This document shows, piece after piece, positions 1-43,232 of a stretch of 43,232 nucleotides of DNA. Origin of the DNA: Desulfonema limicola. GTDB taxonomy: Bacteria > Desulfobacterota > Desulfobacteria > Desulfobacterales > RPRI01. The DNA lies in contig DYJH01000006.1 in the NCBI GenBank assembly GCA_020723255.1, positions 1-43,232 of the forward strand, written 5' to 3'. Made by a program: the position numbers and the translations under genes. The notes below the pieces were generated by a model that worked only from the letters and a program-made list of their open reading frames with translations, made no database searches and was not told the origin of the DNA. Positions within the stretch are counted from its first letter, which is position 1. Every line of letters begins with the position of its first letter.

Positions 1-725
1 GGGCAGCCGTTTTCATCAACTTTAACGCCTTTTGGGGTATCGGGGCATTTATCAATATTATCAGGCACGCCATCACCATCTGTATCGATGACTTCTTCAA
101 CTTTTGCCTCTTCTTTGGGAGTTTCAATCTCTGTCTTGGGCATTACCTTTTCTTCTATTTTGGGCTTTTCTTTTTCTCCACCGAATAAAAAGGATAAACC
201 TACTGTGCATAATAAATTGTTATAGGATTGGTCCTTTTCAAGAGATCCATAAGGAAGAACATGTCTTACGTCTCCGCGTAATGCAATATCGTCTGTAATA
301 AAGTATTTTAATCCGGCTCCGTAATTAAATAAAAAATCGTTTTCTGCGCTTCCTTTGTCCGGATTTAATGTAATTCCTCCAACACCCGCTGCAAGATATG
401 GAACCAATTTGCCAAAATTTGTTATACTATATACAGCATCCAGTTTATAAAGCAAACCATCCACATCTCCACCAATAGTATCATCGCGTTTGGAATCTAT
501 ATAATTAAATAATCCCTCAACACCCCAGTTTTTATTAATGCTGTAACCAAGATTGATGCCGGCTGTAATTCCATTATCTAATTTCTGGTTTCCCTCAAAA
601 AAGTACCAGCCGATATTTGGTGTTACCGTAATTGCTCCTGCCCTGTCTTCGGCCTGACTTATTGTCATAAATAGTGTTAATAATACGAAAATTGAGATTA
701 CTAATGTTAATAAAGTTTTTTTCAT
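1..725 (-). CDS. OmpA-like outer membrane barrel protein with thrombospondin type-3 repeats (partial, C-terminus outside window)
   Basis: This gene runs off the left edge, so the ORF track misses it. Translated from the ATG at 725 it begins MKKTLLTLVISIFVLL, a signal peptide, followed by a small beta-barrel (aromatic strands such as [24 protein letters not shown] and GLSFLFG). After the barrel come a Lys/Glu/Pro-rich linker and a calcium-binding type-3 repeat (DTDGDGVPDNIDKCPDTP). In this family a peptidoglycan-binding OmpA domain usually follows, which would lie beyond base 1. A strong GGAGG sits just before the ATG. 241 codons are visible. The barrel and repeat resemble the protein at 6756-7352. 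The likely role is to link the outer membrane to the cell wall; no specific function is visible. Confidence 0.85.
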   Translation of the reverse strand, partial: MKKTLLTLVISIFVLLTLFMTISQAEDRAGAITVTPNIGWYFFEGNQKLDNGITAGINLGYSINKNWGVEGLFNYIDSKRDDTIGGDVDGLLYKLDAVYSITNFGKLVPYLAAGVGGITLNPDKGSAENDFLFNYGAGLKYFITDDIALRGDVRHVLPYGSLEKDQSYNNLLCTVGLSFLFGGEKEKPKIEEKVMPKTEIETPKEEAKVEEVIDTDGDGVPDNIDKCPDTPKGVKVDENGC

Positions 726-838
726 TAAATCCTCCTTTTTTTGGTATATTAAAATAATATATAATATTTAATTATGAAGCTAAAAATATAAAATAACTTA
801 CTATAATATAACAGCTTTAATTCTATAACATAGAGTTT

Positions 839-867
839 ATAGTATATTGCTTATTTTATTAATGCAA
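839..867 (-). promoter_or_regulatory. possible promoter for the OmpA-like gene
   Basis: On the minus strand TTGCAT and TACTAT are separated by 17 bases in the AT-rich 181-base gap between the uvrC stop and the OmpA-like gene. Both boxes match the sigma-70 consensus only partly, so this is a weak candidate. Confidence 0.25.
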
Positions 868-906
868 GTACAATATCAATGAATTTGTAAAAAGTTGCCT
901 AAAGCA

Positions 907-2745
907 TTACGACTCTTTAGCTGTAAGCGCTTCATTTATAGATTTTGCAATTTCAAAGGTTATGCCCGGCATAGCGCTTAGTTCTTCCGGTGTAGCTGTC
1001 TTTATTTTTTTAATGCTTCCGAAATGTTTTAAAAGCATTTCTTTTTTCTTTTTGCCGATTCCTTTTATATCATCAAGAGCAGAATGAATAGATTGCTTGC
1101 GGATTTGCTTTCTGTGAAATGATATTGCGAAACGATGAGCTTCATCCCTTATTCTCTGCAGAAACAAAAGAAGATCTCTATCTTTTCCAAAGTTTACAGG
1201 ATTGGATCTTCCATGCTGATATATTTTGTCTTCCGTTTCGCCCTTGCTTTCATCTTTCTTTGCAATTCCGATAAGATCGATTTTACCTGTCAAATCCAAT
1301 TTGCTTAATATATTATACACAATATTAACATGCCCTTTTCCGCCATCAATTATAAGCAAATCAGGGTAAGTAATATCTTTGTTCATCCTGAATCGTCTTG
1401 TAAGAGCTTCATCCATGTATGCGTAGTCATTATGTTCCGTAACTTTTTTTATAGAATATTTTCTGTATGATGACTTTGCCGGTTTGGCGTTTTCAAAAAC
1501 AACCATAGCTGATACAGGATTTTTCCCTGAAATACTTGAGTTGTCGAAGCAATCTATTCTTATAGGCATTCTGTTCATCCCTAGCCGTTTTTGAAGACGG
1601 GCAAGAAGATCGCCTGATGATGTTATTGAATATATTATTTCATTAAGTTCGTTTTCCGCATTATGGATTGCCATTTTTACAAGTTCAAAACGTTCTCCCT
1701 TTTTCGGCTTAAGAATTATGACTTTTTCTCCCTTCAGTTCTGTTAACCATTCTTCTATTAAGTATGCATCTTCCATTTTTGTTGAAACTATTACTTCGTC
1801 AGGGATGATATTTGCTTTTTCATAATATTGCCTTATAAACTCTCCCAGCATTTCAGGGTCGGAAGAGATAGTTGATTTAAAGTCAAAGTGCCTGGTTCCG
1901 TGAAGGTAGCCGCTGCGAACAGCAAGATGTGTTATTACCGAATACTCATTATTTCTGATTACGGCAAATACATCCCTGTCCATAAAATCAGTTGTGACTG
2001 CCACCTGTTTTTCAAGGGTTTGCTGAATGGAAAACAGTTTATCCCGGTAAGCTGCAGCAAGTTCATAATTTAGTTCCTGAGAAGCTTTTTGCATTTTATT
2101 TTTTATTTCTTTAACAAGAGCAGGAGTTTTTCCTTTTAAAAAAAGAATAACTTCCTTCACAGCTTCCTGATACATTGATTGATCTATTTCATTGCAGCAT
2201 GGACCGAAGCACATTCCAATCTGATAATTCAAGCATGGACGAGTTCTTTTTCTAAAAGCGCTTGTTGAGCATTTTCTGAGTTTAAAAGTCTTATTTATGA
2301 GCTTTAACGTCTGGCGAACCGCACCTGCTGAAGAAAATGGCCCGAAATACATCGCATCGTCGTTTCCGGGCTTTCTTATTACCGTAAGTTTGGGATATTT
2401 GCTTTTAATATCAAGCTTGAGCGATGGATAGCGTTTATCATCTTTTAAAATTACATTATACTTGGGTTTATATTTTTTAATAAGGTTTGATTCAAGGATC
2501 AGCGCTTCTTTTTCTGTTCCTGTAATTATTGTTTCAAATGAAGCTATTTTTTTAATTAAAACGCTTGTCTTCAAATCCATCTGCAGATGCCGGCTTGAAT
2601 CGGAAGAAATAAAATATGAAGACAGCCTCTTTTTCAGATTTAATGCCTTTCCTACATAAATTACTTCTCCGCGATCGTCTTTCATCAGATAGACGCCAGT
2701 GTTTGTAATAACGCCTGATAATTTTTCTGTTAATGCATCCGGCAT
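907..2745 (-). CDS. uvrC: UvrABC excinuclease subunit C
   Basis: UvrC makes the two cuts on either side of a DNA lesion in nucleotide excision repair. Residues 13-90 form a GIY-YIG nuclease domain (GVYLMKDDRGEVIYVGKALN) for the 3' cut. A UVR motif near residues 205-240 (QELNYELAAAYRDKL) contacts UvrB. The RNase H-like half starts around IDCFDNSSISG and makes the 5' cut. Two helix-hairpin-helix motifs close the protein (DDIKGIGKKKKEML; MPGITFEIA). The length of 612 residues is normal for the family. The gene starts 18 bases after the uvrB stop, so the two are almost certainly co-transcribed. Confidence 0.97.
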   Translation of the reverse strand: MPDALTEKLSGVITNTGVYLMKDDRGEVIYVGKALNLKKRLSSYFISSDSSRHLQMDLKTSVLIKKIASFETIITGTEKEALILESNLIKKYKPKYNVILKDDKRYPSLKLDIKSKYPKLTVIRKPGNDDAMYFGPFSSAGAVRQTLKLINKTFKLRKCSTSAFRKRTRPCLNYQIGMCFGPCCNEIDQSMYQEAVKEVILFLKGKTPALVKEIKNKMQKASQELNYELAAAYRDKLFSIQQTLEKQVAVTTDFMDRDVFAVIRNNEYSVITHLAVRSGYLHGTRHFDFKSTISSDPEMLGEFIRQYYEKANIIPDEVIVSTKMEDAYLIEEWLTELKGEKVIILKPKKGERFELVKMAIHNAENELNEIIYSITSSGDLLARLQKRLGMNRMPIRIDCFDNSSISGKNPVSAMVVFENAKPAKSSYRKYSIKKVTEHNDYAYMDEALTRRFRMNKDITYPDLLIIDGGKGHVNIVYNILSKLDLTGKIDLIGIAKKDESKGETEDKIYQHGRSNPVNFGKDRDLLLFLQRIRDEAHRFAISFHRKQIRKQSIHSALDDIKGIGKKKKEMLLKHFGSIKKIKTATPEELSAMPGITFEIAKSINEALTAKES

Positions 2746-2763
2746 GTGAACCTTAAATATCCT

Positions 2764-4758
2764 TCAGAATTCAAAAACCATTTTTTTCTTTATGGCTATG
2801 ATGCTATCCCTCAATTCGGCAGCCTTTTCAAATTCAAGTTCCTGGGCTGCTTTTTTCATTTCTTTTTCAAGAGTTGATATAATTTCATCTACATTATCTA
2901 TAGATTCGTACTTTGCAATTGCTTCTGATATTTTGTATGCAGCGATTACATCTGATTCAGAAGAATATTCAAACAATGGCATAATGGCTTTTTCAATGCT
3001 CGCAGGGGTTATGCCATGTTTTTTATTAAATGACTTTTGGATTTTTCTGCGCCTGTTTGTCTCGTTTATAGCATGCCGCATTGAATTTGTTACGACATCG
3101 CTGTACATTATTATACTGCCGTTTATATTCCTTGCCGCCCGCCCGCAAGTTTGTATGAGCGATCTTGCCGAACGGAGAAAACCTTCTTTGTCGGCATCCA
3201 GCACAGCAACAAGTGAAACTTCGGGGATATCCAGCCCTTCTCTTAATAAATTTATACCGACAAGCACATCGAATATTCCCTTTCTGAGATCTCGGATAAT
3301 TTCCATTCTTTCAAGTGTTCCTATGTCCGAATGAAGATATCTCACTTTTATGCCCAAATCCGAATAATATTCGGTCAAATCTTCAGCCATGCGTTTTGTC
3401 AGAGTAGTTATCAGCACTCTTTCATTCTTACTTGTCCGTGCGAGAATCTCTTCGAAAAGATCGTCCACCTGGTTTTTGGCGCTTTTCACATGAATAGGAG
3501 GATCTAAAAGCCCTGTTGGTCTTGCAATAAGCTCTGCAATTGAGTCTTTCCCCTTTTCAAGCTCAAAATCCGCCGGGGTGGCTGATACATATATGACCTG
3601 AGATATTCTTGATTCAAATTCATCAAATCTGAGAGGCCGGTTATCAAGAGCAGAGGGAAGCCTGAACCCGTAATCAACAAGGGTTTCTTTTCTCGATCTG
3701 TCGCCTTTATACATTCCGTTAAGTTGCGGAACGCTTATATGGCTTTCATCTATGAATAGTAAGTAATCTTTCGGAAAATAATCCAGAAGGGTAGGGGGGG
3801 CTTCTCCGGGAGATCTTCCGGTTAAATGCCTTGAGTAGTTTTCTATTCCGTTGCAGTATCCGATTTCCTGCATCATTTCGACATCAAAATGAGTTCTTTC
3901 TTCTATTCTTTGCGCTTCAATATATTTTTTTTCATTTCTGAAAAACTCTATTCTTTCTTTGAGTTCAAGCAATATGCTCTCAATAGCTCTTTGAAGAGTT
4001 ATTTTCTGGGTAACATAGTGGCTGGCTGGAAATATGGTTATGCTGCTCAGGCTTTTTGTGATCGTTCCTTTCAGCGGGTCAATTTCCGAAATATCTTCAA
4101 CCTCATCGCCGAAAAAATTTATCCTGATTGCTTTATTTTCTTCGTAAGCAGGAAATATTTCCACTCTGTCGCCTCTGACCCTGAAGCTTCCTCTGAAAAA
4201 GTCTATGTCATTTCTTTCATATTGCATTTCTATCAGATTTTTTAAAAATTTGTCCCTGTCGAGTTCCATGTTTTTTTCAGTATAAACTCTCATGGAAAGA
4301 TAATCTTCAGGAGCGCCGAGCCCGAATATGCATGATACACTCGCAACGATTATCACATCTCTTCTGGAAAGAACCGAACGTGTGGCGGAATGCCTTAATT
4401 TATCTATCATATCATTGATGGATGAGTCTTTCTGGATATAGGTATCGCTTGAAGGGATATAGGCTTCAGGCTGGTAGTAGTCATAATAGCTCACAAAATA
4501 TTCCACAGCATTTTCCGGAAACAATAATTTAAACTCACTGTATAATTGAGCAGCCAGAGTTTTATTCGGCGCAATCACAAGAGTGGGTTTGCCGGTGTTT
4601 GCAATAACATTTGCCATCGTAAATGTTTTTCCGGAGCCTGTTACCCCAAGAAGCACCTGATGTTTTTTACCGGATTCTATGCCTGAGCTTAACAGTTTTA
4701 TTGCATCGGGCTGGCCGCCCTTTGGAGTGTAATCTGATATTAATTTAAAGTCATTCAT
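2764..4758 (-). CDS. uvrB: UvrABC excinuclease subunit B
   Basis: UvrB is the damage-verifying helicase-like subunit of nucleotide excision repair, which loads from UvrA and recruits UvrC. Walker A is [14 protein letters not shown]. The beta-hairpin that probes damaged DNA is present ([12 protein letters not shown]), the helicase motif II is DESH, and a C-terminal UVR motif ([14 protein letters not shown]) is intact. The ORF track begins at a TTG at 4764, but the next-but-one codon is ATG (4758) and gives the usual [10 protein letters not shown] start, so 4758 is preferred. No clear Shine-Dalgarno is visible. The gene lies between cysS and uvrC in one minus-strand run with short gaps. Confidence 0.97.
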
Positions 4759-4800
4759 CAACAATAAAATTTGATATTTGATGTTTGAAATTTGAAATCT

Positions 4801-6231
4801 TTAGGTATTGAACTTCCATATGCTTCCTTCCGGCCTGTCTTCAATTATAATATCCATGCCGGCAAGCCTGACTCTTATCTGGTCAGCCTTTTTCCAGTCT
4901 TTCGCTTTTCTTGCTTCAAACCGTTCTTTTACCATGGCATCGATTAAAGACGAATCAATTCCCTTTTTTCCAATAAATTTGGTTTTTTTCTTGTTAAAAT
5001 ATGTTTCAGATGTTTCGGAAAGAATGCCTACGACATTTCCAATTTTGCGTATGTCCGCATAAATTGAATTAATAGGGGAATGCACTCGCTGCTGCGGATC
5101 ATCAAGCAACCGGTTAATATGGCGAATAGCGTCAAACAGATATCCGATGCCTTTTGCAGTGTTAAAATCATCATCCATAGCCTCGCAAAACATTTTCCAG
5201 TAATTTTCCGGATAATCTGTGATGTCATTGATTAGATTGTCTGCAATTTCTTCTATACGTTTTATTGTCGAGTAAATTTTATCAAGTGCGGATTCGGATT
5301 CATCCATTGCCTTGTCCGTAAAATCTATCGGGCTTCTGTAATGATTGGACAGTAGAAAGAGACGAACTGAATCAGGATGATATGATTTAAGAATATCTTT
5401 AATCAGAAGAAAATTTCCAAGAGATTTCGACATTTTTTCATGGTTTATATTTACAAAACCATTGTGAACCCAGTATTTCGCAAACGGTTTTTCAAAAGCG
5501 CCTTCCGACTGGGCGATTTCATTTTCGTGATGAGGGAAAATAAGATCCTTTCCTCCTCCATGAATATCAAAGGTTTCCCCAAGATAGGCGCTGCTCATTG
5601 CCGAGCATTCAATATGCCAGCCGGGCCTCCCTTTACCCCACGGGCTGTCCCAGCACGGTTCGCCCGGCTTTTGAGATTTCCACAGAGCGAAATCAAAGGG
5701 ATTTTTCTTTCTTTCATCTATATCCACTCTGGCTCCTGCCTCCATATCTTCAAGCTTACGCCCTGAAAGTTTTCCGTAATTTTTAAATTTATCAATAGAA
5801 TAGAATATATCCCCGTTTATCCTGTATGCTATTTCTTTCTCCAGCAATATTTCAATTAATGCTATTATCTTATCGATATGTTCGGTCGCTTTAGGCTCTA
5901 TTGTAGCTCTTTCAATATTTAAGGCGTCCAAGTCTTCGTAAAATTCCCTGATGTATTTTTCCGCAACTTGATAAGAATCTATGCCAAGTTCTTCTGCCCG
6001 TTTTATTATCTTGTCATCCACATCGGTGAAATTTCTTACATAAGTCACATCATAGCCGGTTGCCCTGAAGTATTTTAAAATTACATCAAAAACTATAACT
6101 GATCTTGCATGTCCGATGTGGCTAGAATCGTATACGGTCGGGCCGCATACATACATTGCTACCTTGCCGGGGTTAACAGGTATAAAGGGGACTTTCTTAC
6201 TTTCCATTGTATTATAAATACGAAGGGACAT
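4801..6231 (-). CDS. cysS: cysteinyl-tRNA synthetase
   Basis: Charges tRNA-Cys with cysteine. The class I signature motifs are both present: HIGH within YDSSHIGHARSV near residue 38 and KMSKS within HEKMSKSLGNF near residue 270. The zinc-binding cysteines and histidine expected for CysRS can be seen in MYVCGPTVYD, HIECSAMSS and FPHHENEIAQ. The length of 476 residues is typical. A GGAG precedes the ATG at 6231. The gene starts 39 bases after ispF, an arrangement common in proteobacteria, and is probably in one operon with ispF, uvrB and uvrC. Confidence 0.97.
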   Translation of the reverse strand: MSLRIYNTMESKKVPFIPVNPGKVAMYVCGPTVYDSSHIGHARSVIVFDVILKYFRATGYDVTYVRNFTDVDDKIIKRAEELGIDSYQVAEKYIREFYEDLDALNIERATIEPKATEHIDKIIALIEILLEKEIAYRINGDIFYSIDKFKNYGKLSGRKLEDMEAGARVDIDERKKNPFDFALWKSQKPGEPCWDSPWGKGRPGWHIECSAMSSAYLGETFDIHGGGKDLIFPHHENEIAQSEGAFEKPFAKYWVHNGFVNINHEKMSKSLGNFLLIKDILKSYHPDSVRLFLLSNHYRSPIDFTDKAMDESESALDKIYSTIKRIEEIADNLINDITDYPENYWKMFCEAMDDDFNTAKGIGYLFDAIRHINRLLDDPQQRVHSPINSIYADIRKIGNVVGILSETSETYFNKKKTKFIGKKGIDSSLIDAMVKERFEARKAKDWKKADQIRVRLAGMDIIIEDRPEGSIWKFNT

Positions 6232-6270
6232 TTTTGACTCCTGCTGTTATTTTATATGGATCAGCTACAA

Positions 6271-6738
6271 TCAGTTAATCAACACAATACACATAGCCGC
6301 AATAGCTTCTCCCTTTCCAATGACTCCAAGTCCTTCGGCAGTTGTTGCTTTGACATTGACAAGCTCTTTATCAATACCGGCAGTATGAGCTATATTGGCT
6401 TCCATTTCGGCTTTATAAGGAGACAGTCTTGGATTTTCAGCAAAAACCGTTAAATCAATATTGCCTATTCCATATCCTTTATTTTTCAACATTGCACAGA
6501 TTTTTGCAAGAATTTCCATACTGCATATGTCCTTATATCCGGGATCGGAATCAGGGAAATGCATTCCGATATCTCCAAGACCGGCAGCTCCTAAAATAGC
6601 ATCGCAAACTGCATGAACAACGACATCGGCATCCGAATGACCAAGCAGCCCTTTTTCAAACTGAATTGGTTTTCCGCCGAGAACAAGCTTTCGGTTATGA
6701 ACCAGTTTATGAATATCATATCCAATGCCAATGCGCAT
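6271..6738 (-). CDS. ispF: 2-C-methyl-D-erythritol 2,4-cyclodiphosphate synthase
   Basis: IspF cyclises CDP-methylerythritol 2-phosphate with release of CMP in the non-mevalonate isoprenoid pathway. The metal-binding residues are visible in GIGYDIHKL (Asp8, His10) and in LLGHSDADVVVHAVCDA. The C-terminal motif KATTAEGLGVIGKGEAIA is characteristic. The length of 155 residues is normal for this trimeric enzyme. AAGGAAG precedes the ATG at 6738. The usual partner ispD is not in the window; upstream is a barrel protein gene only 17 bases away. Confidence 0.97.
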   Translation of the reverse strand: MRIGIGYDIHKLVHNRKLVLGGKPIQFEKGLLGHSDADVVVHAVCDAILGAAGLGDIGMHFPDSDPGYKDICSMEILAKICAMLKNKGYGIGNIDLTVFAENPRLSPYKAEMEANIAHTAGIDKELVNVKATTAEGLGVIGKGEAIAAMCIVLIN

Positions 6739-6755
6739 TTAAAGCACTTCCTTTT

Positions 6756-7352
6756 TTAGTGTGAACCGGTCTTTTCGGGTTTGGGATCGGATTCGGAAGG
6801 GCAGCCGTTAATATTAACTTTGACTCTTTCAGGAGTGTCGGGGCATTTGTCAAGGTAATCATAAATGCCATCGCCGTCACTATCTTTATTTGGCGTTTGT
6901 TTTGATTTGCCGAACAAAAAAGATAAACCCAAAGAGCATAACATATCTTTGTGAATATCGTCAAAAGAAACAATTCGTCTTACATCTCCCCGTAATGCAA
7001 TATCATCTTTTATGAAATATTTAAACCCGAGTCCATAATTCAATAAATAATCTGTGGATATATCCCCTTTATCGGGAATTGTTGTAATTCCTCCGATTCC
7101 TGCTGCGATGAAGGGAAGAAGTTTCCCGTATTGCAATATGTTATACAGCGCATCTAAGTTATAACGGTAGGCATCCGAATTTTTATCAATATTATAACGC
7201 ATGGACTCTATCTGTTTAAATGAACCTTCTACAGTCCAGGATTTATTAAGGTCATATGAAATATCATCCTTGTCGCCTGCCATGATCGCTTTTATTAAAC
7301 CGACAAATAAAAATAAGATGGATATAGTTAGTATTAAAGCTGCTCTTTTCAT
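6756..7352 (-). CDS. shortened OmpA-like barrel protein with one thrombospondin type-3 repeat
   Basis: This 198-residue protein is a paralog of the partial gene at 1-725. Shared stretches include [33 protein letters not shown] and the repeat [18 protein letters not shown]. Compared with the paralog it lacks about 35 residues of the first barrel strands after the signal peptide, and it stops soon after the repeat ([13 protein letters not shown]), so it has no OmpA peptidoglycan-binding domain. It starts with a hydrophobic signal ([19 protein letters not shown]). The ribosome site is weak. It is 17 bases from ispF and heads the same transcription unit. It may be a decaying duplicate or a short accessory form; the missing strands make a full barrel doubtful. 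Confidence 0.8.
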
Positions 7353-7420
7353 TCTGCAATTTATATCGCTTTGAAGTTATTAATGCAAATAGAATATTGA
7401 CGGGCTCATATGATGTGAGG

Positions 7421-7465
7421 CCTATTTCCAGGCCGAGCGGGGGTGATCCTCGATCTGGAAATAGG
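7421..7465. terminator. stem-loop between the STAS-like gene and the barrel gene
   Basis: CCTATTTCCAG (7421-7431) and CTGGAAATAGG (7455-7465) form a perfect 11-bp stem. Inside the loop CGAG and CTCG can add four more pairs. It lies just beyond the stop of the minus-strand gene at 7511, where a transcript end would be expected, but no T-run follows on either strand, so a non-canonical terminator or RNA-stabilising hairpin is possible. Confidence 0.45.
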
Positions 7466-7510
7466 TGTGGGAGAAATTGATTTAATGCTTATCCAATAAC
7501 CTTTTGTTCT

Positions 7511-7813
7511 TTATTGATATGCTACAAAACAAGAGTTATTTTTTTCAGGAATTAATTCGGCAGCTTTATCTCCTGTAATCCAGCACGAAGCTGGACGAAC
7601 ATTCAACGCAGGAAGATTTTTACGAAAAACTTCCAGTCCAAAATTATCGAGCTGTTGTAAACAAGTTGTATGGACGAATAGCTTATCTTTATAAGTTAGC
7701 CCATTTATAGTATTTATTAATTCGTATGCTGAATTTCCATCGAAGTCACCATATAATTTCAGGTGAACATTTTCGCTGTTTCTAAAAATCTGGATTTTAA
7801 AATTCGCTGCCAT
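7511..7813 (-). CDS. STAS-like small protein (copy 2)
   Basis: About 100 residues. The alternating strand-helix pattern (VHLKLYGDFDGNSAYELINTI, then KLFVHTTCLQQLDNFGLEVF) resembles the STAS fold of anti-sigma-factor antagonists, but the conserved phosphorylatable serine in DxSG is not evident. It is a paralog of the protein at 8292-8585: MAANFKIQI matches MASNFKIII and GDFDGNSAYELI matches GEFDGISAAELI. The ORF track starts 13 codons earlier at 7852. The internal ATG at 7813 is preferred because a GGAG lies at the right distance and the paralog is conserved from this Met onward. Function is unknown; a regulatory protein-protein role is inferred from the fold only. Confidence 0.65.
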   Translation of the reverse strand: MAANFKIQIFRNSENVHLKLYGDFDGNSAYELINTINGLTYKDKLFVHTTCLQQLDNFGLEVFRKNLPALNVRPASCWITGDKAAELIPEKNNSCFVAYQ

Positions 7814-7848
7814 TTTATATACTCCATTCATAAGTATGCTTAGCTTAT

Positions 7849-8250
7849 TCAAGCGAATCCGGCTCCTTTTTCATATAATACCCAATTCTGCCTGCCCTGC
7901 CGCTGGTAGTGACAATCGCTTAATGGAGCGATAAGATGTATCCGCCAGTCATTTTTCGGGTCAGCTTCAGCCAATTCTTCTGCCCGAGCCACAGTCATGC
8001 AAAGGCAATTGCCTGACGCCGTCATTTCATCATGTATATATATAAACTCATTGTTTTTGGCTAAATATGCACGACCGAACCCGACTTTGATCTCTTCTTC
8101 CATGGGCAGGACTGCATGGTGGTAACTGCTGAAAAAATACAGTTCGTTTCTTTCCTCAATGATTGGAAGGGGTTCATATCCCAAATCTGAATATAACACA
8201 GACTGAGTGCTGTCATATGTTAATGCAAGATTGGCTGCGCTTATATTCAT
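7849..8250 (-). CDS. unknown protein between two STAS-like genes
   Basis: A protein of about 133 residues that I do not recognise. It has no signal peptide or membrane segment and is mixed alpha/beta, with a tract of aromatic and acidic residues (LYFFSSYHHAVLPMEEE) and a C-terminal part rich in Trp, Gln and Arg (CHYQRQGRQNWVLYEKG). The ORF track begins at the ATG at 8256. The ATG two codons later (8250) is better spaced from AGGA, so it is preferred. The gene sits between the two STAS-like paralogs on the same strand with short gaps, so the three probably act together. No function can be assigned from sequence. Confidence 0.6.
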   Translation of the reverse strand: MNISAANLALTYDSTQSVLYSDLGYEPLPIIEERNELYFFSSYHHAVLPMEEEIKVGFGRAYLAKNNEFIYIHDEMTASGNCLCMTVARAEELAEADPKNDWRIHLIAPLSDCHYQRQGRQNWVLYEKGAGFA

Positions 8251-8291
8251 ATACATTTTCCTGGAAAAGGTTAATTTTGGGTTTACAAAAA

Positions 8292-8585
8292 CTAATACCA
8301 GAACATTTCGCTTTCTTGCGGTTCCATCATATTTCCATATTTACCGATAAATCTTATTTCTTGGAAAGAATCGGTAAAAAGATGTTCATCCTTAAAAATA
8401 TTCAGAGCTAAAGGATGTATTAAAAAAAGATTGCTGGTATTTATAAAGACATTTTGAACTTTGTTGCAGTTATCTTTTAATACATCAATCAGCTCTGCAG
8501 CCGAAATACCATCAAATTCACCTATCAGATCAATGTGAAGATCAGATTTCTTTTGCCGGATAATAATTTTGAAATTTGATGCCAT
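8292..8585 (-). CDS. STAS-like small protein (copy 1)
   Basis: About 97 residues and a paralog of the protein at 7511-7813, with the same predicted strand-helix layout (LHIDLIGEFDGISAAELIDVL, then VFINTSNLFLIHPLALNIF). The position of the STAS phosphoserine motif is occupied by IHPLALN, so a classical partner-switch serine is not visible. The ORF track extends 13 codons further to 8624; conservation with the paralog starts at MASNFKI, so 8585 is chosen. It is followed after about 40 bases by the unknown gene at 7849-8250. Function is unknown. Confidence 0.63.
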   Translation of the reverse strand: MASNFKIIIRQKKSDLHIDLIGEFDGISAAELIDVLKDNCNKVQNVFINTSNLFLIHPLALNIFKDEHLFTDSFQEIRFIGKYGNMMEPQESEMFWY

Positions 8586-8653
8586 GTGTTTAACCTGTTT
8601 TAATGACTGTATAGCGTTTGCCATAAATTTGTTTCTTTTATCGCCTTTTTTGA

Positions 8654-8878
8654 TTACAGACTCTGATATGACAGTGAAAAAGTTTCCAGTTCAGAATAAT
8701 TGTTGGAACATGAAATTATATCAATCAAAACAGTCTGTAACTCATTAATTATTTTACAATTATCCGAACAACTGGGTAGTTTTTTCTTTAATCTGCAATC
8801 TCTGCATGGACTTTTGCTTAAATACCCGACGTTGCACTCGAGCTTTTTTAAATTTGAGAGGGTCAATCTGTTGCGCAT
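8654..8878 (-). CDS. small cysteine-rich protein, possible zinc or metal binder
   Basis: A 74-residue protein with five cysteines close together (CNVGYLSKSPCRDCRLKKK followed by LPSCSDNC), a spacing that suggests a small metal-binding knuckle. A strong AAGGAG lies just before the ATG at 8878, which supports translation. The remainder is helical with no membrane segment. It is the first gene of a run of four small minus-strand genes with the two STAS-like proteins. I do not recognise a family. Confidence 0.6.
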   Translation of the reverse strand: MRNRLTLSNLKKLECNVGYLSKSPCRDCRLKKKLPSCSDNCKIINELQTVLIDIISCSNNYSELETFSLSYQSL

Positions 8879-9015
8879 GATTTACTCCTTTCCGGTTTAA
8901 ATTCCTGTTCAGCAGCAAAATAATTAGCAGATCTTCTTAGGTAGTTTTTTTGTTTGCGAAAATTTAAATGCTTCTCAAAAATATTTAAAAGCTGAGAGCA
9001 ATAAGAGTATATTTA

Positions 9016-9456
9016 TTACCCAACTTTCACTTCAATAAGTTTAGGTTTTGTTTCTTTGGTTTTTTGAATGTTAATATTAAGCATCCCTTCTTTAAATGAA
9101 GCTTTAATATTTGATTCATCGACATTATCGGGTAAAGTAAAGCTGCGGATAAAGCTTCCGTAGTACCTCTCGATTCTATGGTATTTTTTACCTTTTTCTT
9201 CTTTTTCCTTTTTTCTTTCTCCCTTTATTGTCAAAACTCCGTTATCTACGGTAACAGTAACATCATCCTTATTGACCTCGGGAATTTCAGCCTTGATAGT
9301 AAACTCCTTCTCGGTCTCGGCGATATCTACCCGCGGAGCCCACTCTCCTGTGGCGATGAGCTCCTGGCCTCCGCTGCGTTGATGGCCCAATGCTTTTGTA
9401 TAGCGTTCGAACATGTCCTCGATTTCTCTCCAGGGATTCCATTTCGTTAGTTCCAT
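9016..9456 (-). CDS. Hsp20 family small heat-shock protein
   Basis: An ATP-independent chaperone that holds unfolding proteins. The 146-residue product has the N-terminal amphipathic start MELTKWNPWREIEDMFERY and a complete alpha-crystallin domain (WAPRVDIAETEKEFTIKAE, then VDNGVLTIKGERKKEKEEKG and YGSFIRSFTLPDNVD), and ends in the usual strand KPKLIEVKVG. A good GGAGG precedes the ATG at 9456. It appears to be transcribed alone. A TTGACG on the minus strand (9505-9500) lies inside the flank of the inverted-repeat element upstream and might act as a -35 box; this is an inference. Confidence 0.93.
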   Translation of the reverse strand: MELTKWNPWREIEDMFERYTKALGHQRSGGQELIATGEWAPRVDIAETEKEFTIKAEIPEVNKDDVTVTVDNGVLTIKGERKKEKEEKGKKYHRIERYYGSFIRSFTLPDNVDESNIKASFKEGMLNINIQKTKETKPKLIEVKVG

Positions 9457-9488
9457 AATTAACCTCCATTGTTGATGTAATTAATATA

Positions 9489-9617
9489 TAGTAGTGTCAC
9501 GTCAACCATGAATTGTACCAAGCTGTCATTTCGACCAACGGGAGAAATCTTTATAAATCTCTTATAAGCAAGATCTCTCCTTTTAGTCGAGATGACAATT
9601 GAGACATGACACGATAG
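9489..9617. repeat. MITE-like imperfect inverted repeat upstream of hsp20
   Basis: The inner arms run from TGTCATTTCGACCAACGGGA (9524 onward) to the complement of TCTCCTTTTAGTCGAGATGACA ending at 9597, and pair for about 33 bases with a few mismatches. The outer arms TAGTAGTGTCA and TGACACGATAGTA extend the symmetry to about 129 bases. No coding sequence lies inside. The TGTCATTTCGAC...GAGAAATCT type of palindrome is familiar from intergenic regions of many bacteria, so a non-autonomous mobile or REP-type element is likely. Confidence 0.6.
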
Positions 9618-9986
9618 TAGTGACGTTTATGATCTGTTCATTAATTTACTTTAATTATCGGTTTTGTAAATAGGGGGAAAGGCTCATTTTGCTTAGGGGA
9701 ATTTCCCGTTTTCAGTAAATTATGGGGGTGGTAGCGGGTTTTTTGCTCAACAAGGATTCAGAAGCCGCAAAATCACATACTGATGTCTAACCGTCAGAAT
9801 TATTATTATATCATATTGATATAAGGCCATAGTAGATTTTTGCGCATGGTCTGTGAACAAAGGGGGGGAAGAAATATTTCTGGTTTCATACGGACTGCCT
9901 CTTTTTGACTGCCATAGAAATCTTTCGGGATACCTTTTACGGCTATAAGTTGACAGTTGACAGTTTGCGGACGGGTTCTTTCCTCT
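9618..9986. other. intergenic stretch without a recognised gene
   Basis: I see no convincing coding region here; the ORF at 9806-10033 minus has no recognisable domain and overlaps the end of the response regulator gene. Visible details are a tandem heptamer AGTTGACAGTTGACAG near 9948 and homopolymers of G (near 9860) and T (near 9738). No strong terminator was identified. Confidence 0.5.
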
Positions 9987-10664
9987 TCAGCCCTTCCAGA
10001 GATCCACATCAATAAGGCCAAGTTTTGCTGCATAACGCACCAGCTCTATAGTGCTGTGAAGATCAAGTTTGCTCATTATGCTGGCCCGGTGGTTCTCTAC
10101 GGTTTTTGGGCTAATAAAAAGTTTTTCGCCTATGGTCTTTGGGTTCATCCCTTCAGCCAGCAGCCGTAGGATCTCCTGTTCCCTGGGAGTCAGTGCTCCA
10201 TAAACAAGGTCTTTTTGTTTTGTATTTTTTACGGGCGTGTCCATTAAACGGTTAACCACTTCATGGGAAAGAGAACTGTCCAGAAAATATTCGCCTTTAG
10301 AGATTATATCAAGGCCTTTGATGAGTCCGCTGGCAGCAGATTCCTTTACCACATATCCTAAAGCGCCTGCCTGAAAAGCTTCGGCGATATAATCGATTTT
10401 GGAATGCATGCTTAGAATCAGGATGAGTATTTCAGGAAGACAAGCGGTTAGTTCGCGTGTAACATCTATACCGTTTATATCCGGCAGGGATATATCCATC
10501 ACAATAATATCGGGTTTTATTTTTTTTGCTTTTTGGATTGCATCCTTGCCTGTTCCGGCTTCATCAACTACTTCATAACCGGATTGTTTGTCAAGAATAG
10601 CTTTGATTCCCTGACGGAAAAGGGGATGGTCGTCAACTATCAAGACTGTTTTTTTCGATGCCAC
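9987..10664 (-). CDS. NarL/FixJ family response regulator
   Basis: A 225-residue DNA-binding response regulator. The receiver domain covers residues 4-120, with acidic pair DDH near residue 11 and phospho-acceptor Asp57 in PDIIVMDISLPD. A LuxR-type helix-turn-helix lies at about 158-213 (LTPREQEILRLLAEG, then ISPKTVENHRASIMSKL). The start codon is a GTG at 10664, lying 32 bases inside the 3' end of the upstream kinase gene, so translation is probably coupled. The partner is therefore very likely the HisKA_3 kinase at 10633-12129. Target genes are unknown. Confidence 0.93.
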   Translation of the reverse strand: MASKKTVLIVDDHPLFRQGIKAILDKQSGYEVVDEAGTGKDAIQKAKKIKPDIIVMDISLPDINGIDVTRELTACLPEILILILSMHSKIDYIAEAFQAGALGYVVKESAASGLIKGLDIISKGEYFLDSSLSHEVVNRLMDTPVKNTKQKDLVYGALTPREQEILRLLAEGMNPKTIGEKLFISPKTVENHRASIMSKLDLHSTIELVRYAAKLGLIDVDLWKG

Positions 10665-12129
10665 AATTGTTCTCCTTGAGAGGAATCTCTATAATAATTT
10701 TTGTTCCTTTTCCCGGGGCAGACATTACATTTATTTTGCCTTCGAGAAGGCCGACTCTTTCTTCCATGCTGCGAAGCCCTATTCTTTTTTCATTTGTTAA
10801 TCCGGCCAGACGTTTTTCTACATCAAACCCTTTGCCGTTATCTTCTATCCGAAGAATAATATTCGGATAAGAAGCTACAAGCTTGATATCGGCATTGCCT
10901 GCATCGGCATGTTTTCTGATATTGTTTAACCCCTCCTGAACCAAGCGGTAAAGATTTATTTCGATTTCAGGACTAAGTTTAATCACATTCAGGCCGGCAT
11001 CATTATAATCTATTTTTATTTGTGTTTTTTTTGAAAAATCAATACAATACTGATAGATAGTCTGTCCGATTCCGAATTCATCAAGACCTGGAGGACGTAA
11101 ATCGTATGACATGTCCCTTACAGCATTTATTATTCCCTGAAGTATTTTAGATTGTTCAACAAGTCTTTTTTTAATGTCTTCAGTAGGTTGGCCATTATTG
11201 TCAAGAAGTGTTTCGTTTCCTATTTTCAGCATGGAAAGATCCTGGGCTATTTTATCGTGGAGTTCACGGGAAAGCATCTGTCTTTCTGCTTCCTGAGCCT
11301 GAAGCAGTTGCTGTGAAAGCCTGCGGATATTTTCTCGATCCTTTTTACGCCCGGTGATATCCTGAACAAGAACTAAATAACCTGATGAATGATGATCATC
11401 TTTTGAACCTAAAATCCTGATGAACAGATCAATATCAACAGAGCCTGATTTGGTTGTATAATAAATACCTGTTTTTTTAATCAATTCAAAATTATAACTT
11501 AATTCGGTCTGTATGGTTTCACCATTTAACAATGTGCTCTTTATTGCTTCTGTCATATTTGGATCATCAAAAATGCCAATATTTTTTATCTTTTCCAGGT
11601 CAGATATTCCGAATATATTAATAAAAACCTTGTTGAGATTAATAGGGCGTCCTTTGGAATCGTAAAGTCCTATGCCTATGGGTGAATTTTCAAAAACAAT
11701 TCGGAATCGTTCTTCGCTTTTCCTTAAAGACACTTCAAGATTGCGCTCACGGGCAACCTTTTCAATAACCCGTGGAAGAAGACTAAAAAAATCATCAGAC
11801 TTAACCAGATAATCCCACACTCCAAGTTTCATGGCCCGCACGGCAACCATTTCATTTCCATGGCCGGTGATCATGATGACAGGAATTATATTTCCTTCAT
11901 TGTTCAGAATTTCCTGAAGCTCAATGCCGGTCATGTCAGGCAGTTGATAGTCGGTAATTATAATATCAAACTTTTTTTCATAGAATATTTCAAGAAATTC
12001 ACCGGCGGACTTGAAATTATGCAGAGAACTTTGAGGAATTTTTTTGGAAAGAGCACGCTCAATGAGGACATAATGCTCGTCTTCATCTTCAATGATGGCG
12101 ACTTCTAGTGATTTAGAAATATTATCCAT
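10633..12129 (-). CDS. receiver-PAS-HisKA_3 hybrid histidine kinase
   Basis: A soluble 498-residue kinase without membrane segments. An N-terminal receiver domain (residues 8-125, Asp60 in FDIIITDYQLPD) is followed by a PAS domain (138-265, starting EERFRIVFENSPIGIGLYD). The NarL-type dimerisation domain carries the phospho-His291 in SRELHDKIAQDLS. The HATPase domain has LVQEGLNNIRKHADA and EDNGKGFD. The receiver at the front suggests it takes phosphate from another kinase, plausibly the membrane kinase at 12750-14408, and passes it to the NarL regulator downstream. The start ATG has AAGGAAG before it. Confidence 0.92.
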   Translation of the reverse strand: MDNISKSLEVAIIEDEDEHYVLIERALSKKIPQSSLHNFKSAGEFLEIFYEKKFDIIITDYQLPDMTGIELQEILNNEGNIIPVIMITGHGNEMVAVRAMKLGVWDYLVKSDDFFSLLPRVIEKVARERNLEVSLRKSEERFRIVFENSPIGIGLYDSKGRPINLNKVFINIFGISDLEKIKNIGIFDDPNMTEAIKSTLLNGETIQTELSYNFELIKKTGIYYTTKSGSVDIDLFIRILGSKDDHHSSGYLVLVQDITGRKKDRENIRRLSQQLLQAQEAERQMLSRELHDKIAQDLSMLKIGNETLLDNNGQPTEDIKKRLVEQSKILQGIINAVRDMSYDLRPPGLDEFGIGQTIYQYCIDFSKKTQIKIDYNDAGLNVIKLSPEIEINLYRLVQEGLNNIRKHADAGNADIKLVASYPNIILRIEDNGKGFDVEKRLAGLTNEKRIGLRSMEERVGLLEGKINVMSAPGKGTKIIIEIPLKENNCGIEKNSLDS

Positions 12130-12151
12130 TTTAACTTCCTTGTTCCCATAC

Positions 12152-12245
12152 CGTCATGCCTGCCCCGTATCGGGTAAGGGGCAGGCCCGATCCGGCATCC
12201 ATAAGAAATTGAATTTGCTGGATACCGGTTTTCGCCGGTATGACG
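12152..12245. repeat. REP-type palindromic repeat (GTCATGCC...GGTATGAC)
   Basis: The element begins CGTCATGCC and ends GGTATGACG, with an internal GGCATCC...GGATACC pair and a second small palindrome around TGCCCCGTATCGGGTAAGGGGCA. This form is a widespread extragenic palindrome of proteobacteria. It sits between the kinase start (12129) and the stop of the upstream receiver gene (12298). Confidence 0.7.
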
Positions 12246-12297
12246 AAAAGCGGTGTTTTCCGACTCCTTACAAGTCCGTTATAACTGTTTTTTTTCG

Positions 12298-12747
12298 TCA
12301 ATCTTCCAGTACAGGCGGCTCGTTGATAAGCAGCCAGTAAGAATTCAACTGAATGATTTTTTCTTCAAACTCTCTGAATCCAACGGGTTTTGTAAGGTAA
12401 CTGTTCGCATAGTGTTTGTAGGAATTGTCTATATCTTCTTCCCGGCCGGAGGTTGTGAGCATGATTACAGGTATTTTTTTCAGTTTGGGATCTTCCTTGA
12501 TTTGTTTTAATACATCAATCCCATCTATGCCCGGAAGTTTGATATCAAGCAATATAAGGCCGACTGTTGGATTTTTTAGTTTATCAGCGAACTTGCCGCG
12601 GTTATAAAGATAGTCCAGCGCTTCTTCACCATCGCCTGTAACTATTATGCGGTTAGCATTGCCGGCTCTGCGGATTGCACGTTTGGTTAATTCGACATGA
12701 GCTTTTTCATCTTCTACAAGAAGTATGCTCAATGGTTCGTATATCAT
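12298..12747 (-). CDS. single-domain response regulator (Rcp1/CheY-like)
   Basis: A 149-residue receiver domain with no output domain. The acidic cluster is VEDEKAH, the phospho-acceptor is Asp68 in LILLDIKLPG, and the conserved Thr and Lys lie in VIMLTTSG and YLTKPVG. The insertion YNRGKFADKLKNP between the second and third strands is typical of the Rcp1 group that partners phytochrome-type and CHASE-type kinases. It starts two bases after the end of the kinase gene at 12750-14408, with GAGG before the ATG, so the two form a pair. It probably shuttles phosphate to a further receiver or His domain. Confidence 0.92.
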   Translation of the reverse strand: MIYEPLSILLVEDEKAHVELTKRAIRRAGNANRIIVTGDGEEALDYLYNRGKFADKLKNPTVGLILLDIKLPGIDGIDVLKQIKEDPKLKKIPVIMLTTSGREEDIDNSYKHYANSYLTKPVGFREFEEKIIQLNSYWLLINEPPVLED

Positions 12748-12749
12748 TA

Positions 12750-14408
12750 TTAATTACCTCTATTCAATGTAAAGAAAAATGTGCTTCCCTTCCCGGGTTC
12801 TGATGATACCCAGACCTGTCCGTTATGGTGTTCGATAATCCTTGCAACTATCGCAAGTCCTATGCCTGTGCCTTCTCCTGTTTTCTTCGCATCAGGCAGT
12901 CTTTGAAATACCTGAAAAATAATTTTTTGATATCTATGCTGGATGCCTATGCCGTTGTCTTTAACATAAAAGACATCCTGTGTTCCATCTTTTTTGCACC
13001 CGATCTCAATTTGAGGTGATAAATTATCTTTTCCTATATATTTTATCGCATTTGATACAAGGTTTTCAATAACCTGGATCAGCCGCTTCTTTTCACAGTA
13101 AACAAGCGGAAGAGCTTCCCGGATATTTATAGAAATATCTTTAGCTTCAATTTGAGGTTTCAGCATAAGCATAGCCGATTCGACAATTTCTTCAAATGAA
13201 ACTTGTATCTTCTTTTCATTTATCCGGCCTATTCGTGATAATTCAATGAGATCATTTATTAGAAGCCCCATTTTTTTAGTAGCTTCGCTTATATATTGAA
13301 AATAGCTTTGAGCGCTTTTCGGAAGATCGTGTTCAAAATCTTCACGCAATGCTCCGATAAAACCGTCAATTGTTACAATTGGCGTTTTCAGATCATGTGA
13401 TATAGAATAAAGAAAAGACTCCATCTCGGTATTTTTTGCGGCCAGTTTTTCCATCATATCTTTAAGCTGTTTTTCATTTTCACGAAGACTTGCTTCCGTT
13501 TGTTTACGTTTTTCAATTTCTGCAAAAGCATTGTTTCTTGCATCACGGTACATTCCCATGCGGTGAAGAAGAAGATAAAAAACAGCAGAAAGAACAAAGG
13601 ATATTGTAATTGCAAAAAAAAGAAAAGAGTAATTCGAAATGTCTTTGGATTCTGATTCTGTTATCCTGGGTTCAATATACATCTGCCAGGTTTTTCCCGG
13701 AAAGCTGACATTCCGAAGAACGCGGAATTTGTTCTGCCCGGATAACTCTTTGTGTTTATGACCTTTTTCGTTCATATATATCAGATGTCCGTTTTCGTAT
13801 AACTGGATGCAATAATTTTTTACGGTATTTTTTCCAAGACAGATGTCCATGACTTGCTTAACCTGGAATATGCCGTTAAGATAGCCCTGTATTTTGCCGT
13901 TATAAACCAGAGGCCAGAAGGCGCTGAGACAAATCTCTCCCTGCAGCGCTTCATATGATGGTGAGATCATTAATTTAAGAGTTTGCCGGGCCTGTTCGAA
14001 AGTGCTGGTTATCAAGGAATTCATCTGATTAATATTTTTATCTATCAGTTCTGGGTTATTTTCTTTCTGAAAAATCCATTGAAATGTGCCACCGGGATCG
14101 ATCCAGTTGATGCCGTGAATACCGGCATAGTGCCCATAAACAACTCCGGCAAACTTGAAAAAGCGCTCTTTACTGAAATCAGGAGGCGTTCTGTCCACCC
14201 ATCTCTGGGCAAGCAAATCAAGAGAAGCTATTCTGGCATCCATCACACCTTCTATTCGGATTTGTATCTGTTCTGCCGAAGCTTCCGTTTGATGCATAAT
14301 TAAATTACGGTTGTATGTGTTCTGTGTTTGCCACAGGAAAAGACTTATAGCGCAGCAAAAAAGAAACACAGCAACGGATAAAGATTTTTTGTAATTGAGA
14401 ATTTTCAA
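12750..14408 (-). CDS. membrane sensor histidine kinase with CHASE-like periplasmic domain
   Basis: A 552-residue sensor. Membrane segments lie at about 9-27 and 258-282, enclosing a periplasmic domain of about 230 residues whose pattern (GIHGINWIDPGGTFQWIFQ) fits the CHASE ligand-binding family. A short coiled coil leads to HisKA with phospho-His338 in SISHDLKTPIV and to a HATPase domain (NLVSNAIKYI, then VKDNGIG and GEGTGIGLAI). The start is a TTG at 14408; no in-frame ATG would keep the first membrane helix, and AGGA lies about ten bases before it. The ligand is unknown. Confidence 0.9.
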   Translation of the reverse strand: MKILNYKKSLSVAVFLFCCAISLFLWQTQNTYNRNLIMHQTEASAEQIQIRIEGVMDARIASLDLLAQRWVDRTPPDFSKERFFKFAGVVYGHYAGIHGINWIDPGGTFQWIFQKENNPELIDKNINQMNSLITSTFEQARQTLKLMISPSYEALQGEICLSAFWPLVYNGKIQGYLNGIFQVKQVMDICLGKNTVKNYCIQLYENGHLIYMNEKGHKHKELSGQNKFRVLRNVSFPGKTWQMYIEPRITESESKDISNYSFLFFAITISFVLSAVFYLLLHRMGMYRDARNNAFAEIEKRKQTEASLRENEKQLKDMMEKLAAKNTEMESFLYSISHDLKTPIVTIDGFIGALREDFEHDLPKSAQSYFQYISEATKKMGLLINDLIELSRIGRINEKKIQVSFEEIVESAMLMLKPQIEAKDISINIREALPLVYCEKKRLIQVIENLVSNAIKYIGKDNLSPQIEIGCKKDGTQDVFYVKDNGIGIQHRYQKIIFQVFQRLPDAKKTGEGTGIGLAIVARIIEHHNGQVWVSSEPGKGSTFFFTLNRGN

Positions 14409-14494
14409 TATATTAAGTCCTGATTTACCGGAAAAATATGCGCAAATTATTTTTTCGATACAGTATATATTAATAAATATGGTACGATTAATAT

Positions 14495-14794
14495 TTATAT
14501 ATTTAGAAGCGTTGCGCCGTGAATTATTCTTAAAATAAAAACTGAATTTTCTTCAATGCGGTAAATTGTGCGATATTTTTTGTATATTAGATGCCGGTAG
14601 TCTGTGCTAAAAAATTCATTTTCTGGCATTAAAGGGTGACGGTCAGGAAAAATTTCAAGCGAATAAACTTTTTTCTCAAGCTCAAGAGTAAAATTTACAG
14701 CATTATTCACGTTATCATCTTCAATGTAATAAAGTATCTGTTCCAGGTCATTTTGTGCTTGTTGAGATAAATTAACCTGATATTTTTTTGTCAC
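14495..14794 (-). CDS. RelE/ParE family toxin
   Basis: A 99-residue protein with the small RelE/ParE fold: N-terminal helices (VNLSQQAQNDLEQILYYIEDD) and C-terminal strands (YRHLIYKKYRTIYRIEENSVFILRIIHG). The conserved basic and aromatic residues near the end suit an mRNA interferase or gyrase-directed toxin; sequence alone does not separate these. It begins with GTG inside the antitoxin gene, a 23-base overlap that couples the two. It is a standard type II pair with the gene upstream. Confidence 0.88.
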   Translation of the reverse strand: MTKKYQVNLSQQAQNDLEQILYYIEDDNVNNAVNFTLELEKKVYSLEIFPDRHPLMPENEFFSTDYRHLIYKKYRTIYRIEENSVFILRIIHGATLLNI

Positions 14795-15056
14795 GTTTAA
14801 ATTCCTTGAAGAAAGATCTCACTTCTTTATATTTGTTATTCTTTATGTCTTCCTCTGCTGTGATTAGAAGTTTAAGCAAATTAAATGCATTTGCAATCTT
14901 TTCATATTCCTTTGCTGCCAAAAGCACAGCTTCAGCTTTACCATTCACGGTTAGAATAACCGGACGTTTGGTTTTGTGGATTTGTTCAAGGACTGAACTG
15001 GTATTTCTCTTTAAATCTGTGATTGAACGAATATCCTCGGTTATGCTTAATGCCAT
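14772..15056 (-). CDS. Phd/YefM family antitoxin
   Basis: A 94-residue antitoxin. The N-terminal part ITDLKRNTSSVLEQIHKTKR followed by PVILTVNGKAEAVLLAAKEYE is the Phd/YefM DNA-binding fold, and the charged C-terminus would wrap the toxin. A GAGGTGA lies before the ATG at 15056. It is first in its operon and overlaps the toxin gene. It probably represses its own promoter through the palindrome just upstream. Confidence 0.9.
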   Translation of the reverse strand: MALSITEDIRSITDLKRNTSSVLEQIHKTKRPVILTVNGKAEAVLLAAKEYEKIANAFNLLKLLITAEEDIKNNKYKEVRSFFKEFKRDKKISG

Positions 15057-15080
15057 TTTATCACCTCATAAATATTTTAT

Positions 15081-15100
15081 AAGCATTTTATATGATGCTT
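15081..15100. promoter_or_regulatory. candidate antitoxin operator palindrome
   Basis: AAGCAT and ATGCTT form inverted half-sites separated by eight bases, 25 bases before the Phd-type antitoxin start. Autoregulation at such palindromes is the rule for this family; binding here is inferred. Confidence 0.4.
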
Positions 15101-15277
15101 TTTATATGTAATATTTATTGATGAAAATCAAGATTATTTTATTTACTTAAGCTAACAAGCGAGTTATATCAGATAATCGAATAAAATAAATATTGTTTTA
15201 ACTTAAAACCTGATGTATTAATCCCTACTCAAAAATTCATTATTATAAGGCCAATTATTTTTCGAAAGGGAAAAGGC

Positions 15278-16279
15278 ATGAATACAGAAGAGTGGAATCC
15301 GGGAAAGCTTTTAGGCATATCAGGTGGTTACTGGGCTGCCTGTGCGCTTCATGCCGGGGTAAAGTTGGATATTTTTACTGTTTTAAGCGAACAAACGTTT
15401 AGCGGTCAAAAAATTGCTGAAAAATTGGGTAGTGATGCAAGAGCAGTAATTATGCTTCTTAATGCTCTTTCCGCCATGAATCTATTGATTAAAAAAAACA
15501 CGAGCTATTCCAATTCAGAATTTAGCAATTCTTTTCTTTCTAAAAAATCCCCAAAGTACCTCGGATACATTATCATGCATCACCATCATCTTATGGCATC
15601 CTGGAATGAGCTGGCTAAGGGTGTTAAAACCGGTAAAGCCGTTCGCAGCAGAGCTTCTTACGGCAATTCCGAAGTGCGTGAAAATTTTCTTATGGGGATG
15701 TTTAATCTTGCATCAAACATAGCTCCGCAAATCGTTGGAAAAATCGATCTTTCCGGGAAAAAGCACCTTTTGGATCTGGGCGGCGGTCCTGGTACATATG
15801 CTATTCATTTTTGTTTAGCCAATCCGTTGCTTAAGGCTACCATATACGATCAAAAACCGACCAGACCTTTTGCCGAGCGAACAGTTGCTAAATTTGGCCT
15901 TTCAGACAGGATTGACTTTCAAGCCGGCGATTATGTGAAAAAAGATATTTCAGGAGCTTATGATGTTGCATGGCTGTCACACATTCTGCATGCTGAAGGC
16001 CCTGAAGATACTCAAAAGATTATACAAAAAGCTGTTTCTGTTCTTAAGCCGAAAGGCATGATTCTGGTCCATGAATTTATTTTGAATAATGATATGGACG
16101 GTCCGTTATTTCCGGCTCTTTTCTCTCTTAATATGCTTCTCGGCACCGAAAAAGGCCAGTCCTATTCCGAAAAGCAGCTAAAGGATATGCTTGCTGCGGC
16201 CGGAGTAGTGAAAATCAAACGTATTCCGGTTCAGACACCCAACGATTCGGGAATTATTCAAGGTGTAGTAAAGGGGTAA
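15278..16279 (+). CDS. SAM-dependent O-methyltransferase (acetylserotonin O-methyltransferase-like)
   Basis: A 333-residue protein. The N-terminal winged-helix dimerisation region (about 15-90; AACALHAGVKLDIFTVL) is followed by a Rossmann methyltransferase domain with SAM motif LLDLGGGPGTYA at 164-175. The region AWLSHILHAEGPEDTQKII and LVHEFILNNDMDGPLFPALF match the class of plant-type O-methyltransferases and bacteriochlorophyll or polyketide methylases. The substrate cannot be read from the sequence. AAGGGAAAAGG precedes the ATG. It stands 47 bases before the cluster A pilus genes on the same strand; whether it belongs to that unit is uncertain. Confidence 0.87.
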   Translation: MNTEEWNPGKLLGISGGYWAACALHAGVKLDIFTVLSEQTFSGQKIAEKLGSDARAVIMLLNALSAMNLLIKKNTSYSNSEFSNSFLSKKSPKYLGYIIMHHHHLMASWNELAKGVKTGKAVRSRASYGNSEVRENFLMGMFNLASNIAPQIVGKIDLSGKKHLLDLGGGPGTYAIHFCLANPLLKATIYDQKPTRPFAERTVAKFGLSDRIDFQAGDYVKKDISGAYDVAWLSHILHAEGPEDTQKIIQKAVSVLKPKGMILVHEFILNNDMDGPLFPALFSLNMLLGTEKGQSYSEKQLKDMLAAAGVVKIKRIPVQTPNDSGIIQGVVKG

Positions 16280-16326
16280 TATTAAAAAGATAATAAAAAC
16301 AAAAAGCGAATAAATCCGGCTTTGGC

Positions 16327-17736
16327 ATGAAAAAAAATAATAAGCTAATGATTACAGTCCATGACAGTGAACTGAAGTTTATACTTTACGGACGGAAGGA
16401 ATCCAATGGCAAGCTTATCGGCTCCCTGCCGGTTAAAGATGATTATTCGCCGGAAGAATTTTCAAGCATTATTCCCGATGAAGCAAAAAAAATCAAAAAT
16501 CCTTTGCTGGTAATGCCTGACTATGTTTCGGGTAATGAAACATATCCTTTTACCACAGGTAAAAAATCCATTGCATCAGCATTTATAAAACGAAAACTGC
16601 TTGAGTCATTTCCGTCTGCAACCGATGCCGCTGATTTTTATAATTATACATATTTTAAAAGCGGCCAGCAATCCGGCAGTCTTTATGCTTTTTACCTGCA
16701 TGATCCTCTTGCGTTCAATTTGTACAATAATCTTAAAGATGCGGGCATGCGCCCCGAACGGATAACTGTTCCTGCCTTTATCTGGCAGCACAAAATATGC
16801 AAACTGTTTGAGGAAGCGTCTTCAGAAAATATTTGTCTCATTCACGCATTGCCGGAAGAATGCTATCTATATTTTTTTGTTAACGGAAATTATCTTTTTT
16901 CAAGAAGTATTATGCTGCCTGGATCCGAGGAAGCCGGCAGCGAAAAACTAAATATACTTGCCTTTGAAATAAGCCAGTCACTACGTCTTTTTTCACAAAA
17001 AGCGAAATCAGAAGTAAACAGGTTCTTTTTAGTATCTTCTGCAAAGATGAAAGAATCCGATCTTTCTGAAAAAATTGGAAAAAATATTATCAGGCTTGAT
17101 AATGACCGGAAAGAAATTATTGAAGCAACAGAAGAAGATTTCATGCCTGCCCCTTTATCGGTATTTTCCTTATCAGATATTGATCAGAAAACGGCGCCTG
17201 CTATAAGCCACCGTCTTGTTATGACAGAAAAAGCCTGGCATTCCGTTATCCGGACCGGAATTATTACCGGCGCGCTTCTGGTTTTTCTTTTAGGCTTAGA
17301 GACTTTTTATCTGAATTATATATCGGGAGGCTATTCTTCGCCCGGGAAAGCGGCACTTTCAAACGATATGACGACAAGGCGGCAGGTTATCGGGAAATGC
17401 AATGATATCCTTGATCTAATTATTAATGAGAAGCAGCGTCCTGATCCTGCCTCCATACTTGGCGGTATAGCTGTCAGTCTCCCTAAAAGCATTGCTCCGG
17501 AGGAGTTGACATTCAATCTTGAGTCTCCATATCAGGTTGTTATAAACGGCCGGGTAAGAACGGATGATCCCAGTGGCATCAGACCTGATCTTTTGGCAAT
17601 GGTAGAAAGTCTGTCGCGAAATCTTAGACTCAGCAAACCGGCAGCAATAGGGGATATCGTTTTTGATACGAAGCAGGGCGGTGATGATACCGGCTCTGCC
17701 GGTTATAAATTTCACATTATGCTGGACTTGAAATGA
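16327..17736 (+). CDS. PilM/PilN-like (GspL/MshI-type) inner-membrane pilus assembly protein, cluster A
   Basis: A 469-residue protein. Residues 1-290 resemble the actin-like part of PilM/GspL but lack the clear GIDIG phosphate motif seen in the cluster B counterpart. One membrane helix lies at about 309-329 (GIITGALLVFLLGLETFYL), and the periplasmic C-terminus (about 330-469) has the PilN/GspL-type coiled coil and ferredoxin-like fold (PEELTFNLESPYQVVINGRV). The family anchors the cytoplasmic ATPase to the inner-membrane platform. It starts the plus-strand pilus run and is followed one base later by the PilO-like gene. The ribosome site is poor. Confidence 0.75.
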   Translation: MKKNNKLMITVHDSELKFILYGRKESNGKLIGSLPVKDDYSPEEFSSIIPDEAKKIKNPLLVMPDYVSGNETYPFTTGKKSIASAFIKRKLLESFPSATDAADFYNYTYFKSGQQSGSLYAFYLHDPLAFNLYNNLKDAGMRPERITVPAFIWQHKICKLFEEASSENICLIHALPEECYLYFFVNGNYLFSRSIMLPGSEEAGSEKLNILAFEISQSLRLFSQKAKSEVNRFFLVSSAKMKESDLSEKIGKNIIRLDNDRKEIIEATEEDFMPAPLSVFSLSDIDQKTAPAISHRLVMTEKAWHSVIRTGIITGALLVFLLGLETFYLNYISGGYSSPGKAALSNDMTTRRQVIGKCNDILDLIINEKQRPDPASILGGIAVSLPKSIAPEELTFNLESPYQVVINGRVRTDDPSGIRPDLLAMVESLSRNLRLSKPAAIGDIVFDTKQGGDDTGSAGYKFHIMLDLK

Positions 17737-17737
17737 T

Positions 17738-18241
17738 ATGAGAAATAAATGGATAATCACAGGCGCGTTATGGATTGCAGTTGTTTTTCTGACATTTTAT
17801 AATGCGTCTGAAATTAAACGTTTGAAGCAAGAATCTGAAAAAATTGAAAGCCTGCGCATGGATGAAGAATTCTGGCAGCAGAATTCGAATAATATCAGCT
17901 TTATCTTGGCTGAAGGCAAGCGGCTGTCTCTTGAAGTAGAATCTGTAGATCTGGGTTTTTTGTTAATTGACAACCGCCTTAAGACAATTTCATCTGAGTA
18001 TCATCTCAATAATCTTAAGATTACAAAGCAGCAGGCAACCAATGAAGGCAGTGATATTCCTGTCGAGTTATCTTTTGATGGAAGTTATGAAGATATTTTT
18101 AAATGGCTTCAATCTGTTAAAAATGAGATGCCGTTTTTGAGAGCTAAAAGCCTAAAAATAACAATAGATCCGGTATCAAATATTGCTGTTTTAAACGGGG
18201 CATTTATTTTCAGATACAAGATTACTTCAGCGAATAGTTGA
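17738..18241 (+). CDS. PilO/MshJ-like pilus assembly protein, cluster A
   Basis: A 167-residue bitopic protein with one N-terminal membrane helix (WIITGALWIAVVFLTFYNA), a coiled-coil stretch (ASEIKRLKQESEKIESLRMD) and a periplasmic domain ending in the PilO-like pattern ELSFDGSYEDIFKWLQSV and ITIDPVSNIAVLNGAFIFRY. PilO-type proteins pair with PilN and help to align the inner-membrane platform with the secretin. The start is one base after the preceding stop, so translation is coupled. Assignment rests on size, topology and position more than on motif identity. Confidence 0.7.
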   Translation: MRNKWIITGALWIAVVFLTFYNASEIKRLKQESEKIESLRMDEEFWQQNSNNISFILAEGKRLSLEVESVDLGFLLIDNRLKTISSEYHLNNLKITKQQATNEGSDIPVELSFDGSYEDIFKWLQSVKNEMPFLRAKSLKITIDPVSNIAVLNGAFIFRYKITSANS

Positions 18242-18253
18242 ATAGAATTATAT

Positions 18254-18811
18254 ATGATACAGATCGGCACAAGAAGACGATTGATAGTGGATGGCTTTAT
18301 AATAATGGCTATTATTGCTGCCGTTATAAATATTTATCTTCTTATGGATCTTATCGGATCTCCTATAGCACAAAAATCCGAAGCATTTATGGCGGCTGGT
18401 TCCAAATGGCAGCAATACAAAGATATGCAGGATCAAACATTAGAAGATCTGACAAAAAGTGCGGAGGCAATAGCAGCTATTTCTAATATGTGCAAGCCAA
18501 AGGCTGAAAAAGCCAAATCCACGGCAATTGCCCAGGATAATGCTGCTATCGAAGGTCAGAAAACAGACCGCATGCCGCATCTTACCGGAATTCTTCAGGT
18601 TTCAGGAACCGATGGAAGTTCAAGATTTATAGCTCTTATGGAAGGCAAACGGCTGCATAAAAATGAAAAGATTATGAATTTTACTATAAAAAACATAACG
18701 GCAAAGGGAGTGTATTTATCCCAAAACGGGCAGGAAAAATTTATTCCTGCTCCCGAAGTCTATTTTTCCCTTGGTGCGGAACAAGTCTCCGCCGGGGCTG
18801 AATCGAGGTGA
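18254..18811 (+). CDS. PilP/MshK-like pilus assembly protein, cluster A
   Basis: A 185-residue protein with an N-terminal membrane helix (VDGFIIMAIIAAVINIYLLM), a helical linker and a C-terminal beta domain (LTGILQVSGTDGSSRFIALM ... ITAKGVYLSQNGQEKFIP) like the HR domain of PilP/GspC that touches the secretin. It lies between the PilO-like gene and the secretin, which is the usual place. The stop overlaps the secretin's possible GTG start. The role as periplasmic adaptor is inferred from position and architecture. Confidence 0.65.
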   Translation: MIQIGTRRRLIVDGFIIMAIIAAVINIYLLMDLIGSPIAQKSEAFMAAGSKWQQYKDMQDQTLEDLTKSAEAIAAISNMCKPKAEKAKSTAIAQDNAAIEGQKTDRMPHLTGILQVSGTDGSSRFIALMEGKRLHKNEKIMNFTIKNITAKGVYLSQNGQEKFIPAPEVYFSLGAEQVSAGAESR

Positions 18812-18813
18812 CT

Positions 18814-20325
18814 ATGAAATATATTTCGTCACGATGTATATATTTATTATCTATATGCGTTGTTTTGTTTTTTGCAGGTTGCGCCAACATAAGGGAGGCC
18901 AGGCCTGTTAGTACGCCTGCTCTTGAAAATGTCAATCCTGCTAAAATTATAGAGAAGGAAAAGACTTCACAACTTCCGGGTCCTCCGCCTTTTTCCGAAA
19001 TATACGTTCCTGTTTCTAAAGGTCTTAAAAAAGATATCAAGCTTTTTTCAATGGCTCTCGATCAGGCTAAACTTGGCGAAGCGCTGGCGACTATTGCAAA
19101 TGAGGCGGATATTAATATGTCTGTTGATTCGGATATCGACATCGCAAGACCTGTTACCGTCCGGCTAAAAAATTTAACTATGGAAGAAGCGCTTGACATG
19201 ATAGTTGAAAAAGGGGCCGGATATACGTGGAAGTTAAAAGACGGTGTGTTGAATATATGCCGTTTTAAGGAACATATATATCAATTTGATTATCTTGATA
19301 TGGTAGGAGAAACCAACATCGATGTCGGCGGTGACATGCTGGCCTCGGGTGTTGAAGGCGCTGGAGTGAAGGGCAAATACCAGGTTAAGGCCAAGCGTGA
19401 AGGCAAAAGTTCAGATATCTGGGCAGGCATTGCCGTTGCTCTTGAAGGAATCAAGTCAGCAGATGGTGTTTTAAAAATAGATGCTAATGCAGGAATAATT
19501 TATATGCTCGATACACCTGCCAAGATTGCTGCCATGATAAGCCTGCTCGATTCATTCTCAGAAACCTTGCATCGCCAGGTTTTTATTGAAGCAAAGATAC
19601 TGGAAGTTCATCTATCGGATGACAGCCGTTACGGCCTTGACTGGTCCAAAATGTCTGCCGGCTTTAGGGCAAACGGCGGCGGGGTTATTGATAGAAACCT
19701 GCCGGATATCTTTGATCTCACGGTTAACGGCAGCGGCAGACTCTTTTTATCGACCTCGTCCCAGTTGAGCGGCGTGCTCGATTTTATAAAAACCCAGGGT
19801 GATATTTCAGTAATATCCAACCCCCATATCTCTGTGCTCAATCATCAGTCGGCAGTTCTGACCGTGGGTTATCAGTTTCCATACGGTGATGTTGATAGTG
19901 TAGATAGAGATCAGACCACCGGAGTTGTGACCATTAATTCTAAAATCAAGCGCGCCATTCTTGGCTTACAGCTTGGGCTTACTCCTCAAATATCAAGAGA
20001 CGGCATAATTACTCTTCATATAGTTCCAACAATTACAAAGATACAAGGAACTCAGGAAGTCCAGGTTGCAACGGGAGCAAATACCGTACAGAGTATTTCC
20101 AACCCGATTATCGATCTTCGTGAGCTTGCCACAACGGTAAGAGTAAAAGATGGCAATACAGTTGTTCTGGCGGGTCTAATAAGCCAGATTAAGCAGCTAA
20201 ACGATGCGGGTCTTCCCGGACTCGGTTCTCTTCCATATATTAAAAATTTATTTCGTAACATGAAAAATCTTCAAGATAACCAGGAACTCGTGATTTTTAT
20301 TACGCCTTATATTAAGAAAATCTAA
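18814..20325 (+). CDS. mshL: MshL-type lipoprotein secretin, cluster A
   Basis: Outer-membrane secretin of about 503 residues. A lipobox (CVVLFFAGCANI) gives an acylated Cys23. An STN-like domain (ALATIANEADINMSVDSDID) is followed by the secretin domain: QVFIEAKILEVHLSDDSRYG, VISNPHISVLNHQSAVLTVG, TTVRVKDGNTVVLAGLIS and LPGLGSLPYIKNLF, ending with ELVIFITPYIKKI. The ORF track begins at a GTG at 18808; the ATG at 18814 has GAGGTGA at proper distance and is preferred. It forms the pilus exit pore in MSHA-like systems. It lacks the Gly/Ser-rich insertion of the cluster B secretin. Confidence 0.9.
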   Translation: MKYISSRCIYLLSICVVLFFAGCANIREARPVSTPALENVNPAKIIEKEKTSQLPGPPPFSEIYVPVSKGLKKDIKLFSMALDQAKLGEALATIANEADINMSVDSDIDIARPVTVRLKNLTMEEALDMIVEKGAGYTWKLKDGVLNICRFKEHIYQFDYLDMVGETNIDVGGDMLASGVEGAGVKGKYQVKAKREGKSSDIWAGIAVALEGIKSADGVLKIDANAGIIYMLDTPAKIAAMISLLDSFSETLHRQVFIEAKILEVHLSDDSRYGLDWSKMSAGFRANGGGVIDRNLPDIFDLTVNGSGRLFLSTSSQLSGVLDFIKTQGDISVISNPHISVLNHQSAVLTVGYQFPYGDVDSVDRDQTTGVVTINSKIKRAILGLQLGLTPQISRDGIITLHIVPTITKIQGTQEVQVATGANTVQSISNPIIDLRELATTVRVKDGNTVVLAGLISQIKQLNDAGLPGLGSLPYIKNLFRNMKNLQDNQELVIFITPYIKKI

Positions 20326-20354
20326 AAATTAACAATCAACAAAGGAAGGGAAAA

Positions 20355-20939
20355 ATGCAAAAACTCAGGTTACACGGCAATCAGAAAGGTTTTACATTGG
20401 TTGAAATTGCAATAGTGCTGGTTATTATCGGTTTGCTTATAGGCGGCATTCTGAAGGGTCAGGAAATGATCCAGAACGCCAAGATTAAGCGAGTCCAGAA
20501 ACAGGCTGATGAGATCAGGGCGGCTATGAACAGCTACCAGGATCGTTATGGCGCTCTTCCCGGCGATGATTCTGCTCCTACTGCTCACACTGGAGTTGCC
20601 GGTTTGACGGCAGGCAATAATAACGGGCAGATAAATGGCACAGGTCCTGCTAATGCCGAAGCTCTTTATATGTGCCGGCATTTAGCAGCTGCTAACCTTA
20701 TTTCAGGAACACCAACTATGGCTTCTTGTCCGCAAAATACTTTTGGAGGCGGAGCCTTCGTTCAATGGACAACATATGGAGGCATAACAGCCAACTGGAT
20801 AACTTTCACGCAGATACCCGCTGAAGTTGCAAGGGTCATTGATACGAGCATGGATGACGGTGCGAACGGCACAGGCACGGTGCAGGCAAGCGCTGCTTAT
20901 ATCAATGGCACGACAGTAACTACTTATATCCGTTTATAG
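20355..20939 (+). CDS. type IV prepilin-like protein, cluster A
   Basis: A 194-residue prepilin with a 12-residue leader ending NQKG before FTLVEIAIVLVIIGLLIGG, the prepilin peptidase site and hydrophobic helix; Glu5 of the mature form is present. The globular part begins RAAMNSYQDRYGALPGDDSA and contains a Gly/Asn-rich loop (GLTAGNNNGQINGTG) and two cysteines (MCRHLAA; ASCPQN) that could form a disulphide. AAGGAAGGG lies just before the ATG. It is the likely main subunit of cluster A because it has the strongest ribosome site and is followed by a stable stem-loop. Confidence 0.9.
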   Translation: MQKLRLHGNQKGFTLVEIAIVLVIIGLLIGGILKGQEMIQNAKIKRVQKQADEIRAAMNSYQDRYGALPGDDSAPTAHTGVAGLTAGNNNGQINGTGPANAEALYMCRHLAAANLISGTPTMASCPQNTFGGGAFVQWTTYGGITANWITFTQIPAEVARVIDTSMDDGANGTGTVQASAAYINGTTVTTYIRL

Positions 20940-20958
20940 TTTTTAAGTACAGTTAAAC

Positions 20959-21006
20959 ATCCGGCGGCTTTGTAAAAAGTATCATATTTTTACAAAGCCG
21001 CCGGAT
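20959..21006. terminator. perfect 20-bp stem-loop between two prepilin genes
   Basis: ATCCGGCGGCTTTGTAAAAA and its exact complement TTTTTACAAAGCCGCCGGAT flank an eight-base loop. The stem lies 19 bases after the first prepilin stop. No T-run follows on the plus strand, so it may stabilise the 3' end of the pilin mRNA or attenuate transcription rather than act as a classic terminator. Confidence 0.7.
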
Positions 21007-21031
21007 ATTCCACAGACTATAAAAGCAGTTT

Positions 21032-21910
21032 ATGACTATTAATAAGGAAAAAGGTTTTACCTTAATAGAGATTGCCATTGTTATGGTAATAATTGGCATT
21101 CTTGTGGGCAGCAGCATTCCGATAATGCGGGTGCTTCATGAACGAAAATTGAGGGAGCAAAACCTTGAATATCTCCAGCAGGCAAAAGAAGCAATAATAA
21201 ACTTTGCGATAATTAACGGGCGGCTGCCTTTGGAGGATATTACTATTCCTGCTATTCCTCCTGTTCCTCCGGATGGTCATGAGGATGCGGGCTCGGCCGG
21301 CAATCCTAACGGAAATTTGCCTTATTTGGATCTCAATCTTCCGGCAACCGATCCTTATGGCCGGGTCCTTAAGTATATAGTTAACGGCGGCCTGACAATC
21401 AACAGACAAACAACCTGTAATACCCTGTTAACAGGTCTTGCCGGCAACCCGCTGGCAGTTGATGCTGGAGGAGCTGTTACTGCATTTCCCGTGGCTGCTG
21501 TTCTTATCAGCAATGGTCCTACAACGCCCTTTAATTTGGTTGTCGGCGCATTTAGCGGAAATAATGCGACAGGAAGTCCCAATTATATAAAGTCGTTTCT
21601 TACAAATAGTTTTGATGATGAGGCAGTATATATCGGAGGGTTTGAACTATATGGAAAAGTTTGCGGTAATTTCACAACCGCTTCAATAAATAATACTTCT
21701 GCCGCACCTGTATATGTGCGAAAGATAGGACCTGGAACTCCCGCCAATGTTGGAATGCTGTCAGCCGGCAGCATAGCAACATATACGTTTACACCAGGAA
21801 CTCAGATCGGTATATATAACAATCTATCCGGTACCCCGCCAACTGTTGGCTCAAACCCAGCCACTCCGGTTATTGCAGCCGGTGAAGGGCTTGTTATAAC
21901 TATTCCTTAG
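21032..21910 (+). CDS. type IV prepilin or pseudopilin, cluster A
   Basis: A 292-residue prepilin with a short leader (MTINKEKG) before FTLIEIAIVMVIIGILVGSS; mature Glu5 is present. The globular domain includes a proline-rich loop (ITIPAIPPVPPDGHED) and a DPYGRVLKYI motif common in pseudopilins. Two cysteines lie far apart (TTCNTLL; GKVCGNF). The C-terminal third is rich in Thr, Gly and Pro. It is larger than a major pilin and lies behind a stem-loop, which suits a minor or tip subunit. Its stop is four bases from the stop of the convergent mshG gene. Confidence 0.85.
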   Translation: MTINKEKGFTLIEIAIVMVIIGILVGSSIPIMRVLHERKLREQNLEYLQQAKEAIINFAIINGRLPLEDITIPAIPPVPPDGHEDAGSAGNPNGNLPYLDLNLPATDPYGRVLKYIVNGGLTINRQTTCNTLLTGLAGNPLAVDAGGAVTAFPVAAVLISNGPTTPFNLVVGAFSGNNATGSPNYIKSFLTNSFDDEAVYIGGFELYGKVCGNFTTASINNTSAAPVYVRKIGPGTPANVGMLSAGSIATYTFTPGTQIGIYNNLSGTPPTVGSNPATPVIAAGEGLVITIP

Positions 21911-21914
21911 ATGT

Positions 21915-23123
21915 TTACTTAAATTTACTAATAACATCATACAAAGGCAGCAAAATAGAAACGGCGATAAGGCCGAATACGCCGCCCAGAAAAACTATGG
22001 AAAGCGGTTCCATCAGGTTTATCAAAGTTTGAACAGACCGTTTGACTTCGTTATTAAAATAATTGCCAAGCCTGGTAAAAGCCACATCAAGTGTTCCTGT
22101 GATTTCGCCATTTTTTATAGAACCGAGCAAAAGAGGAGGAAATCCTCCGGCCTTATCGAAGCCATCGGCAATTGTAAGTCCATTCTGAATGTTCTCGTAA
22201 GCTTTCTTCAGCCGTCCTTCAAGAAAAAGGTTTCCAAGAATATTATCTGTTAAAGTTTCGAAGATGCTGTGAAGGTTCATGCCCGCAGAGTACATGGCAG
22301 CAAAATTCTGGCTCAGTCTGGCCATTACGATATTGGTGGCAATATGTCCGAAAACAGGAATCTTCAGCAGGTACTGATGGATCAGAATCTTTCCTTGTTT
22401 TGTTTTCCCGAATGCCAGAAACAAAATCACAAAAACGGCAAGACATATGATGCTGTAAAGCCAGTTTTCTTTCACAAAGGTGCTTATGAAAAGCAAAGCC
22501 CGGGTTACAGCCGGCAGAGGAATGCCCATCTCTTTGAGCATAGCGGCCATTTTGGGCAGCACATAGCCTACCCATACTGCGATTACTCCAAAAAGGGAAA
22601 GAATGATAAACGAAGGATAAATTGTGGCGCGCTTTATGGTGGACCGGATATCTTCTTTCCATTCCAGAAATTCAGCAAGTTTTTTAATACTATTATGTAA
22701 TATGCCGGATAGTTCCCCCATGCGAATGATGCCGATATCAAGCTTTTGAAACACCTTTGGAAAACGACTCATGGCTTCGTGTATTGAGGAGCCTCCCTCT
22801 ATGGACGTCTTCAATTCTGCGATTATTTTGCACAGAACCTTGCTTGGAATAATTTTTTCACTTTCTTCAAGAGCAGAAAGAACGGAAAAGCCCAGCTCCA
22901 GCGTTTGGGAAAGCCGGTAATAGAATTCTATTAATATGCGCGGTTTAACTGTGCCTGAAAGCAGTTTCTCCGCGCCCATGCCTCCTTTTGTCAGGCGGCT
23001 ATCAACCAGCGTGAGTCCGGCTTCGCTTAAACGTTTTTCTAGTTCCTTATCGGTAGCAGCATATACAGCGCCTTTTTTCAACTCTCCTTTGCCGTCAACG
23101 GCTTTGTACTTGAACTCAGGCAT
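21915..23123 (-). CDS. mshG: MshG/PilC/GspF-type inner-membrane platform protein, cluster A
   Basis: A 402-residue polytopic protein. It starts MPEFKYKAVDGKGELKKG, as is usual for the family, and has two T2SSF repeats: LIEFYYRLSQTLELGFSVLSA and, after the first membrane pair, MARLSQNFAAMYSAGMNLHS. Membrane helices are seen near 170-195, 220-240 and at the C-terminus (IVFLGGVFGLIAVSILLPLY). It anchors pilin subunits and receives the ATPase motion. It overlaps the mshE gene by eight bases, so the pair is translationally coupled. Confidence 0.93.
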   Translation of the reverse strand: MPEFKYKAVDGKGELKKGAVYAATDKELEKRLSEAGLTLVDSRLTKGGMGAEKLLSGTVKPRILIEFYYRLSQTLELGFSVLSALEESEKIIPSKVLCKIIAELKTSIEGGSSIHEAMSRFPKVFQKLDIGIIRMGELSGILHNSIKKLAEFLEWKEDIRSTIKRATIYPSFIILSLFGVIAVWVGYVLPKMAAMLKEMGIPLPAVTRALLFISTFVKENWLYSIICLAVFVILFLAFGKTKQGKILIHQYLLKIPVFGHIATNIVMARLSQNFAAMYSAGMNLHSIFETLTDNILGNLFLEGRLKKAYENIQNGLTIADGFDKAGGFPPLLLGSIKNGEITGTLDVAFTRLGNYFNNEVKRSVQTLINLMEPLSIVFLGGVFGLIAVSILLPLYDVISKFK

Positions 23124-25563
23124 ATGCCACCACTCTCAGAACTTCTTCCAGAGATGTTATTCCGCATTGAATCTTTCTTAATGCCTGTTTGAGCAGCAGG
23201 CTGGTTCCTGATTTAACAGCAGCGTCTTCTATCGCGCTTTGGGTAGCTCCTGAAAAGATCAGTTCCAGGATCTCACGGTTTATCATAATGATCTCATAAA
23301 CGGCTATCCTGCCGCTGTATCCGGAATTGTTGCAGATATCGCATCCGACGGCTTTTAGCATTTCGGCAGGAGGTTCTAAGCCGTTTTTGATGAAAATTTC
23401 TTTATCTTCCTCTTGCGTAAATCGTACAGCAGCGCAGTGCGGGCACAACTTCCTAAGAAGCCTCTGTGCTGCTATCATTGACAAGGACGATGCCAGCATA
23501 CTTGGATTTACGCCAAGATCGGTCAGCCTGTTTATTGCAGATGCCGCATCATTTGTGTGCAAAGTTGATAAAACAAGATGCCCGGTAATAGAAGCGCGGA
23601 TGGCAAGTTCTGCAGTTTCCTGATCCCTGATTTCACCGACCAGTATAACATCAGGATCCTGACGCATTGCCGAACGAAGCGCACTTGCGAAGGTTAATCC
23701 GGCTTTGGGATTTACCGCAGTCTGTCTGATTGTGGGAATGACGTATTCAATAGGATCTTCTACGGTCATAACATTAATATGAGGGCTGTTTATTGTCATG
23801 AGGGCCGAATACAAAGTTGTGGTTTTGCCTGAACCTGTAGGACCGGTAACAAGTATCAAACCATAGGGACGATGGATGCCCTTTTTGAATCTTGCGTGAT
23901 CCTCCTTCTCAAAACCAAGCCTTTCCAGGTTTCCCACAACTCCGCTGTATATTAAAAGCCTCATAACAACCGTTTCGCCTAGATGAGTGGGAAAAGTGGA
24001 AATACGGATGTTGACATCTTCACCTTTACCGGAAAATTTGAATCGGCCGTCAAGTGGGATGTTAGGATTTGAGATGTCCATATCTCCCATAATTTTAAAG
24101 CGCGTAATCAGGCTCTGCTGAAATTGCTTAGGGAAAAGATATTTCTGATGCAAAACGCCGTCAACACGGTAATAGACTCTCACAAGATTGGTGTCTGCCA
24201 CGATATGTATATCGCTTGCATTAAGAACTCTTCCTTTTTCAATGATAAGATCAGCAAGTTTTATATTCTGACTCTCATTAAATCCGGCCCCCGTGATACT
24301 GGATCTGATTATGTTATCGATTTCTTCGTCTATAATGGCGGCCGTTTTATAATATAACTCAATAGAATTCTGTATCCATTCCTTTGGCGCAATGTAAGAT
24401 TCTACCCGGCAGTTTGTCATTCTGCTCAGGTTGTCATTAACTATTACATCAAAAGGGTTGGATGTGGCTATCTTGATGGTTTGTCCGTCTTTGGCAAACG
24501 GGAATATTTTATGGGCCGTTACAAATTTTTCAGGAATGCTTGCTATGAGATCGAAATCAATTTTTATGCCTGATATATCTACAATTTTGGCGCCGCTTTG
24601 TACCGCAAGGGCCATCTGCATCTGCTCTTCGCTTATCCAGTCGAGGCGAACCAATACACTTCCCAGCATTACCCCGGTTCTTTTTGCTTCCATGAGCGCC
24701 ATCTCAAGCTGGTCGTTTCCGATAAAACCCATCTCAAGCAATATGTCGCCTATCCGCTTTTTTGCCATTGCTTTATCGCCGGGTTGTGCAGGCGAGGCTG
24801 ATATACGGATATTTATGCCGCCGCCTTTACCGGAAAACTTGATGCGGCCTTCAAGAGGAAGATCGGATTTTTCAATATTTATGTTCCCCATGATTTTAAA
24901 ACGTGTGATCAGACCCTGTTGAAAGTGTTTGGGAAAAGTGTATTCCTGAAGTATTTTATTATCTGTGCGGTAATGGATTCTTACCATATTGGTGTCTGAA
25001 ACCATATTTATATCGCCGGCATCAAGCACCCGCCCTTTTTCTATGAGCAGATCGGCCAGTCTTATATTGCTGTTTTCATCAAGCTGTTTACCGGCAGGCA
25101 ATGAACCGGCGATCCTGGCGATTTCTTCATCAATTTTAGACAGGCCTTTATAATGCTGTGTTATAGAGTTTATTATCCACTTGCTTGAAGCAATGTAAAA
25201 CTCTATCCTGCAGCCTGTCATCCGCTCAAGATTGTCCCTAACTATAACATCATAAGGATTTGATGTAGCAACCTTTATAGTTTTTCCATCTTGTGATAAA
25301 GGGAGTATGCAGTGGGTTGCAGCAAAAGATTCGGGAATTCGTGCAATCAGGCTGTAATCAATAACTGCGTTTGATGTGTCCATTATGTTTGCTCCGCTAT
25401 GAACAGACATAGCCGTATGCATTTTTTCTTCAGTTATGAATCCCATGCGGAGTAAAACATTTCCCAGCATTGCTCCGGTTCTTATTGTTTCAGCAAGCGC
25501 CTTTTCGAGCTGGCTCTTCTCTATAAATTTCATTTCCAGTAATATGTCGCCAAATTTTTTCAT
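23116..25563 (-). CDS. mshE: MshE-type assembly ATPase with tandem-duplicated N-terminal half, cluster A
   Basis: The assembly ATPase of the MSHA-like machine, unusually long at 815 residues against about 570 for the family. Residues 1-265 and 266-530 align without a gap at an offset of 267: GDILLEM/GDILLEM, NPYDVIVRDNL/NPFDVIVNDNL, LADLLIEKGRVL/LADLIIEKGRVL, SLITRFKIMGD/GLITRFKIMGN. Each copy has an MshEN domain and an N2 domain. The second copy starts MAKKRIGDILLEMG, like a buried start. The ATPase domain occurs once: Walker A GPTGSGKTT (574-582), Walker B VILVGEIRD, a tetracysteine zinc site CPHC...CDIC. Copy 1 has lost the SDIH motif (AGDIN) and the GExxVxR end. The start ATG overlaps the TPR gene by four bases. 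Confidence 0.95.
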   Translation of the reverse strand: MKKFGDILLEMKFIEKSQLEKALAETIRTGAMLGNVLLRMGFITEEKMHTAMSVHSGANIMDTSNAVIDYSLIARIPESFAATHCILPLSQDGKTIKVATSNPYDVIVRDNLERMTGCRIEFYIASSKWIINSITQHYKGLSKIDEEIARIAGSLPAGKQLDENSNIRLADLLIEKGRVLDAGDINMVSDTNMVRIHYRTDNKILQEYTFPKHFQQGLITRFKIMGNINIEKSDLPLEGRIKFSGKGGGINIRISASPAQPGDKAMAKKRIGDILLEMGFIGNDQLEMALMEAKRTGVMLGSVLVRLDWISEEQMQMALAVQSGAKIVDISGIKIDFDLIASIPEKFVTAHKIFPFAKDGQTIKIATSNPFDVIVNDNLSRMTNCRVESYIAPKEWIQNSIELYYKTAAIIDEEIDNIIRSSITGAGFNESQNIKLADLIIEKGRVLNASDIHIVADTNLVRVYYRVDGVLHQKYLFPKQFQQSLITRFKIMGDMDISNPNIPLDGRFKFSGKGEDVNIRISTFPTHLGETVVMRLLIYSGVVGNLERLGFEKEDHARFKKGIHRPYGLILVTGPTGSGKTTTLYSALMTINSPHINVMTVEDPIEYVIPTIRQTAVNPKAGLTFASALRSAMRQDPDVILVGEIRDQETAELAIRASITGHLVLSTLHTNDAASAINRLTDLGVNPSMLASSLSMIAAQRLLRKLCPHCAAVRFTQEEDKEIFIKNGLEPPAEMLKAVGCDICNNSGYSGRIAVYEIIMINREILELIFSGATQSAIEDAAVKSGTSLLLKQALRKIQCGITSLEEVLRVVAYA
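23974..24768 (-). repeat. second copy of the MshEN-N2 unit within mshE
   Basis: Residues 266-530 of the ATPase. This copy retains the canonical ASDIH motif, YYRVDGVL and HLGETVVMRLL, and continues directly into the Walker A domain, so it is the ancestral N-terminal half. Confidence 0.9.
24769..25563 (-). repeat. first, diverged copy of the MshEN-N2 unit within mshE
   Basis: Residues 1-265. It aligns with residues 268-532 at constant offset, but its ATPase-contacting residues have changed (AGDIN for ASDIH, PGDKAMAKK for LGETVVMRL), so it looks like an added regulatory or scaffold domain. Confidence 0.9.
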
Positions 25564-26663
25564 TTGATATTATTCAGTTCCTTTTCAGTAAATGCTGTTA
25601 AAAGCAGCACACGGTCTTCAACGGATTTTTTTTCTTTATCGGACGACCAGCCGTTTTTTTCAAGAAATGTCCGATAATACCGTAGAGCATCTTTGTAATT
25701 TTTCATTTTGTCATAAAGTATTGCCATGTTGAATATGAGTGTGGTGCTTCCCGGATCTTTTTTTTCTGCCATCTCATAGGATTGCTTCGCTTCATCTAAT
25801 CGTCCGAGCCGGCTCAGAGCTGCTGCTTTATGGCAATAGATGTCAAACAAAGGCGCATCTGCAATTTTTTGCGCATCGTCCAGCAGAGAAATTGCTAAAT
25901 CGGGTTTACCTGTTTCTATTCCGGCTATAGCCAGATTGACCATAACAAGCGGGTTGTTTCGTTCATTTTCATATAAGTCATAAAGAATCGGCAAAGCAGA
26001 GGCAAACTCCCGGTTTTCCAGATATGCACAAGAAAGGTTAAACAGCGCATCTCTGTTTTTAGGGTCTTTATCAAGCACCTGCCGGTAAATCATTATAGCT
26101 TCTTTGATTCTGTTCTGCCTGTGATATTGAACTGCTTTTTCATAAAAAGGTTTTATAAGTTCATTTTTTATAGTAGTTTGATGCGGGGAAAATCCGGACG
26201 AAGAGGGCAGGGCGGAAGGCGTTTTTTGTGTTGGTTTTGGCGATAATTCAGGCTTTGATGGCGTATTTGGTTTTTTTTCTGCTTTTTTGAAAGTATCTTT
26301 TGTTTGTGCGGGGAGCTGCGAAGCTGGTTTTCCCGGCAAATTTATTTGGACCTCATTATTTTTTGCCTCTTGCACAGACGAAATACCGGCTGGCTGAAGA
26401 GATCCGGCAGTCAGATGTTCCTGTGTCGCCGTCACAAGATCAGGAGCCTGGGGCAGGGGAGGGCTTATTCTTTTTGGCGAAAGCATGTCGGTTAAATATG
26501 GAAGCGCAAGGCCTATAGCTATTGCAAGACATGCTATTAATCCATAAATTATAAACTTTGTTTTTGGTTGAATTTTACCGGTTTTATTAAACAAAGGTGG
26601 CGGAGTATTTAGACGCTGGTTTTCCTTTTCTTTTTTTCTTAAGGCCGCATTAAGCAGGCTCAT
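25560..26663 (-). CDS. MshN-like TPR membrane protein, cluster A
   Basis: About 367 residues from the ATG at 26663. The start SLLNAALRKKEKENQR resembles the N-terminus of MshN. A membrane helix (KFIIYGLIACLAIAIGLALPY) is followed by a Pro/Lys/Ser-rich linker and at least four tetratricopeptide repeats (YHRQNRIKEAIMIYRQVLDK, NRDALFNLSCAYLENREFAS, and later units). The ORF track starts 21 codons earlier at 26726, but that extension overlaps a dispersed repeat, while 26663 has GGGGGAAAG before it. It lies between mshM and mshE, exactly where mshN occurs in Vibrio. It probably scaffolds the periplasmic part of the machine. Confidence 0.8.
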   Translation of the reverse strand: MSLLNAALRKKEKENQRLNTPPPLFNKTGKIQPKTKFIIYGLIACLAIAIGLALPYLTDMLSPKRISPPLPQAPDLVTATQEHLTAGSLQPAGISSVQEAKNNEVQINLPGKPASQLPAQTKDTFKKAEKKPNTPSKPELSPKPTQKTPSALPSSSGFSPHQTTIKNELIKPFYEKAVQYHRQNRIKEAIMIYRQVLDKDPKNRDALFNLSCAYLENREFASALPILYDLYENERNNPLVMVNLAIAGIETGKPDLAISLLDDAQKIADAPLFDIYCHKAAALSRLGRLDEAKQSYEMAEKKDPGSTTLIFNMAILYDKMKNYKDALRYYRTFLEKNGWSSDKEKKSVEDRVLLLTAFTEKELNNIK

Positions 26664-26710
26664 CTTTCCCCCATAAACGCTAAGTGATTTTATCAAGTTT
26701 GTTAATAAAA

Positions 26711-26889
26711 ATAGAATATCGAACAAGAAATTTCGAATTATGAAATTTTAGTTCTTACTCTTTGCAGTTTTAATGCTTGTAACAAATATTGATATTAGTT
26801 AATCGTTTTCATCAATTAAAGGTTCAGCTTTTGATTCCGGCTTTATTAAATTTGCTTTCATAATCATTATTCCTTGTTCGATATTCTAT
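26711..26889. repeat. inverted pair of the GAATATCGAACAAG repeat family
   Basis: ATAGAATATCGAACAAG at 26711-26727 and its exact complement at 26873-26889 form a 17-bp inverted repeat across the mshN-mshM gap. Related sequences occur at about 35015-35050 and 36838-36885, so this is a dispersed family. Confidence 0.6.
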
Positions 26890-26952
26890 ATTCAAATTAC
26901 ATTTATAGCTTTTATGGATCGTTTTCCCCGTAAACTTCAATAGTTGCTTTAT

Positions 26953-28443
26953 TTATCGTAGTACAACTACCGGATATATTTCTGGAATAGATATTTTATT
27001 GGTAGCGTGTTCCGCTCCTTCTCTTGTGACAAAAGCGCCTATCAGCAGCCTGTAACTGCTCTCTCCAACATTCTGTATATAGCCGTCATAACGGTTTGCT
27101 TTAAGGACACCCATAATTCGGTTCATGGCTTCCTGAGACACCCCTTCACCTGCCTGGATGGCCCAGGGCGCTTCAAGAACGATAGCATCTGTGAGTCCAT
27201 GTTCGGTGATGTAATTATGGGCAGCAGCTTTGTTGTCAAAACGCCCTAAAAAATGTCTGTGCCAGATTCCATCCTTACCCAGATCGACTTCTACCCAGTG
27301 AGAATCTATGCCTTTGTTTCTAAACAGCGAAGCTTCTCCAGACACCCGTTCAGAAAAACGATGCGAAGCAAGCAGTATGGTATATGAAGGCTGTATCCGT
27401 TCAGGCTGTAGAAAGCTGCTTTTATGATTCAATGCCGGTTTTGTTTTTGTGTTATTTATTGAAGGTATCAACTTAGGCTTTCCAAATACCCAAAATCCCA
27501 TAGAACCGGCAAAAACAGCAATAGCTAATAGAATAATCGCAAATGCATAGCGATAATATGGTTTATTGATAAAAGATTTTATTTGGGTATATTCAGTAAT
27601 GCCGATTTCCTTAAGCGCTTTGTTAACATGATGTTTATTGATTGTATATTCGTTTGTCAAATAGCAGGCGATAAGAGAATAGTCGCAGATTCTGTTGATA
27701 AGCCGAGGTATGCCCCTTGAGGCCTTATATATAGCGTTTATGGCTGAAATGGTGAAACGGACCTGCCCCTTGTTTCCTGCGATGAAAAGTCTTCTTTCAA
27801 TATAGCCCGATATCTCTTCTTTTTTAAGATAATCCAGATTGCAGCTTATGGCGATTCTCTGGCGCAACTGTCTTAATTCGGGCTTTGAAATAGTGGCAAG
27901 GAGTTCGGGCTGACCGACAAGAACTATCTGAAGCAGCTTTTCCTTGTCTGTTTCCAGGTTTGACAGCAGGCGCAGATCTTCTAGAGCTTCTATCGGCATA
28001 GTCTGGGCGTCATCAATGATTATTACAACCGGTTTTGCGCGGTCGGTTGCAAGAAGAAAAGAATTCAGGCTGTTCATCAGCTCTTTTTTACCGGCGCAGG
28101 CAGAGTATTCTACTCCCAGGTCATCTAATATTGCAGCTATGATTTCAATTCCGGAAAGAGAAGGATTAATTATATAAACTGTTTCTGCATTTCCCTCAAG
28201 CCTGTCCAGAACTGATCTGCAAATGGTGGTCTTGCCGGTTCCAACCTCGCCGGTGAGAAGAACAAATCCTAAGCGGTTTTTGATGCCGTAAATAATTTTT
28301 TCAATTACGCTCTGGTGCGTGCTTGAAAGAAAAAGAAATCCCGGATCAGGAGTTATGGAAAAGGGACCCTCATTGAACTGAAAAAAATTAAGGTATATGC
28401 CTTCAAGAGGTATCTGTGCGCTATCGATTCGTTGATTTGACAT
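26953..28443 (-). CDS. mshM: MshM/ExeA-like AAA ATPase with SPOR-type C-terminus, cluster A
   Basis: A 496-residue protein starting with the ExeA signature YLNFFQFNEGPFSITPDPGF. The AAA domain has Walker A GEVGTGKTT (65-73) and Walker B VVIIIDDAQ (139-147). A membrane helix lies at about 299-320. The periplasmic C-terminus carries a SPOR-like domain (YTILLASHRFSERVSGEASL ... WHRHFLGRFDNKAAAHNYI) and a second weaker half, which could bind denuded peptidoglycan. ExeA/MshM proteins help to place the secretin through the cell wall. It is the first gene of the minus-strand M-N-E-G run and is divergent from cluster B. Confidence 0.9.
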   Translation of the reverse strand: MSNQRIDSAQIPLEGIYLNFFQFNEGPFSITPDPGFLFLSSTHQSVIEKIIYGIKNRLGFVLLTGEVGTGKTTICRSVLDRLEGNAETVYIINPSLSGIEIIAAILDDLGVEYSACAGKKELMNSLNSFLLATDRAKPVVIIIDDAQTMPIEALEDLRLLSNLETDKEKLLQIVLVGQPELLATISKPELRQLRQRIAISCNLDYLKKEEISGYIERRLFIAGNKGQVRFTISAINAIYKASRGIPRLINRICDYSLIACYLTNEYTINKHHVNKALKEIGITEYTQIKSFINKPYYRYAFAIILLAIAVFAGSMGFWVFGKPKLIPSINNTKTKPALNHKSSFLQPERIQPSYTILLASHRFSERVSGEASLFRNKGIDSHWVEVDLGKDGIWHRHFLGRFDNKAAAHNYITEHGLTDAIVLEAPWAIQAGEGVSQEAMNRIMGVLKANRYDGYIQNVGESSYRLLIGAFVTREGAEHATNKISIPEIYPVVVLR

Positions 28444-28693
28444 CGTAATCGTGAACCTATTGTTATTGAGAACCAGAAGAATTTTATGTATTTTTTACTA
28501 TGATACAATAATTGAAAGCCGGAGCAAAGTCAATTGATAACTAAGTTTTTGTTTTTTTATATTCAAGAAGCTGTTGTAAGATTTTGAAAAGTATGATAAG
28601 GACGAGTTCTATGATATGAAGGCTTTGATATGCATGAGCAAATATTTTTTGCAGCGCCTTTAATTGAATAGTTAAAGCAACGGGAGTCCGGTT
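28444..28693. promoter_or_regulatory. divergent intergenic region between cluster A mshM and cluster B pilM
   Basis: These 250 AT-rich bases separate two divergent pilus operons and must hold both promoters. I found no convincing -35/-10 pair with standard spacing and no sigma-54 (GG-N10-GC) site. Antisense ORF 28541-29137 crosses it and is rejected. Confidence 0.5.
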
Positions 28694-30637
28694 TTGGTAA
28701 GAAAGAATGAGATAACCTCCACCGAAAAACTGCTCGACCTTATCCGCGGGAAAGCGGAGGCGCTGTCGCCGGACAGAGCGGATCAAAACCCGGCGAAGAC
28801 CGCACAAAATAATTCTTCTCCTAAACCCGTTAAGATAACCTCCGGCAAGAAAGCTAATGTGAATAAGCCGGCAGTCGTGGGGATCGACATCGGGTATGAT
28901 TCCCTGCGTCTTGTCAAGACCGTTAACGGCGCCGATAGCGTACCGGAACTCGTGGATCAAAGGCGCATTGCCATTCCTTCTTCTCTTGAACGCGGCTCCG
29001 CTGGATTCGTAAACTTCCTGCGCGAAGGACTTGATGATTTTTGCGGGCCTAATAAAAAATTTAAGCTTTGGGCGATAATGTCGGCAGCACATGTAAGTGT
29101 GCATCACATCACCATTCCCAAGGTTCCCAGAAAGCAATTGGAAAATGTTGTCTTATGGAATGTGAAGAAGGAAATGCCCTTCGATGAGAAAGAATATATT
29201 CTCGATTTCGATGTCCTTGGCGAGGTAACCGAACAGGGCGTCGCCAAATCGGCGATCATATACTACACTGCGCCAAAGCAGGAAATCGAGGAAACAAGAA
29301 AGCTTTTTACCCGCGCCGGCCGGCCTTTGACCGGTTTGTCCATCGTGCCTTTTGCAGTGCAGAATATCTTGCGCACCCGTTGGCTTTCCGGTGCCGATGG
29401 GACTATAACAAGTTTGTTTATCGGCAACGAATTTTCCCGGATCGATATCTATGCTAAGGGTAATCTTGTCATGACCCGTGGTATCAAGGCTGGCATCAGC
29501 AGCATGACGGAGGTGCTCATAGAAGGCATTACTAAAAAAGGTCCCTTTGGTTCCGGCGAAGTTCCTCCGGACAAAAGTAAAGCGCGGGAGATATTGAACA
29601 GTTTGAGCGCCGGCTTGCCGTCTTTGCCGGCAGCGGTCCGATATGGCCTCGAAGAAGAGGAGATATTGAAGATGCTCATGCCCGTGATGGAACGCCTGGT
29701 TAGGCAGGTGGAGCGGACATTCGAGCATTACACGATTAACCTGGGCAATGAGCGTGTGGAGAAGATCTACGTTTCCGGGTCGATTAACCTGAGCAAGCGG
29801 CTCGCTGAATACGTTGGCGGGCAACTCGGCATCGCAAGCGAGATATTCGATCCCTTGAATGCGCAGTCGGCCTGTTTCGATGACAAGGGCAGCCAGTTTA
29901 CCTGCATTGCTGAGAGAATCGCTTTTGTGCCGGCGCTGGGCATGGCTCTTTCCGACAACAGCCATACGCCGAATTTTCTCCTTACCTTTAAGGACAAGGA
30001 AAGAGAGGCCAACGTCAAGCGGATCAACATGACTATTTTCGGCGTTTTTCTGGCGTCTGTGTCCCTTCTCGGCGGTGTGTTTTTTTACCAATGGCATGCC
30101 ATAGCTCAGAAGAACAAGGTTCTGTTTGAACTGGAAAGAAAATTGGCGCAATACAGCCCGCCGGTGAGCCGGGATCTTGTCATGAATGTTTTGAAGTCGG
30201 TCAGGGGTGAAGTGAGCACCGCGAAAAGCTATAGGAAGCGGTATGAGGGGCTGGCGATAATTTCCGAATTGGCTAATCTGGCGGCGCCGGACATCCGTCT
30301 TGTCAGCGTGAAAGTCGGGCTTGGAGGTTTGCCGGAAAGACCGAAGGAGGAGGTCAAAGCGGGGGCCGCAGATATAGATAAAGATGAGGCGGAGAAGACG
30401 CAGGCAAAGCAGGATGAAATGAAAGAAACGCCAAAAAAAGAGTCAAATACGGTTGAGATCGAGGGCGTCGTTGTGGGCGAGAAGAAGGCGCTTCAAACGG
30501 GCCTGGCGGATTATGTCATGAAGCTGAGCAAGTCGCCCCTTTTCCGGGAGATTAAAGTTCAGAGGACAACGGCGGAGAATTTACGGCGGATAGCCTTGCT
30601 GCGATTCGCAATTACGATAAAATTGGCGGAGAACTGA
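28694..30637 (+). CDS. pilM: PilM-PilN fusion, cluster B
   Basis: A 647-residue protein. After an N-terminal extension of about 58 residues rich in Lys, Pro and Asn comes an actin-like PilM domain with the phosphate motif VVGIDIGYDSLRLVKTV (61-77), KQLENVVLWNVKKEMPFD and the second motif SLFIGNEFSRIDIY. A membrane helix at about 446-466 (TIFGVFLASVSLLGGVFFY) leads to a PilN-like periplasmic coiled coil and domain. PilM normally binds the cytoplasmic tail of PilN, so fusing both in one chain is a notable variation. The start is TTG, with GGGAG nine bases before. It opens a plus-strand operon that is visibly richer in G+C than cluster A. Confidence 0.85.
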   Translation: MVRKNEITSTEKLLDLIRGKAEALSPDRADQNPAKTAQNNSSPKPVKITSGKKANVNKPAVVGIDIGYDSLRLVKTVNGADSVPELVDQRRIAIPSSLERGSAGFVNFLREGLDDFCGPNKKFKLWAIMSAAHVSVHHITIPKVPRKQLENVVLWNVKKEMPFDEKEYILDFDVLGEVTEQGVAKSAIIYYTAPKQEIEETRKLFTRAGRPLTGLSIVPFAVQNILRTRWLSGADGTITSLFIGNEFSRIDIYAKGNLVMTRGIKAGISSMTEVLIEGITKKGPFGSGEVPPDKSKAREILNSLSAGLPSLPAAVRYGLEEEEILKMLMPVMERLVRQVERTFEHYTINLGNERVEKIYVSGSINLSKRLAEYVGGQLGIASEIFDPLNAQSACFDDKGSQFTCIAERIAFVPALGMALSDNSHTPNFLLTFKDKEREANVKRINMTIFGVFLASVSLLGGVFFYQWHAIAQKNKVLFELERKLAQYSPPVSRDLVMNVLKSVRGEVSTAKSYRKRYEGLAIISELANLAAPDIRLVSVKVGLGGLPERPKEEVKAGAADIDKDEAEKTQAKQDEMKETPKKESNTVEIEGVVVGEKKALQTGLADYVMKLSKSPLFREIKVQRTTAENLRRIALLRFAITIKLAEN

Positions 30638-30638
30638 A

Positions 30639-31184
30639 GTGGATACTTTCATAAGAGGAAATTTGGACGCAAAATTGCCGCAACAGAGCCTGATTTATTT
30701 GATAGTGTGCCTCTCCGGGGTATTGGTTTTTATCTTGCTGGGGATTATACCTGCACAAAGGCGCCTGGCCGGGCTGGAGCGCAAGATAGGAGAGGAGAGA
30801 TTGCGTCTGGAAGAGCAGAGTACGCTGCTCCCCGTTTATGACATTTTGAAGCAAAGGATTCACAGGAGGGAGTGGATTCTGCCGTTTCCTCAAAAAGCAG
30901 AATTGCCGCAGGAACAGTTGGATCAATTGGGTGAGAAGGTGAACGAAATCGCCAATCAGGCTGGGGTGGCAATCGTTTCATATTTTCCTGTCGTGAATTC
31001 ACTCGCCTCCGGTTCACAATCACTGGCGGCAGAGGCGGCGCTTAAGGGGGATTTCTTCTCCTTTCGAAAATTCCTGACCGGTTTGGGAGGGATTGCCTGC
31101 GTCACACATATAGAAGAGATACTGATGGAGCAGCATCCGGACGGTCTTGAAATGAAACTGAAGTTTTGGATTGCGCTCTCTTAA
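30639..31184 (+). CDS. PilO-like pilus assembly protein, cluster B
   Basis: A 181-residue bitopic protein with an N-terminal helix (SLIYLIVCLSGVLVFILLGI), a coiled coil (LERKIGEERLRLEEQSTLL) and a C-terminal ferredoxin-like domain (EAALKGDFFSFRKFLTGLGG) as expected for PilO. The start is a GTG one base after the pilM stop, with GGAG before it. PilO pairs with PilN to form the periplasmic alignment ring. Confidence 0.75.
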   Translation: MDTFIRGNLDAKLPQQSLIYLIVCLSGVLVFILLGIIPAQRRLAGLERKIGEERLRLEEQSTLLPVYDILKQRIHRREWILPFPQKAELPQEQLDQLGEKVNEIANQAGVAIVSYFPVVNSLASGSQSLAAEAALKGDFFSFRKFLTGLGGIACVTHIEEILMEQHPDGLEMKLKFWIALS

Positions 31185-31194
31185 GGCATTAACG

Positions 31195-31707
31195 ATGAAG
31201 AAAATTGAAAAAAGGGAAAAGATTATCCTGGGTGTGATGGCGGTCATCATCCTGTATGGCCTTTTCACTTTTCTCCCTTGGGGTGCGGGCGGCAAATCTT
31301 CATTACCGGCGGCCGGACTTTCGCCGGCAGAATTGAAGGCATTATCCGGAGATCTGGCTGTCGCCATGAGCAAAGCGGTTCTTTCTCACCGTGAATCCTA
31401 TGCCATTAACCGTGCGGAAGCGGGGTGGCAGCGCGATCCATTTTATGCGACAAAGGCATACATGGAACTGTTGAAGTCGAAAGAGGCGGTCAGGACCATT
31501 CCTGACGCTGCGAAAAATATTACATTTAATTACACGGGTTACCTGGAGTGCGGCAACCGGCGCATAGCTATCATTAACGGGGTGGAATATGCCGCCGGTG
31601 AGGCGCTTGAAGTGAAGGGATACGTTCTCCGGACCGTTACGCCGGCGAAGGCGACTATAGAAAAGATTGACGACAGGGTAATGATTAAAGTTCCGATGGA
31701 GGAATAA
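31195..31707 (+). CDS. PilP-like pilus assembly protein, cluster B
   Basis: About 170 residues from the ATG at 31195; the ORF track uses a TTG at 31171 that overlaps the pilO-like gene. One membrane helix (KIILGVMAVIILYGLFTFL) is followed by a linker with RDPFYA, which recalls the DPF motif of PilP, and a beta domain (ITFNYTGYLECGNRRIAII ... YVLRTVTPAKATIEKID) like the secretin-contacting HR domain. It lies between the PilO-like and secretin genes, as PilP should. Confidence 0.72.
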   Translation: MKKIEKREKIILGVMAVIILYGLFTFLPWGAGGKSSLPAAGLSPAELKALSGDLAVAMSKAVLSHRESYAINRAEAGWQRDPFYATKAYMELLKSKEAVRTIPDAAKNITFNYTGYLECGNRRIAIINGVEYAAGEALEVKGYVLRTVTPAKATIEKIDDRVMIKVPMEE

Positions 31708-31736
31708 TAACCGATAGTCGGGTGGGGGGGGGTAAA

Positions 31737-33431
31737 TTGCGTAAAATCAGGCAAGTTAGGCAGCTTTGCAAGGCTTTATTTCTTTCCCTGCTGTTTCTTT
31801 CGGGATGTGCCGGCAAAGAAGCAGTAAAAGCAGTAAAAAAGGATGCTTTTTTCGAGAAGTGGCATATGGCAGCCAAGGAATCACTCGGTCATTCGCCGGC
31901 ACCACGCGGCAGGGTGACGGTTCTTTCTGAAACCAAGACTTCCGAGGGAGCTCCGGCCACGCCGGAGAAAGGGGTTGCGCCGGCCGGCAACCTTCCTAAA
32001 AACCTCGTTACCATGGAGATGCGCCAGGCTGACGTCAAGTCGGTCATACGAGCCCTGGCCCGTTCGGCAGGTGTCAATATCCTGCTCAAGAACGACATCA
32101 AAGGGGAAATAAACGCCAATTTTACCAATGTACCATGGGAACAGGCTTTTAACAGCATCCTGCAGGCGCAGGGTTTGTCCTATGTTCAGGAAGGCGACAT
32201 TATCAGGGTGGTGTCGCTCGAAGACATGGAACAGTCTGCCAAGATGGCCGCCGTGCGTGAAAAGCAGAAGGTGCAGTCCATCGAGGAAAAGATTATGGAA
32301 CCCCTGGCAACGATGGTGGTGAATGTGGACTATGCGGATCCGGATGCGCTACGCGATAATCTCCTTGATTTTCTCACCAAGAACAAGGATGGCAAGATTG
32401 CCCGCGGTTCCATTAAGGTCGATAAGCACAGCAACTCACTGATTATCCAGGCAATTCATGAAGATCTCGACCGGATGATCCCGATTATCGAGAAACTCGA
32501 TAAACCCACACATCAGATCAACATCAAGGCCAATATAGTGGAGACCACAAAAGACATGGCCCGTAATCTAGGCATCCAGTGGGGCGGCATGTACAGAGTC
32601 CAGGCAGCCAATCAGTCTCTGTATTTTACTCCGGGGGGCTCTGGCGGCTCGGCAACATTGCCGCAGGGACCTTTTTCGGGCGCTTATAACCCAACCTCAG
32701 GATCAGGAGGAACAACAGTTGGAATATCGGGAACGGGAACGGGCGGCACCGGTGGGACGAACAACAGCGGTGTGGGCATGGGTATAAGCGGCCAGGGTTT
32801 CGGCGTCAATTTCCCCGCAGATGGTCTGGGGACCGCCGCTTCGTCCTCGCTCGGCTTGATCTTCGGGACAATCGGCGGCAATGTCCTGGAGGCTCAGCTA
32901 AGCGCTTTGCAGAATGACAATAAGCTCAATATCTTATCGAGTCCCTCCATCACCACGCTGGACAATCAAATGGCTTACACGGAAAACGGCGAAAAGGTTC
33001 CCTATGTAACGTTAAGCACTTCCGGGATCGGATCGGGCACAACCCAGACCGTGAGTTTTGAAAATGCCGTTCTCAGGCTGGAGATTACCCCCCACGTTAT
33101 TGACGAGAAAAACCTGAAGATGAAGATTATAGTCAAAAAGGATGAGGTGGACCCAAGCCGCAACGTGTTAGGCAATCCCTTTATCATCAAGAAGCAGACA
33201 GAAACGACCCTGATTGTCCGGGATGGGGAGACCATCGTGATTTCGGGATTAAGCAAGAAGACGACCATAGGCAACTCTTCCGGCGTCCCCATGCTCAAAG
33301 ACCTGCCGGTCTTAGGGTGGTTGTTTAAGAACATAAGTAACGATGATAAACTGGAAGAGGTATTGATTTTCATTACGCCTAAAATCCTGCCGCCCCAGGT
33401 TGCCGAGTTGGCGCCGGAAGTGAAGGGATGA
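31737..33431 (+). CDS. pilQ: PilQ-type lipoprotein secretin, cluster B
   Basis: Outer-membrane secretin of about 564 residues. A lipoprotein signal (FLSLLFLSGCAGKEA) acylates Cys24 if translation starts at the TTG at 31737, which follows a long G-run; the ORF track uses GTG at 31722. Order of domains: STN-like (NLVTMEMRQADVKSVIRALA), an N1 domain (VVNVDYADPDALRDNLLDFL), then the secretin channel (INIKANIVETTKDMARNLGI; ILSSPSITTLDNQMAYTENG; ETTLIVRDGETIVISGLSKK; LPVLGWLFKNI; EEVLIFITPKILPP). A Gly/Ser/Thr-rich insertion of about 60 residues lies in the channel. It is the pilus exit pore. Confidence 0.93.
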   Translation: MRKIRQVRQLCKALFLSLLFLSGCAGKEAVKAVKKDAFFEKWHMAAKESLGHSPAPRGRVTVLSETKTSEGAPATPEKGVAPAGNLPKNLVTMEMRQADVKSVIRALARSAGVNILLKNDIKGEINANFTNVPWEQAFNSILQAQGLSYVQEGDIIRVVSLEDMEQSAKMAAVREKQKVQSIEEKIMEPLATMVVNVDYADPDALRDNLLDFLTKNKDGKIARGSIKVDKHSNSLIIQAIHEDLDRMIPIIEKLDKPTHQINIKANIVETTKDMARNLGIQWGGMYRVQAANQSLYFTPGGSGGSATLPQGPFSGAYNPTSGSGGTTVGISGTGTGGTGGTNNSGVGMGISGQGFGVNFPADGLGTAASSSLGLIFGTIGGNVLEAQLSALQNDNKLNILSSPSITTLDNQMAYTENGEKVPYVTLSTSGIGSGTTQTVSFENAVLRLEITPHVIDEKNLKMKIIVKKDEVDPSRNVLGNPFIIKKQTETTLIVRDGETIVISGLSKKTTIGNSSGVPMLKDLPVLGWLFKNISNDDKLEEVLIFITPKILPPQVAELAPEVKG

Positions 33432-33441
33432 TAAGAGTTAT

Positions 33442-35007
33442 ATGATGGACTACTTTGAGATACTTAATTTGCAAAGAGAGCCTTTTTCCAATTCCCCGGA
33501 ACCGGAACTCTTTTTCCTGTCAGGTCAGCATTGGCCCTGCCTGCAGAAACTGGAGCTGGCGGTTCGCCTGCGCCGGGGTCTGAACGTTGTTATGGGTGAA
33601 GTCGGCACAGGCAAGACAACACTTTGCCGTCAACTGATCCTCAATTTTTCCAGCACTGAAGAAGACCGGAAACTCATTGAAACTCACCTCATTCTTGATC
33701 CTTCCTTCAGCAGCTCGAAGGAATTTTTATCGGTTGCGGCGCTGCTTTTTGGGATAGCGGGAGATGCTGAGGAAAAAACAGAATGGCAGCAAAAAGAAGA
33801 CATCAAAAATTACCTTTTCACACGGGGTGTCCACGAAGGAAAGACAGTGGCGCTTATCATCGATGAAGGCCAGAAACTGCCGGTATATTGCCTCGAAATC
33901 CTGCGTGAATTCCTGAATTATGAGACTAACGAGCATAAACTTTTACAAATTATTATCTTTGCGCAAAAGGAATTCGCTTATTCCTTGCAGCAGTGCCCGA
34001 ACCTTGCCGACCGGGTGAATCAATATTATCTCCTCAAGCCCCTGAACTTCCGCAACTGCATTAAATTGATCAGGCACCGGCTGGCGAAGGCCAGCGCGAA
34101 TCCTGCCGTTGTGCCGCCGCTTTTCACCCGGCCTGGTCTATGGGCGATCTACCGTGGAACGGACGGTTATCCGCGTAAGATCATAAACGTTTGCCATCAG
34201 GCGATGCTTGCGATGATCATCCAAAACCGCAGACGCGCCGGTTATTTTCTGGTCCGTTCTTGTGCGGGCAGAGCGGCCGTTCCGGAAGAGCTGCCGCGGA
34301 TGCGCTGGGCTTTCGGGCTGCTGTGTGCGGTCTTAATAGCGGCGGGCTTTTTTTTAAGTGCTGGGATTTATGAGAACCACTATTCGCAATTGGAGAAAAT
34401 AAGTGTTGAGTTGACGCCGCAGAAAACGGCACGCACCGTCCTTCCGGTGGTTGCCGAACCGAAGGTTCAGCCGCACGTAAAGCGCGATAATCAGGAAGCG
34501 GCGTCCATGCTGGCAAAAATATTCCCATCTGCGCCCTTGCCGGTAAAACCGGCTCTGTTGGGCAGTTTGACAGTCATAGACAACGATTGCATTATTCGCA
34601 TCATGGGACGCATTTACGATAATTATTCGTTTCATTTGCTTGATGCTGTGAGGAAAGCGAATCCACAGATAAGGAACATCGATTTCGTCAAGAAGGGCGA
34701 TGTTCTCAACATGCCCGTGTGTGCAAGCGTTTCCGGTCATTTACCTCAGGGCAGTTGCTGGGTGCAGGTTGGTCTGACCGGAAACCTTGACGAGGCTTAT
34801 AGGTTTCTGACGAAAAATCGCGGCAAGATCGCTCTGATATTGCTTCACTGCTGGGATAAGCGCAAGGGCATGACCTTTCCGGTGATTTTGAAAAAAGGTT
34901 TTCCCGACGAAGCTGCGGCAGCATGGGCAATAAAATCCCTGCCGGCGGCTTTTTCCTCGCAGGCGCGGGTGATCAATAAGTGGGATGAGGATACAGAGTT
35001 TTTATGA
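33442..35007 (+). CDS. ExeA/MshM-like AAA ATPase with LysM-like C-terminus, cluster B
   Basis: A 521-residue protein beginning YFEILNLQREPFSNSPEPEL, the ExeA signature. Walker A is GEVGTGKTT (52-60) and Walker B is VALIIDEGQ (136-144). A membrane helix at about 289-309 is followed by a linker and a LysM-like region (IRIMGRIYDNYSFHLLDAV ... IRNIDFVKKGDVLNMP) and then a SPOR-like end. LysM and SPOR both bind cell-wall glycan. The cluster A paralog lacks the LysM-like part, so the two differ in the wall-binding module. Its place between secretin and pilB is the same as in MSHA loci, but no TPR (MshN) gene follows here. Confidence 0.88.
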   Translation: MMDYFEILNLQREPFSNSPEPELFFLSGQHWPCLQKLELAVRLRRGLNVVMGEVGTGKTTLCRQLILNFSSTEEDRKLIETHLILDPSFSSSKEFLSVAALLFGIAGDAEEKTEWQQKEDIKNYLFTRGVHEGKTVALIIDEGQKLPVYCLEILREFLNYETNEHKLLQIIIFAQKEFAYSLQQCPNLADRVNQYYLLKPLNFRNCIKLIRHRLAKASANPAVVPPLFTRPGLWAIYRGTDGYPRKIINVCHQAMLAMIIQNRRRAGYFLVRSCAGRAAVPEELPRMRWAFGLLCAVLIAAGFFLSAGIYENHYSQLEKISVELTPQKTARTVLPVVAEPKVQPHVKRDNQEAASMLAKIFPSAPLPVKPALLGSLTVIDNDCIIRIMGRIYDNYSFHLLDAVRKANPQIRNIDFVKKGDVLNMPVCASVSGHLPQGSCWVQVGLTGNLDEAYRFLTKNRGKIALILLHCWDKRKGMTFPVILKKGFPDEAAAAWAIKSLPAAFSSQARVINKWDEDTEFL

Positions 35008-35014
35008 AAATTAT

Positions 35015-35050
35015 TCGAATATCGAGCAATGAATGCCGAAGGAAGAGAAG
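35015..35050 (+). repeat. dispersed repeat copy at the pilB start
   Basis: TTCGAATATCGAGCAATGAATGCCGAAGGAAGAG matches the 36838-36885 repeat (GAATAATGAATGTCGAAGGAAGAG) closely. It supplies the first ATG of the pilB ORF, which suggests that the true start is downstream. Confidence 0.6.
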
Positions 35051-35067
35051 GATTTCTGAGAATCCCA

Positions 35068-36774
35068 ATGCAGATAAGAAAACGAATAGGTGAGATGCTG
35101 ATGGAAAGCGGCCTGCTTTCGGAAGAGCAGTTGAAGCAGGCCCTGGCGGAACATAAAAAGGCGGGCTTGAAGATTGGCCAATATCTTGTTCGGAGTGGCA
35201 TCATTGCTGAAAACCATATCATAGATATTCTGAGCCGGCAGTTAAAGATCGAGAAGTATTACCCCGATAAATATCCGATCGATATGGAATTGTCACGCCT
35301 GATTACGGTGGATATCGCCCAGAAATATCAATTGGCGCCCCTCAGGAAGAGAGGTCGTTTGCTGACGATTGCCATGACCGATCCCCTCGACATTAAAGCC
35401 CTTGACTCCATTGAGGTGATGACCAATACCGAAGTGGAACCGGTGGTCTGTACGGAACGGGAGCTCAACCAGTTGATCAACAGCATCTACGGCATGCAGT
35501 CCCAGATCGGGGAAGTCCTGGAAAGCATGGAGATTGAGTCCCAGCCGGAGGAAAAAGGCATGGACCAGGAGGGGGTCGAGGATGTCCATGTTGCCTCCCT
35601 GCAGGATATGGCCGATAAAGCCCCGGTAGTGCGGCTGGTCAACTCCATCTTCGCGCAGGCAGTCCGAGAGGGGGCCAGCGACGTGCATATCAGCCCCCAG
35701 CAGGACAACATCCAGGTTCGCTTTCGCATTGACGGCAAGTTGCACGAAGTGCCTTCTCCGCCGAAAACGCTTTTACTGCCGATTATCGCCCGCTTGAAGA
35801 TCCTCTCCAATATGGACATTACGGTATCGAGGTTGCCACAGGACGGCCGTTTGACGATGCGCGCTGGAAATAAAGAGATCAATGTCCGTATCTCCACCAT
35901 GCCGACCATTTATGGTGAGAATATTGTACTCCGGCTGCTCGATACGAGTACAGGCGTTTACTCACTGGACCGTCTCGGGATGGTGGAAACAGACCGGGAT
36001 AAGATAGGGACAATGATTATGAAGCCTTATGGCATGATCCTGAGTACCGGACCGACAGGCAGCGGCAAGAGCACCAGCCTTTACGCGATCCTGAAAGAGG
36101 TAAACAGGCCAGATATCAATATCATCACCCTGGAAGATCCGGTGGAGTACCGGATTAACGATATCCGCCAGGTGCAACTTAACCGCAAGGCCGGCATGAC
36201 ATTCGCGAGCGGGCTGCGCTCCATACTGCGGCAAGACCCGGAAGTGATCATGGTAGGGGAAATCAGGGACAAAGAGACGGCGGCCATTGCCGTGCAGGCG
36301 GCTCAAACGGGACACCGTGTTTTAAGCACCCTGCATACAAACGACGCTGTCGGAGCCGTGACGCGCTTTATTGATATGGGCATTGAGCCCTTCCTCGTTT
36401 CCTCGGTTCTTCTGGTATCTTTTGCCCAGCGTCTTGTGCGTACTAATTGCTCCTATTGCTCGGAGCCTTACAAGCCTCCCGAAAAGGCATTGATCGCATG
36501 GGGCCTGGACAAGGCAGAAAACGCCAATTTCCGGAAGGGGAAAGGCTGCTATCAGTGTATGAACACTGGCTATAAAGGCCGGACAGGTATCTTCGAAGTG
36601 CTTGTTAACGACGAACATATTCAGAATATGATCATGAGGAAGAAATCGGCCCAGGAGATAGCGCGGGAAGCAGTGGCCGCAGGCAAATTAAGAACTTTGA
36701 AGGAGGATGCCGCCCACAAGGTTTTGCGGGGGATTACCACCCTGGAAGAAGCCGCTTCCGCAGTCCTGGTATGA
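35068..36774 (+). CDS. pilB: PilB-type assembly ATPase, cluster B
   Basis: The extension ATPase of cluster B, about 568 residues from the ATG at 35068, the normal family length. It has a single MshEN domain (KRIGEMLMESGLLSEEQLKQ; KIGQYLVRSGIIAENHI), an N2 domain with ASDVH and RFRIDGKLHE, Walker A GPTGSGKST, Walker B EVIMVGEIRD, His box LSTLHTNDA and a tetracysteine pair CSYC...CYQC. The ORF track starts at 35029, but those 13 codons come from a dispersed repeat and no homolog would share them. Unlike the cluster A ATPase it carries no duplication. Confidence 0.95.
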   Translation: MQIRKRIGEMLMESGLLSEEQLKQALAEHKKAGLKIGQYLVRSGIIAENHIIDILSRQLKIEKYYPDKYPIDMELSRLITVDIAQKYQLAPLRKRGRLLTIAMTDPLDIKALDSIEVMTNTEVEPVVCTERELNQLINSIYGMQSQIGEVLESMEIESQPEEKGMDQEGVEDVHVASLQDMADKAPVVRLVNSIFAQAVREGASDVHISPQQDNIQVRFRIDGKLHEVPSPPKTLLLPIIARLKILSNMDITVSRLPQDGRLTMRAGNKEINVRISTMPTIYGENIVLRLLDTSTGVYSLDRLGMVETDRDKIGTMIMKPYGMILSTGPTGSGKSTSLYAILKEVNRPDINIITLEDPVEYRINDIRQVQLNRKAGMTFASGLRSILRQDPEVIMVGEIRDKETAAIAVQAAQTGHRVLSTLHTNDAVGAVTRFIDMGIEPFLVSSVLLVSFAQRLVRTNCSYCSEPYKPPEKALIAWGLDKAENANFRKGKGCYQCMNTGYKGRTGIFEVLVNDEHIQNMIMRKKSAQEIAREAVAAGKLRTLKEDAAHKVLRGITTLEEAASAVLV

Positions 36775-36837
36775 CAGGATTCCCCATGGGTCATGGGCAA
36801 AAGAGATAACTTATTATTAATCCGGATAAAAGTAATT

Positions 36838-36945
36838 TGAATATCGAATACTGAATAAGGAATAATGAATGTCGAAGGAAGAGAAAAGGTAAGAATTAAA
36901 AAAAAATTCATTATTCGAAATTCATTATTCAATTTTTTATTAACA
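36838..36945. repeat. dispersed GAATATCGAA repeat with palindromic arms before pilC
   Basis: TTGAATATCGAATACTGAATA with GGAATAATGAATGTCGAAGG is mirrored by TTCATTATTCGAAATTCATTATTC about 50 bases later. It fills the 195-base pilB-pilC gap together with an A-rich run. Confidence 0.55.
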
Positions 36946-36969
36946 AGCCTGATAAAGTAAGGATATTTA

Positions 36970-38176
36970 ATGGCGACATTTTCCTATGAGTGCATAAGTG
37001 ACACCGGCGCTGTCATATCCGGAACTATCGAAGCCGATACCGCGGCAATGGCAGAATATCTGTTGATCGGCAAAGGCTATATCCCCATCAAGATTGCCAC
37101 AGACAAAACAAAGGAATCTTTCCTGAATCGATTTAACGAAAGGTTTGGAAAGCTTGACCCGCGAGAACTTATCCTTTTTACGAAACAATTCCGCTCCATG
37201 CTTCATGCGGGTGTGCCTATTCTCCGGCTATTGCAGGTTTTGGAAGCGCAGACGGAGAACAAGGTCTTGAAACTCGTTGTAGTGCGCATGGTGCGGGATA
37301 TCAAAGAGGGTTCCACCCTGTACGAAGCCATGGAAAAACATCCGTCGGTTTTCTCCCCGTTGTACCGCAGCATGGTGCGGGCAGGCGAAATGAGCGGCGC
37401 TCTGCCGGAGGTGCTTAGACGGCTCGTTTACATAATCGAGCATGAAACGAAGATCAGATCAGACATCAGGTCTGCACTTCAGTACCCCAAGATGGTGGTG
37501 TTCGCTCTGGGCGGGGCTTTTTTCGTTCTGCTGACCTTTGTCATCCCGAAGTTTGTAACCATATTTGACAAGGCTGGTATCGCGCTTCCCTTGCCAACAA
37601 AGATTGCCATGCACATGTACCAGTTGCTTGTGAACTATTGGTATCTGATTATCGCTGCAGTAGCCGGCCTCATCTTCGGTTTGCGGGCATATTTCAAGAC
37701 CGGCGCAGGCCGGTTGGTCAAAGACGCCTTTCTGCTCAGAATGCCGATTTTAGGACCTCTCTTCCAGAAGGCGGCCATGTCGCGTTTTGCCAGCATTTTT
37801 GCCATCCTTCATTCCAGCGGGGTGCCGGTAATGACTTCTATGAGCATCCTCTCCGAAGTCATTGGCAATGCTTCAATTTCCAGGGATTTTGAACGCGTGC
37901 GCCAGCAGATGGAAGGAGGGCAGGGCATTGCGGGGCAGCTCCAGGCACTTTACGCCCATGGTTGTCGATATGATTGCGATTGGCGAGGAGACAGGCAACA
38001 TAGAAGAGATGCTGAGGGAAATCACGGCCCATTATGATGATGAAGTGGCTTATGCAGTTAAGGGTTTGTCGGACGCCGTCGGTCCGATTCTGATTGTGGC
38101 TCTGGCCGCGGTCGTCGGCTTTTTTGCCCTGGCGATTTTTATGCCCATGTGGGATTTAACAAAGTTAGTAAGATAG
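36970..38176 (+). pseudogene. pilC: PilC/GspF-type platform protein, cluster B, frameshifted
   Basis: Reading starts well (MATFSYECISDTGAVISGTI, with AAGGA before the ATG) and contains the first T2SSF repeat (LILFTKQFRSMLHAGVPILR) and the second (MSRFASIFAILHSSGVPVMT). After QQMEGGQGIAG the frame is lost and the ORF ends at 38037. The continuation HFTPMVVDMIAIGEETGNIE, LPMWDL-type C-terminus included, is in the +1 frame up to 38176. One extra base in the GGGG at 37932-37935 explains both halves: without it the protein reads through for 401 residues, matching the 402 of the cluster A paralog. Either the gene is inactive or the base is a sequencing or assembly error. Confidence 0.9.
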
Positions 38177-38266
38177 TATTCACAATAAGTGATGAAAAAA
38201 TTGTTGTGAGACATTATTATCGGTGATAAATAATACTAGAACAAAAAAAATGAAAAGGAGAAAAAA

Positions 38267-38635
38267 ATGAAAAAAAATGTTTTAAGGAATGAAGGAGGTT
38301 TTACACTGATTGAAATCATCGCAGTTTTGGTCATACTTGGCATCCTGGCCTCCGTGGCCGTGCCTAAGTATTTGGATATGCAAACACAGGCAAGACAGAA
38401 TGCCGTACAAGGCGCCGTAGCTGCGCTGCAATCGACCGCTACTCTGGAGTATGCAAAGAATCTGCTTACAACCCCGTCGACAACGACCTATACGCCCACT
38501 TCACCGGTTGTAGTTGGTGATTTTAGCGGCACCATAGCAAATGCTGCCGGGGTGGTAACTGTCACAGTGACTGGTGGACCGACGTGGTGGGCCAGTTCCA
38601 TCACAGGCAACTCAAAATCTTTTTCAATCTATTGA
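38267..38635 (+). CDS. type IV prepilin (MshA/PilA-like), cluster B
   Basis: A 122-residue prepilin with leader MKKNVLRNEGG, then FTLIEIIAVLVILGILASVA with mature Glu5. The small globular part is rich in Thr and Val (TTPSTTTYTPTSPVVVG; GVVTVTVTGGPTWWASSI), and no cysteine pair is present. AAAAGGAG lies seven bases before the ATG, one of the best ribosome sites in the window, and a strong hairpin follows. It is the likely major subunit of cluster B. The many Thr and Ser residues are possible O-glycosylation sites, which fits the gene downstream. Confidence 0.92.
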   Translation: MKKNVLRNEGGFTLIEIIAVLVILGILASVAVPKYLDMQTQARQNAVQGAVAALQSTATLEYAKNLLTTPSTTTYTPTSPVVVGDFSGTIANAAGVVTVTVTGGPTWWASSITGNSKSFSIY

Positions 38636-38667
38636 TTTATGCCGAGTTATCGGTACAATTTGTGATG

Positions 38668-38708
38668 CATAGAGATAGCTGATCATAACCTGATCAGCTA
38701 TCTCTATG
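38668..38708. terminator. perfect 18-bp stem-loop after the cluster B pilin gene
   Basis: CATAGAGATAGCTGATCA and its exact complement flank a five-base loop (TAACC). It lies 33 bases after the pilin stop. Only a weak T-rich stretch follows, so it may limit read-through into the next gene or stabilise the pilin message. Confidence 0.65.
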
Positions 38709-38726
38709 TTAGCTTCCTTTATGGAT

Positions 38727-40757
38727 ATGAAACATTGCCCCTGGTCCGGCCTCTTAACTTACGTCCTGATTGTGTGCGCCATTATCGGTTTGACGATCTT
38801 TGCTTACAAAGGTCTTGGCGGACACCAATTTCTCAATTTTGACGATGACGTTTACGTAGCCACAAATAATCATGTGAAAAACGGCTTCACATGGGAGGGA
38901 CTGAAGTGGGCTTTTACCTTCACTGATGTTTCCTACTGGCAGCCCCTGGCGTTATTGTCCCACATGCTGGATTGCCAGCTTTTTGGCGTGAAACCGGGGC
39001 CCCATCTACTGATGAATCTGATGTTCCACATAGTTAACTCTCTTCTTCTGTTTCTGATTCTTAGGAAAATGACGGGCGCTGAAATCAAGGCCGCCCTGGT
39101 GGCCTTATTATTTGCCCTTCATCCCCTGAACTGCGATTCCATTGCCTGGCTGGCAGAAAGAAAAACCGTTTTGAGTGCCCTGTTTTTTCTGGCGGCGATC
39201 CATACTTACATTTCTTATGCGCAAGGAAAAAGAAATTGGCTCTTTGCCGTTACATTGGGTCTTTATGCCTTAGGTCTGATGAGTAAACCCGCCATTCTTA
39301 CCTTTCCTTTTCTCCTTTTGGTATTGGATTACTGGCCGCTGGGCAGGTTGCGGCATTACGATCCTTATGCTTCCGAGAGTAAAACAGTGTCAAGAGGTCA
39401 TTGGGAAAGATTGGTTGCTTTGTGTAAATCAAACAATGTTTCACTTATCCTGGAGAAAGCGCCTTTTCTTGTTCTATCCCTGCTTTCGGCATCCCTGACC
39501 ATGGCTTCGGTCATGGATGCTCACATGGTGGTCGGTAACCGGCTTATCCCGCTTTCTCTGCGGATTTATAATCTCTTTGTTTCCATTGTGCATTACTTGC
39601 GCAATATCTTCTGGCCGGTCGAATTATCCATTTTCTATCCTTTCCCGAAAACGATTGTCCTGTCAGAGCTGTTTCTGGCGCTGCTGATTGAAGCTTCGGC
39701 AAGCTTTCTGGCTTTTAAAATGAGGAAGGAAAGGCCTTGGCTTTTAGCGGGATGGTGCTGGTTTCTCATCGCCTTGGCGCCAGCCTGCGGCCTGGTACAG
39801 GCGGGTCTATGGCCCGCAATTGCCAACCGTTTCATGTACCTGCCCCTGATGGGGATTTTAGTGATGCTGGTCTGGGAAGGCGACGAACGATTAAAGGGAG
39901 CTTATTCGCGAGTTTTAAAGGTCATTTTATGCAGTGCCTTGCTGATTTTCCTTCTCTCTTTGACCCATCTCCAGAATATCTATTATTCCAATAGTTTTTC
40001 CTTATTTAACCGCTGTCTGAGCGTGGTCGGCAAAAATGAACTGGCGCTCAATAATTTAGGCCAGTCACTGGCTACTTTAGGCCGGGTAAACGAGGCCATG
40101 CAGAATTTTGCTGAGAACATCAAACTTAATCCGATGCAGGCTACATCTTACAGTAATTACGGTACCTGTTTAGTCGCCAAGGGCGATGATCTTCAAGCCA
40201 TCCCCTATTTCCAAAAGGCGATTGCCCTTAATCCCAGGCTGATTGTTCCCTACATACATCTTGGCCTCATACAGAACCGGCGAGGGTATAAAAACGAAGC
40301 GGTAAAGATCATGGAGAAAGCACTGCAAATCGACCAAAATAATTTGGAGGCGCACAATAATTTGGGCGCCATCCTTGCCGAGCAGGGCAAATTTTCTGCA
40401 GCGGCGTCGCATTTCTTATTTGTTTTGAAAGCAGACCCCGCGCATGTACAGGCGAGGCTCAATCTGGCTAGCGCCTATGAAGAGACGGGTCTGTATGCTG
40501 AAGCCATGGTCGAGTACGAAACCCTCGATAAATCATTGACCCGCAACAAGGGCTATGTGCACTATCGAATTGCCCGCCTGTATGCACAAAAGGGTATGTT
40601 CAGGGAATGTGTCAATTACCTATCGGCGGCCCGGAAAGAAAATTTGAAGGTGGGGGAATATATTAAAACAGATAAGAAATTCGACGGTTTTCGAGCATCA
40701 GCGTTTTCTGCGCCATTTCTGGAAGATCAAAAAAAGAGACTTTCCGGGGTTGAATAG
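38727..40757 (+). CDS. membrane GT-C-like protein with C-terminal TPR repeats
   Basis: About 676 residues. The N-terminal two thirds are polytopic, with an acidic loop after the first helix (NFDDDVYVATNNHVKNG) and the block FHIVNSLLLFLILRKMTG ... ALHPLNCDSIAWLAERK that resembles TMTC/protein O-mannosyltransferase-type GT-C enzymes. About six tetratricopeptide repeats follow from residue 440 of the ORF (NNLGQSLATLGRVNEAMQNF, SNYGTCLVAKGDDLQAIPYF and others). The ORF track starts at 38706, inside the hairpin; the later ATG at 38727 is preferred, without a clear ribosome site. Its position behind the Thr-rich pilin suggests pilin glycosylation. This is inferred, and no donor can be named. Confidence 0.78.
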   Translation: MKHCPWSGLLTYVLIVCAIIGLTIFAYKGLGGHQFLNFDDDVYVATNNHVKNGFTWEGLKWAFTFTDVSYWQPLALLSHMLDCQLFGVKPGPHLLMNLMFHIVNSLLLFLILRKMTGAEIKAALVALLFALHPLNCDSIAWLAERKTVLSALFFLAAIHTYISYAQGKRNWLFAVTLGLYALGLMSKPAILTFPFLLLVLDYWPLGRLRHYDPYASESKTVSRGHWERLVALCKSNNVSLILEKAPFLVLSLLSASLTMASVMDAHMVVGNRLIPLSLRIYNLFVSIVHYLRNIFWPVELSIFYPFPKTIVLSELFLALLIEASASFLAFKMRKERPWLLAGWCWFLIALAPACGLVQAGLWPAIANRFMYLPLMGILVMLVWEGDERLKGAYSRVLKVILCSALLIFLLSLTHLQNIYYSNSFSLFNRCLSVVGKNELALNNLGQSLATLGRVNEAMQNFAENIKLNPMQATSYSNYGTCLVAKGDDLQAIPYFQKAIALNPRLIVPYIHLGLIQNRRGYKNEAVKIMEKALQIDQNNLEAHNNLGAILAEQGKFSAAASHFLFVLKADPAHVQARLNLASAYEETGLYAEAMVEYETLDKSLTRNKGYVHYRIARLYAQKGMFRECVNYLSAARKENLKVGEYIKTDKKFDGFRASAFSAPFLEDQKKRLSGVE

Positions 40758-41180
40758 CGTTGCGGCTTTTGCAGGTATGTTCTAAATAATCCGGTTAATC
40801 TGATTGATCCATGGGGGCTGTGTTCGGAATATAATAATCTATCATTGGGCGAGAGAATAGGAGCGCAAGTACAGGGGCAGTTGGAATATAGTGGACTTAA
40901 ACCTAATACAGGCAAATTGATAACGGTTCAAACACCTAATTTTACCCAAGGCCAACTGGAGGCAATTTCTAAGATTGGTATAGGTAGTGCTCTTATAACT
41001 GGCGGAACAATGTATCTTCCAGAGGGCGCACCAGCAATTGCCTTAGGAATTCCTATTCTATCTGAGGGTTTAACACTTGGTGCGGTTGAATTTATTTTTA
41101 AGTGTGATACAAGTAATATCCCATCCGAATGGGAAGTGTTTGGAAAAGCGGTAAATGGAATTTATAAGAACAGACGGTAA
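40758..41180 (+). pseudogene. C-terminal remnant of an RHS-type polymorphic toxin
   Basis: Directly after the TAG of the TPR gene, in the same frame, translation gives RYVLNNPVNLIDPWGLC, the conserved end of the RHS-repeat-associated core, followed by about 120 residues of a variable C-terminus (GERIGAQVQGQLEYSGLKPN ... FGKAVNGIYKNRR). The RHS repeats before it are missing. The only in-frame start candidate after the core is TTG at 40845, used by the ORF track. The variable part has a Gly/Ala/Ile-rich hydrophobic stretch (IGIGSALITGGTMYLPEGAP), which might insert into membranes. I do not recognise the toxin class. Confidence 0.8.
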
Positions 41181-41188
41181 ATAAACAA

Positions 41189-41398
41189 ATGCATAAAATA
41201 ATAAATTTAATAGAAGCAGGTTTTGGCCTAATAACAGCAGGTTGGATGCTTTTATATTACTTAGGCAAGCTTAATTATAAAGGTGAAAAAGAGGAGAGAA
41301 GGCGAAAAAAGGTTGAAAAATATGGTGTTTTATCAGTTATAGTTATATTAGTTTTAATTATTAGTAGTATATCTTTAATCATATTAACGATAGTCTAA
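41189..41398 (+). CDS. small two-helix membrane protein, candidate immunity protein
   Basis: A 69-residue protein with two membrane helices (LIEAGFGLITAGWMLLYYLG and VLSVIVILVLIISSISLIIL) joined by a strongly basic loop (KGEKEERRRKKVEKYG). It starts nine bases after the RHS remnant stop; no ribosome site is visible. Immunity genes of RHS toxins sit in this position, and a membrane immunity protein would suit a membrane-acting toxin. The function is inferred from position alone. Confidence 0.55.
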   Translation: MHKIINLIEAGFGLITAGWMLLYYLGKLNYKGEKEERRRKKVEKYGVLSVIVILVLIISSISLIILTIV

Positions 41399-41538
41399 TG
41401 GAAAAATGCTAAGCAGCTTAAGGTTTTTTCTTTAATCGCTTTTCTGTTTTTTGGGAGGGCGGAGGAAGAATGATAAAATCAGATGCCGCTAACCTTATTG
41501 TTTACGCTCTGCCTGGCGTGAGCCGTTGCTTCTGATTG

Positions 41539-41606
41539 CATAATCTGAATTATCTCGACGCCTTGCAGTACTTTTTGCAGTGTTGGATAATTAAGTTCAG
41601 ATTATG
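41539..41606. repeat. imperfect inverted repeat between accessory genes
   Basis: CATAATCTGAATTATC is mirrored by GATAATTAAGTTCAGATTATG, with TGCAGTACTTTTTGCA inside. It lies in the 268-base non-coding gap between the candidate immunity gene and the PIN toxin and may be a recombination or mobile-element scar. Confidence 0.45.
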
Positions 41607-41666
41607 TAAGAAGATGCAGGGGCCCTGACAAGGGGGTTAAGATGACAGCGGCTACCTTGATGTTTA

Positions 41667-42056
41667 TCATTCCAGAACTTCAACAAATTGGGAATTTCTG
41701 ATAACAGGATCATTGGTAATAAGCGGCAATCCAAGATATCTGGCGGTAGCGGCAATAAGATGGTCGTGCAGTTCCGGAATATCATCAATCTCGGCAGCGG
41801 TTTTAAGAATATCAAAACTAAGCGGCTCAAATTGATAGTTCTGGCTTTTGAAAAGCTCTTCTGTTTGAAGCAGGCTAACATTAATTCTATTTTTTTCAAA
41901 CAAGTAAAGCATCTCCATCAAGACAATTGCCGGAATGATGATAATGCTTTCTCCTCTATCTGCGGACTGATAAGCCCGATGAGATCTTTCATTGATTGTT
42001 TTTTTACCCATCATAATTTTTACAAGAGCCTGAGTATCGGTTACAAAGCTATCCAT
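41667..42056 (-). CDS. PIN-domain toxin (VapC-like)
   Basis: About 129 residues from the ATG at 42056 (AGGAG seven bases before); the ORF track starts at 42077. The PIN fold acidic residues are seen in MDSFVTDTQALVKIM, in the central PAIVLMEMLYLFEK and in ELHDHLIAATARYLGLPLIT followed by ND. PIN toxins are RNases. The gene overlaps its antitoxin by eight bases, which couples translation. Confidence 0.85.
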   Translation of the reverse strand: MDSFVTDTQALVKIMMGKKTINERSHRAYQSADRGESIIIIPAIVLMEMLYLFEKNRINVSLLQTEELFKSQNYQFEPLSFDILKTAAEIDDIPELHDHLIAATARYLGLPLITNDPVIRNSQFVEVLE

Positions 42057-42288
42057 TATAAAACTCCTGATCAACATGCTTCCATGTCTGCTGCTTAAAC
42101 TCTTTCAATTTGGAAAGGTCGATATCATGCCCTTTTAGAATTCCTTCAAGTTTGACCAACTTTTTTTCCCCAAGCTTTTTTTTATGCCTCATAAAATCAA
42201 TAAAATTGGCAATATCGCCTAAATCTTGCTCGGAAAAGCCAATCAGCTTGTTGTAAATCTCATGTTTGGTTATAGCTGCCTTATTCAT
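42049..42288 (-). CDS. putative antitoxin of the PIN toxin
   Basis: About 79 residues from the ATG at 42288 (GGAG six bases before); the ORF track starts at 42300. It is highly charged and helical (HEIYNKLIGFSEQDLGDIAN; KKKLGEKKLVKLEGILKG), with no clear VapB or AbrB strand motif. Its position directly before a PIN toxin with overlap indicates an antitoxin. The C-terminal part (LKEFKQQTWKHVDQEFYN) would bind the toxin. Confidence 0.7.
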   Translation of the reverse strand: MNKAAITKHEIYNKLIGFSEQDLGDIANFIDFMRHKKKLGEKKLVKLEGILKGHDIDLSKLKEFKQQTWKHVDQEFYNG

Positions 42289-42303
42289 TTTATTCTCCAT
42301 CGC

Positions 42304-42663
42304 TTATATTTCTTTTTGAACAGCCAGGTTTTGAAATTTGTTTTTCATGATAAAGGTGTCCAGAATTTCTAAAATTGTTCCTTTATCCTTGTCGCTGAGT
42401 CTGTCAATATCTTCAAGCCTTCTTAAAAGCTCTTTGTCTTTGATATTTACTTTGGCCGGTTTGCCCTGGGCCTCGGAGGCCAAATAATCAAGAGAAACAT
42501 CAAATACATCCGCAAGCTTCATTAGGACTTCGGTAGAGGGAATATTACGTCCTCTTTCATAAGCCGAAACCTGTTTCTGGTGAATCCTCATTTTGCTTCC
42601 GAGCTGCGCTTGTGACCAGTTTTTTTCCTGCCTAAGTTGTTTGATTTTTTCTTTAATAGCCAT
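42304..42663 (-). CDS. XRE-family transcriptional regulator
   Basis: About 119 residues from the ATG at 42663, with AAAGGGA before it; the ORF track extends to 42693. An HTH_3 domain lies at residues 3-60 (IKQLRQEKNWSQAQLGSKMR; QVSAYERGRNIPSTEVLMKL), followed by a short C-terminal helix pair (LLRRLEDIDRLSDKDKGTIL). It is the first gene of a three-gene unit with the antitoxin and PIN toxin (gap about 15 bases), so it may be the operon's repressor. Confidence 0.88.
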   Translation of the reverse strand: MAIKEKIKQLRQEKNWSQAQLGSKMRIHQKQVSAYERGRNIPSTEVLMKLADVFDVSLDYLASEAQGKPAKVNIKDKELLRRLEDIDRLSDKDKGTILEILDTFIMKNKFQNLAVQKEI

Positions 42664-42693
42664 GCTAAATTCCCTTTCATTATAAAATATCAT

Positions 42694-42851
42694 GCTATTG
42701 GGTATATTACACTATTTGTGTTTAACTTTTCCAGAAAAAAAACCATATTGCACTTGATATAAAGAAATGATCAGGGTATTAATTATCCCCAATAGCATTA
42801 CACTTGTTTAAGGATTTTGGCAGAAAAAAGGCCATCAACTTAAAACTCGGC
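42694..42851. promoter_or_regulatory. upstream region of the XRE operon with repeated ATTACACT sites
   Basis: ATTACACT occurs at 42706-42713 and 42797-42804, each followed by TGT/TTTAA and then CAGAAAAAA...CCAT, which makes an approximate direct repeat of about 40 bases. GCTATTGGGT (near 42694) and CCCCAATAGC (near 42787) are an inverted pair. These may be operators for the XRE protein. No gene is present here. Confidence 0.4.
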
Positions 42852-43232
42852 AGGCTGTTACAGAATTAAATAGTCCAAAATTCCCTCATGGCCTGAATAT
42901 ATAAAATTTCAGAAACCTTTCCTGTCTTTCCCTCTCACCGGCACTTGAAATATTATTAAGGCTGAAAGATTCGATATGGCAAATGGTTTTACACGCTAAA
43001 AACCTGGCGCTACAGAAAATGTCGCTTTTTTATGGCATAACTGGCGGCCTGGGTCTTATGCCAGGCATGTATTAAGGCTAACGGCATGTTTGTCGCAACA
43101 GGTCGCTATCTTTTTTATATTATGTGCAATACACATCAGGCCAAATTCTCCTTTTACCTTTGCGATACCTCGTACTAAAAATTGCCTGAAGGCCAGATTG
43201 AACTTTATATTTCCAAAAACCGGCTCAACCGT
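42852..43232 (-). mobile_element. 3' end of an IS1182-type insertion sequence (partial)
   Basis: The transposase tail at 43056-43232 and the non-coding stretch after it form the end of an insertion sequence cut by the window edge. The edge AGGCTGTTACAGAATT at 42852 is proposed as the terminal inverted repeat because GGCTGTT starts are common in this family; the other end is outside the window, so the boundary is a guess. Confidence 0.4.
43056..43232 (-). CDS. IS1182-family transposase, C-terminal fragment (partial at window edge)
   Basis: The minus strand from base 43232 reads TVEPVFGNIKFNLAFRQFLV, then RGIAKVKGEFGLMCIAHNIK and KIATCCDKHAVSLNTCLA before a stop at 43056. The VEPVFG-IK...RG--KV-GEF-L---AHN-KK pattern is the final part of the DDE domain of IS1182-type transposases, including the catalytic Glu. 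The ORF track does not list it because it is open at the edge. An eight-base stem TGGCATAA/TTATGCCA overlaps its stop codon. Whether the rest of the element is intact cannot be seen. Confidence 0.8.
   Translation of the reverse strand, partial: TVEPVFGNIKFNLAFRQFLVRGIAKVKGEFGLMCIAHNIKKIATCCDKHAVSLNTCLA

Follow-up and report, generated by a model that had tools for sequence, protein, structure and literature searches.

A frame break with a net deficit of eight nucleotides in the platform-protein gene of the cluster B pilus/secretion-type operon, probably left by a recent small deletion

The gspF/pilC-like gene of cluster B is found in two overlapping reading frames, which raises the question of whether the gene is truly interrupted, which change interrupted it, and what this would mean for the machine to which its product belongs. 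The window, the whole stretch of DNA that was analysed (43,232 nt), comprises bases 1–43232 of contig C142 in a genome assembly of 3.67 Mb (217 contigs, 87% complete). The source is an uncultured bacterium related to Syntrophus and Smithella; among named relatives, the nearest that were found are metagenome-assembled genomes of Smithellaceae and Syntrophaceae. An assembly ATPase, a secretin, and a pilin are present next to the platform gene as operon partners, in the following arrangement.

28694–31707, + strand: pilM-, pilN-, and pilP-like genes of cluster B, open (model matches; same order in relatives)
31722–33431, + strand: cluster B secretin of the PilQ/GspD type, open (TIGR02515 above cut-off)
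33442–35007, + strand: ExeA-like ATPase of cluster B, open (comparison with relatives)
35029–36774, + strand: cluster B assembly ATPase of the GspE/PilB type with an MshEN domain, open (domain and model matches)
36970–38037, + strand: frame 1 of the platform gene, with the N-terminal domain, Cyto1, TMS1, TMS2, and the first part of Cyto2 (ORF list; PF00482 and TIGR02120 matches)
37937–38176, + strand: frame 2 of the platform gene, with the rest of Cyto2, TMS3, and the natural stop at 38176 (PF00482 match; conserved positions)
38267–38635, + strand: GspG-like pilin of cluster B (N_methyl PF07963; TIGR01710 below cut-off)

The gene order pilM, pilN, pilP, secretin, exeA, gspE, pilin matches that of relatives, and in relatives of the same genus the operon is conserved with an open platform gene. 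The pilin is followed by a large membrane protein (38706–40757) that carries TPR repeats at its C-terminus and may act on the pilin. Copies of a short, AT-rich dispersed repeat (GAATAATGAATGTCGAAGGAAGAG and relatives) are located between gspE and gspF (36775–36969), at the predicted gspE start (35017–35049), and in cluster A (26689–26906), with eight more partial matches on other contigs. The gspE gene may begin at the next ATG downstream.

Taken together, the two frames of the platform gene make up a single GspF/T2SSF protein, as the sequence-only reading had proposed and as the ORF list, PF00482, and TIGR02120 confirm. Frame 1 encodes 355 aa up to a stop at 38037, the final ~30 residues being out-of-frame translation, and frame 2, open from 37862 to 38176 (104 aa), encodes the last ~80 residues of the platform protein. 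In a profile search both frames match PF00482 and the GspF/PilC models over complementary parts, with positions 1–324 of TIGR02120 covered by frame 1 and positions 307–401 by frame 2, each single frame scoring below the TIGR02120 and PilC equivalog cut-offs. Two T2SSF (PF00482) domains are present, the second of them split across both frames, and hydropathy of the combined frames yields three hydrophobic segments (170–202, 218–244, and 362–397), the third encoded in frame 2 only. A homology-free codon-model scan places the frame switch at 37934, where the non-coding tail is the longest among all frame-switch candidates in the 358 kb of genome scanned. Thus, on the evidence of the scan and of the complementary matches, the frame break is real in the sequence.

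The nature of the change can be read from the short segment surrounding the break, which contains three elements.

37930–37948, + strand: lesion interval, the 19 nt between a conserved Ile codon (37927–37929) and a conserved Phe codon (37949–37951) (homologue comparison)
37932–37935, + strand: G4 run, an ordinary one, as the 43-kb window has 102 runs of exactly four G or C
37937–37944, + strand: 8-mer AGCTCCAG, putative remnant of a collapsed 8-bp tandem repeat (fits homology in both frames)

The sequence-only reading had located the G run correctly (CGGGGC at 37931–37936, with the four G at 37932–37935) and had attributed the break to slippage by a single G, whose removal was said to join the frames cleanly. 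In all 63 homologues compared, which range from the same genus, order, and phylum down to distant paralogs at ~26% identity, the Ile-to-Phe segment of the motif GIAxPLxxAxYFTPM comprises nine codons (27 nt), as against 19 nt in the window, a frame-disrupting change of net minus 8 nt relative to every intact homologue. The same nine-residue spacing is seen in 35/35 relatives in a first alignment, which the second alignment of 63 sequences largely includes. Removal of one G leaves 18 nt, or six residues, between Ile and Phe, and the resulting join lacks the Leu in this gap that is invariant across the 30 clade members checked and is encoded by frame 1 at 37939–37941; indeed, the clade profile tracks frame 1 up to 37947, past the G run. 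The one-G join scores 633.8 against the clade profile, compared to 641.2 with three unknown residues placed in the gap, a difference of 7.4 bits. On the grounds of spacing, the invariant Leu, and profile score, the insertion of a single G was rejected. The resemblance of the corrected length (401) to that of the cluster A paralog (402), to which attention had been drawn, is a coincidence, as this paralog is only ~25% identical and the true orthologues mostly have 403–408 aa.

A net loss of 8 nt would, as a single event, explain why the frame changes and why residues are missing. To retain an insertion in the G4 run, one must assume that the ancestor had already lost three codons at this place. 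Such a history would agree with the single open frame restored by removing one G, but it needs two events, in a segment whose length is unchanged in 63/63 homologues, and it inherits the lost Leu and the lower profile score, so that we regard it as very improbable. Even less credence is given to programmed ribosomal frameshifting or to a split protein that still functions. In favour of these readings, the two parts are conserved and open, yet every homologue is a single open frame, a frameshifted product would still be short of residues in the fixed-length segment, and the ATG of frame 2 at 37958 is not preceded by a convincing ribosome-binding site.

Both parts of the gene remain well preserved. 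All clade-invariant positions are kept, 35/35 in the N-terminal part and 20/20 in the C-terminal part, the frame 2 part is 77–83% identical to the five closest orthologues, and C-terminal identity to relatives matches that predicted from the N-terminal part (mean z −0.25). The retention of the invariant positions, together with this agreement in identity, indicates that the lesion is recent and that the halves belong to one gene. A chimeric join of two different genes was discarded, because the N- and C-terminal parts share one pattern of relatedness.

We infer that the lesion exists in the cells and is not confined to the assembly, although the opposite case, in which the gene is intact in cells and 8 nt were lost from the consensus, for example because a short repeat collapsed or strain variants were mixed, is the most serious competitor and retains a modest probability. 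The fragmented state of the assembly, with its 217 contigs and 87% completeness, leaves room for a minority strain variant or a local misassembly, and a consensus could plausibly slip at a short tandem repeat. Breaks of this type also occur elsewhere in this material, as another genome of the genus (G004, L041:6840-8260) has the exeA-like gene of this operon broken into two frames, so lesions in the cluster B operon are not unique. On the other side, the scan of a 358-kb sample of genome stretches returned 11 frame-switch candidates, including the break in the platform gene; most of those read further resemble normal neighbouring genes that overlap by a short stretch, and the one other clear break lies at a G9 tract. 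With frame breaks this rare, general assembly noise is an unlikely cause. Genes of the window that bear A8, T8, and G7 runs are open, which suggests that the assembly is good at homopolymers. Errors of 8 nt are uncommon in a short-read consensus, a point of general knowledge that is relevant if this genome was assembled from short reads, and a homopolymer slip would more readily be put down to an assembly error than a loss of 8 nt.

By the most likely route for the deletion, a short direct repeat (AGCTCCAG) would have lost one of its units through strand slippage. This 8-mer, present at the site in a single copy, reads in frame 1 as QLQ, which includes the invariant Leu, and in frame 2 as SSR ahead of His-Phe, and its fit to both frames suggests the pattern expected after collapse of a two-copy 8-bp repeat. 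When the repeat is rebuilt, it places Gln at a position at which relatives carry Pro (27/30) or Thr (3/30), so the exact ancestral bases are uncertain, and loss of another 8-nt segment, encoding Pro-Leu, would be compatible as well. A repeat at the junction site was looked for in relatives and none was seen.

A reversible switch has also to be considered, since the sequence-only reading had taken the G run for a possible phase-variable homopolymer. Slippage at the G4 run or at the 8-bp repeat would turn cluster B on and off, and, in its slower form, the 8-bp unit would silence cluster B in part of the population, the contig having captured the "off" state. Units of 8 bp can slip, and long G tracts do exist in this genome, one of them interrupting a restriction-modification gene. 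However, the break coincides with four G only and not with a long homopolymer (~7 or more), a run this short and this common in the window led us to reject homopolymer switching at the G4, and the long tracts (G9) sit elsewhere. Moreover, with one copy of the 8-mer left, re-expansion by slippage is not favoured, and relatives have no repeat at this site. Only a slight chance is therefore given to phase variation as a whole, and one equally slight to the slow repeat switch; the lesion is most likely an ordinary loss-of-function change and not a switch. That the change is a small deletion instead of a homopolymer slip weakens the sequencing-error and phase-switch readings alike.

The genome offers better candidates for tract-length switching than the G4, with runs of at least nine G or C at 12 places. 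At one of them, a G9 tract (C20:3157-3165), a gene that encodes HsdR_N and N6_Mtase domains is broken into two frames (L113:1772-4064). The first frame matches the N6_Mtase profile as far as position 195 and the second from position 189 on, followed by type I specificity-like sequence. The gene is a good candidate for a restriction-modification enzyme that is phase-variable and here switched off. The cluster B secretin gene has another G9 at its start (31724–31732), in the likely ribosome-binding region, where relatives of the same genus have G7 (L042) and G5 (L045).

We therefore consider it likely that a recent net deletion of 8 nt within 37930–37948 shifted the frame of the cluster B GspF/PilC gene and that this is a loss-of-function lesion, with the filament most likely no longer assembled. 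Following the 8-nt loss, the frame would shift in the Cyto2 region; a ribosome would read ~322–326 correct residues, then ~30 wrong ones, and stop at 38037. The predicted product would keep TMS1 and TMS2 and lack TMS3, with only part of Cyto2 retained. The platform protein is one of four core components in every type 4 filament system (PMC10191384), and in PulF the trimer core of the platform is formed by TMS1 and TMS3 (PMC10790770). Since the platform protein is core to every type 4 filament machine, filament assembly by cluster B is most likely impossible. A second intact copy of the gene was sought in the genome, at its 87% completeness, and only paralogs at 26–35% identity were found, namely a T4aP-like pilC (contig C43), a T2SS-like gspF (contig C169), and the cluster A gene. 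The earlier claim that cluster B lacks an intact platform protein thus holds, in that the gene is interrupted, its predicted product is incomplete in the second cytoplasmic domain and lacks the final transmembrane segment, and no intact copy was found in that search; rescue by the cluster A platform protein (MshG), which had been raised as a way out, would not be expected at ~25% identity.

The function of cluster B in this genome is probably lost. Its machine would most likely have been silenced recently, its other parts not having decayed yet. One lineage has thus probably lost, very recently, a conserved pilus/secretion-type machine of which the remaining operon is still open. A literature search on pili in Syntrophaceae and Smithella returned no papers.

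A cleaner question is posed by the platform proteins of the whole clade, defined here as 43 proteins at ~49% identity or more to L035, the closest orthologue of the window gene (members in the comparison: L006-L033, L035-L037, L075-L087). The residue before the Pro of TMS3 is Gly in 39 of them, Ala in three, and Val in one, whereas Glu occupies this place in 20/20 outgroup GspF/PilC proteins of that alignment. Of the pattern looked for in GspF/PilC platform proteins, Tyr-Pro in TMS1 and Glu- or Gln-Pro in TMS3, the window gene has the Tyr-Pro, but carries Gly-Pro in TMS3 (frame 2, 38073–38105), like nearly the whole clade. For platform proteins, the TMS3 Glu has been put forward as a residue that lines an ion channel (PMC10790770), and an entire clade thus lacks a residue to which this role is ascribed in all such proteins. 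Before the Tyr-Pro of TMS1, most of the clade has Gln, and the first four paralogs have a hydrophobic residue. One could see this Gln as a compensating move for the lost Glu, but this is only a guess, because many phylum outgroups carry Arg at that position.

Compared with known systems, the window gene shares with GspF/PilC of type II secretion and type IV pili (PF00482, TIGR02120) the two T2SSF domains and three hydrophobic segments, and the operon partners GspE, secretin, pilin, and PilM/N/P are common to those systems and cluster B. It differs from them in being broken and, along with its clade, in having Gly-Pro in place of Glu-Pro in TMS3. The likeness to the phase-variable pilC1 and pilC2 of Neisseria, which are switched by long G tracts, consists in the shared name "pilC" and in the presence of a G run within the coding sequence. 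The Neisseria PilC is the tip protein PilC/PilY1 and not a platform protein (PMC10191384). The run in the window gene comprises four G only. Another pilus-related, secretion-type gene set with GspG-like pseudopilins resembles cluster B and is mentioned here as a lead only.
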